Below are positions 1 to 42,474 of a DNA stretch of 42,474 nucleotides, one piece after another (positions within the stretch are counted from its first letter, which is position 1; each line of letters starts with the position of its first letter). Under the pieces are notes generated by a model. The model worked only from the letters and a program-made list of their open reading frames with translations, did no database searches and had not been told where the DNA came from. The translations under genes were made by a program, and so were the position numbers. This stretch comes from Armatimonadota bacterium. GTDB lineage: Bacteria > Armatimonadota > Fimbriimonadia > Fimbriimonadales > Fimbriimonadaceae. The stretch is taken from contig JAIOPU010000263.1 in the NCBI GenBank assembly GCA_021413725.1, forward strand, positions 1 through 42,474. Reading direction: 5' to 3'.

Positions 1-1281
1 GACTTCGCCGCATTCATGCCCAATGCGCAAAAGCCAAACAGCGCACCAGCATCCGCCAAAAAGCTTGAGTTTGGAACCATTTCTAAAGAGTTCCAGACCA
101 TGACTCCTGCCTTTGGAGGCTTTGGCACGCCCGAACTTAAAATTTCTAAGGAACTTCGCGCTCAGCTTCAGCATCCAGAAAAATTCGATCCCCTATCCTT
201 CGTTTACGGCGAAGGCCTTGCTCTCATTGCCGACCAGCGCAAACTCAACATCGTAGCGAACATTCCGGACACAGTGGAAGCCGGCATGATGGCCTTTATG
301 CAAGGCGGGGCCCCAGAACTTACGGATTCCGCTCTTCTCGATCGACTCAGCAGCGGAGCGTGCAAAAGCGTCCAGGCCGACGGCTGGCTTACTGTAAGCC
401 CGACAGACCCGACGTCCGCAATTGAAGCCCATATTGACAGATCCGGCCTGGCGCAGATCATCAAGGTCGCCCACGAAAGAGGAACTCCCACACTCGACGA
501 AATATCGGAATACGCAAAAGCGAGTCCGGACCCCGTTCGCTCCCCGCTCTCAATGAAGTACTTCCAACTCGCTCCCACGATGCTCAGCCAGTCAGCCAGC
601 GGAATGGTCCGGTGGGACGTGATAAAGTTCTATGGACTACTCGGCCGTGACGCCAGAAACCTGGTGCGCAACGGTCAACCCTTAGGCTTGCAAACGATTC
701 CTGCCGCCGCGAGCACCGTCCTGAAAAAACTCCTATTCGGAAGCGGCGCAAAATTCATCACTGAAAAAACAGCGAACCTAGCAAAAGACGGCAACCTCAT
801 GACTCGTGCAATGGAAATGTTTGCGAATTCAACGCCAACCATTCTTGACGAGCCCACCGAGATCATGCCGAGTGGCCTCCCTCCTCGCGGCTTCCTGAAA
901 ATAATCGTTTCCGCCGACTCAGTCGTCATGCCGGTTGGCGCGGATGGCGAGGCAGCGGGTGGAGTAATGGGTCCCGAAGAAGTAGCCCTCTATCGTTTCA
1001 TCCAAGATGATCAAACTTTCGGGCAGCAGATCCCGGTCAAGCAAAACTTCGACCGCCTCCAAGTGGGTGATCGAACGAAGCTGGACCTGAGGATCTATGT
1101 GGAACGCGATATCCTCAGTCAATTCGAACTTCAAGACTATGCTATGAAGCGCGACAGCAAATCCGTTGGCCTGGGAGGCACCCCCAAGGAGTTCCAAGCC
1201 CAAGTGGACAAACTCATGGCTGACTACAAGAAGAATGGTCTGCCATTCGGAATGAACGGTGGAGTTCGCGCCAATCCGTAG
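1..1281 (+). CDS. Hypothetical protein, probably 5'-truncated by the window edge
   Basis: I do not recognise this protein. The frame is open from base 1, and the first ATG at 16 has no Shine-Dalgarno sequence before it. The gene therefore probably begins outside the window, and at least 421 residues are visible. There is no signal peptide or clear membrane segment in the visible part. It is a soluble-looking, mixed alpha/beta sequence with a Pro/Ala/Ser-rich start. Near residues 60-80 a stretch reading GLALIADQRKLNIVANIPD recalls the short beta-alpha-beta repeats of secretin-type periplasmic domains, but this is too weak for a family call. It ends 13 bases before the DUF421 gene on the same strand, so the two may be co-transcribed. 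Confidence 0.6.
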   Translation, partial: DFAAFMPNAQKPNSAPASAKKLEFGTISKEFQTMTPAFGGFGTPELKISKELRAQLQHPEKFDPLSFVYGEGLALIADQRKLNIVANIPDTVEAGMMAFMQGGAPELTDSALLDRLSSGACKSVQADGWLTVSPTDPTSAIEAHIDRSGLAQIIKVAHERGTPTLDEISEYAKASPDPVRSPLSMKYFQLAPTMLSQSASGMVRWDVIKFYGLLGRDARNLVRNGQPLGLQTIPAAASTVLKKLLFGSGAKFITEKTANLAKDGNLMTRAMEMFANSTPTILDEPTEIMPSGLPPRGFLKIIVSADSVVMPVGADGEAAGGVMGPEEVALYRFIQDDQTFGQQIPVKQNFDRLQVGDRTKLDLRIYVERDILSQFELQDYAMKRDSKSVGLGGTPKEFQAQVDKLMADYKKNGLPFGMNGGVRANP

Positions 1282-1294
1282 GGATCGCTAACCA

Positions 1295-1828
1295 ATGTGG
1301 AATCTTGACAGCGCGATTTTGATCCAAATCGCGCTGAGAACAGCGATCGTCTACGCCCTTTTGCTGATTGGGGTGAGGCTCGCCGGGAAGCGCCAAATCG
1401 GGCAACTCACTCCCTTTGATCTGGTCGTGCTGTTGCTCCTGAGCAACGCCGTGCAAAATGCAATGACTGGCCCGGATACATCAGTGACTGGCGGAATCGT
1501 TGCCGCCGCGACTCTTCTCGTTTGCAACGCCGCGGTAGCATTTGCTCGGACGAAAAGCACCGCTTTTCGACGATGCGTCGAGGGAGTCCCTGTGGTTCTG
1601 ATCTCGCATGGTGAAATCCAACACCGAAACCTTCAGCACGAAGAAATCACGGAAGGTGAACTTCGCGCCAACCTCAGAGAGCATGAGGTCGAAAAGATTG
1701 AAGACGTGGAACTTGCGATGCTCGAAATCGACGGCACCGTCAGCGTCATTCGTAGGGATGGAGCGGCAAGCCAAGGGTTTGTTCACACCCGAAAGAAATA
1801 CCGGCGTCACCACCGAAACTCACAGTAA
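1295..1828 (+). CDS. DUF421 (YetF/YcaP-type) membrane protein
   Basis: A 177-residue integral membrane protein of the DUF421 family. Three hydrophobic segments lie at about residues 8-28, 38-55 and 64-84. They are followed by a cytoplasmic domain carrying the family's typical stretch around 'GVPVVLISHGEIQHRNL' and 'VELAMLEIDGTVSVI'. The conserved LAGKRQIGQLTPFDLVVLLLLSNAVQNAM block after the first helix is the clearest family mark. Biochemical function is unknown; in Bacillus, YetF-type proteins are linked to spores and membrane stress. It follows the preceding gene by 13 bases and ends at a bidirectional hairpin facing the metalloprotease gene. Confidence 0.88.
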   Translation: MWNLDSAILIQIALRTAIVYALLLIGVRLAGKRQIGQLTPFDLVVLLLLSNAVQNAMTGPDTSVTGGIVAAATLLVCNAAVAFARTKSTAFRRCVEGVPVVLISHGEIQHRNLQHEEITEGELRANLREHEVEKIEDVELAMLEIDGTVSVIRRDGAASQGFVHTRKKYRRHHRNSQ

Positions 1829-1838
1829 GTCAAACAAA

Positions 1839-1868
1839 AAAAGGGGCACCCTTTCAGGCACCCCTTTT
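1839..1868. terminator. Bidirectional terminator-like hairpin
   Basis: AAAAGGGG (1839-1846) and CCCCTTTT (1861-1868) form an inverted repeat with a 14-base loop. It lies between the convergent ends of the DUF421 gene (+) and the metalloprotease gene (-). The A-run and T-run on the two sides would give a U-tract in either direction. Confidence 0.6.
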
Positions 1869-1880
1869 CAGACCGTTAGT

Positions 1881-2798
1881 CTACTTGCCGAGTCGGTAGG
1901 TGTTCCAGGCCGCGAGCATTCTCGCTGCCTGACCAGCGGAGAATGTATTCATGCAACTGTCGTCAGTGTAGTCCATGAAGTTTGTGATCGGATCGTTGCC
2001 GGCGATAGATGCACAGCTGTTACGGCCCGCCGGACATCCGAATGCCGCGCTTCGTTCCGCAGGAGTGTCGCTCACGAGGTCACCTCCATTGGTCGCGTTC
2101 TTAGAGCAACCACCTTGGAAAGTGTGATACAAGCCCATCCAGTGCCCCACTTCGTGAGTACCGGTGTCTCCGAGGTTGTAAGGCGCCGCCGTACCGCCTG
2201 GAAGTGAGCTGAACAAAACGACAACACCGTCGTTCTTGGGATTGCCGGTATACGACGAGGGGAATGTCGCCCAACCGAGTAAACCGCCGCCCATATTGTT
2301 CGAGTAGATGTTGAGATCGTCAGCAGTTCCCTGGCGTAGTGCATTCTTCATCTGAGTCTCGCTTGTTCCGCCCGAAGAGGTGTACCACGTTGCATTCGTT
2401 GTTCGATCGGTACTTACCAACGTGAATGCGAAATTGCTGCTTGCGTACGCTGCGTTCAGTACGGAAATCTGGCTCGCGATTGTCGCGTCGGAGACGTTAC
2501 CTTGGCTGGTCGCGGTTCCACTTCGAATCACGTGCCAATAAACGTTAATCGTTGTCACTCCGCCCGCCCTCGTTTGGCCGGTTGCGAAGAGGTCAGCTTC
2601 GACTCTCGCGAGTTCCGTTGCCGAAAGGTCTTGGGTCGCGCATCGAGCATAGTTCGACTTGATGACTTCGATGCCGTTCTCCTCTAATGAAGGGGCCCGA
2701 CCGATAGTTTCAGTGGCTCCATTGCCACCACAGTTCACGAGCACAAGCCCTGCGGCCAAGCTCAACGAGATCATTCCTAACGATTTGATGAGTTTCAT
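1881..2798 (-). CDS. M43-type (cytophagalysin/pappalysin) zinc metalloprotease lipoprotein
   Basis: A secreted zinc metalloprotease of 305 residues. The start chosen is the ATG at 2798. It gives a classic lipoprotein signal peptide (MKLIKSLGM..., then LVNC with the lipid-carrying Cys at residue 23) and a purine-rich GGGAAGAGAAG upstream. An in-frame ATG at 2957 would add a hydrophilic leader before the signal peptide and is unlikely. The zinc site [11 protein letters not shown] begins at residue 215 (His215, Glu216, His219, His225), and a Met-turn NFMDY places Met275 as in metzincins. Cysteines around the site (231, 255, 262, 282) probably form the disulfides usual in M43. Expected location is the periplasm or outer membrane surface. 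It is monocistronic and divergent from rpmB. The substrate cannot be read from sequence. Confidence 0.88.
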
Positions 2799-2955
2799 AA
2801 TGTAATCTTCTCTTCCCATTCCCCAGCCACATTGCCGGGATAAGTCATTATATGCGAATAATTCAAATTCCACTTGGATATTCTTAGGGAAATTCGGGCC
2901 AGACAAGACGCCGACAGATGGGGTATCCTCTGGATCGTATTTCAAGAGGTATCTC

Positions 2956-3222
2956 ATGGCGAAGATTTGTCAAGTTAGCGGAAAAAAGGGTAACCAAGCC
3001 CAACACTGTCGTCACCGACACTCAGCGTGGAAGTTCCGTGCCCCGCACAAGAATAGAGTTCAGGACCCGAATCTCCAGGTCGTAACCATCCAAACCAAGT
3101 TTGGGAAAGTCAGAATGAAGGTCGCCACTTCGGTGATCAAGAGCCCAGAATTTTCAGCGGTCGTCTCTGGCCTCAAGCCGATTCCAAAGGCTTGGCTGAA
3201 GAAACCTTCCTACAACGTCTAA
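2956..3222 (+). CDS. rpmB: Large ribosomal subunit protein L28
   Basis: An 88-residue basic protein with the L28 pattern: [10 protein letters not shown] at the N-terminus, the His-rich [17 protein letters not shown] segment, then PNLQVV, and [16 protein letters not shown] in place of the usual ...ki.v.t..lKs. It is a structural protein of the 50S subunit. AGAGGT at about 2945-2950 is a suitable ribosome binding site. Only one Cys sits in the N-terminal motif and there is no CxxC pair, so this is the zinc-free type. The single-gene unit ends at a near-perfect intrinsic terminator. The C-terminus is longer than in most L28 proteins. Confidence 0.85.
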
Positions 3223-3233
3223 GCGTTTTTATC

Positions 3234-3272
3234 AAAAGAGGCCTGCGAGCAAAACTCGCAGGCCTCTTTTTT
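3234..3272 (+). terminator. Intrinsic terminator of rpmB
   Basis: A 16-bp perfect stem (3234-3249 with 3255-3270) closes a CAAAA loop, and six T residues follow the GC-rich part (3267-3272). Strong rho-independent terminator directly after L28. Confidence 0.92.
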
Positions 3273-3297
3273 GTTGCCCTACGCCCCGACAATAATT

Positions 3298-3325
3298 TTG
3301 TAAACACGTAAAAATGAATTACAAT
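3298..3325 (+). promoter_or_regulatory. Candidate sigma70-type promoter of the PLP enzyme gene
   Basis: TTGTAA (3298-3303) and TACAAT (3320-3325) are 16 bases apart, giving a start site near 3332 and a short leader that holds AGAGGA (3342-3347). TACAAT also serves as the likely -10 of two PEP-CTERM genes in this window. Confidence 0.45.
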
Positions 3326-3359
3326 AGAAGGCAAGAACCACAGAGGACAATCCTTTCCA

Positions 3360-4538
3360 ATGGACAAACAGCCTAACTTCCAAATAGATGCCTACCACGG
3401 CGTTAACCCCAGCGTCTGCGACAGCAGCACGTTTGCATTCTCCGATCCGCAAACGATGAAAGCCACCTTCGAGGGCGATCCGACTGGTTGCTTCCTCTAT
3501 GCCCGGCACAGTAACCCCACCACCACCGCGCTGGGTCAGTCGCTTGCTGCAATGGAAGAAACGGAGGCCGCCGTCATCACCGCCTCGGGCATGTCCGCCA
3601 TCACCTGCGCCTTGTTGCAAATGTGTGAATCTGGCGATGAGATCGTATCGAGCCGAACGATCTACGGCGGAACCTATGCTCTCTTCAAAAACATCTTCCC
3701 CCGATTCGGAATCACCGTCCGATTCGTGGATATGACTGATCACGAGGCAGTGAAGTCCGCGATGACCGAACGAACCAAGGCGGTTTTCTTCGAAGCGGTC
3801 AGCAATCCCCTCTTGGATGTTGTTGATCTCAGTGCAATCGGCGCGATTGCACATAACGGCAACGCTCAAATGGTCGTAGACAACACCTTCACCCCTTACA
3901 TTCTCACCCCAACCAAGTTTGGCGCCGATGTGGTCATCCACAGCCTCACGAAGTACATCAACGGTTCGAGCGACTGCATCGCGGGCGCAATCTGCGGGAC
4001 TCGGGAGTTCTGCGACGCTCTCATTTCGGTGTCAAGCGGAATGTGTATGCTCCTCGGCCCAACTCTGGACCCTTTACGCGCCGCGAGTATTCACAAGAAC
4101 TTCGGCACGCTTGACCTGCGCATGATTCAGCACAGCCGAAACGGAATGCACATCGCGCGATATCTGAGCCACGCGGGTATGAAGGTGTTCTATCCGGGCC
4201 TAGAACAGAATCGTCACCACAAACTAATGGTCAGTCAGATGAACAGCCACTACGGCTTTGGCGGAATGCTCGTCCTCGATCTCGGGGAAGAAGCCACCGC
4301 CCGGCAATATATGATTCGGCTTTCCGATGCCGGAGTGGGGATCATCGCCGTAAGCCTCGGCTATCACAAGACCCTGATGAGCAATCCAGGAAACAGCACT
4401 TCCTCGGAAATTCCCGAAAAGCAACGCGATCAAATGGGCCTCACGACCGGGTTCGTGCGGATGTCGATGGGCCTGGACCAGGACATTCAGGACGTGGCAG
4501 AGAAGATGGAATCCGCGTGGAAGGCGGTTTCCAAGTAA
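3360..4538 (+). CDS. Cys/Met-metabolism PLP-dependent enzyme (methionine gamma-lyase / cystathionine gamma-synthase-like)
   Basis: A 392-residue fold-type I PLP enzyme of the trans-sulfuration family, acting on sulfur amino acids in the cytosol. Visible marks are the substrate/PLP segment YARHSNPTTTALGQSLAAME, SGMSA around residue 77, VVDNTFTPY around 172 (PLP-ring Asp), and the Schiff-base lysine Lys198 in VIHSLTKYINGSSD. Length is typical of the family. Where Pseudomonas methionine gamma-lyase has its active-site Cys (YGCT), this protein has YGGT (residues 102-105). Gamma-lyase activity therefore cannot be assumed; a synthase or sulfhydrylase role is possible. It has its own promoter and ends at a bidirectional terminator shared with the PEP-CTERM gene. 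Confidence 0.87.
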   Translation: MDKQPNFQIDAYHGVNPSVCDSSTFAFSDPQTMKATFEGDPTGCFLYARHSNPTTTALGQSLAAMEETEAAVITASGMSAITCALLQMCESGDEIVSSRTIYGGTYALFKNIFPRFGITVRFVDMTDHEAVKSAMTERTKAVFFEAVSNPLLDVVDLSAIGAIAHNGNAQMVVDNTFTPYILTPTKFGADVVIHSLTKYINGSSDCIAGAICGTREFCDALISVSSGMCMLLGPTLDPLRAASIHKNFGTLDLRMIQHSRNGMHIARYLSHAGMKVFYPGLEQNRHHKLMVSQMNSHYGFGGMLVLDLGEEATARQYMIRLSDAGVGIIAVSLGYHKTLMSNPGNSTSSEIPEKQRDQMGLTTGFVRMSMGLDQDIQDVAEKMESAWKAVSK

Positions 4539-4545
4539 CAGCAAA

Positions 4546-4587
4546 ACAACAACGCCCACCCCGGCATACCGGAGTGGGCGTTGTTGT
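4546..4587. terminator. Bidirectional terminator between PLP enzyme and PEP-CTERM gene
   Basis: A long stem (4546-4564 with 4569-4587, one internal mismatch, CATA loop) is flanked by T-rich DNA on the plus side and A-rich DNA on the other. It serves the convergent genes ending at 4538 (+) and 4611 (-). The core CCCACCCCGG...CCGGAGTGGG is repeated at 5730-5753. Confidence 0.85.
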
Positions 4588-4610
4588 GTTCTTTTCGGAG
4601 CTAACCGAAG

Positions 4611-5480
4611 TTAGGCCTTTCGTCGTCGCATCATGGCGACTGCGCCGAGACCGAGAGTGAGCAGTGATGCTGGCTCGGGTACGACTCTGAACGAGACGAC
4701 TTCGAAGCCGTTTTGAGCGTGGACACCGGTGTATTTGCTGACACCGTTAATGTTCATGTTCATTGAAGCCACTGTCCCTGCACCTCCAAACGCAAACCCA
4801 TTTGCAAAACCGCTGTTATAGGCGCCTGCAAGATAGTAGTAGGTGCCAACGCCAAGCACTCCGGAATTGAGTAAGCTCAAATTCCCGGATCCAGAATCAT
4901 CATCAGTACCAAGGAATGAGCCAGCCGATGTGTAGAGCGCAACTTCGGTATCTGCTGTAGCGGTAGATCCTTCAGTATCAAAAACAAAGCTGGTTCCGTA
5001 AGCGTAAGTGCCTCCATCAATAATCGTGGGGCCGCCATTGAAATTGAAGTTCACATTGGTCCAAGTTGCATCAAGGCCAGCATCGTTAAAGGATTCAAAC
5101 GACTCAAACTTAAACTGATCACCTGAATTAGCCCAGACGAGCGCACTTGCCGCACTGGCGACGTTAACGGTTCCACTCCAAGTTGAGCCAGTTGTTGGTT
5201 GAAAAGCTGCTGACGATGCCAAATTCAAGTTTGTGATGTTGAATCTTGCTTCAGATTTGAAGCTACCCACTCCACCATCGGTCAGGTCACCGCTAAAATT
5301 GACGTTGCCAAACAAAGTTGATGCACCAGAGTAAGTTGCAGTAAACGAGCTATTTCCAGCGGCGCCAATCGGACCATCCGAGTTTAGCGGGCCTGCAAAT
5401 GATGCGTTGAACTGCGCCGAAGCGAATGACGAAATGAGAGCGAACAGGGCTACTTGGCCCATCTTTCCGAATTTATTCAT
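4611..5480 (-). CDS. PEP-CTERM exosortase-sorted protein (tandem copy 1)
   Basis: A 289-residue exported surface protein. The start at 5480 is set by a strong AGGAG five bases upstream and by the signal peptide MNKFGKMGQVALFALISSFASA. The mature region is Gly/Ser/Thr/Asn-rich and beta-like. Residues from about 170 (FVFDTEGSTATADTEVALYTS...GTDDDSGSGNLSLL...VGTYYYLAGAY) resemble the DVUA0089/PPC-like beta-sandwich often found in PEP-CTERM proteins. The C-terminus VVPEPASLLTLGLGAVAMMRRRKA is a textbook PEP-CTERM signal: PEP motif, hydrophobic helix, Arg cluster. By family knowledge an exosortase, not in this window, removes it. The neighbour at 5789 shares promoter, leader, C-terminal signal and 3' flank. 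A role in extracellular matrix or surface is inferred. Confidence 0.9.
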   Translation of the reverse strand: MNKFGKMGQVALFALISSFASAQFNASFAGPLNSDGPIGAAGNSSFTATYSGASTLFGNVNFSGDLTDGGVGSFKSEARFNITNLNLASSAAFQPTTGSTWSGTVNVASAASALVWANSGDQFKFESFESFNDAGLDATWTNVNFNFNGGPTIIDGGTYAYGTSFVFDTEGSTATADTEVALYTSAGSFLGTDDDSGSGNLSLLNSGVLGVGTYYYLAGAYNSGFANGFAFGGAGTVASMNMNINGVSKYTGVHAQNGFEVVSFRVVPEPASLLTLGLGAVAMMRRRKA

Positions 5481-5524
5481 ATTGTCTCCTTTGAAAAAGA
5501 AGGGAAAAAACCTTCTTGGAAAAT

Positions 5525-5552
5525 ATTGTACACAAGTTTTCACCCAAAGCAA
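5525..5552 (-). promoter_or_regulatory. Promoter of PEP-CTERM gene copy 1
   Basis: On the minus strand TTGCTT (5552-5547) and TACAAT (5530-5525) are 16 bases apart. The same arrangement, TTGCGC-N16-TACAAT inside a shared TTGTGTACAAT, occurs before copy 2 (6705-6678). Conservation between the two paralogous leaders supports the call. Confidence 0.6.
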
Positions 5553-5571
5553 GGATATTCTGCATAAACCC

Positions 5572-5581
5572 GTAAAAATAC
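5572..5581 (-). promoter_or_regulatory. GTAAAAATAC element upstream of PEP-CTERM copy 1
   Basis: GTATTTTTACGGG read on the coding (minus) strand, about 40 bases upstream of the -10. GTA...TAC is a small inverted repeat. Identical cores occur before the PEP-CTERM genes at 5789 and 17715. Regulator unknown. Confidence 0.5.
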
Positions 5582-5632
5582 TGGGGATGCCTTGAACTAT
5601 ATTCGTGGATGTGTGTTCTTGGGAGTTCAGAC

Positions 5633-5685
5633 GCAACCGAAACCTAATCGCGAGAATAAAAATTTGGTTCTCGGCAACAGACTTC
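5633..5685. repeat. Degenerate family-B intergenic repeat
   Basis: Part of the gap between the tandem PEP-CTERM genes resembles the family-B repeat at 25804-25900, notably AAATTTGGTTCTCGG (compare AAATTCGGTTCTCGG at 25848-25862) followed by CA-CAGA. Fragmentary, so the assignment is tentative. Confidence 0.35.
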
Positions 5686-5725
5686 CGCGCATACCTCAGA
5701 GTGACCCGCCAGTAACCAAAACAAG

Positions 5726-5757
5726 AACTCCCACCCCGGTTTACCGGAGTGGGAGTT
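5726..5757 (-). terminator. Terminator of PEP-CTERM copy 2
   Basis: A 14-bp stem with one mismatch (5726-5739 with 5744-5757, TTTA loop) lies downstream of the gene ending at 5789. On the minus strand it is followed by a T-rich stretch. It is a diverged duplicate of the terminator at 4546-4587. Confidence 0.75.
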
Positions 5758-5788
5758 TGATTGCGTACTTTTTCGGAGCTAACCGAAG

Positions 5789-6631
5789 TTAGGCCTTTCG
5801 TCGTCGCATCATAGCAACTGCGCCAAGACCGAGAGCGAGCAAGGAAGCTGGCTCAGGGACGATTGACACGGAGTGAGTGAACTGTCCTTCGGCTGAAGAC
5901 CATCCGCTAACCTTCTTTTGTGGAACCGTGTTGGTTCCACCAACGCCGTATTCGCAATCATTACCGATTCCGGCAACTCCCCAGTTCTTAAAGCCGATCG
6001 TGGCACTACCACCATCGTTCTGAGCAACTACTCCGGTGTATAATGTATCTTGGTAAACATAGTCAACCAAGCGACCGCCGCTCTTTCGAACGACCATTTG
6101 GAAGGTGACTGTACCAGTTCCCGTTGCATTGAAGTGATCTTCGTTTGACCACTGCATATAGAGGTCGTTTGCGATAACTTGCCATCGGAATGTCGCGGCG
6201 CCTGTGCCGGAAAGTGGAGTGTGGTCGTCCCAGAGAGGCATCAACATCTGTCGGGGGCCAGAACCGCCATTGGCAAACTGGGAAGTGTTGGATGCTGCCA
6301 TCGTCATCATAGTGGCGCTATTGTCCCAACCGATTTGATCTGCATTCAGGAAAGCATCGGTCGCTGAGTTACCCCAGAGAACTGCGCCGTTGTTACCAAC
6401 GCGGACGCTGACGCCGCCAGCGAGAAGGGCATTGCCTGTCCAGCCAGCCAAAGTGAGGTCTGCTCCGGCGATAGTGAATTCTGCATCGTCGGACATCGTT
6501 CCTGCTGTGGTCCCAGTTGTCGAGATGTCGGTGAAAGCTACGTTGCTGGCTACGATGCTGATCGTTGCATTCGCTGCTGCGAATGAAGCAACGAGGCCCA
6601 TAACCAAGAATGACTTGAGTGTTTTATTCAT
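5789..6631 (-). CDS. PEP-CTERM exosortase-sorted protein (tandem copy 2)
   Basis: A 280-residue exported protein. The start at 6631 follows AGGAG with a 5-base spacer and opens the signal peptide MNKTLKSFLVMGLVASFAAANA. The mature part has segments such as QMLMPLWDDHTP, TFRWQVIANDLYMQWSNEDHF and TVTFQMVVRKSGGRLVDYVYQDT. These resemble the nidogen/'particle' type beta domains common in sorted surface proteins; this is a weak match by eye. The C-terminus IVPEPASLLALGLGAVAMMRRRKA is nearly identical to copy 1, while the mature domain is unrelated. Likely transcribed alone from TTGCGC-N16-TACAAT. Confidence 0.9.
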   Translation of the reverse strand: MNKTLKSFLVMGLVASFAAANATISIVASNVAFTDISTTGTTAGTMSDDAEFTIAGADLTLAGWTGNALLAGGVSVRVGNNGAVLWGNSATDAFLNADQIGWDNSATMMTMAASNTSQFANGGSGPRQMLMPLWDDHTPLSGTGAATFRWQVIANDLYMQWSNEDHFNATGTGTVTFQMVVRKSGGRLVDYVYQDTLYTGVVAQNDGGSATIGFKNWGVAGIGNDCEYGVGGTNTVPQKKVSGWSSAEGQFTHSVSIVPEPASLLALGLGAVAMMRRRKA

Positions 6632-6677
6632 ATTGTCTCCTTTGAAATTAAAGAAGGGGAAAACCTTCTTGGGCAAC

Positions 6678-6705
6678 ATTGTACACAACTTTTCGTCCAG
6701 CGCAA
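6678..6705 (-). promoter_or_regulatory. Promoter of PEP-CTERM gene copy 2
   Basis: TTGCGC (6705-6700) and TACAAT (6683-6678) on the minus strand, 16-base spacer, matching the promoter of copy 1 in sequence and spacing. Confidence 0.6.
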
Positions 6706-6724
6706 GGGTTTTCCGTATAAACCC

Positions 6725-6734
6725 GTAAAAATAC
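6725..6734 (-). promoter_or_regulatory. GTAAAAATAC element upstream of PEP-CTERM copy 2
   Basis: Same GTATTTTTACGGGTTTAT sequence (minus strand) as before copy 1, at the same distance from the -10. Confidence 0.5.
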
Positions 6735-6787
6735 GAGGGGGTAAGCCGAACTAAATTGTCGATGAGGCAAAAAAGGGGGTTGTGTCA

Positions 6788-6961
6788 AACAGGTTAGCCC
6801 CTGCGAATTCCCACTTCCGGTTGGTACCTCTCCGCCTTCTCCGCCGGGGAGAAGTAGCGTGTTTCAATAGCTAGTTACATCTTTCCCTCTCCGTGAGGGA
6901 GAGGGCCTGTGAACAAAGTGAACTGGGGAGAGGTTTCCCCCCCCTGATGAGCTAGCCTGTT
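6788..6961. repeat. Possible MITE-like element with short inverted ends
   Basis: AACAGGTTAGC (6788-6798) and GCTAGCCTGTT (6951-6961) are inverted repeats with one mismatch. They bracket 152 bases that contain the family-A repeat. No target-site duplication is obvious, so the boundaries may be accidental. Confidence 0.25.
6881..6941. repeat. Family-A intergenic repeat, copy 1
   Basis: CTTTCCCTCTCCGTGAGGGAGAGGG... followed by CTGTGAAC and GAACTGGGG. It consists of a hairpin arm pair (CCCTCTCC/GGAGAGGG type) plus a conserved tail. Other copies are at 9192-9249, 9588-9645 and, inverted, 35277-35333. It lies just past the 3' end of the cyclophilin gene. Confidence 0.8.
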
Positions 6962-6978
6962 CGATCCGCGAGCAGAAA

Positions 6979-7578
6979 CTATCGGTTCTCAACGTGAACG
7001 CTGGTGACGACGTCACCCTCTTTCAAGGCATCCACCACCGCAAAGTCGCTCACCACGCGGCCAAAGACTGTGTACTTCCCGTCCAAGAATCCTGCGGAAC
7101 CGAGCATGATGTAGAACTGGCTGTCGCCATAGTAGGTCTCATCGCCTCCGCCTTCATCGAGTTTCATGGCAAGCCCAACCACACCCTTGGTGTGCCGGAC
7201 GCCGGAATCCTCGTAGGGGATTTTGGCTCCAGTTCCCCCATTGCCCATGTTCGAATCCGCCAGAGACTTTGTCTTGGACTGAGGATCGCCGATCTGAGCC
7301 AAAAACGGCCGAGGAGTGCGAACAACCTTGAAAAATCGCTGCGCATCGTAGAATTTTGAGTCTGCGAGCTTCGCAATTTGGCTGGTCGCCTTCGGTGCCT
7401 TATCGGTGAAAAGTTCAATCACGATTTCGCCGCGACCCTTCACGTCCATCACCAAGACCTTGGTCTTGACTTCGACGCCTTTCCAGGCGACACTCACCGC
7501 AAGCGCACTCAGCGCAAGGGCGACGGTCAATATTCGGCGAACCTGAGACTTTCTCATACCTATCATTTGACGTTCCAT
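6979..7578 (-). CDS. Exported cyclophilin-type peptidyl-prolyl cis-trans isomerase
   Basis: A 199-residue cyclophilin-family PPIase that catalyses proline cis-trans isomerisation during protein folding. An N-terminal hydrophobic segment (RRILTVALALSALAVSVAW, about residues 14-32) suggests export or membrane anchoring, so it likely acts in the periplasm. Family marks include VIELFTDKAPKATSQIAKLADSKFYDAQRFFKV (the catalytic-Arg region 'fHRv' reads RFFKV here), IGDPQ, GVVGLAMK and SQFYIMLGSAGFLDGKYTVFGRV. Three in-frame starts lie within 24 bases (7578, 7566, 7557) and none has a good Shine-Dalgarno; 7557 (MRKSQVRR) gives the most typical signal peptide. Replacement of the usual His in the F-H-R-V motif may reduce activity. 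Confidence 0.87.
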   Translation of the reverse strand: MERQMIGMRKSQVRRILTVALALSALAVSVAWKGVEVKTKVLVMDVKGRGEIVIELFTDKAPKATSQIAKLADSKFYDAQRFFKVVRTPRPFLAQIGDPQSKTKSLADSNMGNGGTGAKIPYEDSGVRHTKGVVGLAMKLDEGGGDETYYGDSQFYIMLGSAGFLDGKYTVFGRVVSDFAVVDALKEGDVVTSVHVENR

Positions 7579-7740
7579 GATTCAGGTCGAAACGGATAAT
7601 TTTCGAAATATTTTCGTGGGGTTGTAAATCCTTAGTGAAGATTCTGGAACTTTTCCCGATAATTATGGGTGGACCTACTGCGTCTTATTTTAATAAGGGT
7701 CATCCGTAAAACCGGGTATCCTACTAGTTCCCCGCCGGGA

Positions 7741-7769
7741 TGCAGTGGCTAAAGCACCTGCGTTCCAGG
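7741..7769 (+). other. tRNA-like double hairpin in the leader of the NlpC/P60 gene
   Basis: TGC-AGTGGCTAAA-GCA (7741-7756) and CCTG-CGTTC-CAGG (7757-7769) resemble the D-arm and anticodon arm of a glycine tRNA. No T-arm or acceptor stem follows before the start codon at 7786. It could be a decayed tRNA fragment, an mRNA leader structure, or chance. Confidence 0.25.
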
Positions 7770-7785
7770 CACCTAAGGACAATCT

Positions 7786-9180
7786 ATGATTAAAAATGGA
7801 ACCTTGTGGGCCTGCTTGCTTCTTGCAAGCGTAAGCTTTGCAGATAAATATACGGCTAAGACAGGCGAAACCCTCGCCCAGATCGCGAAGAAGAAAGGCA
7901 TCAGCCTCGAAACTCTCCGACAAGCCAACCCCAAATTAGACTCTTCGGCCCTCAAAAACGGCCAAGTCGTCGTGATACCCCCCAAGGGCGTGTCCACAAA
8001 CGGACAACACAAACTTAAGCCCGGCGAAGACGTCTGGGACGTCGCCAAGCATTACGGAACCACTCTTTCCAGCCTGAAAGCTTTAAATCCAGGGATCGAC
8101 CTCACCAAGGTGAAAGCCGGAGCGTTCATCGAAGTCCCTGTGCTCGACACAAAGTTCAAGCCTGTGGTCGTCAAGGACGCCCAATCTTTTGGTAAGACGA
8201 CTACTTATACCGCGACCAAATTTGACACCGACTGGATTATCGCCAGTCGCCACCGAATTTCTTCCGCAGATCTCAAGACCCTTAACCCGACCGTGGATCT
8301 CACCGCAATTGAGGAAGGCACCGTCCTCACCGTTCCTGTCGTAAAGACGGAATCAAATTTCAAGGTTAAAGACCCCTCCAAGGTTGTTGCAAAGACATCC
8401 ACAATTTTCACACCCGAAAGCAAAGTGGTACGAATCAAGGGCGACAACGTCCGGGTTCGGTCCACCCCAAGCACCGAGGCGATCAGTATTGACATGCTGA
8501 ACCAAGGGACCATCGGAAAGGTCGTCGAGAAGAAAAACAACTGGTTGAGACTCGAATTTGCGAGTAACGTGAGTGGATGGGTTCGAGCCGACTTTGTTGA
8601 AGGATCGAACGCCAAGTTCTCGGCTGTTGCATCCAAGCCAAAACAAGTCGCCTATGCCAAACCGGCACCAACGCGCAACCAAACGGGACTCATTGGCACC
8701 GCTTATTCATTCGTAGGTGTCCGGTACGTCTACGGCGGAACCTCACGATCAGGAATCGACTGCTCGGCGTTCGTCGGTGCTGTGTACCGCAAAAACGGAA
8801 TCAACTTGCCAAGAACTGCGGCAGAGCAATCGCAACGAGGCCAGTTTGTCAGCAAGAGCGAACTCAAAGCCGGGGATCTCATTTTCTTCCGAACCGGTCG
8901 AAGTTATCGCATCAATCATGTCGCGATGTATATTGGGGGCGGCAACATGATCCACGCCAGCTCCGGCGGCGGAATGGTGCGAGTGGATTCCTTCAATAAG
9001 GATTACTACCAACGGAACTACGCTACGTCGCGCCGCATCGCAAACTTCGGCTCAAGCAAAGTGACCTTCACCTACAAGCCCAACGACGACCAGCCCGATA
9101 TCAAAATCGATGACGACATCGTCCTCGAAGACCCGATTGAGCCAACAAGAAACGTCGGCACCGATACAATCGGCGGGTAA
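7786..9180 (+). CDS. LysM / SH3 / NlpC-P60 cell-wall hydrolase
   Basis: A 464-residue secreted peptidoglycan endopeptidase. The signal peptide covers residues 1-19 (...LLLASVSFA). Two clear LysM domains (about 21-65 and 75-118) and a weaker third (about 140-185) bind glycan. An SH3b domain spans about 212-270 (VVRIKGDNVRVRSTPS...GWVRADFVEG). The NlpC/P60 papain-like domain spans about 300-405, with catalytic Cys326 in GIDCSAF, His378 in NHVAMYIG and polar third residue His390 in MIHAS. Such enzymes usually cleave the stem peptide between gamma-D-Glu and the diamino acid. AAGGA sits seven bases before the ATG. An acidic Asp-rich tail follows the catalytic domain. The 207-base leader is longer than most here. 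Confidence 0.93.
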   Translation: MIKNGTLWACLLLASVSFADKYTAKTGETLAQIAKKKGISLETLRQANPKLDSSALKNGQVVVIPPKGVSTNGQHKLKPGEDVWDVAKHYGTTLSSLKALNPGIDLTKVKAGAFIEVPVLDTKFKPVVVKDAQSFGKTTTYTATKFDTDWIIASRHRISSADLKTLNPTVDLTAIEEGTVLTVPVVKTESNFKVKDPSKVVAKTSTIFTPESKVVRIKGDNVRVRSTPSTEAISIDMLNQGTIGKVVEKKNNWLRLEFASNVSGWVRADFVEGSNAKFSAVASKPKQVAYAKPAPTRNQTGLIGTAYSFVGVRYVYGGTSRSGIDCSAFVGAVYRKNGINLPRTAAEQSQRGQFVSKSELKAGDLIFFRTGRSYRINHVAMYIGGGNMIHASSGGGMVRVDSFNKDYYQRNYATSRRIANFGSSKVTFTYKPNDDQPDIKIDDDIVLEDPIEPTRNVGTDTIGG

Positions 9181-9191
9181 TTTTTATAAAG

Positions 9192-9249
9192 CTTTCCCTC
9201 TCCCCGGGGGAGAGGGTCTGTGATCGAAGGGAACTGGGGTGAGGGTTTT
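9192..9249. repeat. Family-A intergenic repeat, copy 2
   Basis: CTTTCCCTCTCCCCGGGGGAGAGGG hairpin (written in parts: CCCTCTCCCC / GGGGGAGAGGG) plus TCTGTGATCGAAGGGAACTG and GGGTGAGGGTTTT tail, directly after the NlpC/P60 gene. Nearly identical to copy 3. Confidence 0.85.
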
Positions 9250-9587
9250 GACCCAAACTCGAAGTTTAACTGACATAATGAGCCGACGCCCTGGCACTCC
9301 GAGTCGTAAGCCCCTTCGTAGACAAGCTCGGCGAATTTTGGGCCAAAATTGAATCTAGCAGTAGCCTCCGGTTGACATTCTCAGCTCCCGTGACCTACAA
9401 ATACATGAGATAAAAAGCCTCATTCCTACCTGACACTCCCAGGGGGAAACAGCAGTGAGGAATGAACATGGGAATGATGAACTTTAGGTTCAAGCTTTCT
9501 TTGGTATAGGTTCAAACGAAATTCACAACTTCCCAAATGATTTGTGAACTTAGGAAGTTCGTGGTGACAAGTAAATATTCAAAATTA

Positions 9588-9645
9588 CTTTCCCTCTCCC
9601 CTGGGGAGAGGGTCTGTGACCGAAGGGAACTGGGGTGAGGGTTTT
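9588..9645. repeat. Family-A intergenic repeat, copy 3
   Basis: Same hairpin and tail as copy 2 with only a few substitutions (TGACCGAAGGGAACTGGGGT), just past the 3' end of the M20 amidohydrolase gene. Confidence 0.85.
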
Positions 9646-9659
9646 CTCTAAAAGAACTT

Positions 9660-10823
9660 TCAACTCAGAGCAAGCGCGACCATCATCTGCACCCCGACTT
9701 CAATCGCATCGTCATTGAAGTCGAAAAGGGGCGTGTGTACGCTCGGAATCTCCGTCTCACCCACTGGAATCAGCCCGAGCTGATAGAAGCATGCCGGACA
9801 CTCTGCGCCGTAGTAAGCAAAGTCCTCGCCGCCCATCGTCGGCACCGCGTCGTCGCTGACCCTTTCTTCACCAAAAGTCTCATGGGCAACTTTGAGAAAC
9901 CGCTCCACTGCTTCAGGGTGATTCACCACCACCGGATAGCCTGGATTCCAAGTGATCTTGGCCTCGACATCGAACGCAATCGCCGTTCCGTTTGCAATCG
10001 CGTGAAGCCTCTTCTCTGCCATCGCCCGGTTCTCCTCGGTCAGTGTCCGCACCGTTCCGTGAACCTGAGCGGACATCGGAATAATATTGTTCGCCGTCCC
10101 GCCATGAACCTGCCCCACGGTGACAACTATGTTGTCGAACGGATCCGTATTCCGGGAGGCAATGGTCTGAAGCGAGGTAATCAGGCTCGCAATCGCCACA
10201 ATCGGGTCGCGGGTCGTCTCCGGCGCAGCAGCATGGCCCCCTTGCCCGACAAACTCTATGTAGAACTCATCGGTGGAGGCCATCATCGGCCCGACCCGGG
10301 TTTCAACTCGCCCCAATGGCACGGAAGTCCATCCGTGCAGACCAAAAATCATATCTGCCGGTTTACCAAGCAGCGTGCCGTTTAGACAGCCTTCCTGAAC
10401 CAACAGGTCACCCCCGCCCCCACCTTCCTCGGCAGGCTGGAACAGAAAAAGAACGTTATTCGGTCGGTGAGCAGTCGCCGCCAGAATCTTGGCGACTCCA
10501 AGTTGAATCGCCGTATGGCCATCATGCCCACAAGCGTGCATCCGCCCTGGAATCGTACTCGCATAAGGCTTGCCGGTTTCTTCATGAATCGGCAGAGCAT
10601 CCATGTCCGCCCGAAGCGCGATAGTAGGCGCGGTCGCCGGATCAGTCGTTGCCGGGAGGTAGCCCAGAACTCCGGTTCCGCGGGCCAAACCTGCTCTGAA
10701 CTCAACCCCGAGCTCCGTCAGAACTCGCTGAACCAACTCGCTGGCATAAGTCTCCTCAAAGCGAATCTGAGGGTGCATGTGAAGGTCGTGCCGAATGTCA
10801 AGAAGTTCAGGGAGATTGATCAT
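9660..10823 (-). CDS. M20D-family amidohydrolase / N-acyl-amino-acid carboxypeptidase
   Basis: A 387-residue metal-dependent amidohydrolase (IAA-amino acid hydrolase/hippurate hydrolase type) that removes acyl groups from amino acids or cleaves related amides in the cytosol. Visible metal and catalytic residues are ALRADMDALP (residues 69-78), MHACGHDGH with Cys98 and His100, QPAEEG with Glu132/Glu133, GLHGW, the GQGGHAAAPE dimerisation-domain loop, and MGGEDFAYY near the C-terminus followed by SVHTPLFDF. Length fits the family. It is divergent from the fRMsr-like gene with only 38 bases between starts, so both promoters must be compressed or overlap. The exact substrate cannot be told from sequence. 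Confidence 0.92.
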   Translation of the reverse strand: MINLPELLDIRHDLHMHPQIRFEETYASELVQRVLTELGVEFRAGLARGTGVLGYLPATTDPATAPTIALRADMDALPIHEETGKPYASTIPGRMHACGHDGHTAIQLGVAKILAATAHRPNNVLFLFQPAEEGGGGGDLLVQEGCLNGTLLGKPADMIFGLHGWTSVPLGRVETRVGPMMASTDEFYIEFVGQGGHAAAPETTRDPIVAIASLITSLQTIASRNTDPFDNIVVTVGQVHGGTANNIIPMSAQVHGTVRTLTEENRAMAEKRLHAIANGTAIAFDVEAKITWNPGYPVVVNHPEAVERFLKVAHETFGEERVSDDAVPTMGGEDFAYYGAECPACFYQLGLIPVGETEIPSVHTPLFDFNDDAIEVGVQMMVALALS

Positions 10824-10861
10824 GGCCTGAGCTTACCTTTGGTTCACGGTATCCTTTTGGC

Positions 10862-11302
10862 ATGAGTTCCTTTGAGTCTGTTTTGAGTGCGGTCGGCGAG
10901 TCCAAATTGACCGGCTTCGAGTTGCGCAGTTTTGCGATGGCCGGTCTTTCCGAACTTGACGGTTACAACTGGTGCGGAATCTATCGCTTAGATGGCGATA
11001 CCCTCGTCTTAGACGCCTATGTAGGGGCTCATACGGACCACACCCACATTCCGGTCGGGCGCGGAGTTTGCGGTACCGCCGTTGCGGAAAACAAGAACCA
11101 AGTCATTCCCGACGTCTGTGAGCTGACGAACTACCTCTCCTGCAGCCTCGAAACTCGGTCCGAAATTGTTGTCCTCATTCGACGAGGTAACCATATCTTA
11201 GGACAAATCGACATTGACGGGCATTCGGTCGGCACCTTTAGATCTAATGACGAGGAATTCCTGGAGTCCCTAGGGAAGATGCTTGCCCAAAATTGGGATT
11301 AA
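10862..11302 (+). CDS. GAF-domain free methionine-R-sulfoxide reductase-like protein
   Basis: A 146-residue single GAF domain of the fRMsr (MsrC) type, which reduces free methionine-R-sulfoxide to methionine. Cys70 (GRGVCGTA) and Cys94 (YLSCSLETRSEIVV) are 24 residues apart, the spacing of resolving Cys84 and catalytic Cys118 in E. coli fRMsr. The third family Cys, ten residues after the first, is absent, and Cys86 (PDVCEL) lies elsewhere. The block ETRSEIVVLI matches the family's SEIVVP substrate pocket, except Pro is Leu. Its last codon overlaps the stop of the convergent GYF/TM2 gene through a shared TTAA. Likely cytosolic oxidative-stress repair. Confidence 0.83.
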   Translation: MSSFESVLSAVGESKLTGFELRSFAMAGLSELDGYNWCGIYRLDGDTLVLDAYVGAHTDHTHIPVGRGVCGTAVAENKNQVIPDVCELTNYLSCSLETRSEIVVLIRRGNHILGQIDIDGHSVGTFRSNDEEFLESLGKMLAQNWD

Positions 11303-11886
11303 CCGTCCAAACGGCGACCGTAACCGTCGATCTTAACCCCGCCGGTAAGGATGATGATTCCGTCGATAAAAGACCAAACATAAGGGATGACACAGAGAAG
11401 GCTCAAGACCAGTTGGATGACCCCCACCGCGATATAGCCGAGGTACATTCGACCGACACCGGGCAAAAAGAGGTTGAGAACGCCTGCGGCGACGCGACTT
11501 CGGTCGCTCGGAGGCAACATGCTCAAGGTTTGCATCCGAGGGTAATTCACGGGATACTGGGTTGGTTGCGAAAAATTACTTTGCTGAGTTTGATAAGTCG
11601 GTTGCCCAAAGTTCGTGGGGGCAGACTGTGGCGGCGCACTCGAAATCGAACCCGCAGGGTTAAATGGAGGCGGCACACCCGCGCCATTCGCAGGAGCAAA
11701 GAGAGACTGGAGTTCAGGCAATTCCCCTGCCGGCCGCCAATTGTCCAGACCTGTCGCCCAAACAAAAGTATCGCGCTCAACCACGGTGTCACGCACCAAT
11801 TCCTGAAACTGCTCCCACGTCAAGGGTCCAAGCTGGCCATAGTGCCCAACGTAAAACCACTCTCTAGAATTTAAATCGGACATCAT
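11299..11886 (-). CDS. GYF-like (GYF_2) plus TM2-domain membrane protein
   Basis: A 195-residue protein with three parts. Residues about 8-60 form a GYF_2/DUF4339-type domain (REWFYVGHYGQLGPLTWEQF...DTFVWATGLDNWRPAGEL). A Pro/Gln/Ser/Asn-rich linker covers about 70-130. A C-terminal TM2-type domain has two hydrophobic hairpins (VAAGVLNLFLPGVGRMYLGY, then GVIQLVLSLLCVIPYVWSFIDGIIIL). GYF_2 plus TM2 pairs are common in bacterial proteins of unknown function. Starts at 11886 or 11883 are equivalent and no good Shine-Dalgarno is visible. It follows the RmlD-like gene by 49 bases, so it may be the last gene of that transcript. Confidence 0.85.
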   Translation of the reverse strand: MMSDLNSREWFYVGHYGQLGPLTWEQFQELVRDTVVERDTFVWATGLDNWRPAGELPELQSLFAPANGAGVPPPFNPAGSISSAPPQSAPTNFGQPTYQTQQSNFSQPTQYPVNYPRMQTLSMLPPSDRSRVAAGVLNLFLPGVGRMYLGYIAVGVIQLVLSLLCVIPYVWSFIDGIIILTGGVKIDGYGRRLDG

Positions 11887-11935
11887 GGGCTTAGTTCTAT
11901 TGTGACCAAAACACTCTCGCGCGTGAGGGCTGGGG

Positions 11936-12829
11936 TCAATTATCGGCGAGAATTTTTTCTGGCGGGTTCGCCACTGCAAAAGAGTATAGGCATTCTGCGA
12001 GACTACTATGAGGCTTTAGACCTGCATCGATAAGCTTTTGGTTGGAGAGAACCGAGTACGCTGGGCGCTTGGCGGGGGTCGGCCAGTCCTCGGTGCGGAT
12101 GGATTGAACATTGATCTCCTGTTCCAGTTGGTGTTGGTCTTTGTAAATCGTAAGGAGAGTTCGGGCGAAATCGCTCCAGGACATCTGCGCTGGCCCAGTC
12201 GCATGATACTTTCCAAAGCTCGGCTTCACTTCAAGGATGTCGCCAATTATCCGGGCCAACTCCCCCGCGTAAGTCGGACAGCCCACTTGGTCCCCCACCA
12301 CTCGCAGTTCCTTCCCCAAGAGCCAGGCACGAATCATCGTGCGAGGAAAGCTCCGGCCCTGGTCGCCAAACAGCCACGAGGTGCGCACGACCCATCCGTG
12401 CGCGACATACGCCTCCCCTTCCAGCTTTGTGCGCGCATAGACGCTCAACGGGTTGGGGAGGTCGGTTTCCACGTAGGGACGGTCTGAGGTGCCGTCAAAG
12501 ACGAAATCCGTGCTGGTTTGCACCAATGGGATCTTGTGGCGGGTACACCAACCCCCAAGCGCTTTTACCGCGAACTTATTGAGGTCTCGGGCTTCCTGGA
12601 GGTGAGTTTCTGCTAAGTCGACCGCGGTGTATGCCGCGCAGTTGATGACCGCCAGCAGTCGCTGACCTTCCAAAAACTCATCAATCGGGTCCACAACGAC
12701 GTTAAAATCCCGATGCGACGGAGTCACCTTGGGTATGCCGCGAGATTCCAGCATCGCGCAAACGTGCCGACCCAGCATCCCCTCCGCCCCCGTTACCAAG
12801 ACAGCAGGCGGATTTGCCCTCAAATTCAT
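11936..12829 (-). CDS. rfbD: dTDP-4-dehydrorhamnose reductase (RmlD/RfbD family)
   Basis: A 297-residue extended short-chain dehydrogenase that reduces dTDP-4-dehydro-L-rhamnose to dTDP-L-rhamnose for cell-surface polysaccharide. The nucleotide-binding motif TGAEGMLG (residues 13-20), NCAAYTAVDLAE, STDFVFDG, catalytic YARTKLEGE (around 130), RTSWLFGDQGRSF, and the diagnostic C-terminal RPAYSVLSNQKL are all present. The start at 12829 is nine bases after the stop of the isocitrate dehydrogenase-like gene, with no clear Shine-Dalgarno, suggesting translational coupling. The other rml genes are not nearby. A related NAD-dependent sugar-nucleotide reductase is possible. Confidence 0.87.
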   Translation of the reverse strand: MNLRANPPAVLVTGAEGMLGRHVCAMLESRGIPKVTPSHRDFNVVVDPIDEFLEGQRLLAVINCAAYTAVDLAETHLQEARDLNKFAVKALGGWCTRHKIPLVQTSTDFVFDGTSDRPYVETDLPNPLSVYARTKLEGEAYVAHGWVVRTSWLFGDQGRSFPRTMIRAWLLGKELRVVGDQVGCPTYAGELARIIGDILEVKPSFGKYHATGPAQMSWSDFARTLLTIYKDQHQLEQEINVQSIRTEDWPTPAKRPAYSVLSNQKLIDAGLKPHSSLAECLYSFAVANPPEKILADN

Positions 12830-12838
12830 GCTAACAAT

Positions 12839-13858
12839 TTAGCACGTTGCATGGGTTTGCTGGATGACTTCCACTTGGAATTCATGGGTACTGGCCTTTC
12901 CGCCCAGATCGATTGTCATACATTTTCCATCCTGACAGACTCTGAGTACGGAGGCAGAAATTCTGTCCGCCTGTTCATTCAGTCCAAGATGCCGGAGCAT
13001 CATCACTGCGCTCATCAACAGTGCCGTCGGATTGGCGACGCCCTTGCCTGCGATGTCAGGCGCTGATCCATGGGCGGCTTCAAAAACCGCGCAGTTCTTA
13101 CCGATATTGGCGCCGGGCGCAAGCCCTAAACCACCCACCAGACCGGCGCAGAGATCGCTCACGATGTCGCCATACAGGTTCTCCGTAACGAAAACATCAA
13201 ACTGCTCAGGCCGCGTGACGAGTTGCATGCAACAATTGTCGACAATGATGTCATCGGCGATAATATCTGGATAATTCATTGAAACTTTGTAAAACTCTTC
13301 AAGGAACATGCCGTCGCAGAGTTTCATGATGTTCGCCTTGTGGATTGCAGAGACACGCTTTCGACCCTGTTTTCGCGCCATATCAAAAGCGTAATCGCAG
13401 ATTCGATGGCAACCGGGACGGGTGATGACCTTGATTCCCTGCGCCATGTCCGGATGGGGCATGAACTCGATTCCCGAATACAAGTCCTCGGTATTTTCCC
13501 GGACTATGACGATGTCCAGGTTTTTATCAGCAAACGGACCCTGCACTCCGGGCAGAGTTTTTGCCGGTCGTACATTGGCGTATAGGTCTAATGCCTTTCG
13601 CAAGGCAACATTTGCCGAAGTATGCCCACCACCTTTTGGTGTCGTTGTAGGGCTTTTCAGGGCAATTCCGATCTCTCGAATGCGATCAATGGTCGCCTTC
13701 GGCATGGCGTCAAGGCCCTTCTCAACCGCACCCAGTCCAGCCTCCAAAAAGACCCAATTGGCCTCAAAACCCGTAGCTTCGAGGATGGAAATGACGGCCG
13801 TCATGATCTCGGGGCCAATACCATCACCTGGGATAATTGCTATGTCTCGTTTACTCAC
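12839..13858 (-). CDS. NAD(P)-dependent isocitrate dehydrogenase-like enzyme
   Basis: A 339-residue member of the isocitrate/isopropylmalate dehydrogenase family, which oxidatively decarboxylates 2R,3S-hydroxyacids. Visible marks are IPGDGIGPEIM at the N-terminus, LKSPTTTPKGGGHTSANVALRKALDLYANVRP (phosphorylation-site/substrate loop), VIVRENTEDLYSGIEF, the catalytic Lys in IHKANIMKLCDG, DDIIVDNCCMQLV with metal-binding Asp, NLYGDIVSDL, and AAHGSAPDIAGKGVANPTALLMS for NAD. ENTEDLYSGIE favours isocitrate over isopropylmalate; homoisocitrate dehydrogenase is the main alternative. The start is GTG at 13858. It leads the minus-strand set continuing into RmlD-like and GYF/TM2 genes. Confidence 0.87.
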   Translation of the reverse strand: MSKRDIAIIPGDGIGPEIMTAVISILEATGFEANWVFLEAGLGAVEKGLDAMPKATIDRIREIGIALKSPTTTPKGGGHTSANVALRKALDLYANVRPAKTLPGVQGPFADKNLDIVIVRENTEDLYSGIEFMPHPDMAQGIKVITRPGCHRICDYAFDMARKQGRKRVSAIHKANIMKLCDGMFLEEFYKVSMNYPDIIADDIIVDNCCMQLVTRPEQFDVFVTENLYGDIVSDLCAGLVGGLGLAPGANIGKNCAVFEAAHGSAPDIAGKGVANPTALLMSAVMMLRHLGLNEQADRISASVLRVCQDGKCMTIDLGGKASTHEFQVEVIQQTHATC

Positions 13859-13883
13859 CCCTTATAGTATCGGAAAATTTGCT

Positions 13884-13911
13884 TTGAATTTGAGGTGAAA
13901 CGCGATATAAT
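13884..13911 (+). promoter_or_regulatory. Sigma70-type promoter of the Gly/Ser-rich exported protein
   Basis: TTGAAT (13884-13889) and a perfect TATAAT (13906-13911), 16-base spacer. A start site near 13918 leaves a short leader with AGGAAG (13931-13936) before the ATG at 13943. This rules against the earlier in-frame start at 13895. Confidence 0.65.
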
Positions 13912-13942
13912 AGAAAACGTCAATAGAATTAGGAAGAACTTT

Positions 13943-15067
13943 ATGAGACCTCAAAGCAATTGGCTCAAAATAATCGCAATGGTATTGTCCGTTGCCCCTC
14001 TGACTCTCGCCTTCGCCCAAGACGATCTTCTTGGGAAAAAGCGTGGAGGAGGAAATTCTGGTGGATCAAATTCGGGAGGTTCGGATCGCGGCGGTTCCAA
14101 GGGTTCGGACTCTAAGGGCTCAGGCTCAAGCGGAGGCCGACAATCAGGTGGCTCAGGCTCAAGTGGAGGATCGGTTGGTTCCGGCCGAGGCGGATCGCAA
14201 GACAACGGCGGTTCGAATCGAGAGCGTAACACTGGCGGTTCGCAACAGCGAGACCCCATAATCGTCCGTGATCGTGACAATTCCCAGGCTCGAACTGGAC
14301 GCTCCGGCCAAGCCCAATACAAATCGCAGAATAATGGACGCGCAAACGGCGGACGCGATGTGCAAATCGTGCAGGACGTGCCGGATTACAACAATAGTAT
14401 TCGACGCCAAGCGGGTCGCGAAGAAAATGTAAGGGTGCAGCGCAACCAATACCAGTATCGATCGGGGTACTACTCCTACAATAACAATTGGCGAGACAAC
14501 AACTTCAGTTACCCGTACTATTCGTTTAACTACGGGAACAACTGCGCTCTGTCGCCTTGGTATTCGTACACGAATATGCCGGGATATATCACCATCGGAC
14601 GCATTTCGTTCAACAACGTTTTTGAGCTCTCGTTCAATTGCAATAACAATTATCGATGGTCTTACAAGTCACGCTACGACCGATACTCCAGCACTTATGA
14701 ACTGGACCGCGCAGTAGCCAGCATTGACAGTGCGTTCGACCGAGCCGACTCCAGCAGGCTGGAAGACCTGATTCCAAGCAGAGGCAGAGTCACGATTCGG
14801 AGCCGATGGGAGCGACCGTACACGGTTGATACCAATGACTACTTCGACATGATGGCGGACCTCATCGAGAGCACTCGCACTCGCCGGTACAACATTACGA
14901 GTGTTAACTACGGAGAACGGGATTATGGCACCGTTCGAGTCACGGCGGAGCACGTTTTCACCGATGGCTATGGTAATCAACGAACGAACTACCACTGCTA
15001 CACTCTCGAAAAGTCGGGACGCCACTATGAAATAGTGGAATTCCAAAGCTCAGATCGTCGGTTCTAA
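13943..15067 (+). CDS. Exported Gly/Ser-rich and Tyr/Asn-rich protein with C-terminal NTF2-like region
   Basis: A 374-residue exported protein I cannot name. AGGAAG six bases upstream sets the start at 13943. The signal peptide ends near ...APLTLAFA. Residues about 30-105 are almost entirely Gly, Ser, Arg, Asn and Lys (GGSGSSGG-like low complexity). Residues about 165-240 are Tyr/Asn-rich (QYRSGYYSYNNNW). The C-terminal part from about 255 (ELDRAVASIDSAFDRADSSRLEDLIPS ... YEIVEFQSSDRRF) looks like a compact alpha+beta domain of NTF2/SnoaL type. The low-complexity N-terminus resembles surface-adhesion or phase-separating linkers (inference). Terminated by the hairpin at 15086. Confidence 0.8.
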   Translation: MRPQSNWLKIIAMVLSVAPLTLAFAQDDLLGKKRGGGNSGGSNSGGSDRGGSKGSDSKGSGSSGGRQSGGSGSSGGSVGSGRGGSQDNGGSNRERNTGGSQQRDPIIVRDRDNSQARTGRSGQAQYKSQNNGRANGGRDVQIVQDVPDYNNSIRRQAGREENVRVQRNQYQYRSGYYSYNNNWRDNNFSYPYYSFNYGNNCALSPWYSYTNMPGYITIGRISFNNVFELSFNCNNNYRWSYKSRYDRYSSTYELDRAVASIDSAFDRADSSRLEDLIPSRGRVTIRSRWERPYTVDTNDYFDMMADLIESTRTRRYNITSVNYGERDYGTVRVTAEHVFTDGYGNQRTNYHCYTLEKSGRHYEIVEFQSSDRRF

Positions 15068-15085
15068 TCTGACTATCAAAACTCT

Positions 15086-15114
15086 ATAGCCGTCCCGCAA
15101 GGGACGGCTATTTT
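15086..15114. terminator. Terminator after the Gly/Ser-rich protein, usable in both directions
   Basis: A perfect 11-bp stem (15086-15096 with 15101-15111, GCAA loop) followed by T residues, between the convergent ends at 15067 (+) and 15124 (-). On the minus strand GAGTTTT follows the stem. Confidence 0.85.
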
Positions 15115-15123
15115 AATGAGACT

Positions 15124-17625
15124 TCAGTCCTCCTCTTCTTCACCGGTACGCAAACCGTTCTTGAGTGCTGGCAATGGCGCGTTGCGCCCTTTGATAGCCC
15201 CCCAGAGAATTGCGTTTAGTTTCTCGTCGACTTCGCTCTCCTCCGCGAAACGGCTGATCATCTCACTTTCCCTGGCTCGATACGCTGTCTTTGAGTTAAC
15301 AACCTTGAACACCTCCGGATTAGGCAAAATGGCCTCAAAGGGTTCCGTGTTCAGGGGGGTATTGTCGAAAACACTAATCGGTGATGCCACTGCATCGAAC
15401 TGGCTCATCGGAGGCATTCCAAGAATGATCTCCATGGTACGGAGCATTGAGTCTGTATTGTAGAATCGCGAGTCTAGAATTCCACGCTTGACGTAGGGCG
15501 AAATGACATAGGCCGTGGACCGGTGGGCGTCCACATGGTCAATGCCTGCTTGAGCATCGTCTTCCAGGACACAGATAACAGTGTTTCTCCAGAATTTACT
15601 TCTCGATACCGCTTCAACAAGCTGGCCAACGGCGTAATCGTTGTCGGCCACCATTGCCTCAGGAGACGGTGCCCCAACTCTCGTTCCACTCGTATGGTCA
15701 TTCGGGAATCGCACCATTTGGAAATCGGGCATCTTACCAGCCTTCACGAATCCGTCAAAGTCGGCCTTCCAAGCCGCGAACCGACTCTTAAATCCTTTGA
15801 ATACTTTGACTTGACTAAGAAATGAATGGTTGAGTTTTTCGTACGCCTCTGAGTCCGCGTATGAAAGATCATATCTGCGGAAAGATTCATTGGTTACACC
15901 TTTGAGTAGCTTCTTCGTGGGACCGTTCTCTATCCGTTCCTTAAACACATCGTATCGTTTGTCAAGTGGATCATTGAATTGTGTAAAGAATCCATAATTT
16001 CTAAACGATACGCCATGCTTTTGGCATTGCTCCCAAATATAACCACTCGGCGGACGTGTGACATCGGGGATATCGATCAAATCTACCGGTATACCGTTGT
16101 TGCTTCCCTCAGTGTCGTAATTGCGACCCCGCCCACTATAATTGTAAGGTGTATTTCTGCTTGCGTAAGCGTTAACCATGCCGGCGGTTGACCAGACCCA
16201 TCCGTCTTGCGAAACTTCTGCGCAAACGTGGAAATTATCTAATAGAGCAAAGCGCTCCGCAAGGGCATGTTGATTTGGAGTCACTTTCTGTGGGAATAAA
16301 CATAGGGATGCATCGCCGTTCCCGCGAGCAATATCTCCCAGTACATTATCATAGGTGCGGTTTTCCTTAACAATATAGATAACGTGCTTGATGCCAGGAT
16401 TCTTGAAGTCTGGATGCTTGGGTGATTCTAATCCTTTACGCAGACGGTTGTTCGTGATAACCTGCGCGGTGTGCTTGTCTAAGTCTCCGATGACCGAGAG
16501 ATCGATCTTGGAAACGCACCCGTCAATCACGTCCTGAATGTAAGTGCCCCAATCGTTTACCGGTTTCCCGTTTGGATTTGCGGCTTTGACCCCTTTTGCA
16601 TTCGCAACGAACAGAGTATCGCTCGTCGCTAAAACGCTAGTTGGTAACCAACCTACCGGAAGATACCCCTCCAGTTTGTTACTCCAAGCATTCACAACCG
16701 CTACCGCCATCATATCCTGCAACGCAACATAAACCCATTTGCCATTCGGCGAGACCGTCAATCCGGTGGGACCTGCACCAGGCAAGCCACTCATTGCGAC
16801 CGGGCGCAACATGATCGTCGCAAGAACCTTGTCCGTGGAAGTGTCCACAACTGTGAGTGTGTCACTCCCGTAATTTGAAACGTAGAGTCGGCTAAGATTC
16901 GGGCTGAGAGCCAAGCCTTCTGGATTGGCACCGACTCTTATTTGCCTCAATGCGCGCCGGTTCTGAATATCGACCACATCTACGATATTGTCGCGCTCAC
17001 CTGCAACATAAACCTTTCGATCTTTCCAAATTGTGACGGCGAATGGAAAGGCCGATGTCGAAACCTTTGCCACTTCCTTTCCAGATTCCAGATTCAGAAA
17101 TGAAAGCGAGCCTTTGTAATCGGTGGTATGGGTCGTTTGGTTATTTGCGACGAGCAGTTGAGTTCCGTCTGGAGTGACGGCAAGTCCGGCCGGATGATTC
17201 GGCATGTAACTCCCTTTTAGCGGCTTGTTTGTGAGCGCATCGGCTTTCCTTAAAAGCCGCCGATCTGCGCTGATTTGGTATTGCCCAATCATGTCAGATG
17301 CGCCATGGGAAACGTACAGCGTTTCGCCCGGACCAAAGCTTAGACCGTAGTAAAGGCCACCTTCGGCTACCTTTGCGGGACCATCGTTGGGGAACGGCAA
17401 CTGAGTCACCTTGCCGCTACCAACGTCAATAAGAGAAAGATACTCTCGGAATCCGACCGTGGAGACCACGATTGACTTCCGGTCCGGCGAGAAAATCATG
17501 TTCGAAGGATAGCTACCCACAGAGGTATGGGTACCGAGGGGTGTAATTTTCTTTCCGACGGGAAGCATGTTCGGGGAGTCGTCAGCGGCAAATGATAAGG
17601 CTAAGGATAGAGCGACCAAGACCAT
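15124..17625 (-). CDS. YncE-type beta-propeller fused to a phosphoesterase (alkaline phosphatase superfamily) domain
   Basis: An 833-residue exported protein in two halves. After a signal peptide (MVLVALSLALSFA), residues about 35-400 form YVTN/YncE-type propeller repeats (GLALSPNLSRLYVSNYGSDTLTVVDTSTDKVLA; GLTVSPNGKWVYVA). Residues about 415-800 match the phosphoesterase/phospholipase C-acid phosphatase family: HVIYIVKENRTYDNVLGDI, then EDDAQAGIDHVDAHRSTAYVISPYVKRG with metal-binding Asp and His residues. This is the known 'bifunctional YncE/alkaline phosphatase family' architecture. Probable role is periplasmic or surface hydrolysis of phosphate esters; the substrate is unknown. Convergent with the Gly/Ser-rich gene, and its start lies near the PEP-CTERM terminator. 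Confidence 0.9.
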   Translation of the reverse strand: MVLVALSLALSFAADDSPNMLPVGKKITPLGTHTSVGSYPSNMIFSPDRKSIVVSTVGFREYLSLIDVGSGKVTQLPFPNDGPAKVAEGGLYYGLSFGPGETLYVSHGASDMIGQYQISADRRLLRKADALTNKPLKGSYMPNHPAGLAVTPDGTQLLVANNQTTHTTDYKGSLSFLNLESGKEVAKVSTSAFPFAVTIWKDRKVYVAGERDNIVDVVDIQNRRALRQIRVGANPEGLALSPNLSRLYVSNYGSDTLTVVDTSTDKVLATIMLRPVAMSGLPGAGPTGLTVSPNGKWVYVALQDMMAVAVVNAWSNKLEGYLPVGWLPTSVLATSDTLFVANAKGVKAANPNGKPVNDWGTYIQDVIDGCVSKIDLSVIGDLDKHTAQVITNNRLRKGLESPKHPDFKNPGIKHVIYIVKENRTYDNVLGDIARGNGDASLCLFPQKVTPNQHALAERFALLDNFHVCAEVSQDGWVWSTAGMVNAYASRNTPYNYSGRGRNYDTEGSNNGIPVDLIDIPDVTRPPSGYIWEQCQKHGVSFRNYGFFTQFNDPLDKRYDVFKERIENGPTKKLLKGVTNESFRRYDLSYADSEAYEKLNHSFLSQVKVFKGFKSRFAAWKADFDGFVKAGKMPDFQMVRFPNDHTSGTRVGAPSPEAMVADNDYAVGQLVEAVSRSKFWRNTVICVLEDDAQAGIDHVDAHRSTAYVISPYVKRGILDSRFYNTDSMLRTMEIILGMPPMSQFDAVASPISVFDNTPLNTEPFEAILPNPEVFKVVNSKTAYRARESEMISRFAEESEVDEKLNAILWGAIKGRNAPLPALKNGLRTGEEEED

Positions 17626-17652
17626 ACAGTTGTTTTACCTGCCCTTCGTTAA

Positions 17653-17682
17653 GAAAAAGCCCGCGCGGTATTCCGTGCGGGC
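17653..17682 (-). terminator. Terminator of the third PEP-CTERM gene
   Basis: A 10-bp GC-rich stem with one G-U pair (17659-17668 with 17673-17682, TATT loop). On the minus strand it is followed by TTTTTC, the complement of 17653-17658. Confidence 0.85.
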
Positions 17683-17714
17683 GTCTTTCGTGAGAGAGGA
17701 GTTTCGTGATTGAG

Positions 17715-18437
17715 TCAAACTACCTTGCGTCGCCGTCTGGCAACTACCAGGGCGGATACGACACCAAGGGCAAGTAGGCTTGCTGGCTCTGGAACTGCCG
17801 TGATTTGGTCCTGAATGTTTGGGTCGCTCAGTAACAGTAATTGCTGTCGCGATGAGGCCGCGCCAGAGGCAACTGCGTTCAAGTAACTTTGGGCAAGGAC
17901 CGTAGCCGGGTTCGAGTTCGAAGGAGCAATGTAGATCACGCTGCTAGCATCGGCAAGGTTCAAACTCGTGTCAAACGTCGTCTTCCAGACCGCAAGTTGA
18001 AACGCCGCTGCCGTAGTCGAACTGTTGACGCCGCTCTTAAACGTTCCCCAAAGTCTCTCTAACCGATCAACTTTGACCGCGTCAAAGAAAATCGGACCCG
18101 TAACGCCACCGGTGTTTGTGGACGACCCGAGCAATGTTGTAACGCTAGCGTGTGCCTGATAGGTCGAATTGATCCCTTGGCCAATCTCGACACAATAGCA
18201 GTCATAGGAGGCTGGCTTGCCCAGCAGGGTCGTCAACCCTGCGGATGCATCGGTACCCCTTTCGCCGTGAATAGTGGCAGTATTGATCGTGTGATCTCCA
18301 AGCCAGCCGGGAACATTTGACGTAAGGGTGATGCTTCCCGAATTCGAAAACGTGTAGATAGCGCCCAAGGCAGAGGCCATCGAAATTGCCGACGATGTCG
18401 CCAGTCCGGCGATGATGAGGTACTTCAAAGATTTCAT
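17715..18437 (-). CDS. PEP-CTERM protein with Cys/Gln thioester-like signature
   Basis: A 240-residue exported protein with signal peptide MKSLKYLIIAGLATSSAISMASA and a C-terminal sorting signal AVPEPASLLALGVVSALVVARRRRKVV. The mature part has SYDCYCVEIGQGIN (Cys80, Cys82) and, 65 residues later, AAAFQLAVWKT (Gln147). This Cys ... x-Q-x-A-(I/V)-W arrangement recalls the thioester domains of Gram-positive surface adhesins (YCxD ... TQxAIW). Similar YCV/AFQLAIW pairs occur in other PEP-CTERM proteins. A thioester is inference only. GGGAGA lies just before the ATG, and a GATCCGCC...GCGCGGATGA hairpin sits in the leader. A GTAAAAATAC element lies at 18528. Confidence 0.9.
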   Translation of the reverse strand: MKSLKYLIIAGLATSSAISMASALGAIYTFSNSGSITLTSNVPGWLGDHTINTATIHGERGTDASAGLTTLLGKPASYDCYCVEIGQGINSTYQAHASVTTLLGSSTNTGGVTGPIFFDAVKVDRLERLWGTFKSGVNSSTTAAAFQLAVWKTTFDTSLNLADASSVIYIAPSNSNPATVLAQSYLNAVASGAASSRQQLLLLSDPNIQDQITAVPEPASLLALGVVSALVVARRRRKVV

Positions 18438-18527
18438 AAATGTCTCCCTTTCATCCGCGCAAACGGCGGATCAACTTAATTAATCGTAGAAAAATTGCCT
18501 TTCTGTGACAATAATACTGGCAGTCCA

Positions 18528-18537
18528 GTAAAAATAC
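18528..18537 (-). promoter_or_regulatory. GTAAAAATAC element upstream of the third PEP-CTERM gene
   Basis: CCCGTATTTTTACTGG on the coding strand, 91 bases before the start codon. It shares the ten-base core with the sites at 5572 and 6725. The surrounding leader is otherwise different from theirs, so this core is not conserved merely by recent duplication. Confidence 0.5.
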
Positions 18538-18611
18538 GGGGCGCAATTTTCATCGGGCGTTCATCTCGCCATCAGGTCCTTGTCAGATCGCAAACTTACA
18601 ATATTTAGGAA

Positions 18612-18626
18612 AGGAGAAATTCTCCT
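18612..18626. promoter_or_regulatory. Perfect palindrome AGGAGAAATTCTCCT before the DUF4331 gene
   Basis: Seven bases on each side of a central A, directly next to the ribosome binding site (AGAGGA, 18627-18632). It could be an operator for a dimeric repressor, or a small RNA hairpin affecting translation. TACAAT at about 18597-18602 lies just upstream and may be the -10. Confidence 0.45.
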
Positions 18627-18638
18627 AGAGGAAATATC

Positions 18639-19316
18639 GTGACCAATCTCACTAAAAAACTAACATTCATCGGCCTCGGCCTCATTCCGGTCATCTTGAT
18701 CGGGGTCGCCAAGGCGTCAGACCATGCTGACACTCCCGATATCGCAGCCAACCCAGGTTCAGACCTGACTGACGTTTACATCTTCCCAAGCCCAACCAAT
18801 CCGGACAATGTCGTTCTCGCAATGAACGTTCATCCCCTGATAGGCCCGGGACAAGGTCCTGCGGCATCCTTTGATCCGAACATCTTGTATCAATTCAAAA
18901 TCGATACCAACGGTGACGGTTTTGAAGATAAGGTCATTCAAGCGAAGTTCACGGGAACGGGCACTAGTCAGACGGTGCAAATCGCAGGCCCAATATCTCC
19001 ATCCTCCCCTGGGACGACGAGCCGATTCGAAACTCCGAACTTTACAAAAGGGCGGATCAACACAACGTTCTTTCCCACCCCAGGAATGAACGTTTTCTGT
19101 GGCGCACGAGAGGACTCGTTCTTCTTCGACTTGGATCAATTCTTCAAGATATTCCCGGATCGGGCAACTCCTCTCACAGGCACGCCGGTCTCGGATCCTA
19201 ACACGCCGAAAGATACGGGTTGGCGCGCTCCAGGCGCCGCAGTTGATTTTCTTTCCGCCGGCCAGTACAACGTCCTGTCCATCGTCATCGAACTCCCAAG
19301 GAAGTCACTTTTATGA
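18639..19316 (+). CDS. DUF4331 family protein, N-terminal half only (exported)
   Basis: A 225-residue exported protein starting with GTG (AGAGGA six bases upstream). The signal peptide ends near VAKA, and the mature protein begins SDHADTPDIAANPGSDLTDVYIFPSPTNPDNVVLAMNVHP, the standard opening of DUF4331 proteins (S-HREAP...D-TD-YaF-SPd-PdtV). YQFKIDTNGDGFED is the usual Asp-rich loop; DSFFFDLDQFF also fits. It stops after NVLSIVIELPRKSLL, exactly where family members continue with a short linker into (I)GVWTTASR. The remainder of the domain is the next gene, whose ATG overlaps this TGA (ATGA at 19313-19316). Function of DUF4331 is unknown. Confidence 0.87.
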   Translation: MTNLTKKLTFIGLGLIPVILIGVAKASDHADTPDIAANPGSDLTDVYIFPSPTNPDNVVLAMNVHPLIGPGQGPAASFDPNILYQFKIDTNGDGFEDKVIQAKFTGTGTSQTVQIAGPISPSSPGTTSRFETPNFTKGRINTTFFPTPGMNVFCGAREDSFFFDLDQFFKIFPDRATPLTGTPVSDPNTPKDTGWRAPGAAVDFLSAGQYNVLSIVIELPRKSLL

Positions 19317-19927
19317 AAACTTTACTCAAATCTATCGCCATTCTCACGCCTGCAATCTTCCTCGCTGGTTGCGGTGGCTCGTCCAACAGCAATCCCGGTC
19401 CAAGCCTAGGTGTTATTGGAGTCTGGGCAACGACCAGTCGGGCATCGGGACTGAACTATCTGCAAGTAGACCGACTTTCAAGACCTGTCATTAATGAGGT
19501 CTTCGCCACTGTGGCGAATAATCGCCACAAGATTAATGACGAAATCAGTCCCAGCGAGGACAAGAATGAACTCGCAAATGACATTGAGTCGTTTATGACG
19601 TTCCCGGCAGGCCGCTCGGCGGCAACGACTGCAGTGGTTAAGGCTGTGATCATTCCTGACGTGATGAAAGTTGACCTCAGAGAAAGTGGCAATGCGGCTT
19701 ACCTCGGGGTAGAAACTGGCGGCGCTACTGGCGGCAAGTTCGGCGGACGTGCTCTTACCGATGATGTGGTCGACACATCCCTTGGAATTGTCTTCGGAAA
19801 TACGATTTCCGCACTCGGGCTTGCCCCTGATGACGGAAAAGAGCTTCCAACATTCACGACGGATAACGTCGGCGCTGACGGAAAGCACTTCACCAGTACA
19901 TTCCCGTACCTTGGCGCCCCGCGCTAA
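19313..19927 (+). CDS. DUF4331 family protein, C-terminal half, as a separate lipoprotein
   Basis: A 204-residue protein with its own lipoprotein signal MKTLLKSIAILTPAIFLAGC (Cys20) and a Gly/Ser/Asn linker. The body is the C-terminal half of DUF4331: IGVWATTSR, YLQVDRLSRPVINEVF, SPSEDKNELANDI (family: ppreDk-rF), then GGRALTDDVVDTSL (family: NGRRl-DDVvd-el) and a closing FTSTFPYLGAPR. Its start overlaps the stop of the N-terminal half by four bases in another frame. It is probably tethered to a membrane and could complement the upstream half. See findings. Confidence 0.85.
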   Translation: MKTLLKSIAILTPAIFLAGCGGSSNSNPGPSLGVIGVWATTSRASGLNYLQVDRLSRPVINEVFATVANNRHKINDEISPSEDKNELANDIESFMTFPAGRSAATTAVVKAVIIPDVMKVDLRESGNAAYLGVETGGATGGKFGGRALTDDVVDTSLGIVFGNTISALGLAPDDGKELPTFTTDNVGADGKHFTSTFPYLGAPR

Positions 19928-19936
19928 GACAGACCC

Positions 19937-19956
19937 GCCACCCCGAAAGGGGTGGC
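19937..19956 (+). other. Intercistronic hairpin without T-run
   Basis: GCCACCCC-GAAA-GGGGTGGC, an 8-bp stem closed by a stable GAAA tetraloop between the DUF4331 C-half and the TPR gene. With no T-tract it is more likely an mRNA-stabilising or processing element than a terminator, so the TPR gene may share the transcript. Confidence 0.6.
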
Positions 19957-19974
19957 TATCAGCTTAATACCAAA

Positions 19975-21321
19975 ATGAATCTCACTTCTACCTTTGTTCT
20001 CGGGTCCGCCGTTGCCGTCGCGGGATGGGTAGGCTACACTGCCTTCCACCGTCCGATGCCTTCGAACACTTTCGAACCCATCGTCCATGCGCCGTTCGAT
20101 TCCAATTTGATCGCACTGCAGATCAAAGGTTGCGAAGCGGCGGTCAAGGCTGATCCTCGAGGCGCCTTAGGATTTTCGTTACTCGCTTCGGCATATTTGA
20201 ATCAAAGTCGAGAGTCCGACGACTATGCGACTGCGGTTAAGGCAGAGGTCGCCGCGCGGAAAAGTCTTGAGCTGAGAAAGTTAGGTAACCAAGGGGCTTT
20301 TAACAAACTGACCTCGAGCCTTTTGCAACAGCACCGATTCAAGGAAGCTCTGGCCGCAGCCAATGATGCTTTCAAGCAAGTAATTTTCGACGATCAAACG
20401 ATCCGGCTCCAGGCAGACTGCAATATCGAAATCGGGAACTACGCCAAGGCTCAATTGATTATCGATGCCAATCCACGAGCCTTCTCAACTTCGCCTGGTA
20501 TGGCAATCAAGGCTCATTTGCTTGATATTTACGGTTCCCCGGTTAAGGCAGCACAGGTCTTGCGGAGTGCGCTTTATGAAGCAGAACAGTCGCCCGCAAT
20601 CCCAGGCAATGCACTCGCATGGTTTCATGTCCGCCTCGCCGCCCAACTTGCCAAGAACGGCAATCACGACGAAGCGCGGAGTGAATTCCATGCCGCCCTC
20701 ACGCTGTACCCTCGCGATTACAAGGCGATGGCGGGTCTCGCGAAGCTCGGCTTCCAAGGTGGTCACCTCAAAGAAGCAATCGACTGGGGCAAAAAGTCCG
20801 ACGAAATCGCACCGATGGCAGACGTTCGTGCCGTCGTCGGAGATGCCTATTTTGTTTCGGGAGACAAAGCAAATGCGGATCAACAGTATGATATGGTTAC
20901 CGAATTAACGGGGCGAACTCACACGCACCCACTTTCTGGTGGCACCTCCTTCTCGCAGTCCACCCATGGTCATCCCTTGGATCGGCAGTACGCAATCTTT
21001 TGCGCCGACCACGCCCAAGACCCAATCGGTGCCCTTGCCGCGGCAAAGCGTGATTTGGCGGACCGAAAGGATATCTACGCCTTCGATGCCTTGGCCTGGG
21101 TTCTGCACCGAAATGGCAAAGCGACCGAAGCAAAAACAAGTATCGAGCGCGCTTTAGCAACCGGCTCGAAGGACCCGGTTATTCTGTATCACGCGAGTGA
21201 AATCTACCGGTCAATCGGCGACACCGCCAAGGCCAAAAAGGTTCGTGACCTCGTACTCAGCATCGACCCCACCGTGATCAAGCCTGAAATCGGGCACTCC
21301 CATACAGCAAAGGACAAGTAA
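19975..21321 (+). CDS. Tetratricopeptide repeat protein of the DUF4331 locus
   Basis: A 448-residue alpha-solenoid protein. An N-terminal hydrophobic segment (about 5-25, FVLGSAVAVAGWVGYTAF) suggests a membrane anchor or signal. TPR-like helices run from about residue 55 to 430, clearest at NGNHDEARSEFHAALTLYPRDYKAMAGLAKLGFQGGHLKEAIDWGKKS, DKANADQQYDMV and NGKATEAKTSIERALATG. A His-rich stretch (THTHPLSGGTSFSQSTHGHPLD, about 325-346) interrupts the repeats. TPR proteins often neighbour DUF4331 genes, so a shared role is likely though unknown. The C-terminus ends in HSHTAKDK. Confidence 0.87.
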   Translation: MNLTSTFVLGSAVAVAGWVGYTAFHRPMPSNTFEPIVHAPFDSNLIALQIKGCEAAVKADPRGALGFSLLASAYLNQSRESDDYATAVKAEVAARKSLELRKLGNQGAFNKLTSSLLQQHRFKEALAAANDAFKQVIFDDQTIRLQADCNIEIGNYAKAQLIIDANPRAFSTSPGMAIKAHLLDIYGSPVKAAQVLRSALYEAEQSPAIPGNALAWFHVRLAAQLAKNGNHDEARSEFHAALTLYPRDYKAMAGLAKLGFQGGHLKEAIDWGKKSDEIAPMADVRAVVGDAYFVSGDKANADQQYDMVTELTGRTHTHPLSGGTSFSQSTHGHPLDRQYAIFCADHAQDPIGALAAAKRDLADRKDIYAFDALAWVLHRNGKATEAKTSIERALATGSKDPVILYHASEIYRSIGDTAKAKKVRDLVLSIDPTVIKPEIGHSHTAKDK

Positions 21322-21325
21322 AAAA

Positions 21326-21355
21326 GCCCTCGCCGAGCTAACACTCGGCGAGGGC
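21326..21355. terminator. Bidirectional terminator between TPR and DinB-like genes
   Basis: A perfect 12-bp stem (21326-21337 with 21344-21355, CTAACA loop). The minus-strand side is followed by TTTTTT, giving a strong terminator for the DinB-like gene; the plus side has only a weak T-run. Confidence 0.88.
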
Positions 21356-21374
21356 TCGCTTTAGCGTGATCGAA

Positions 21375-21866
21375 TTACATCCAATGAACTTCTTCGTCGC
21401 CGTTGATGGCTTGGATCAGGTTCAACTGACCGTCGTGGTACCACAGGTGGTTGACGAAGATGTTGCAGATTGCGGCAATCGGCATCTCCATTCCAAACGG
21501 AGCCATGACTATGGCACCGAATCTCTCGGGAGCGGCGGCGAGCAGGGCAGCGGAGAATCTCTCGCAAGTGCTCTGAAGTGCAGCGGCCAGGGTCTCGGCT
21601 GTCATGGTGGCTTCGATCAAAGCAGCGTTAGCCTCTTCGGACATCTTCGACGGAGTATCGTTGCCGCCCAGAGCCTGAATTGCCCACTCGCAAGACGCCA
21701 TGCACTCAATCGTGAAAGCCTGGGGTGAGCGAGCGCTTCCGCCGGGTGAGGCGAGGAGAGTTGCGTTGGGGGTCGCAAGGATGTCCTTGCAGTAGAAGTT
21801 GCAAAGTTGCATAAGCCATTGGCTCAGGCCAGTAGCCATGTCGTTTCGTTCAGCGGTGTTACTCAT
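21375..21866 (-). CDS. DinB-superfamily protein
   Basis: A 163-residue, mostly helical protein that fits the DinB/YfiT four-helix bundle. The N-terminus has NDMATGLSQWLMQLCNFY and the C-terminus MPIAAICNIFVNHLWYHDGQLNLIQAINGDEEVHW; its NH-x3-H-x2-Q pattern resembles the DinB metal-ligand region. Members are often metal-dependent thiol S-transferases (bacillithiol or mycothiol) or uncharacterised. The hydrophobic MAPFGMEMP segment is typical. Monocistronic, with a strong terminator. Confidence 0.78.
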   Translation of the reverse strand: MSNTAERNDMATGLSQWLMQLCNFYCKDILATPNATLLASPGGSARSPQAFTIECMASCEWAIQALGGNDTPSKMSEEANAALIEATMTAETLAAALQSTCERFSAALLAAAPERFGAIVMAPFGMEMPIAAICNIFVNHLWYHDGQLNLIQAINGDEEVHWM

Positions 21867-21927
21867 TTTCGTAATTTCCTGACCCGAACAGTATACACCG
21901 AATGTCTACTAAATCTGCAAAGATTTT

Positions 21928-23097
21928 TCAAGGCTTAACAAAATCTTTAAACTCGGTCTTTGTGGCCAACAAAATCTCCTTCAACGCCGCCCGATCACCC
22001 GCCGACAGATGCGAGAATCTCCCCGAAGAATCTTTCCCATCCAGAATCTCCGCAAACCGACGCCAAATCTGATCGCGGACGATCTTCGGAAGAGCTTCAA
22101 AGGACCGCGAATAGATCAGTGGGCTGCACGGGTACTTGAACAACCGGGTCTTGAGGTCAAGTTCGCTCAAGGATCGCCCCGCAGAATCCTTCGGAGTCGT
22201 CAACGCAAAAGCTTCCGCAAACCCACTCGTCCCCTTCATCGGTGCAGAGAGCCGAGTCTCTCCCGAGCACAACAAAGCTCGGATCAAGAGTTCACAATCC
22301 GTCGCCCTTACCTCACGCATGTCGCGATAGTCCAAAGCGAGTTGGGACAAAACATTCTGCACGTACATCTGGTGCTCCATCACCATCAAAGCCGCGATGT
22401 CCGAATGCGGAGTGAGGTGGCGCTTGGGGTTAAAGTAACGCTTCAAGTCCGTGACATTGGCGCCTTTTTCCGTATTCAGCTTGGGTTTTTCGTCGTCGCC
22501 TGTCGAAATCTCGTTCCCCATGTGACGCTGAGCGCCATGAGTGCCGGTGACATACCAACCGCCCCAACGTTGCTCAATCGGCGTCTTCGAAGTCACATCC
22601 ACGCTCACCGAAAACACTCGCGGGTAACCGCTTTCGGGGATATAAGAGGACTCCACGAACAAACTCGCAGGCTGCTGCAAATATCTTCCGCCGTGGCAAC
22701 GTTGGCATCGCTGGTCCTCCTCTTGGAACCGCATCAGCTTCTTCGTGTTCGGCAAAGTGTAGTACTGCGCGCCGAGCTTCGGGTCCACGCTCATGATCTC
22801 AATCATCGGCGCGTCGGGTATCCAGGCGACGTAAGTGTCCTGGTTGAAGTAAATCGCGCGCGGCGTTTTGCGAGTGATGTGGTCTGTTTGGAGGCTGGAC
22901 TTGGAGAACACCAGAACCTGCGACTTGGGATCAATGTTGAGCTTTTTCAGCAGGTCGTCAAGGTAACCCCGCTGGGCGTTGAAGGCTAACTTCTCTTTGC
23001 TTGCGATCAGGCTTGCAATCGGATCGGTGCTGGTGCGAGGTTGATAGATCGCGCCGAAACAAAGTGCTGCCGAAGGAATAAGGATAAGTGCTTTCAT
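21928..23097 (-). CDS. Exported protein with a single CXXCH heme-binding motif
   Basis: A 389-residue protein I do not recognise beyond its heme site. The N-terminus MKALILIPSAALCFGAIY is a signal peptide. EEDQRCQRCHGGRYL contains one c-type heme motif (Cys131, Cys134, His135), so it is probably a periplasmic cytochrome c-like or heme-containing enzyme. No second CXXCH is present. Flanking text such as YPRVFSVSVDVTSKTPIEQRWGGWYVTGTHGAQRHMGNE and NPKRHLTPHSDIAALMVMEHQMYVQNVL is His-rich and may supply the distal ligand. Its ATG overlaps the stop of the CoA transferase gene (ATGA), implying coupled translation. Confidence 0.82.
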   Translation of the reverse strand: MKALILIPSAALCFGAIYQPRTSTDPIASLIASKEKLAFNAQRGYLDDLLKKLNIDPKSQVLVFSKSSLQTDHITRKTPRAIYFNQDTYVAWIPDAPMIEIMSVDPKLGAQYYTLPNTKKLMRFQEEDQRCQRCHGGRYLQQPASLFVESSYIPESGYPRVFSVSVDVTSKTPIEQRWGGWYVTGTHGAQRHMGNEISTGDDEKPKLNTEKGANVTDLKRYFNPKRHLTPHSDIAALMVMEHQMYVQNVLSQLALDYRDMREVRATDCELLIRALLCSGETRLSAPMKGTSGFAEAFALTTPKDSAGRSLSELDLKTRLFKYPCSPLIYSRSFEALPKIVRDQIWRRFAEILDGKDSSGRFSHLSAGDRAALKEILLATKTEFKDFVKP

Positions 23098-24368
23098 TTG
23101 AATCTCTCTGCCGCCTCACGCTCCAAACTCTCGCGATGGTCGGGATGGGCGATGGCGATCAGGGCCTTTGCGCGCTGGCGCAAGGACTTGCCGTAGAGAT
23201 CGGCAACGCCGAATTCCGTAACTATATAGTGTACGTGTGCACGGGTCGTAACCACTCCCGCGCCCGGTTTCAGCATTCCGACAATTCGCGATTCCCCGCG
23301 CTTCGTTCGGGAGGGCAGGGCGATGATTGGCTTTCCGCCGGCGGAATACATCGCACCTCGGATAAAGTCCATCTGGCCGCCGACGCCGGAGTAGAGGCGA
23401 GTGCCGATGGAGTCGGCGCAGACTTGCCCCGTGATATCCACCTCGATCGCCGAGTTGATCGCGGTGACCTTGGGGTTCCGGCGAATGACGGCGGTGTCGT
23501 TCACATAGGCCGCGTCCAGCATCGCAACGAGCGGATTGTCGTCCAGAAAGTCGTACACACGCTTCGTTCCGAGAACGAATGTCGCCACAATTTTGCCCGC
23601 GTGGACCCGCTTGGCGGCCCCTGTCACCGCGCCGCATTCGACGAGGTCAATGAGGCCGTCGGAGAACATCTCCGTGTGGATTCCCAGGTTCTTGTGCGAT
23701 TTCAACGCCCGCAGAACGGCGTCGGGGACGCCGCCGATTCCCATTTGCAGAGTCGCGCCGTCTTCGATCAGTCCCGCGCAGTGCTGTCCAATCGCGATTT
23801 CGTCCGCGCCGGCGATGGGGAGGTTGATTTCGTGCAATGGTTCGTCGTGTTCGACAAAAGCGGTGAGTTGGCTGACATGGATCAGGCCGTCGCCGTGACT
23901 GCGCGGCATCGAGTGGTTGACCTGCGCGATCACGTGTTTTGCGGTTTGAACGGCGGCGCGAGTTGCTTCGATCGAAACCCCAAGCGAGCAGAAGCCGTGC
24001 TTATCGGGCGGGGAAACCTGGATCAAAACCGCGTCAAGAGGCAGGATTTTGTTTCGAAAGAGGGCGGGGACTTCGCTGAGGAAGACGGGAACGTAGTCGG
24101 CGCGGCCCTCATCGACCGCCTTCCGGACATTCGCCCCGACAAAAAGCGCATGAACCCGAAAGCTCTCGCGCATCTCCGGCTCGGCGTAAGGAGCGGCTCC
24201 TTCGGTGTGGAGTTGCACGATTTCAACATCGCGAAGCTCCTCCGACCGGGCGGTCATCGCCTTGATCAGAGCCTGCGGAGCAGCGGCGATTCCGTGAATA
24301 TAAACCCGATTGCCGCTGGAGATAAGGGAGACCGCTTCTGCGGCTGAGACTGCTTTCGGGTTCAACAT
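23094..24368 (-). CDS. Acetyl-CoA hydrolase/transferase family CoA transferase (4-hydroxybutyrate CoA-transferase-like)
   Basis: A 424-residue CoA transferase that swaps CoA between acyl-CoA and a short organic acid such as acetate or 4-hydroxybutyrate. Key marks are GNRVYIHGIAAAPQALIKAM (N-terminal nucleotide-type loop), VLIQVSPPDKHGFCSLGVS, GATLQMGIGGVPDAVL, and LGIHTEMFSDGLIDLVECGAVTG holding the catalytic Glu of the family. VCADSIGTRLYSGVGGQMDFIRGA is the CoA-binding block, followed by IVTEFGVADLYGKSL. The start at 24368 (MLNPKAVSAAEAV) lies after the stop of the preceding gene (24403), making it preferable to the in-frame start at 24467 inside that gene. Length matches the family. Coupled to the CXXCH gene. 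Confidence 0.92.
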   Translation of the reverse strand: MLNPKAVSAAEAVSLISSGNRVYIHGIAAAPQALIKAMTARSEELRDVEIVQLHTEGAAPYAEPEMRESFRVHALFVGANVRKAVDEGRADYVPVFLSEVPALFRNKILPLDAVLIQVSPPDKHGFCSLGVSIEATRAAVQTAKHVIAQVNHSMPRSHGDGLIHVSQLTAFVEHDEPLHEINLPIAGADEIAIGQHCAGLIEDGATLQMGIGGVPDAVLRALKSHKNLGIHTEMFSDGLIDLVECGAVTGAAKRVHAGKIVATFVLGTKRVYDFLDDNPLVAMLDAAYVNDTAVIRRNPKVTAINSAIEVDITGQVCADSIGTRLYSGVGGQMDFIRGAMYSAGGKPIIALPSRTKRGESRIVGMLKPGAGVVTTRAHVHYIVTEFGVADLYGKSLRQRAKALIAIAHPDHRESLEREAAERFK

Positions 24369-24402
24369 CAGGTTCAATTTTACCCGAAATGAGCCTGGAT
24401 CG

Positions 24403-25677
24403 TTACTTCGTGACGGGCTTTGGCTTGGGCGGGAAAGTAAGGCGGAAAATGCGACCGTCTTCGCCACCCGAGTCTCTTATTGCCACTTCCAGGCGCTCTC
24501 CGTCGAACGCATACTGCATCGGCGACCCGTCAATCGGGCTTCGCAGATCACGAAGATCAAGACTCGAAGGAATCACCGGCTCCCGCAACGCCCGCAGCAC
24601 TCCGCGATATGCAAGGCGCTTCGCACGGTCCCGAAGGACGAACCCATACGGATCTTCCTGTAGGCTGCCAAGAGCTTCCGTCAGAACCATTGCAGATGGA
24701 AACTTCGCTAACCCCTTGAATAACCTCAGTTTAGACTCCCCGTTCTTACGCAAAGACTGCGGTCCAGGATGAACAATCTCATGCCAGAGTGAGCGTGATT
24801 CGCGTACGATGGTCAGCTTTGCTTGAGCCTCGGTCATATTTCTCGTGACATAGGTCATAAGTGCGACTCCGAATGTCTGGTCCTTATCATCTTCGAGGGT
24901 CAGTCCAACTTTCGCTCTCCCTTCTTTTGTTCGACAAAGCTCAATCGTCGACAAAAGTTCGACCAGCGAGAATCGGTACATGGATTTCAGATCGGGTGGC
25001 GCGATCGCGGACATGGAGCGTTGCAAGGCTTTCGTAAACTCAGCGTGACCATGGTAGCGGAAGGCAAGGGCGGCCAAATTTCGCCAAATTATCGAAGTGA
25101 TCGAGTTCGCTACGAGTTGGCTGATAAGAGTGGGTTCTGTTCTGATGTGCCTCTCGATCCGCTCCGCCTGCTCTGCCGCAAGAATTGCATCCCCAAATCG
25201 CCCTTCCGCCGCCGCAACGTTCCCTCGAAGGAGAACTAGTTGCGCGCCATTCTTTAGTTCTGTCATTTCCGGAAACAATACTGCGGCACCGAGACTCCAG
25301 TCCCGCTCAAATCTACAGGAAAACCGAGACGCTGTGTCAATAAGGGCAAGCTCACGCTCTTTGGACCTAAGAAACTCTTTTGCTCGACCAATGCTAAGCG
25401 GATCATAGATGGAGTCGCTAAGCAGGGTTAAAGGCATCCACGATCGCGGCCTGATTTTCGTCAGTTGCAAGTAGTAGGTCGCAGCATTCTCACCCAATAT
25501 CTTCGCAGGCAAGTATTTCTCAAACTCCGCCGCCGTCGTCGGCAGACCCTCGCTCGCGGCAAGCTGAAGCTCCTGCTCCAACGCCATCGCATGCTTATCC
25601 GCACCCTTCGCCGAAACCGGCGCGGCAAGAACGCACAACCCCGCAAGAAGTGAAAAACGCAATGCCAGACGGCTCAT
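24403..25677 (-). CDS. Exported hypothetical protein
   Basis: A 424-residue protein with a clear signal peptide (MSRLALRFSLLAGLCVLAAPVSA). I do not recognise a family. The mature part is largely helical: QLAASEGLPTTAAEFEKYLP near the start, then AAEGRFGDAILAAEQAERIERHIRTEPTLISQLVANSITSIIWRNLAAL. A C-terminal beta-like stretch follows (GSPMQYAFDGERLEVAIRDSGG). Similar helical exported proteins with 'P-x-NAA-xYY' openings are common in Planctomycetes and Armatimonadota genomes, usually unnamed. It ends 34 bases before the CoA transferase start, so the three genes 24403-21928 could be one transcript. Confidence 0.8.
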   Translation of the reverse strand: MSRLALRFSLLAGLCVLAAPVSAKGADKHAMALEQELQLAASEGLPTTAAEFEKYLPAKILGENAATYYLQLTKIRPRSWMPLTLLSDSIYDPLSIGRAKEFLRSKERELALIDTASRFSCRFERDWSLGAAVLFPEMTELKNGAQLVLLRGNVAAAEGRFGDAILAAEQAERIERHIRTEPTLISQLVANSITSIIWRNLAALAFRYHGHAEFTKALQRSMSAIAPPDLKSMYRFSLVELLSTIELCRTKEGRAKVGLTLEDDKDQTFGVALMTYVTRNMTEAQAKLTIVRESRSLWHEIVHPGPQSLRKNGESKLRLFKGLAKFPSAMVLTEALGSLQEDPYGFVLRDRAKRLAYRGVLRALREPVIPSSLDLRDLRSPIDGSPMQYAFDGERLEVAIRDSGGEDGRIFRLTFPPKPKPVTK

Positions 25678-25767
25678 AACCGTATGTTACCGATCTCGTG
25701 GAGTTTCGGTTGCTTCTGCCGGAATATCCAAAGAATTTCCCCCCTCAATTCCCTTCGGTCATTGTCC

Positions 25768-25818
25768 CCCCATAAATGGGCGGGATGCGCGAACTAATTA
25801 CCTCGCCCATTTATGGGG
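25768..25818. repeat. Long hairpin, 15-bp perfect arms
   Basis: CCCCATAAATGGGCG (25768-25782) and its exact complement (25804-25818) around a 21-base loop, in the gap between two convergent or divergent transcripts. It forms the left part of the family-B repeat. There is no T-run, so a terminator role is unclear. Confidence 0.7.
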
Positions 25819-25895
25819 AGGTCGGTGAGGGACGAACCGGGAGGGGAAATTCGGTTCTCGGAGACAGATCCTTCTCTCTGTCCGAGCCCACCCTA
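25804..25895. repeat. Family-B intergenic repeat, copy 1
   Basis: GGGGAGGTCGGTGAGGGACG, then AACCGGGAGGGGAAATTCGG, then a CTCGGAGACAGA/TCTGTCCGAG hairpin. Related copies are at 30467-30500, 38196-38260 and, in part, 5633-5685. The 241-base gap 25678-25918 holds nothing else. Confidence 0.65.
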
Positions 25896-25918
25896 GTTAT
25901 TCGCCAATGACCAGCCCC

Positions 25919-26443
25919 TCACTTATGACTCTTCGCCTTAACCTGCGCACTATCCAACTTCGTCGGTTGCCCCGTCGAATCAAACGGGGAGCTGAAGTTG
26001 AAACCGTAGGGCGTGGAGCCGTTTTCGTGCAGGCTGTCGAGGCGTTTCGTCGCCTCGTCCCAATTCACCTCGTCCTCCTCACCGACCCACCACGCCACAT
26101 AAGTCGGGACGTCGCGCTGCTCAAACCACTCTCGGCGCAACTTCATGGATTCGCCGTGCAACCCACTGTAGGCGTAGGCGGCGACCGATTCCAAGTCCTC
26201 CCAAGTGCTCAGCGTGGAGGCGATTCGGTCGAGCGGTGGGTTCTGAAGGCACTTTGGCGCGAGGATTTCGCCCCAGGAATGGGTGTGATTAGAAAAATCC
26301 CGAACCGAACGCGCGATAAACCCCGGCGTGGCGGCGGCCATTGCGTAGACGCTATCAAGTCGATCCAAAAACCCTTGAACACGAGGGTGCCCAAAGGGCT
26401 CGTGCATCACGACAACGGTCATAAAAGCAAGACGCTGAGACAT
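25919..26443 (-). CDS. DUF3291-domain protein
   Basis: A 174-residue cytosolic protein of the DUF3291 family, a dimeric alpha+beta barrel (ABM-like) fold of unknown function. Marks are PRVQGFLDRLDSVYAMAAATPGFIAR at the N-terminus and the highly typical STWEDLESVAAYAYSGLHGESMKLRREWFEQ followed by VPTYVAWWVGEEDEVNWDEATKRLDSLHENGSTPYGFNF. Some members may be monooxygenase-like or heme-binding; none can be claimed here. Separate from the glycosidase gene upstream by 107 bases. Confidence 0.87.
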   Translation of the reverse strand: MSQRLAFMTVVVMHEPFGHPRVQGFLDRLDSVYAMAAATPGFIARSVRDFSNHTHSWGEILAPKCLQNPPLDRIASTLSTWEDLESVAAYAYSGLHGESMKLRREWFEQRDVPTYVAWWVGEEDEVNWDEATKRLDSLHENGSTPYGFNFSSPFDSTGQPTKLDSAQVKAKSHK

Positions 26444-26550
26444 GAATGCAATGCTACCCGGCTAGGAAGTACCAAGTTTCGTGGGCCAGGAACACAGCCT
26501 AAAGGGTCACCGTCCGGCTTCCAGAAAGTGATTTTTTGTTCCGGGGTGTG

Positions 26551-28620
26551 CTACTTAATCGAGAAGTAACTCCATCCGCGAGGGCCGACTTTGACTTCCA
26601 GCGTCGCTACGCCGTCCTTCACTTTGAGACCAACCGCCTTTCCTTCCCGCTCTTTCACCGTCGTCCCCTTCGAAATTCCCGCGTACTGCAAAGGCACCGC
26701 CACCGTCTCGCTGAGTTCGGAGTCGGTGGGATTGTAGACGACGAGCATGGCTCGGGGGGAGGCGTTGGGGTTTGCGTGGAGGACGTAGTCGAGTCGGCGT
26801 CCGTCCGCGCGGCGAAGGTGGACGACATCCGATTCCAGGATCTCGCGGTACTTCTTGAACCAATTGACCATCCGCACCACCACCGCCTTCGTCTCCGGCG
26901 CGTCATAGAGCCGAGTTCCACGCCAGCAGGCTTGCGCGCCATATCCAAGTGTGTTCGCGAAGTGCAATTCGTAGTCGACCAGATTATCTTTGAGCGGCTC
27001 GATCGTCGCCGCCTTGCCTCCGCCTTGGTATTCGGTGAGCGGGACGAACATCCAGCCCATCGAGGGGGTTTTATCGAAGGTCCCGTCGAACAGGTTCTGC
27101 CGAGCGTGGACGTGTTGCTGCTCTCGCGGGAGCGACCAGTTCGACTCGCGATAGCCCATCGCCGACTTGTTCGAACCGTTGAGGAAGTACGTGTCGGGGA
27201 CGTTCATGAAGACATTCCGCTCGCGCAACCACGCGTAAAGGTCCTCCATCATTTGGAATTGCTTCCACTGCGAATCTTCATACCCACGGTGCCCGGGGTG
27301 GGTGGGGGAGGCGCAGGCATCTCCTGGGTAGTTCCCGTCGTGTTCAAAGACTTTGAACCCGGTTTTGGTGATGAAAGTCTTGATTTTGCGGAAATACTCT
27401 TGTCCCCAAGCGGAGCAAAGACAGGGCGAACTGCCGAAAATCGCACCACCTGGCTTGCCCGTTTTGACGTTGATGACATCGTTCGCGGCGTCGATGCTTC
27501 GACTCGCGAGGAGCGAGTATCCGCCGAGGCGGATGCCCTTCGCGTCCGCATATTCTCGTATCGCACGCCACTTCGTGATGTTCGCGGTCGAAAGATCCTC
27601 CATGTCGAGTCCGCTCCAGAAGCTGATAATCGCCATCTCATAGCCGCACTCGGCGGCCTGATCGATCGCGCGCTTGACCACGGTGTCGTCGCTGGATTGG
27701 ATGTGGAGCATCAAGGGATTGTCTTGGGTCCAGGGCGCGAGTTTTCGGTACATCGCCCGGACACCCATACTCTTTCGTTCGAGATCTTCGCTGTCGTGGA
27801 GAAGGATGAATGACCGCAGAGAATCCATGCTCTCGCCCGGTTTGAGGTCTACGGACGGCCCGACCGGAGGATGGATGTCCAACACACAAGGCGTCTTCAA
27901 TTCATAACTCACTTGAGTTTGAAAAGCCGGGTCCGTCTCCCAATGAACGGCAGGATTGCTGTCGCTCGAAGACCCGCCGAATCCCATGTTTGTAATCACC
28001 GTCGCATTCGGAAGTTGCCAACGATTCAAAGCCTCCACCGCGCTTTGCCCTTCCACCATCGCGAGTCGTTCGGAGGTGAATGTCTCCACTCTGATCGTCT
28101 TTGCGGAGGTGTTTTGAAGGCGAATCTGCTTGCCGATGACCGGCATGTTATCGTAAATCTCAAGTCGGACGTCCGCCTGGAGGGATTCGGACTGAAAGCT
28201 GAGCTTCACGGCCTTTCCCGCCGGAACCCACTGCTTCCCCGACTTGAGTTTGTATGGTATGGGGGAGGCGACGGGAACAAATTCGATGCCAGTGAGTTTC
28301 ATGGACCTCGGATCGGGCCTCATCGTCTCCAGCCAGGCGGGAGTCAAAAACGCTCGGTCGGGCGCAGCGGTTGTTCCACCGACCCAGATGTCCTTTCCGT
28401 CCACCATGAGTTTCCCCTCGGGTTCGGTGGAGCGAATAAACTCCTGCCCGGTGTCCATTCGGCGCATGGAAGTAGTCGCGACGAATGACTCAACCTGAAT
28501 TCTGCGCTCTATCAGACCATTGGAGAGGACGAGGTCCTTGCCATCGCGCTCGATTTTGGCGATGTTGTTGGATTGGGTGAACCAATTGACGGCGGGCAAG
28601 ATCGTGGGTACGAAGAGCAT
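26551..28620 (-). CDS. Alpha-galactosidase-like glycoside hydrolase (GH36/clan GH-D-like)
   Basis: A 689-residue glycosidase-like protein. An N-terminal beta-sandwich (about 20-280) precedes a TIM-barrel-like central domain (about 300-600) with VEGQSAVEALNRWQ, AIISFWSGLDMEDLS and, near residue 420, FKVFEHDGNYPGDACAS, where the Asp-Gly-Asn resembles the nucleophile strand of clan GH-D. A C-terminal beta domain (ADGRRLDYVLHANPNASPRAMLVVYNPTDSEL) closes it. Cleavage of alpha-galactosides or similar is inferred. A short N-terminal hydrophobic run (MLFVPTILPAVNW) might be a weak signal. The substrate is uncertain, and another GH-D or GH31-like family is possible. It diverges from the PEP-CTERM gene at 28753. 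Confidence 0.75.
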   Translation of the reverse strand: MLFVPTILPAVNWFTQSNNIAKIERDGKDLVLSNGLIERRIQVESFVATTSMRRMDTGQEFIRSTEPEGKLMVDGKDIWVGGTTAAPDRAFLTPAWLETMRPDPRSMKLTGIEFVPVASPIPYKLKSGKQWVPAGKAVKLSFQSESLQADVRLEIYDNMPVIGKQIRLQNTSAKTIRVETFTSERLAMVEGQSAVEALNRWQLPNATVITNMGFGGSSSDSNPAVHWETDPAFQTQVSYELKTPCVLDIHPPVGPSVDLKPGESMDSLRSFILLHDSEDLERKSMGVRAMYRKLAPWTQDNPLMLHIQSSDDTVVKRAIDQAAECGYEMAIISFWSGLDMEDLSTANITKWRAIREYADAKGIRLGGYSLLASRSIDAANDVINVKTGKPGGAIFGSSPCLCSAWGQEYFRKIKTFITKTGFKVFEHDGNYPGDACASPTHPGHRGYEDSQWKQFQMMEDLYAWLRERNVFMNVPDTYFLNGSNKSAMGYRESNWSLPREQQHVHARQNLFDGTFDKTPSMGWMFVPLTEYQGGGKAATIEPLKDNLVDYELHFANTLGYGAQACWRGTRLYDAPETKAVVVRMVNWFKKYREILESDVVHLRRADGRRLDYVLHANPNASPRAMLVVYNPTDSELSETVAVPLQYAGISKGTTVKEREGKAVGLKVKDGVATLEVKVGPRGWSYFSIK

Positions 28621-28670
28621 AAGCCCATCGTACCCACCGCCGAGGCGGTTGCGATTTGTAGGCGACAGAT

Positions 28671-28699
28671 TTGGATTTTCGAGAAAAGTGTTGTAAAAT
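28671..28699 (+). promoter_or_regulatory. Candidate promoter of the fourth PEP-CTERM gene
   Basis: TTGGAT (28671-28676) and TAAAAT (28694-28699) with a 17-base spacer. No GTAAAAATAC element is found before this gene. Confidence 0.5.
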
Positions 28700-28752
28700 A
28701 GTTGGGTTCGGGGCTTCTCGCATGGAAGACCCCACGCTTCGAAAGGAAATTC

Positions 28753-29337
28753 ATGATGAAAAATAATCTTTACCGGGCAGGGATTCTGTCCTTCTGCGCT
28801 TGCATCGGCGTCTTAAACATCGCAAGTGCCGAGGTTCTTGGGTTCGACAATATCGGCGGGAACAACGGCGAGGTCTACGACCAGCACACTGAACAAGGGT
28901 TCGATGTTGATGCGGTTAGAGGCGATTGGTTCAAAGCCTATAACTTTGGCGCACCGGTTCCGGCCATCTTCACCGGCCCGTTTGGCAGTCCCTTCATTTC
29001 TACTTTTGAAGTCAGCCGAACTGGCGGTGGACTCTTTAGGTTCCTCAGCGTTGACCTGTCGTCGAACGTCAATCCTGGCACGATTTACGACTTTGTCGGC
29101 AAGCGCGGCGGCTCGACGATTTTCAGTTCCTCCGGCACCATCAACTCAATCAACACCTTCGAAACTTTCGCAAACGGCAACATGAGCATGATTGACTTGC
29201 TCAGCGTGACGGTGACACCGGTGGCGGGGGTGGGTTCCAATAACGCCGATAACATTGTCGTCGACACGGTTCCTGAGCCAGCCTCGCTCTTGGTCCTCGC
29301 TTTGGGCGGGATCGCATTGGTTCGTCGCAGGCGCTAA
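28753..29337 (+). CDS. PEP-CTERM exosortase-sorted protein (fourth)
   Basis: A 194-residue exported protein. AAAGGA (28742-28747) precedes ATG codons at 28753 and 28756; the first is used here. The signal peptide is MMKNNLYRAGILSFCACIGVLNIASA. The mature part (EVLGFDNIGGNNGEVYDQHTEQGFDVDAVRGDWFKAYNFGAPVPAIFTGP) matches a common PEP-CTERM type with a jelly-roll-like beta sandwich (LRFLSVDLSSN..., FASGGTINS-like) that may bind ligand. The tail VPEPASLLVLALGGIALVRRRR is the sorting signal, with an Arg4 end. Terminator hairpin follows. Confidence 0.9.
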   Translation: MMKNNLYRAGILSFCACIGVLNIASAEVLGFDNIGGNNGEVYDQHTEQGFDVDAVRGDWFKAYNFGAPVPAIFTGPFGSPFISTFEVSRTGGGLFRFLSVDLSSNVNPGTIYDFVGKRGGSTIFSSSGTINSINTFETFANGNMSMIDLLSVTVTPVAGVGSNNADNIVVDTVPEPASLLVLALGGIALVRRRR

Positions 29338-29355
29338 GCTCTTTCGGGCACGATC

Positions 29356-29387
29356 AGTCCGCGCATCGTCGAATGCGCGGACTTTTT
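29356..29387 (+). terminator. Terminator of the fourth PEP-CTERM gene
   Basis: An 11-bp perfect stem (29356-29366 with 29373-29383, CGTCGA loop) and TTTTT (29383-29387). Confidence 0.92.
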
Positions 29388-29407
29388 CATGGCTGATTTG
29401 AGCCTAC

Positions 29408-29425
29408 TCTCTAAAAAATTAGAGA
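29408..29425. promoter_or_regulatory. Inverted repeat TCTCTAA-AAAA-TTAGAGA
   Basis: A perfect 7-bp inverted repeat around AAAA, about 90 bases upstream of the fifth PEP-CTERM gene. It is a candidate operator; it is too AT-rich for a strong terminator and lies after one already. Confidence 0.4.
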
Positions 29426-29512
29426 AAAGTCCAGCACGGATGCAACACTTTCGCAAGTCCGCGCCAATTCCTTCTACAGGAACCGAGAACGGTTCAAGTA
29501 ATGGGAAAGACA

Positions 29513-30358
29513 ATGAAAAAACTAATCTTCAGCTCGCTCACTCTGACACTCGTCGCATCCTTCGGCTCCGCCCAGCTCTACGGGATTGAACACGGACAGA
29601 CTAACAACACGATCTATCAAATCAGCACCACAACCGGCGCGGCAACTGCTGTCTTTAACTACGCACACAGCAGCAACGAAATCAACGTCTCCGGCCTTGC
29701 TTACAACCCCAACACGAACAAGTTTAATACAGTCAGCTACTTATCGGGCAACGTCACCAACATGATTGAAATCGACCTCGTCGGATCAACGGCGAACATC
29801 GTTAGTACCGGAATTTCGACGACGTACTTTGAGGGACTTGACTATTCAGCATCACTTGGCGGGCTGGTGGTGAGCCATGGACCTGGCGGATTTTTCTCTG
29901 GGAGTCTCTCGCTCCTTGACAACAGCTATAACCTTCTCAATTCAAACAACGCAACCGGCTTAGCAGATGGGGACTGCCTCTTTCTCGATGGAACAGGCGC
30001 TTTGAATGCACTGGATACCAACAATCCAACCGGCGGCTTCCAACGGAATCGAATCGTCAATCCGTTCGGCGCCAACACCAATGTCGCAACTGGGCTCAAC
30101 AACTTTGTCGCTGGCAAAGACTACGATGCGGCATGGAAAGCCGACGAAGGACGACTGTTCCTGACCCGATTCGACTCTCTTGCCACCTTTGACAACGCTA
30201 ACACCATCACCGGAATAGGTAGTTATGGAACTCACGCCGATGGCACTGCGATCGGAATCACCGGAATCGCCGTCGGTCGCCCAGTTCCCGAGCCCGCTTC
30301 TTTCCTCGGTCTCCTTGGAGGCGCGGGAGCACTGCTCCGACGCCGCAACCGAAAGTAG
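29513..30358 (+). CDS. PEP-CTERM exosortase-sorted protein (fifth, propeller-like)
   Basis: A 281-residue exported protein. The in-frame ATG at 29501 would add MGKT before MKKLIFSSLTLTLVASFGSAQ; 29513 gives the more typical signal peptide and is used. The mature sequence reads like a beta-propeller of the DUF4394/SMP-30-like kind frequent in PEP-CTERM proteins: LYGIEHGQTNNTIYQISTTTG, VSGLAYNPNTNKFNTVS, FEGLDYSASLGGLVVSHG, GKDYDAAWKADEGRLFLTRFDS, GITGIAVGR. The tail PVPEPASFLGLLGGAGALLRRRNRK is the sorting signal. Terminator at 30376. Confidence 0.9.
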   Translation: MKKLIFSSLTLTLVASFGSAQLYGIEHGQTNNTIYQISTTTGAATAVFNYAHSSNEINVSGLAYNPNTNKFNTVSYLSGNVTNMIEIDLVGSTANIVSTGISTTYFEGLDYSASLGGLVVSHGPGGFFSGSLSLLDNSYNLLNSNNATGLADGDCLFLDGTGALNALDTNNPTGGFQRNRIVNPFGANTNVATGLNNFVAGKDYDAAWKADEGRLFLTRFDSLATFDNANTITGIGSYGTHADGTAIGITGIAVGRPVPEPASFLGLLGGAGALLRRRNRK

Positions 30359-30375
30359 AGCCTTTGAGACCTGAA

Positions 30376-30401
30376 GATGCCCCCGCGCAAGTGGGGGCAT
30401 C
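30376..30401 (+). terminator. Terminator of the fifth PEP-CTERM gene
   Basis: GATGCCCCC (30376-30384) and GGGGGCATC (30393-30401), 8-base loop, followed by TTACTATT. Confidence 0.75.
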
Positions 30402-30466
30402 TTACTATTGGAGTGCCCGAATCTCAGGACTTTATTTACTCTTAGCGAACACGTTACTTCTCCGCA

Positions 30467-30560
30467 CGAGCAAGTCGGTGAGGCACGAACTGGATGAGGG
30501 TTTCTCTCGTGAGAAAATTTCCATGTGCCAGTTCCCCAACCGACCTCCCCCAAGGGGCGA
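30467..30560. repeat. Family-B-like repeat remnant
   Basis: CAAGTCGGTGAGGCACGAAC shares 14 or more bases with the 25819 copy. Further on, CCGACCTCCCCCAAGGGGCG is an inverted portion. A diverged copy in the 267-base gap between the fifth PEP-CTERM gene and rpmF; no gene is seen in the gap. Confidence 0.45.
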
Positions 30561-30580
30561 GGTTGGTTTGATCGACGCAA

Positions 30581-30606
30581 AAAAGGCCGCCTCTGGTGAG
30601 GCGGCC
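30581..30606 (-). terminator. Terminator of rpmF
   Basis: GGCCGCCTC (30585-30593) and GAGGCGGCC (30598-30606), TGGT loop. On the minus strand it is followed by TTTTTT. Confidence 0.92.
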
Positions 30607-30625
30607 TTTCTGCTTTCCATGAGGC

Positions 30626-30808
30626 TTACTTGAAGCCAGGCAACTTTCGACCGTTGTAATAACCGTCGGGAGTTGCGTAGTGGCGAAGATGGAACGGGCT
30701 GTCCGAACCGACTTGCTTTACGGGTGAGATCGTTGGCAATTCGGTGACGTAGTTCGTTCGTCGCTTTGCCGTTCGTTGGTGGCTATGTCTTCTTTTGGGG
30801 TTTGGCAT
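30626..30808 (-). CDS. rpmF: Large ribosomal subunit protein L32
   Basis: A 60-residue protein with the invariant MPNPKRRHSHQRTAKRRT start and the E. coli-type ending HLRHYATPDGYYNGRKLPG. It is a 50S structural protein. The four zinc-ribbon cysteines of Gram-positive L32 are absent. It starts 11 bases after rpmG and ends at a strong terminator, forming a two-gene unit. Confidence 0.95.
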   Translation of the reverse strand: MPNPKRRHSHQRTAKRRTNYVTELPTISPVKQVGSDSPFHLRHYATPDGYYNGRKLPGFK

Positions 30809-30819
30809 CGCTTAAATCC

Positions 30820-30987
30820 TTATTTCTTTTCGCGGTGAAGGGTCATCTTTCGCAGATTTGGGTTGTATTTCTTCAACTCAAGCTTCTCCTGAGTGTTCAC
30901 TTTGTTCTTCGTTGTGGTGTAGTAGTTCTTACCGTCTTCAGTACAGACGATTCGAATAATCTCACGCTTTTCGCCTTTTTTTGCCAT
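30820..30987 (-). CDS. rpmG: Large ribosomal subunit protein L33
   Basis: A 55-residue protein: [40 protein letters not shown] and [14 protein letters not shown] match L33 along its length. It is a 50S structural protein. One Cys remains where CxxC pairs occur in zinc-type L33, so it is the zinc-free form. AGGA (seven bases before 30987) sets the start. The upstream tRNA-Glu (31181-31109, same strand) may share the transcript. Confidence 0.95.
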
Positions 30988-31108
30988 GGCTGATCCTGTT
31001 AGTTCGTACCCCAAGTGCTTGCGCCAGAGTACGCGAATGAAAATTATGACAGACGCGAACACCTTTTTGCTTGGGGGCATTCGGCCTGGCCTGGATGAGA
31101 AAATTTGG

Positions 31109-31181
31109 TAGTCCGGACGGGATTTGAACCCGCGACCTCCGCCGTGAAAGGGCAGCATCCTAACCGCTAGACGACCGGACC
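31109..31181 (-). tRNA. tRNA-Glu (anticodon UUC)
   Basis: The 73-nt minus-strand sequence folds as a cloverleaf. The acceptor is GGTCCGG/CCGGACT (G-U first pair), the D-arm starts GTCTAGCGGTTAGGA, and the anticodon stem is CTGCC/GGCGG with loop CTTTCAC giving anticodon TTC. The T-arm is GCGGG-TTCAAAT-CCCGT. It matches bacterial tRNA-Glu, including the CCCTTTCACGG core. CCA is not encoded. Confidence 0.95.
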
Positions 31182-31385
31182 ACGAATCAATAATTATGGC
31201 TCAGGATAGGAAATTTTGCTCGGACGATTACTGGCACCCAGATTCCGCGCCGCGAAGGCCAGAAACTCGTTTCTTGGATGGCTCGAATCGGGTAAAACTG
31301 AGGTGTGCCAATGCCAGGTGTGGAAGGGTTGGGCGCGGACTCGCGCCAAGACGAACTCAGCGGTTTGAGTGGGAGTGATTTCTAG

Positions 31386-33557
31386 ATGGGTAACGCAAGT
31401 CTCATTTGGGGAGTCCTATTCCTACCCTTGATAGGATTTCTGGTTCAGGCATGCTTTGGCGGGAGTATCGTCAAGTCTGGCAATGACTCCGCAGGCAAAA
31501 GAGTTTCGGGCATTCTCGCCGTCCTCTTTATTGCTGTCCCCTTTATCTTAGGTCTGATCATTACCAAGGACCTTGCTTCTCTCCCGGCTGACGCTCGATT
31601 CCACGTCGTCACGCTTTTCGATTGGATCAAAATCCAGTCTCTCACGATCCCGTTTGAGGTCAGAATTGATACTTTGTCGATGACGATGGTTCTGATCGTT
31701 ACTGGGCTCGGGTCGCTGATTCACCTTTTTGCTACGGGCTACATGGCCGAGGAAAAGGAATACACCCGCTTCTTCACCTACTTGAACCTGTTCATCGCCT
31801 TTATGCTTATGCTAGTGCTTGGCAACAATCTGGCACTGCTGTTCATCGGATGGGAAGGCGTTGGGCTTTGTAGCTACCTCCTGATCGGTTTTTGGTACAA
31901 AGATCTCAACAATGCCCGAGCGGCGAATAAAGCGTTTATCGTCAATCGAATCGGCGACTGGGGATTAACCTTGGGCATGTTTGCGATTGCCACTCTGCTG
32001 ATGACGCAGTTGCAAGTCGTTCCTGATGGGCGATTCTTGTCTTACGATGTAATTTTCTCACCCGCTTCGCTTGCCGTTTTCCAGGCTAACCCAGGGGCGA
32101 CAACCGCGATTGCCCTTCTATTATTCGTGGGCGCGATGGGTAAGTCCGCGCAGTTCCCACTGTATATCTGGCTCCCGGATGCAATGGCGGGTCCGACTCC
32201 GGTTTCGGCTTTGATCCACGCGGCGACGATGGTCACCTCCGGAATCGTATTGCTGAACCGTTTCGCATCAATCTTTGCGATGTCGCCCATCGCTAGTGCG
32301 GTGGTGGCTTGCATCGGTGGGTTCACCGCTTTGTTCGCGGCTTTGATTGCTTTCGGTCAGCGGGATATCAAAAAAGTCCTTGCTTATTCGACCGTTTCGC
32401 AGCTTGGCTACATGTTCCTTGCTTGCGGCTCAGGCGCGTATTGGGCGGGAATGTTCCACGTCACGACCCACGCGTTCTTTAAGGCCCTTCTCTTTTTGGG
32501 TTCGGGCGCGGTGATTCATGCGATGAACCACGAGCAGGACATGCGATGGTACGGAAATCTTCGGAAGTACATCCCGATCACGACGGTCTGTATGATCGTT
32601 GCTTGGCTTGCGATTTCTGGCGTTCCTGGACTCAGCGGATTCTTCTCGAAAGAAGCAATCTTAGGTGCCGCATTCGGCAACGAGCTAGCGGTGGTCAACG
32701 GTTTTCACTATGGTGCACTTGCTGGATGGGTTGCTTTGGCAGTTGCAGGTCTGACGGCAGCCTATATGACTCGCATGACGATGCTGACCTTCTTTGGCGG
32801 AAAAGAGCAGTGGCGGGATATTCCGGTTGAGGCTGAGCATCATCACGAGCATGCTCATGAGCATGCCCACGAAGACCACGGGCCGGATACGCACGAATTT
32901 TTCTATACTGATGCTGAGCTCGCCGAGCGTGCCGCTCCTGAGGAGCATCATCACCATCTCGACGCGGACTATACCCCGCACGAAGTTTCCCCAAGCATGT
33001 GGGTTCCACTTGCGATCCTTGCGGTTCTCAGCGCAGTGGGCGGATTTGTTCTTCACAATGGGCATCTTCTCCAACACTGGCTCTTCCCGAACGGAGTTCC
33101 CTTGCTTGACGCAAAACTGGTTCCCGGCGAGCCGGAGCACGGCATCATGGCGGGACACAATTTGATGTACGCCTCCATCGCGATGGCCGTCGGCGGAATG
33201 TTGCTCGGCTATATTGTCTACCGAAAAGGCATGCCGCAACGAGAAAAGAACACGGAAACCATGCTCCCGGCGCAAGTCGCGGCGGGTAACCAATTTGGCT
33301 ACGACAACATGATGGTGGACGCGGCCGTTGACGGCGGCGGTTCGATCGCGGATAAGTTCTTCTTCAAGTTCTTCGATGCGAAGCTGATAGACGGAATCGT
33401 GAACGGCGTCGGGGTTTTCGCTCGTGGCGCGGGTGGGTTACTGAAGAATATTCAGACCGGATACGTGAGGAGCTACGCGCTGATGATGCTGATTGGCGTC
33501 GTGGTGATCGTCGCCTATGTCACCTCGGTTCTCGTCCATGTCGGGGGTGTGAAGTAA
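31386..33557 (+). CDS. nuoL: NADH-quinone oxidoreductase subunit L
   Basis: A 723-residue polytopic membrane subunit of respiratory complex I that takes part in proton pumping. Typical segments are LFIGWEGVGLCSYLLIGFW, IVNRIGDWG, AMGKSAQFPLYIWLPDAMAGPTPVSALIHAATMVTSG and HVTTHAFFKALLFLGSGAVIHA. It is about 110 residues longer than E. coli NuoL. Much of the extra length is a His/Glu-rich loop from residue 485 (HHHEHAHEHAHEDHG, then EEHHHH around 523), possibly metal-binding. It begins a nuoL-nuoM-(UroD-like)-nuoN unit with 1- and 4-base overlaps. The rest of the nuo genes are not here, and tRNA-Glu lies upstream. Confidence 0.96.
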   Translation: MGNASLIWGVLFLPLIGFLVQACFGGSIVKSGNDSAGKRVSGILAVLFIAVPFILGLIITKDLASLPADARFHVVTLFDWIKIQSLTIPFEVRIDTLSMTMVLIVTGLGSLIHLFATGYMAEEKEYTRFFTYLNLFIAFMLMLVLGNNLALLFIGWEGVGLCSYLLIGFWYKDLNNARAANKAFIVNRIGDWGLTLGMFAIATLLMTQLQVVPDGRFLSYDVIFSPASLAVFQANPGATTAIALLLFVGAMGKSAQFPLYIWLPDAMAGPTPVSALIHAATMVTSGIVLLNRFASIFAMSPIASAVVACIGGFTALFAALIAFGQRDIKKVLAYSTVSQLGYMFLACGSGAYWAGMFHVTTHAFFKALLFLGSGAVIHAMNHEQDMRWYGNLRKYIPITTVCMIVAWLAISGVPGLSGFFSKEAILGAAFGNELAVVNGFHYGALAGWVALAVAGLTAAYMTRMTMLTFFGGKEQWRDIPVEAEHHHEHAHEHAHEDHGPDTHEFFYTDAELAERAAPEEHHHHLDADYTPHEVSPSMWVPLAILAVLSAVGGFVLHNGHLLQHWLFPNGVPLLDAKLVPGEPEHGIMAGHNLMYASIAMAVGGMLLGYIVYRKGMPQREKNTETMLPAQVAAGNQFGYDNMMVDAAVDGGGSIADKFFFKFFDAKLIDGIVNGVGVFARGAGGLLKNIQTGYVRSYALMMLIGVVVIVAYVTSVLVHVGGVK

Positions 33558-35350
33558 TGATTGAAAGTACAGGATTCGGACTCCTCTCGCTCACCATTTT
33601 TGCGCCGTTCATCGGGGCTTTGATCCTGATGTTCATGCCGGAAAAGGATGTCAAGAATATTCGCTACGCTGCTCTGGCATTCTCCGTGGTTTCGTTCGTA
33701 TTGAGCCTTTTGGTGCTCAGCCGTTTCCAAGCGGGGACTTATCATTTCCAGATGATTGAGTTGGTCAAATGGATTCCTAGCCTGGGATTGAATTATAAAG
33801 TCGGTGTCGATGGCGTCAGCATCTGGCTGATTGTCCTCACGACCTTTCTAATGGTCATTTCGACCATATTTAGCTTCTACGTGGACAAGCGGGTGAAGCA
33901 ATACATGATCTTCATGCTGATGCTGGAGACCGCCATGCTCGGCGTTTTCCTCTCGCTCGACATGATCTTGTTCTACACCTTCTTCGAGGCGAGCCTTGTT
34001 CCGATGTACTTCCTGATCAACATTTGGGGTGGTGCACGAAGGCAATATGCGGCGGCGAAGTTCTTCATCTACACCTTTGCAGGTTCGATCTTCATGCTCA
34101 TCGGCATCATCACGATGCACCAGATTTACGCCCGGGCGACGGGCGGGGCAGGGACGTTTGACTTCATCGCGATCCAGAGCCAGGTCGCAAGCGGCCAGTT
34201 CTGGGCGAAGGCGATGCAGGCGCAGCCACTGATTTTCTGGAGCTTCGCCATCGCCTTCATGGTGAAGTGCCCGATGTTCCCCTTCCACACTTGGTTGCCC
34301 GACGCTCACGTCGAAGCACCAACAGCGGGTTCAGTTATCCTTGCGGGTGTTTTGCTCAAGATGGGCACCTACGGATTCCTCCGGTTCTGTTTGCCATTAT
34401 TCCCGGATGCGGTCAAGACCCAACTGATCTGGATCATGGGACTGGCTGTCTTTGGCATCATTTACGGCGCGATTGTCGCGGCGGTTCAGCCGGACGTTAA
34501 GAAACTTGTTGCCTATTCTTCGGTCGCTCACATGGGATTTGTCATCATTGGCATCTTCTCGCTGACGCACGAAGGCATGATGGGCGGAGCGATGCAGCAA
34601 CTCAACCACGGTATCAGCACCGGAGCACTCTTCTTGATGATCGGCCTTCTGTACGAGCGACGCCACACCCGAATGTTCAAGGACTTCGGCGGCCTCAAGG
34701 CGCAAATGCCGATCTACTCGATGCTCTTCCTCATCGTCATGCTGAGTAGCGTCGGTCTACCGTCGCTGAACGGATTCGTTGGCGAATTCCTTGCGATGTT
34801 TGGCCTCTATCAAGCGTCAGCGGCGGGTATGTTCGGCCTGAATATCGGCTTCCCGGTGGTTGCCGGATTCGGAGTTGTGCTCGCGGCGGTCTACCTGCTT
34901 GTAATGTTCCAGAAGGTCTTTTACGGTAAGAACGAGAACCCCGACAATCAGCGGCTCAAGGACATAAAGCCATGGGAAATCGCGATTTGCGGAGTGCTGG
35001 TCCTCTTTATTTTCTGGGGAGGATTCTTCCCGAATACCTTCCTTAAACCGATGGAGCGCTCGCTTGGCGCGGTGCGGCAGATGGTTTTGAACGACGAGGG
35101 TTCGCGACCGAGTTACGCGGACATCACGATGGACGTGAACGCGGATGGCGCGCTGGTAAAGGTTGCTCCGCGCGAGTTCAATGGCAAGTTGCAAGACTTC
35201 CAAGAGGTCAGCATCATTTCTCCGGCGAATTTCTACTTCCCGGCGAAGAAGCCGGCGTCGGTACAAGCCAAATTGGAAAACCCTCACCCCAGTTCGCTTC
35301 GCTCACAGACCCTCTCCCTCGGTGAGAGGGAGATAGGAGCGGCGCGATGA
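33557..35350 (+). CDS. nuoM: NADH-quinone oxidoreductase subunit M, with repeat-derived C-terminus
   Basis: A 597-residue antiporter-like membrane subunit of complex I. Marks are FYTFFEASLVPMYFLINIWG (functional Glu), FMVKCPMFPFHTWLPDAHVEAPTAGSVILAGVLLKMG, AYSSVAHMGFVIIG and LPSLNGFVGEFLAMFG. The start codon shares its A with nuoL's TAA stop. A soluble tail of about 80 residues follows the last helix (FPNTFLKPMERSLG...). Its final residues NPHPSSLRSQTLSLGEREIG (then AAR) are encoded by an inverted family-A repeat (35277-35333). Ends with a 4-base ATGA overlap into the UroD-like gene. Confidence 0.95.
   Translation: MIESTGFGLLSLTIFAPFIGALILMFMPEKDVKNIRYAALAFSVVSFVLSLLVLSRFQAGTYHFQMIELVKWIPSLGLNYKVGVDGVSIWLIVLTTFLMVISTIFSFYVDKRVKQYMIFMLMLETAMLGVFLSLDMILFYTFFEASLVPMYFLINIWGGARRQYAAAKFFIYTFAGSIFMLIGIITMHQIYARATGGAGTFDFIAIQSQVASGQFWAKAMQAQPLIFWSFAIAFMVKCPMFPFHTWLPDAHVEAPTAGSVILAGVLLKMGTYGFLRFCLPLFPDAVKTQLIWIMGLAVFGIIYGAIVAAVQPDVKKLVAYSSVAHMGFVIIGIFSLTHEGMMGGAMQQLNHGISTGALFLMIGLLYERRHTRMFKDFGGLKAQMPIYSMLFLIVMLSSVGLPSLNGFVGEFLAMFGLYQASAAGMFGLNIGFPVVAGFGVVLAAVYLLVMFQKVFYGKNENPDNQRLKDIKPWEIAICGVLVLFIFWGGFFPNTFLKPMERSLGAVRQMVLNDEGSRPSYADITMDVNADGALVKVAPREFNGKLQDFQEVSIISPANFYFPAKKPASVQAKLENPHPSSLRSQTLSLGEREIGAAR
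35277..35333. repeat. Family-A repeat, copy 4, inverted, inside nuoM
   Basis: AACCCTCACCCCAGTTC ... CACAGACCCTCTCCCTCGG ... GAGAGGGAGA is the reverse complement of the 9192 copy with few changes. It lies entirely in the nuoM reading frame and stops just before the GGAG (about 35336-35339) that serves the next gene. Confidence 0.85.
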
Positions 35351-35844
35351 TCGAAGTTATGTGGGCAGATGGTGGAACTTACGAATTTTCGGAAGTTGCT
35401 TCGCCCTACGGGAAGGCGATGCAATTGGGCGTTGATCTGAACGAACTTCTGCACACGGATCCGGCAACAGGCGAGACTCAACTCAATGAACTTGCCGGAG
35501 CCGCCACTCAGGAGATTGAGGCGGCTGATGGTGCCGCAGGGATTTTCTACCGAGTCTTCGGAGCATGTCCGGCGGAATGCACGCCGATGCAATTCGGAGG
35601 ACACTACCTGGAAGTGGATCGAGCAATTCTCAACACCATCACCAAAGGCATCAAAACCATCGTCTTCATCGAAGGCGAAGACATCTACTTCGACTTCGTT
35701 TCGGACCTCCCTTGCGATGCGATGGGTTGGGATGAGGCGATCAACACCTTGACTCTCGCGGAGGCTCGGACCATGCGGCCCGGGTTGTATGCTCTTACGT
35801 CGCCAGAAGCCGAAATCAAAATTCGGCAAGGAGTGACGGTCTAA
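35347..35844 (+). CDS. UroD-like (uroporphyrinogen decarboxylase superfamily) C-terminal half protein in the nuo unit
   Basis: A 165-residue cytosolic protein. From about residue 58 it resembles the second half of UroD/MtaA-like barrels: AADGAAGIFYRVF, EVDRAILNTI, KTIVFIEGEDIYFDFVSDLPCDAMGWDEAINTLTLAEAR and MRPGLYALTSPEAEI. In full-length relatives these correspond to ADGiff..., HvHGe-iyfdll-dyPvda-sW, slaEAR, and GGi. The first ~57 residues are not recognised. At 165 residues it is less than half the usual ~340, and lacks the N-terminal Arg-rich substrate region, so it is unlikely to decarboxylate porphyrins. Its ATG overlaps nuoM's TGA, and nuoN starts four bases after its stop. Confidence 0.65.
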   Translation: MIEVMWADGGTYEFSEVASPYGKAMQLGVDLNELLHTDPATGETQLNELAGAATQEIEAADGAAGIFYRVFGACPAECTPMQFGGHYLEVDRAILNTITKGIKTIVFIEGEDIYFDFVSDLPCDAMGWDEAINTLTLAEARTMRPGLYALTSPEAEIKIRQGVTV

Positions 35845-35848
35845 GCTC

Positions 35849-37318
35849 ATGGATAAAGTGAACGATCTCTACAACATGACGCCTCCGGGCATCGACTGGA
35901 TGATTATCATGCCGGTCCTCGTGGCCTGCGTCACGGGTCTGGTGGCATTCCTTTGGATGAGTCTGCAAAAGGAGCGCGACACGACTCCGATGGTGCTGAC
36001 GACTCTGGTCGGCATGGCCGTAAGCGCGTACACTGCATTCGCGCAAATCAATTTTTCGAACGCGTCCACCTTCGCCAACATGGCGATGCGGGACTCCATG
36101 TCGTCGATTTTGCAGTTCTCTTTGGCGGTGATTTGCTTCATCGTCGTCCTCTTCAGCGATGCGTACTTGAAGCAAAAACAGATTGCGTTCCGCGAGTTCT
36201 ATCCGCTTACGGTTTGGGCTACTGCCGGCGCGATGATTATGGTTAGCACACAGAACCTGCTGATGATGTTCATCGGTCTGGAAGTGCTTTCGATTTCGTT
36301 GTACGTGATGGCAGGAATGAGCCGCTACGAGCAGAAGTCAGAGGAATCGGCGATGAAATACTTCTTGCTAGGGGCTTTCGCGAGCGCATTTTTCCTCTAT
36401 GGGATTGCCTTCATCTATGGAGCTACCGGAAGCACCAATCTTGATCAGATTGCTGTGGCTTACGCAACCGGTAATCGAGAGATGCTGGGACTGCTCGTTT
36501 TTGGCACAATTTTGATGCTGATTGGTCTCAGCTTTAAGGCCGCGTTCGTACCGTTCCACCAGTGGACTCCTGACGTTTATCAGGGCGCACCCACGAATGT
36601 GACCGCGTTCATGGCGGCGGCTTCCAAAGTCGCGGCAATCGGCGCACTCTTCCGAGTCCTGATTGCGGCGGCTCCTTTGCAGAGCTACTGGATGCCTGCG
36701 ATGTTCTGGATCGCGATCCTGACGATGACGATTCCCAACCTTTTGGCTCTCGTACAGAAGGACGTAAAACGCGTTCTCGGCTTCTCCAGCATCGCGAATG
36801 CAGGTTACGTTCTGGTGGCGATTCTTGCCGCCGTCAAGTCTGGCAGTAATAATTATGCAACGGTGTGTATCTACCTAGTGGGATACAGCCTTATGACTCT
36901 CGGCTCATTCGCCGTGATTTCGCTTACCGCGAAGCAAGGCAAGGAAGGAACGTCATTTGAAGATTTGAATGGACTTTGGAAGCGTTCGCCGCTTGCGGCG
37001 GGGACTTTGGTGATTTTCCTCGCGTCCCTAATCGGTATTCCACCGACGGGTGGCTTCTTCGGAAAACTCCTCATCTTTCAAGATGCGGTTGGTGCTCACC
37101 TTACACCGCTCGCGATTGTTCTGGCGGTGAATTCGGTCATCAGCGTCTATTACTACCTCCGCATCGCGCTTGCCGCGATGGTAGTGGATGACGAAGGCGA
37201 GAAGACCGTGAGTGCTCCGATGACCCCGGGCCTGCAGTCCGCGTGCATCATTTGCGCTACCGGCGTGATCGCGATGCTCTTCCTCATTAGCCCTCTTCAA
37301 TCTGTTCTCCATCGATAA
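35849..37318 (+). CDS. nuoN: NADH-quinone oxidoreductase subunit N
   Basis: A 489-residue membrane subunit of complex I. Marks include FIGLEVLSISLYVMAGMSRYEQKSEESAMKYFLLGAFASAFFLYGIAFIYGATG, GLSFKAAFVPFHQWTPDVYQGAPTNVTAFMAAASKVAA, LGFSSIANAGYVL, and LASLIGIPPTGGFFGKLLIFQ. These hold the conserved Glu, Lys and His of the pumping channel. It starts 4 bases after the UroD-like gene and is followed after 6 bases by the isomerase-like gene, so all five are probably one transcript. Confidence 0.96.
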   Translation: MDKVNDLYNMTPPGIDWMIIMPVLVACVTGLVAFLWMSLQKERDTTPMVLTTLVGMAVSAYTAFAQINFSNASTFANMAMRDSMSSILQFSLAVICFIVVLFSDAYLKQKQIAFREFYPLTVWATAGAMIMVSTQNLLMMFIGLEVLSISLYVMAGMSRYEQKSEESAMKYFLLGAFASAFFLYGIAFIYGATGSTNLDQIAVAYATGNREMLGLLVFGTILMLIGLSFKAAFVPFHQWTPDVYQGAPTNVTAFMAAASKVAAIGALFRVLIAAAPLQSYWMPAMFWIAILTMTIPNLLALVQKDVKRVLGFSSIANAGYVLVAILAAVKSGSNNYATVCIYLVGYSLMTLGSFAVISLTAKQGKEGTSFEDLNGLWKRSPLAAGTLVIFLASLIGIPPTGGFFGKLLIFQDAVGAHLTPLAIVLAVNSVISVYYYLRIALAAMVVDDEGEKTVSAPMTPGLQSACIICATGVIAMLFLISPLQSVLHR

Positions 37319-37324
37319 AAGATC

Positions 37325-38173
37325 ATGAAATTAGGCGTCAGCATGTATTCGTACGTCCATGCCGTGAAAGCGGGGAAATTGGACATTGCTGGATTTATCC
37401 ACGAAGCGAAGCGGATCGGCGCGGATGGCGTCGAACTTCTCGACTTCTTTTACAAAGATATTGAGGCAGAGCGTGAACTTGCTTTGGCTGCCTTGGAAGA
37501 AACTGGTCTTCCCTGTGCAGTTTTTTCTGTGGCGCAGAATTTCGCCAAACCCGATCCAGGCCTTCGCGAGGTTGAGCTCACCAAGATTTTCTTCGGTATC
37601 GAAGAGGCTCTGAAATACGGGAGCAAGGTTGTTCGGGTGTTTGCAGGCGATGTCTATGACGCTAGCGCGACATTGACGGATGCCCGAGAGTGGATCATTG
37701 ACGGGTTGGTTGCGGGGGCGAACTACGCTCACGACCAAGGCATTAAGCTCGCACTAGAGAATCACGGCAAACTCGCCGGGCGCGGCGATCAGGTGCGACA
37801 GATTATTCTCGATGTGCGCGATCGATGCGGTCACGATGCGCTCGGCGCAAACCCGGACACGGGCAACTTTCTCCTGGTTGAGCAGCCGAGCCACGAAGCG
37901 ATTCAGCAGGTCGCGGAGTTTGCTTACATGGTTCATTTTAAGGACTTCAAACCCGCCCCTGAGGGTCACACTGGCTACACTTACGACTCCATTCAGGGCA
38001 ATAAATTTGTCGGAACGGCAATTGGCGAAGGCACGGTGGACCTTGCTCAGTGCATTGCGGCTTTGAGCGCGAAAGGCTTCGGCGGTTGGCTCAACGTTGA
38101 GTACGAAGCCGAAGAAGACCCGTTCACGGGCGTGGCGCGGAGTATTGTGAACGGTCGCAAGTTCTTGAGTTAG
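37325..38173 (+). CDS. Sugar phosphate isomerase/epimerase-like TIM-barrel protein
   Basis: A 282-residue xylose isomerase-like (AP endonuclease 2 superfamily) barrel. Metal-site residues are visible at strand ends: KLALENHGKLAG (Glu, His), ALGANPDTGNF (Asp), MVHFKDFKP (His) and LNVEYEAEEDPF (Glu). GADGVELLDFFY at the N-terminus and GEGTVDLAQCIAAL near the end are typical. Members isomerise or epimerise sugars or inositols in the cytosol; the substrate is unknown. Six bases separate it from nuoN, although no functional link to complex I is known. A hairpin without T-run follows (38184-38210). Confidence 0.88.
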   Translation: MKLGVSMYSYVHAVKAGKLDIAGFIHEAKRIGADGVELLDFFYKDIEAERELALAALEETGLPCAVFSVAQNFAKPDPGLREVELTKIFFGIEEALKYGSKVVRVFAGDVYDASATLTDAREWIIDGLVAGANYAHDQGIKLALENHGKLAGRGDQVRQIILDVRDRCGHDALGANPDTGNFLLVEQPSHEAIQQVAEFAYMVHFKDFKPAPEGHTGYTYDSIQGNKFVGTAIGEGTVDLAQCIAALSAKGFGGWLNVEYEAEEDPFTGVARSIVNGRKFLS

Positions 38174-38183
38174 CGAAAAGAAA

Positions 38184-38260
38184 ACTCACCTCGCCCGAGG
38201 GGGGAGGTGAGTGAGGTACGAAACGAGAGGGGAAACTTAGTTCTGGGGATCAAATCCTTC
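38184..38260. repeat. Family-B repeat with hairpin after the isomerase-like gene
   Basis: CTCACCTC (38184-38191) pairs with GAGGTGAG (38203-38210), followed by TGAGGTACGAAACGAGAGGG and AAACTTAGTTCTGG, related to the 25804 copy (TGAGGGACGAACCGGGAGGG, AAATTCGGTTCTCGG). May also act as a 3' end stabiliser. Confidence 0.6.
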
Positions 38261-38313
38261 GTTTAGGCAAATTTCCCATTTCCCCCAAGGGGCGGGCAAG
38301 TTGTCTCAGGTTG

Positions 38314-38994
38314 CTAGAACTTCTTAACTTCTCCCGAACCGGTGATGTCCTCTTTTACCGTGTGCGGGTGCCCCTTGTATCTTACAGAGCCACTGCCGGT
38401 GATGTGAGCATCCAGCCCGGAGGTAGCGTTGAGTTCGATGTCGCCAGAGCCGGTGACGCTTGCTTTCGCGGTCTTGCTTTCGAGCCCCGCCAAATTGAGT
38501 TCTCCGGAGCCCGTTACAGAAGTGTCTAGCCTCTCTGCAGTCCCTTCCTTGGCAATGACCGATCCCGAACCGGTGACCTTCGCTGAAAAATCGGAATTAT
38601 TAAGCCCGGTGATCACAACTTCGCCTGATCCTGTGACGTTCACTTCTGTGAACTCAGGGACTTCAAGCACGACTTTTGCGCTGGTTGGGTTTGCGTTGCC
38701 GTCAAAGTGAACTTCCAACGTGTCGCCAGAAACTTTGGTGATGAGGTGCTTTTGCAGATTGTCGTCCGTGGATACCGTGACTTTGAAAGATTTGCCCACA
38801 TTGACAGTCACGTCGGGGGAACCCGTGAGGGATAGTCTTTCGAACCCGGTGATTGATCGAGTCTCAGTGCTGAGCTTCCCCGAGCCCTTAATCGCGTGCC
38901 CCATGCTCATATGCCGAGCACCGTGCATCAGCAGGCATCCTTGCAACGACATCAAACCCAAAACCAAGCCAGAAGTCTTAACAAAAGTTTTCAT
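38314..38994 (-). CDS. Head GIN domain (DUF2807) putative lipoprotein
   Basis: A 226-residue exported protein. The signal peptide ends in a lipobox-like LQGC (Cys20). The body is a right-handed beta-helix-like DUF2807 domain: GKLSTETRSITGFERLSLTGSPDVTVNVG (family start), then VTGSGEVVITGL, VTGSGSVIAKEG, VTGSGELNLAGL, VTGSGDIELNAT and ITGSGSVRYKG at a spacing of about 20 residues. This repeated V-T-G-S-G rung is the family signature. Likely surface or periplasmic with unknown ligand. It is divergent from pstS with 122 bases between starts. Confidence 0.9.
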   Translation of the reverse strand: MKTFVKTSGLVLGLMSLQGCLLMHGARHMSMGHAIKGSGKLSTETRSITGFERLSLTGSPDVTVNVGKSFKVTVSTDDNLQKHLITKVSGDTLEVHFDGNANPTSAKVVLEVPEFTEVNVTGSGEVVITGLNNSDFSAKVTGSGSVIAKEGTAERLDTSVTGSGELNLAGLESKTAKASVTGSGDIELNATSGLDAHITGSGSVRYKGHPHTVKEDITGSGEVKKF

Positions 38995-39050
38995 ACCCTC
39001 ATGATAGCCGATTCAATTTTAGGCACCGGGACCTTTGGTCCATCCCATTC

Positions 39051-39103
39051 CTTAACATTCCCTTAACAAAAACTAGCAACGCAATATCCGCAGGCTTCAT
39101 AAT
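39051..39103 (+). promoter_or_regulatory. Pho-box-like direct repeat and -10 of the pst operon
   Basis: CTTAACA at 39051-39057 and 39062-39068 repeat with an 11-base period, as in PhoB/PhoP-type sites. CATAAT (39098-39103) is a plausible -10. AAGGA (39105-39109) then gives the pstS ribosome binding site. Phosphate-starvation control is inferred from this plus the genes served. Confidence 0.65.
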
Positions 39104-39116
39104 TAAGGATGGGAAG

Positions 39117-40166
39117 ATGATGAAAACAACGACAACTTGGATTTTAGTAGCTGCCGTTCTCGGCTTTGGTCTGATTGGATGCGGAGATAAAGGAACGACA
39201 ACCGAAGGAACAGCTGGGACCGCAGGTTCAACTCCGGCAGCGGGTTCGGGAAGCAAGGGTGGAGAACTGACCATTGATGGCTCCAGCACGGTTTATCCGC
39301 TGAGCCAAGCGATCGGCGAGGAACTTCGCAAGACGAATTCAGACCTGAAGCTCACGGTGAGCGAATCAGGAACAGGCGGTGGCTTCAAGAAGTTTATTGC
39401 TAAAGAAATCGACATCGCCGGCGCCTCTCGTCCCATCGATGAAAAGGAATTGGAAGGAGCCAAAACCGCTGGTGTTGAGTTCATTGAACTACCCATCGCC
39501 TACGACGGTCTGACTGTGGTGGTGAACAAAGAAAATACTTGGGCGAAATCGCTGACGGTCACCGAATTGAAGGCAATTTGGTCGCCAGACAGCAAAATCT
39601 TGAATTGGAAAGATGTTCGTGCTGGCTTCCCCGATCAAGCCCTGAAGCTATACGGCGCCGGGACTGCAAGCGGCACTTTTGATTACTTTACGGAAGCAAT
39701 ATGCGGGAAGAAGGGGGCTATTCGAAAGGATTATCAAGGTAGCGAAGACGACAACGTGACCGTGCAGGGTGTTACGGGCGACAAAGGTGCCATGGGCTTC
39801 TTTGGCTACACTTACTTCCTTGAAAATAAAGAGACCCTTAACGCAGTTGAAATTGACAATGGCGCAGGACCGGTCGCTCCCAACGAGGAGACGATTATCG
39901 CAGGCAAGTACGCTCCGCTGGCACGGCCACTCTTCATCTACGTGAACAAGGCGAGCGCAGAGCGAAAGGAAATTCAGGACTATGTCAAGTTTTTCCTCAG
40001 CGAGCAGGGAGTTGCGATCCTGAAAGAAGAAAAGTATGTTGCCCTGCCCGCAAAGGCATACGAACTCGCGAACAAGCGATTTGAAGACCGAAAAACGGGT
40101 AGCGTATTTGGTGGAAAGAGTGCGGTCGGAGAGAAAATCGAAGACCTTCTCGCCAAAGAGGGATAG
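39117..40166 (+). CDS. pstS: Phosphate ABC transporter substrate-binding lipoprotein
   Basis: A 349-residue periplasmic phosphate receptor of the PstS type. The signal peptide ends in a lipobox LIGC (Cys22), followed by a Thr/Gly/Ala/Ser linker. TIDGSSTVYPLSQAIGEEL and ESGTGGGFKKFIAKEIDIAGASRPI hold the phosphate-contacting Ser and Thr residues. ASGTFDYFTEAICGKKGAIRKDYQGSEDDNVTVQGV is the second binding block, with the Asp/Arg typical of the SphX/PstS subgroup. ATG codons at 39117 and 39120 are both possible. First gene of pstS-pstC-pstA. Confidence 0.95.
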   Translation: MMKTTTTWILVAAVLGFGLIGCGDKGTTTEGTAGTAGSTPAAGSGSKGGELTIDGSSTVYPLSQAIGEELRKTNSDLKLTVSESGTGGGFKKFIAKEIDIAGASRPIDEKELEGAKTAGVEFIELPIAYDGLTVVVNKENTWAKSLTVTELKAIWSPDSKILNWKDVRAGFPDQALKLYGAGTASGTFDYFTEAICGKKGAIRKDYQGSEDDNVTVQGVTGDKGAMGFFGYTYFLENKETLNAVEIDNGAGPVAPNEETIIAGKYAPLARPLFIYVNKASAERKEIQDYVKFFLSEQGVAILKEEKYVALPAKAYELANKRFEDRKTGSVFGGKSAVGEKIEDLLAKEG

Positions 40167-40172
40167 AAATAA

Positions 40173-41117
40173 TTGGCCAGTGCAACTGATATCGGCGGCA
40201 ATAAGAGAATTGTCGCCGAATATCTGAAGCGGAGACTCAGTCTCCGAGGATTCAGCGAAGGAACCATTCGCTGGATCGCTTTTCTTTGCGCATTCGTTTG
40301 CGTGTTGACGACTTTGGCAATCGTCTATTTCCTCATCGCAGAAAATATTCCGTTCTTCCAGAAAATCTCGCCTTGGGCGTTTTTAATGGGCCGAGAGTGG
40401 AGCCCTATGATTTCTCCCCATAGCTATGGGGTTTTGCCGCTTATCAACGGTACTTTTATGGTTGCGATTGGCGCGGGGTTGTTCGCCATTCCTCTAGGGC
40501 TAGCCTCAGCAATCTACCTCAGCGAGTTCGCTACTCCGAAGCAGAAGGGGCTACTGAAGCCGCTTTTGGAAGTTCTAGCGGGCATCCCGACGGTGGTCTA
40601 TGGGTTCTTTGCCCTTACTACAGTTACCCCGCTCTTGAAAAAGCTCTGGCCGTCTGTGGAGATCTTTAACGCGGCGAGCGGAGCCATTGTTGTAGGCATA
40701 ATGATTTTGCCGCTCATTTCTTCACTCTGTGAAGACGCGCTATCCGCGGTGCCTCAATCGCTTCGCGAGGGGGCATATGCACTAGGAGCGACCAAGTTTG
40801 AAGTCACGATGAAGGTTGTGGTGCCCGGCGCACTTTCGGGAATCATGTCTTCGTTTATTCTTGCGATTTCTCGTGCTGTGGGAGAGACCATGGCGGTGAC
40901 CCTCGCGGCGGGTTCCTCTCCGAAGATGGGGCTCAACTTTGGAGGGAGCATCCAGACGATGACAGCTTACATTGTGCAGGTGACCAAGGGCGATACGCCG
41001 CATGGCTCAATTGCGTATCAAACCATTTTCGCGGTCGGGCTTGCTTTGTTCATCATTACTTTCGGGCTCAATATGCTCGCGAAGGCCCTGGTTAAGAAGT
41101 ACCGGAGGTCAGAATGA
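40173..41117 (+). CDS. pstC: Phosphate ABC transporter permease PstC
   Basis: A 314-residue inner membrane permease with six hydrophobic helices. The start is TTG at 40173, preceded by GAGGGA near 40158-40163; this is a rare codon and places MASATDIGG at the N-terminus. YLSEFATPKQKGLLKPLLEVLAGIPTVVYGFFAL and AVPQSLREGAYALGATKFEVTMKVVVPGALSGI (the EAA loop that contacts the ATPase) are diagnostic. It overlaps pstA by ATGA. Confidence 0.95.
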   Translation: MASATDIGGNKRIVAEYLKRRLSLRGFSEGTIRWIAFLCAFVCVLTTLAIVYFLIAENIPFFQKISPWAFLMGREWSPMISPHSYGVLPLINGTFMVAIGAGLFAIPLGLASAIYLSEFATPKQKGLLKPLLEVLAGIPTVVYGFFALTTVTPLLKKLWPSVEIFNAASGAIVVGIMILPLISSLCEDALSAVPQSLREGAYALGATKFEVTMKVVVPGALSGIMSSFILAISRAVGETMAVTLAAGSSPKMGLNFGGSIQTMTAYIVQVTKGDTPHGSIAYQTIFAVGLALFIITFGLNMLAKALVKKYRRSE

Positions 41118-41986
41118 ACGTCCCCTTTGGTTCGAGTACGGAATATAATCGGCGACGAATGCGCAAGGACTCCATTTTTAAGTGGGTCTGCTTCTTGAGC
41201 GTGGCGTTCGCGATCCTAGTCTTAGGCGTCTTGTTGGTCGGAATTCTGGCAAGCGGTCTGCCTCATTTGAACATGGGATTTCTCACGAATCTTGCTTCTC
41301 GGAAGCCAGAAGAAGCCGGAATCAAGGTTGCGCTTCAAGGAACTCTCTGGATCATTGGGCTGACCATTCTCATTTCTGTCCCGGTTGGAATAGCGGCGGC
41401 AATTTATCTGCAGGAATTCGCGAAGAAGAACCGCATCAATGCCTTCATCCAACTTAACATTGCCAACCTCGCGAGTGTTCCTTCGATCATTTATGCTCTC
41501 CTTGGGCTCGCATTGTTTGTGCGATTTATGGACTTGGGCCGGTCCATCATAGCGGGCGCCCTCACGATGAGTCTTTTGATCTTGCCGATGATCATCATCA
41601 CCACGCAGGAGGTGCTCAAGGCAGTCCCAAGTTCCCTGCGAGAGAACTCTTTGGCCCTAGGATCAACGCCCTTCCAGGCGGTTGTAAAGCAGGTGTTGCC
41701 AGCGGCGGCTCCCGGGATCATGACTGCGGTGATTCTCGGGGTTTCACGGGCGATGGGAGAAACTGCTCCACTCATTACCATGGGGCAGGTCTTCGTTAGT
41801 TTCAGTCCGGAAAACGTGGGCGACAAATTTACGGCGTTGCCGCTTCAAATATTTAACTGGGCAGGCGATCCACGCTCTAGTTTCCGCGATTTAGCGGCAA
41901 CGGCGATCATTATTCTTCTCGCCGTCCTCCTCACACTGAATGCGTTTGCGATTCTTCTCCGGAATCGATTTCAGCGTTCTCGGTGA
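41114..41986 (+). CDS. pstA: Phosphate ABC transporter permease PstA
   Basis: A 290-residue permease with six predicted helices, partner of PstC. The EAA loop reads AVPSSLRENSLALGSTPFQAVVKQVLPAAAPGIM, and IYLQEFAKKNRINAFIQLNIANLASVPSIIYALLGLALF matches the family core. The start overlaps pstC's TGA by four bases. The last 56 bases overlap the convergent tyrA-like gene's 3' end. The ATPase pstB is not encoded next to it. Confidence 0.95.
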   Translation: MNVPFGSSTEYNRRRMRKDSIFKWVCFLSVAFAILVLGVLLVGILASGLPHLNMGFLTNLASRKPEEAGIKVALQGTLWIIGLTILISVPVGIAAAIYLQEFAKKNRINAFIQLNIANLASVPSIIYALLGLALFVRFMDLGRSIIAGALTMSLLILPMIIITTQEVLKAVPSSLRENSLALGSTPFQAVVKQVLPAAAPGIMTAVILGVSRAMGETAPLITMGQVFVSFSPENVGDKFTALPLQIFNWAGDPRSSFRDLAATAIIILLAVLLTLNAFAILLRNRFQRSR

Positions 41987-42474
41987 TCAAGGCGGACTTT
42001 TCAGTTTTAGGCTTGCGTGGATGCCCCAATTTGATTTGCTCTGCTCGCCGGAAGAAATCAAGGAGGGTTTTAGAGTCCTCAGCGGCTAGGGTGTTCTTGA
42101 GAGCACTAAGCCGCGCCTGAAGTTCGTCAATCTGATTGACCACCGAATCCCGGTTACTGAGCATCACTTGACGCCATAGCTCAGGGTAATTTCCGTCGAC
42201 CCGGGTCAGGTCACGCCAGGAGTTTCCGCCCAATTCCGGCTGATTAAGTTCATTCGCCATCTGTACCATGATGGCCGCGAGCGCATGGGGCAAGTGACTC
42301 AAAAGCGCGACATGCTCATCATGCTCCGTTGGGCTCATCCAAGTCGGCTCCGAATCTAAGGCATAGACCATAGACTCCACTTTCCAAATGGCCTCTTTGG
42401 AGTTTGCATCCCAGGAGCAGAGGATCCACGAAGAATCGACGAATAGGCTTCCCCTGGCGAAACTGTGATGGCTC
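41931..42474 (-). CDS. tyrA: Prephenate dehydrogenase-like protein, C-terminal part (truncated by the window edge)
   Basis: The frame stays open to the window end, so only the C-terminal ~180 residues are visible. The block PTEHDEHVALLSHLPHALAAIMVQ, followed by GNSWRDLTRVDGNYPELWRQVMLSNRDSVVNQIDEL, is the helical dimerisation domain of TyrA-type prephenate/arogenate dehydrogenases, with the substrate-binding His in SHLPHALA. The NAD-binding half lies outside. Role: tyrosine biosynthesis. Tail-to-tail overlap of 56 bases with pstA is unusual. The Asp/Glu/Lys-rich C-terminal tail (KTEKSALITENAEIDSGEE) falls mostly within the overlap. Confidence 0.85.
   Translation of the reverse strand, partial: SHHSFARGSLFVDSSWILCSWDANSKEAIWKVESMVYALDSEPTWMSPTEHDEHVALLSHLPHALAAIMVQMANELNQPELGGNSWRDLTRVDGNYPELWRQVMLSNRDSVVNQIDELQARLSALKNTLAAEDSKTLLDFFRRAEQIKLGHPRKPKTEKSALITENAEIDSGEESQTHSV

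Follow-up and report, generated by a model that had tools for sequence, protein, structure and literature searches.

The window analysed here, the whole stretch of 42,474 nucleotides, carries two overlapping genes on the plus strand, which encode the proteins P1 and P2 and are followed by a gene for a TPR protein (table 1). P1 starts with the signal sequence MTNLTKKLTFIGLGLIPVILIGVAKA, with cleavage before S (VAKA/SDHADT). P2 starts with MKTLLKSIAILTPAIFLAG, followed by the lipobox C and then by the linker GGSSNSNPGP; it has a good ribosome-binding site, AAGGAAG, located 8 nt ahead of its ATG. Signal peptides were called by eye and from hydropathy rather than with a trained predictor. Lipoproteins were recognized by an n-region, a hydrophobic stretch and the pattern [LVI]-x-[GAS]-C in roughly the first 35 residues, and P2 of the window has LAGC at residue 20. 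Judged from its motif, the DTNGDGFED loop of P1 may bind calcium.

Table 1. Features of the DUF4331 gene pair and of the gene that follows it. Positions refer to the window.
Feature	Position	Strand	Evidence
P1, N-terminal half of DUF4331, exported; 225 aa, start codon GTG, stop codon TGA at 19314-19316	18639-19316	+	PF14224, 2.7e-34, columns 1-219; orthologues in 23 other Armatimonadota genomes
Signal peptide of P1 (Sec type), residues 1-26; mature chain from SDHADT	18639-18716	+	Sequence; SDH start in 24/24
DTNGDGFED loop in P1, resembling the DxNxDGxxD calcium-binding loop	18903-18929	+	Sequence; Asp/Glu positions in 24/24 of the short subtype
Shine-Dalgarno-like AAGGAAG for P2, within the 3' end of P1	19298-19304	+	Sequence
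ATGA, in which the P2 start overlaps the P1 stop	19313-19316	+	Sequence; nearest relative G127 also 4 nt (GTGA)
P2, C-terminal half of DUF4331, a lipoprotein of 204 aa	19313-19927	+	PF14224, 1.4e-18, columns 205-421; orthologues in 23 other genomes
Lipoprotein signal peptide of P2, with lipobox Cys20 (FLAG/C)	19313-19372	+	Sequence; lipobox in 22/22 split P2 proteins
IGVWATTS strand, on P2 here and on P1 in the other break class	19415-19438	+	Comparison; strand in natural-fusion models
YLQVDRL strand, hairpin partner of IGVWATTS, always on P2	19457-19477	+	Comparison and natural-fusion models
TPR protein with N-terminal export/membrane segment, conserved gene after DUF4331	19975-21321	+	TPR_19, 9.8e-14

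The upstream genes are divergent and lie on the minus strand. One encodes a beta-propeller and phosphoesterase protein (15124-17625) and the other a PEP-CTERM protein (17715-18437) with a weak thioester-domain (TED) match of 18.8 bits, below the cut-off. Long open frames on the plus strand at 22009-22989 (326 aa) and 23088-24347 (419 aa) are antisense to the genes at 21928-23097 and 23094-24467, and are probably mechanical.

DUF4331 (PF14224) is the sole family detected by the Pfam scan in P1 and in P2, and each protein exceeds the Pfam gathering cut-off of 27 bits. P1 scores 119.6 bits and aligns to columns 1-98 and about 124-219 of the profile; P2 scores 67.8 bits and aligns to about columns 205-421 of 421. 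The two segments are adjacent, with shared columns restricted to the weakly aligned junction, and P1 and P2 are therefore halves of the domain, not paralogues; a pair of full-length DUF4331 paralogues is ruled out by these profile coordinates. The open reading frames and profile columns bear out the preliminary description of the locus, which had proposed that P1 combines a signal peptide with the N-terminal half of DUF4331, that P2 carries the rest behind a lipoprotein signal and a Gly/Ser/Asn linker, and that the two genes overlap by ATGA. No further DUF4331 match was found by Pfam profile search in the genome to which the window belongs, a draft that is 87.7% complete.

Together, P1 and P2 cover most of PF14224, including both its N- and C-terminal blocks, but these are spread over two proteins, whereas the single-chain relatives that were examined have them joined. 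One-chain members occur in the same families (L004-L007, L068) and in Nostoc (L071), Streptomyces (L072) and Comamonadaceae (L074). P1 and P2 keep the conserved H, D, N-E and GGR..DD..D motifs of these proteins; they differ from them in forming two chains, the second a lipoprotein, and in being shorter, without an insert near columns 98-124 and some smaller pieces. The Streptomyces protein (L072, 4884-6485) ends in a hydrophobic stretch followed by RRRGK and may be membrane-anchored by a different route. In another genome (G084; L067, 3285-4259, minus strand), a 324-aa open frame fuses columns 1-83 of DUF4331 to columns 275-421, the middle being missing; this is either a genuine miniature form or the result of a collapsed assembly.

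To our knowledge, DUF4331 is widespread and without known function, and our literature search returned no paper naming DUF4331 or PF14224. The two-chain, probably lipid-tethered variant described here is new for this known but uncharacterised family.

Conservation of the two-gene arrangement

Some form of DUF4331 is present in 45 of the 291 Armatimonadota genomes, and the short subtype found in the window in 24 of them (search with P2). The short subtype is encoded by two adjacent genes in 22 of these 24 genomes, which represent six families (f1, f6, f10, f11, f12 and f13). P1 and P2 are always neighbours, in constant order and on the same strand, with junction spacings from -4 to +29 nt and with TAA, TGA and TAG all used as stops. 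All 22 split P2 proteins have a start of their own, a hydrophobic segment and a lipobox of the form x-x-G-C, usually with Gly as the next residue. The automatic pick for G168 and G079 was an earlier Cys, and their lipoboxes, VSGC and LAGC, were read from the sequences. The linker between the Cys and the first strand is short, about 10-15 residues in most of the proteins and longer in a few. In the nearest relative, G127, P2 is 77% identical to that of the window. Among close pairs, dN/dS (NG86, pairs with saturated dS left out) is 0.02-0.18 for P1 and 0.02-0.13 for P2. Scans of IMG/VR yielded no further relatives, and phyla beyond Armatimonadota were sampled through plasmid records only.

The two-gene form of DUF4331 is a stable, selected arrangement in 22 genomes; it is neither a disrupted gene nor an artefact of sequencing. 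It had been proposed from the window that the split is stable and does not reflect simple frameshift decay, and its recurrence in 21 other genomes with the lipobox retained, together with purifying selection, supports this view. A premature stop with a chance downstream start, produced by pseudogene decay or by a sequencing or assembly error, might be suspected in a draft genome with so short an overlap, but we give this explanation almost no weight: the other 21 genomes have the split and the lipobox with differing stops and spacings, both P1 and P2 are under purifying selection, and the nearest relative shares the 4-nt overlap. Since the split recurs in these genomes and G127 has an overlap of equal length, a sequencing error at 19314-19316 can in practice be dismissed. 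Programmed frameshifting or stop read-through was also considered and rejected, as the variable stops and gaps leave no conserved slippery site or spacing; a read-through product would also carry a signal peptide in mid-chain. For coupled junctions, it is plausible that the halves are made together in near-equal amounts. The locus offers a clean natural example of gene fission: a signal for export and lipidation was newly gained partway through a domain.

Break sites, natural fusions and history of the split

The split genes fall into two classes according to the position of the break. In class A (the window, G127, G131, G132, G139, G140, G144, G167, G168, G171 and G063), P1 ends near ELPK-x-L-L and P2 opens with the IGVWATTS segment. 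In class B (G101, G099, G068, G081, G082, G013, G087, G062, G061, G079 and G147), IGxWxTTS forms the C-terminus of P1 and P2 opens at FxQxDRL. The break therefore lies in the loop before or in the loop after a single beta strand, IGxWxTTS, which is found on P2 in most Fimbriimonadaceae and in one other genome (G063, family f6), and on P1 elsewhere. The loop after this strand varies in length in canonical single-chain members.

Two Armatimonadota genomes carry natural one-chain fusions of the short subtype, G128 (L013/L062) and G126 (L063), and a short member on a Nostoc plasmid (L071) is also a single chain. The fusions from Nostoc sp. MS1 (WP_224096029.1), L013/L062 and L063 resemble the window in subtype, motifs and the TPR neighbour; NicO is a neighbour of the Nostoc fusion and CbiM of L062. 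They differ from the window in being one chain without a lipobox at the junction, and provide one-chain controls.

A tree was built from 23 Armatimonadota genes, with the fused cyanobacterial gene from Nostoc as an outgroup. G128 is placed in a clade with class-A genes (support 98/98) and G126 beside the class-B gene G147 (support 81/67), and a single clade of the three fused genes (G128, G126 and Nostoc) is rejected (p-AU 0.0074). The fused genes do not group with Nostoc and one of them is nested among split genes, which suggests that the split is old and that re-fusion came later; an early split followed by re-fusions is the simplest reading. It is possible, though we are inclined to doubt it, that a fused ancestor gave rise to the two-chain form on several independent occasions. 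The existence of two break positions, the scattered occurrence of class A, in Fimbriimonadaceae and also in G063 of f6, and the modest to weak support of the deep branches would fit such a history, but it is opposed by the rejection of a fused clade, by the nesting of G128 and by the minimum of three changes required on the tree between split and fused states (six when all three junction states are counted).

Structure and probable reassembly of the halves

The natural fusion in L013 (G128) was modelled as one chain with AlphaFold2, using two alignments, the first with unpaired halves and the second with in-frame read-through rows. The resulting models agreed, and in both the C-terminal half had equally low confidence. 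The N-terminal beta domain is confident, with blocks at pLDDT 80-90. Its last strands comprise residues 186-196, at the end of the P1-type half, and, continuing from these at pLDDT of roughly 65-90, residues 208-219 (IGVWATTS) and 222-229 (FVQMDRL). The C-terminal half is helical and poorly modelled (pLDDT below 50; mean pLDDT of the model 55), which leaves the interface of P1 and P2 unplaced. In these models, both break sites seem to fall inside the N-terminal beta domain rather than at a boundary between domains. Foldseek searches of both models against the PDB gave nothing at E <= 0.001, and a PDB sequence search with the Nostoc fusion gave no match.

Residues common to the short subtype, Nostoc and canonical members are distributed over both proteins: H29, D45 and Y84 in P1, and Q51, R54, N61, E62, D83, R146, D150, D151, D154 and D184 in P2. 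A functional site shared by the two chains is therefore likely, which argues for reassociation. On the basis of the break inside the beta domain and of the conserved acidic and His residues split over the chains, the halves most likely reassociate; as judged from the models of the one-chain fusion, they probably do so with P2 giving the edge strand or strands and the lipid anchor. P1 would be exported through Sec, and P2 would be exported on its own, receive a lipid at Cys20 and be anchored in a membrane. After reassociation in the periplasm, the first strand or strands of P2, just behind the lipid anchor, would complete the sheet of P1 and so tether it.

Export as separate proteins and by different routes would also suit halves that stay apart and have diverged into independent envelope proteins, P1 soluble and P2 a stand-alone lipoprotein. 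We consider this unlikely, because both proteins retain residues of the intact family members, their genes are always adjacent in the same order and on the same strand, the break cuts a beta domain, and one-chain forms (G126, G128) occur among the split ones, as fits a single working unit. The reassociated form that we favour has a proposed mechanical likeness to the donor-strand complementation of pilus subunits, in which a strand of one chain completes the sheet of another; unlike pilus subunits, P1 and P2 come from one ancestral domain. The split shows experimenters where the DUF4331 domain can be cut and which residues sit on which chain, in a form that is probably membrane-tethered.

Gene neighbourhood and a proposed nickel/cobalt role

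The TPR cluster follows DUF4331 in at least 20 loci, and also on plasmids of other phyla. In 11 of the 21 short-subtype loci with sequence in this region, a nickel/cobalt transporter is encoded within two genes after the TPR gene. These are NicO in G081 and G062 (Pfam-scanned cluster representatives) and in G101, G082, G061 and G063 (assigned via sequence cluster), CbiM/CbiQ in G127 and G128 (scanned) and G140 (via cluster), and HupE_UreJ_2 in G013 (scanned) and G068 (via cluster). No such transporter was found upstream of DUF4331 in the stretches read, and no metal riboswitch was matched with Rfam in window positions 18300-18800 or in 16 related loci. Beyond Armatimonadota, transporter neighbours occur in Cyanobacteriota, Actinomycetota and Pseudomonadota: the gene order is similar around the single-chain DUF4331 of Nostoc (NicO), Streptomyces (NicO) and Comamonadaceae (HupE), and that of Rhizobium has a HupE neighbour without TPR.

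From the recurrence of these neighbours across phyla, we regard DUF4331 as a probable accessory of nickel/cobalt transport in the periplasm. Together with the TPR protein, the complex of P1 and P2 would probably serve the transporters as an accessory in the envelope, for example as a metal-binding or delivery factor. The DUF4331-TPR pair may instead serve something else, with the transporters as incidental neighbours: the remaining 10 of the 21 short-subtype loci, the window included, have no such transporter within two genes, and loci in Miltoncostaea and Adhaeribacter have TPR but no annotated transporter nearby. Against this less probable role stands the finding, in four phyla, that three unrelated nickel/cobalt transporter families recur behind either the TPR gene or DUF4331. 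For the nickel/cobalt role there is a parallel in RcnA-RcnB systems, in which an exported accessory protein works alongside a NicO/RcnA transporter; RcnB differs from DUF4331 in being unrelated and single-chain. The neighbourhood points to a specific function that can be put to the test, the handling of nickel/cobalt in the periplasm together with a TPR protein.

Taken as a whole, a stable fission of DUF4331 whose halves reassociate, are tethered by P2 and act with the TPR protein as an accessory of nickel/cobalt transporters is a likely explanation of the locus. We put forward more tentatively its most detailed version, a beta-sheet split by the gain of an internal lipoprotein signal, with a break that hops by one strand, occasional re-fusion, and P2 edge strand(s) tethering P1 in a nickel/cobalt accessory complex.

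In the genome of the window, the HupE_UreJ_2 gene is not adjacent to DUF4331 but lies on another contig (C60). There it adjoins, at 1405-3331 on the minus strand (L075, G000:C60), a gene for a protein with a YHYH-like start (KMAIVAWAADGYPVYGNYGY).
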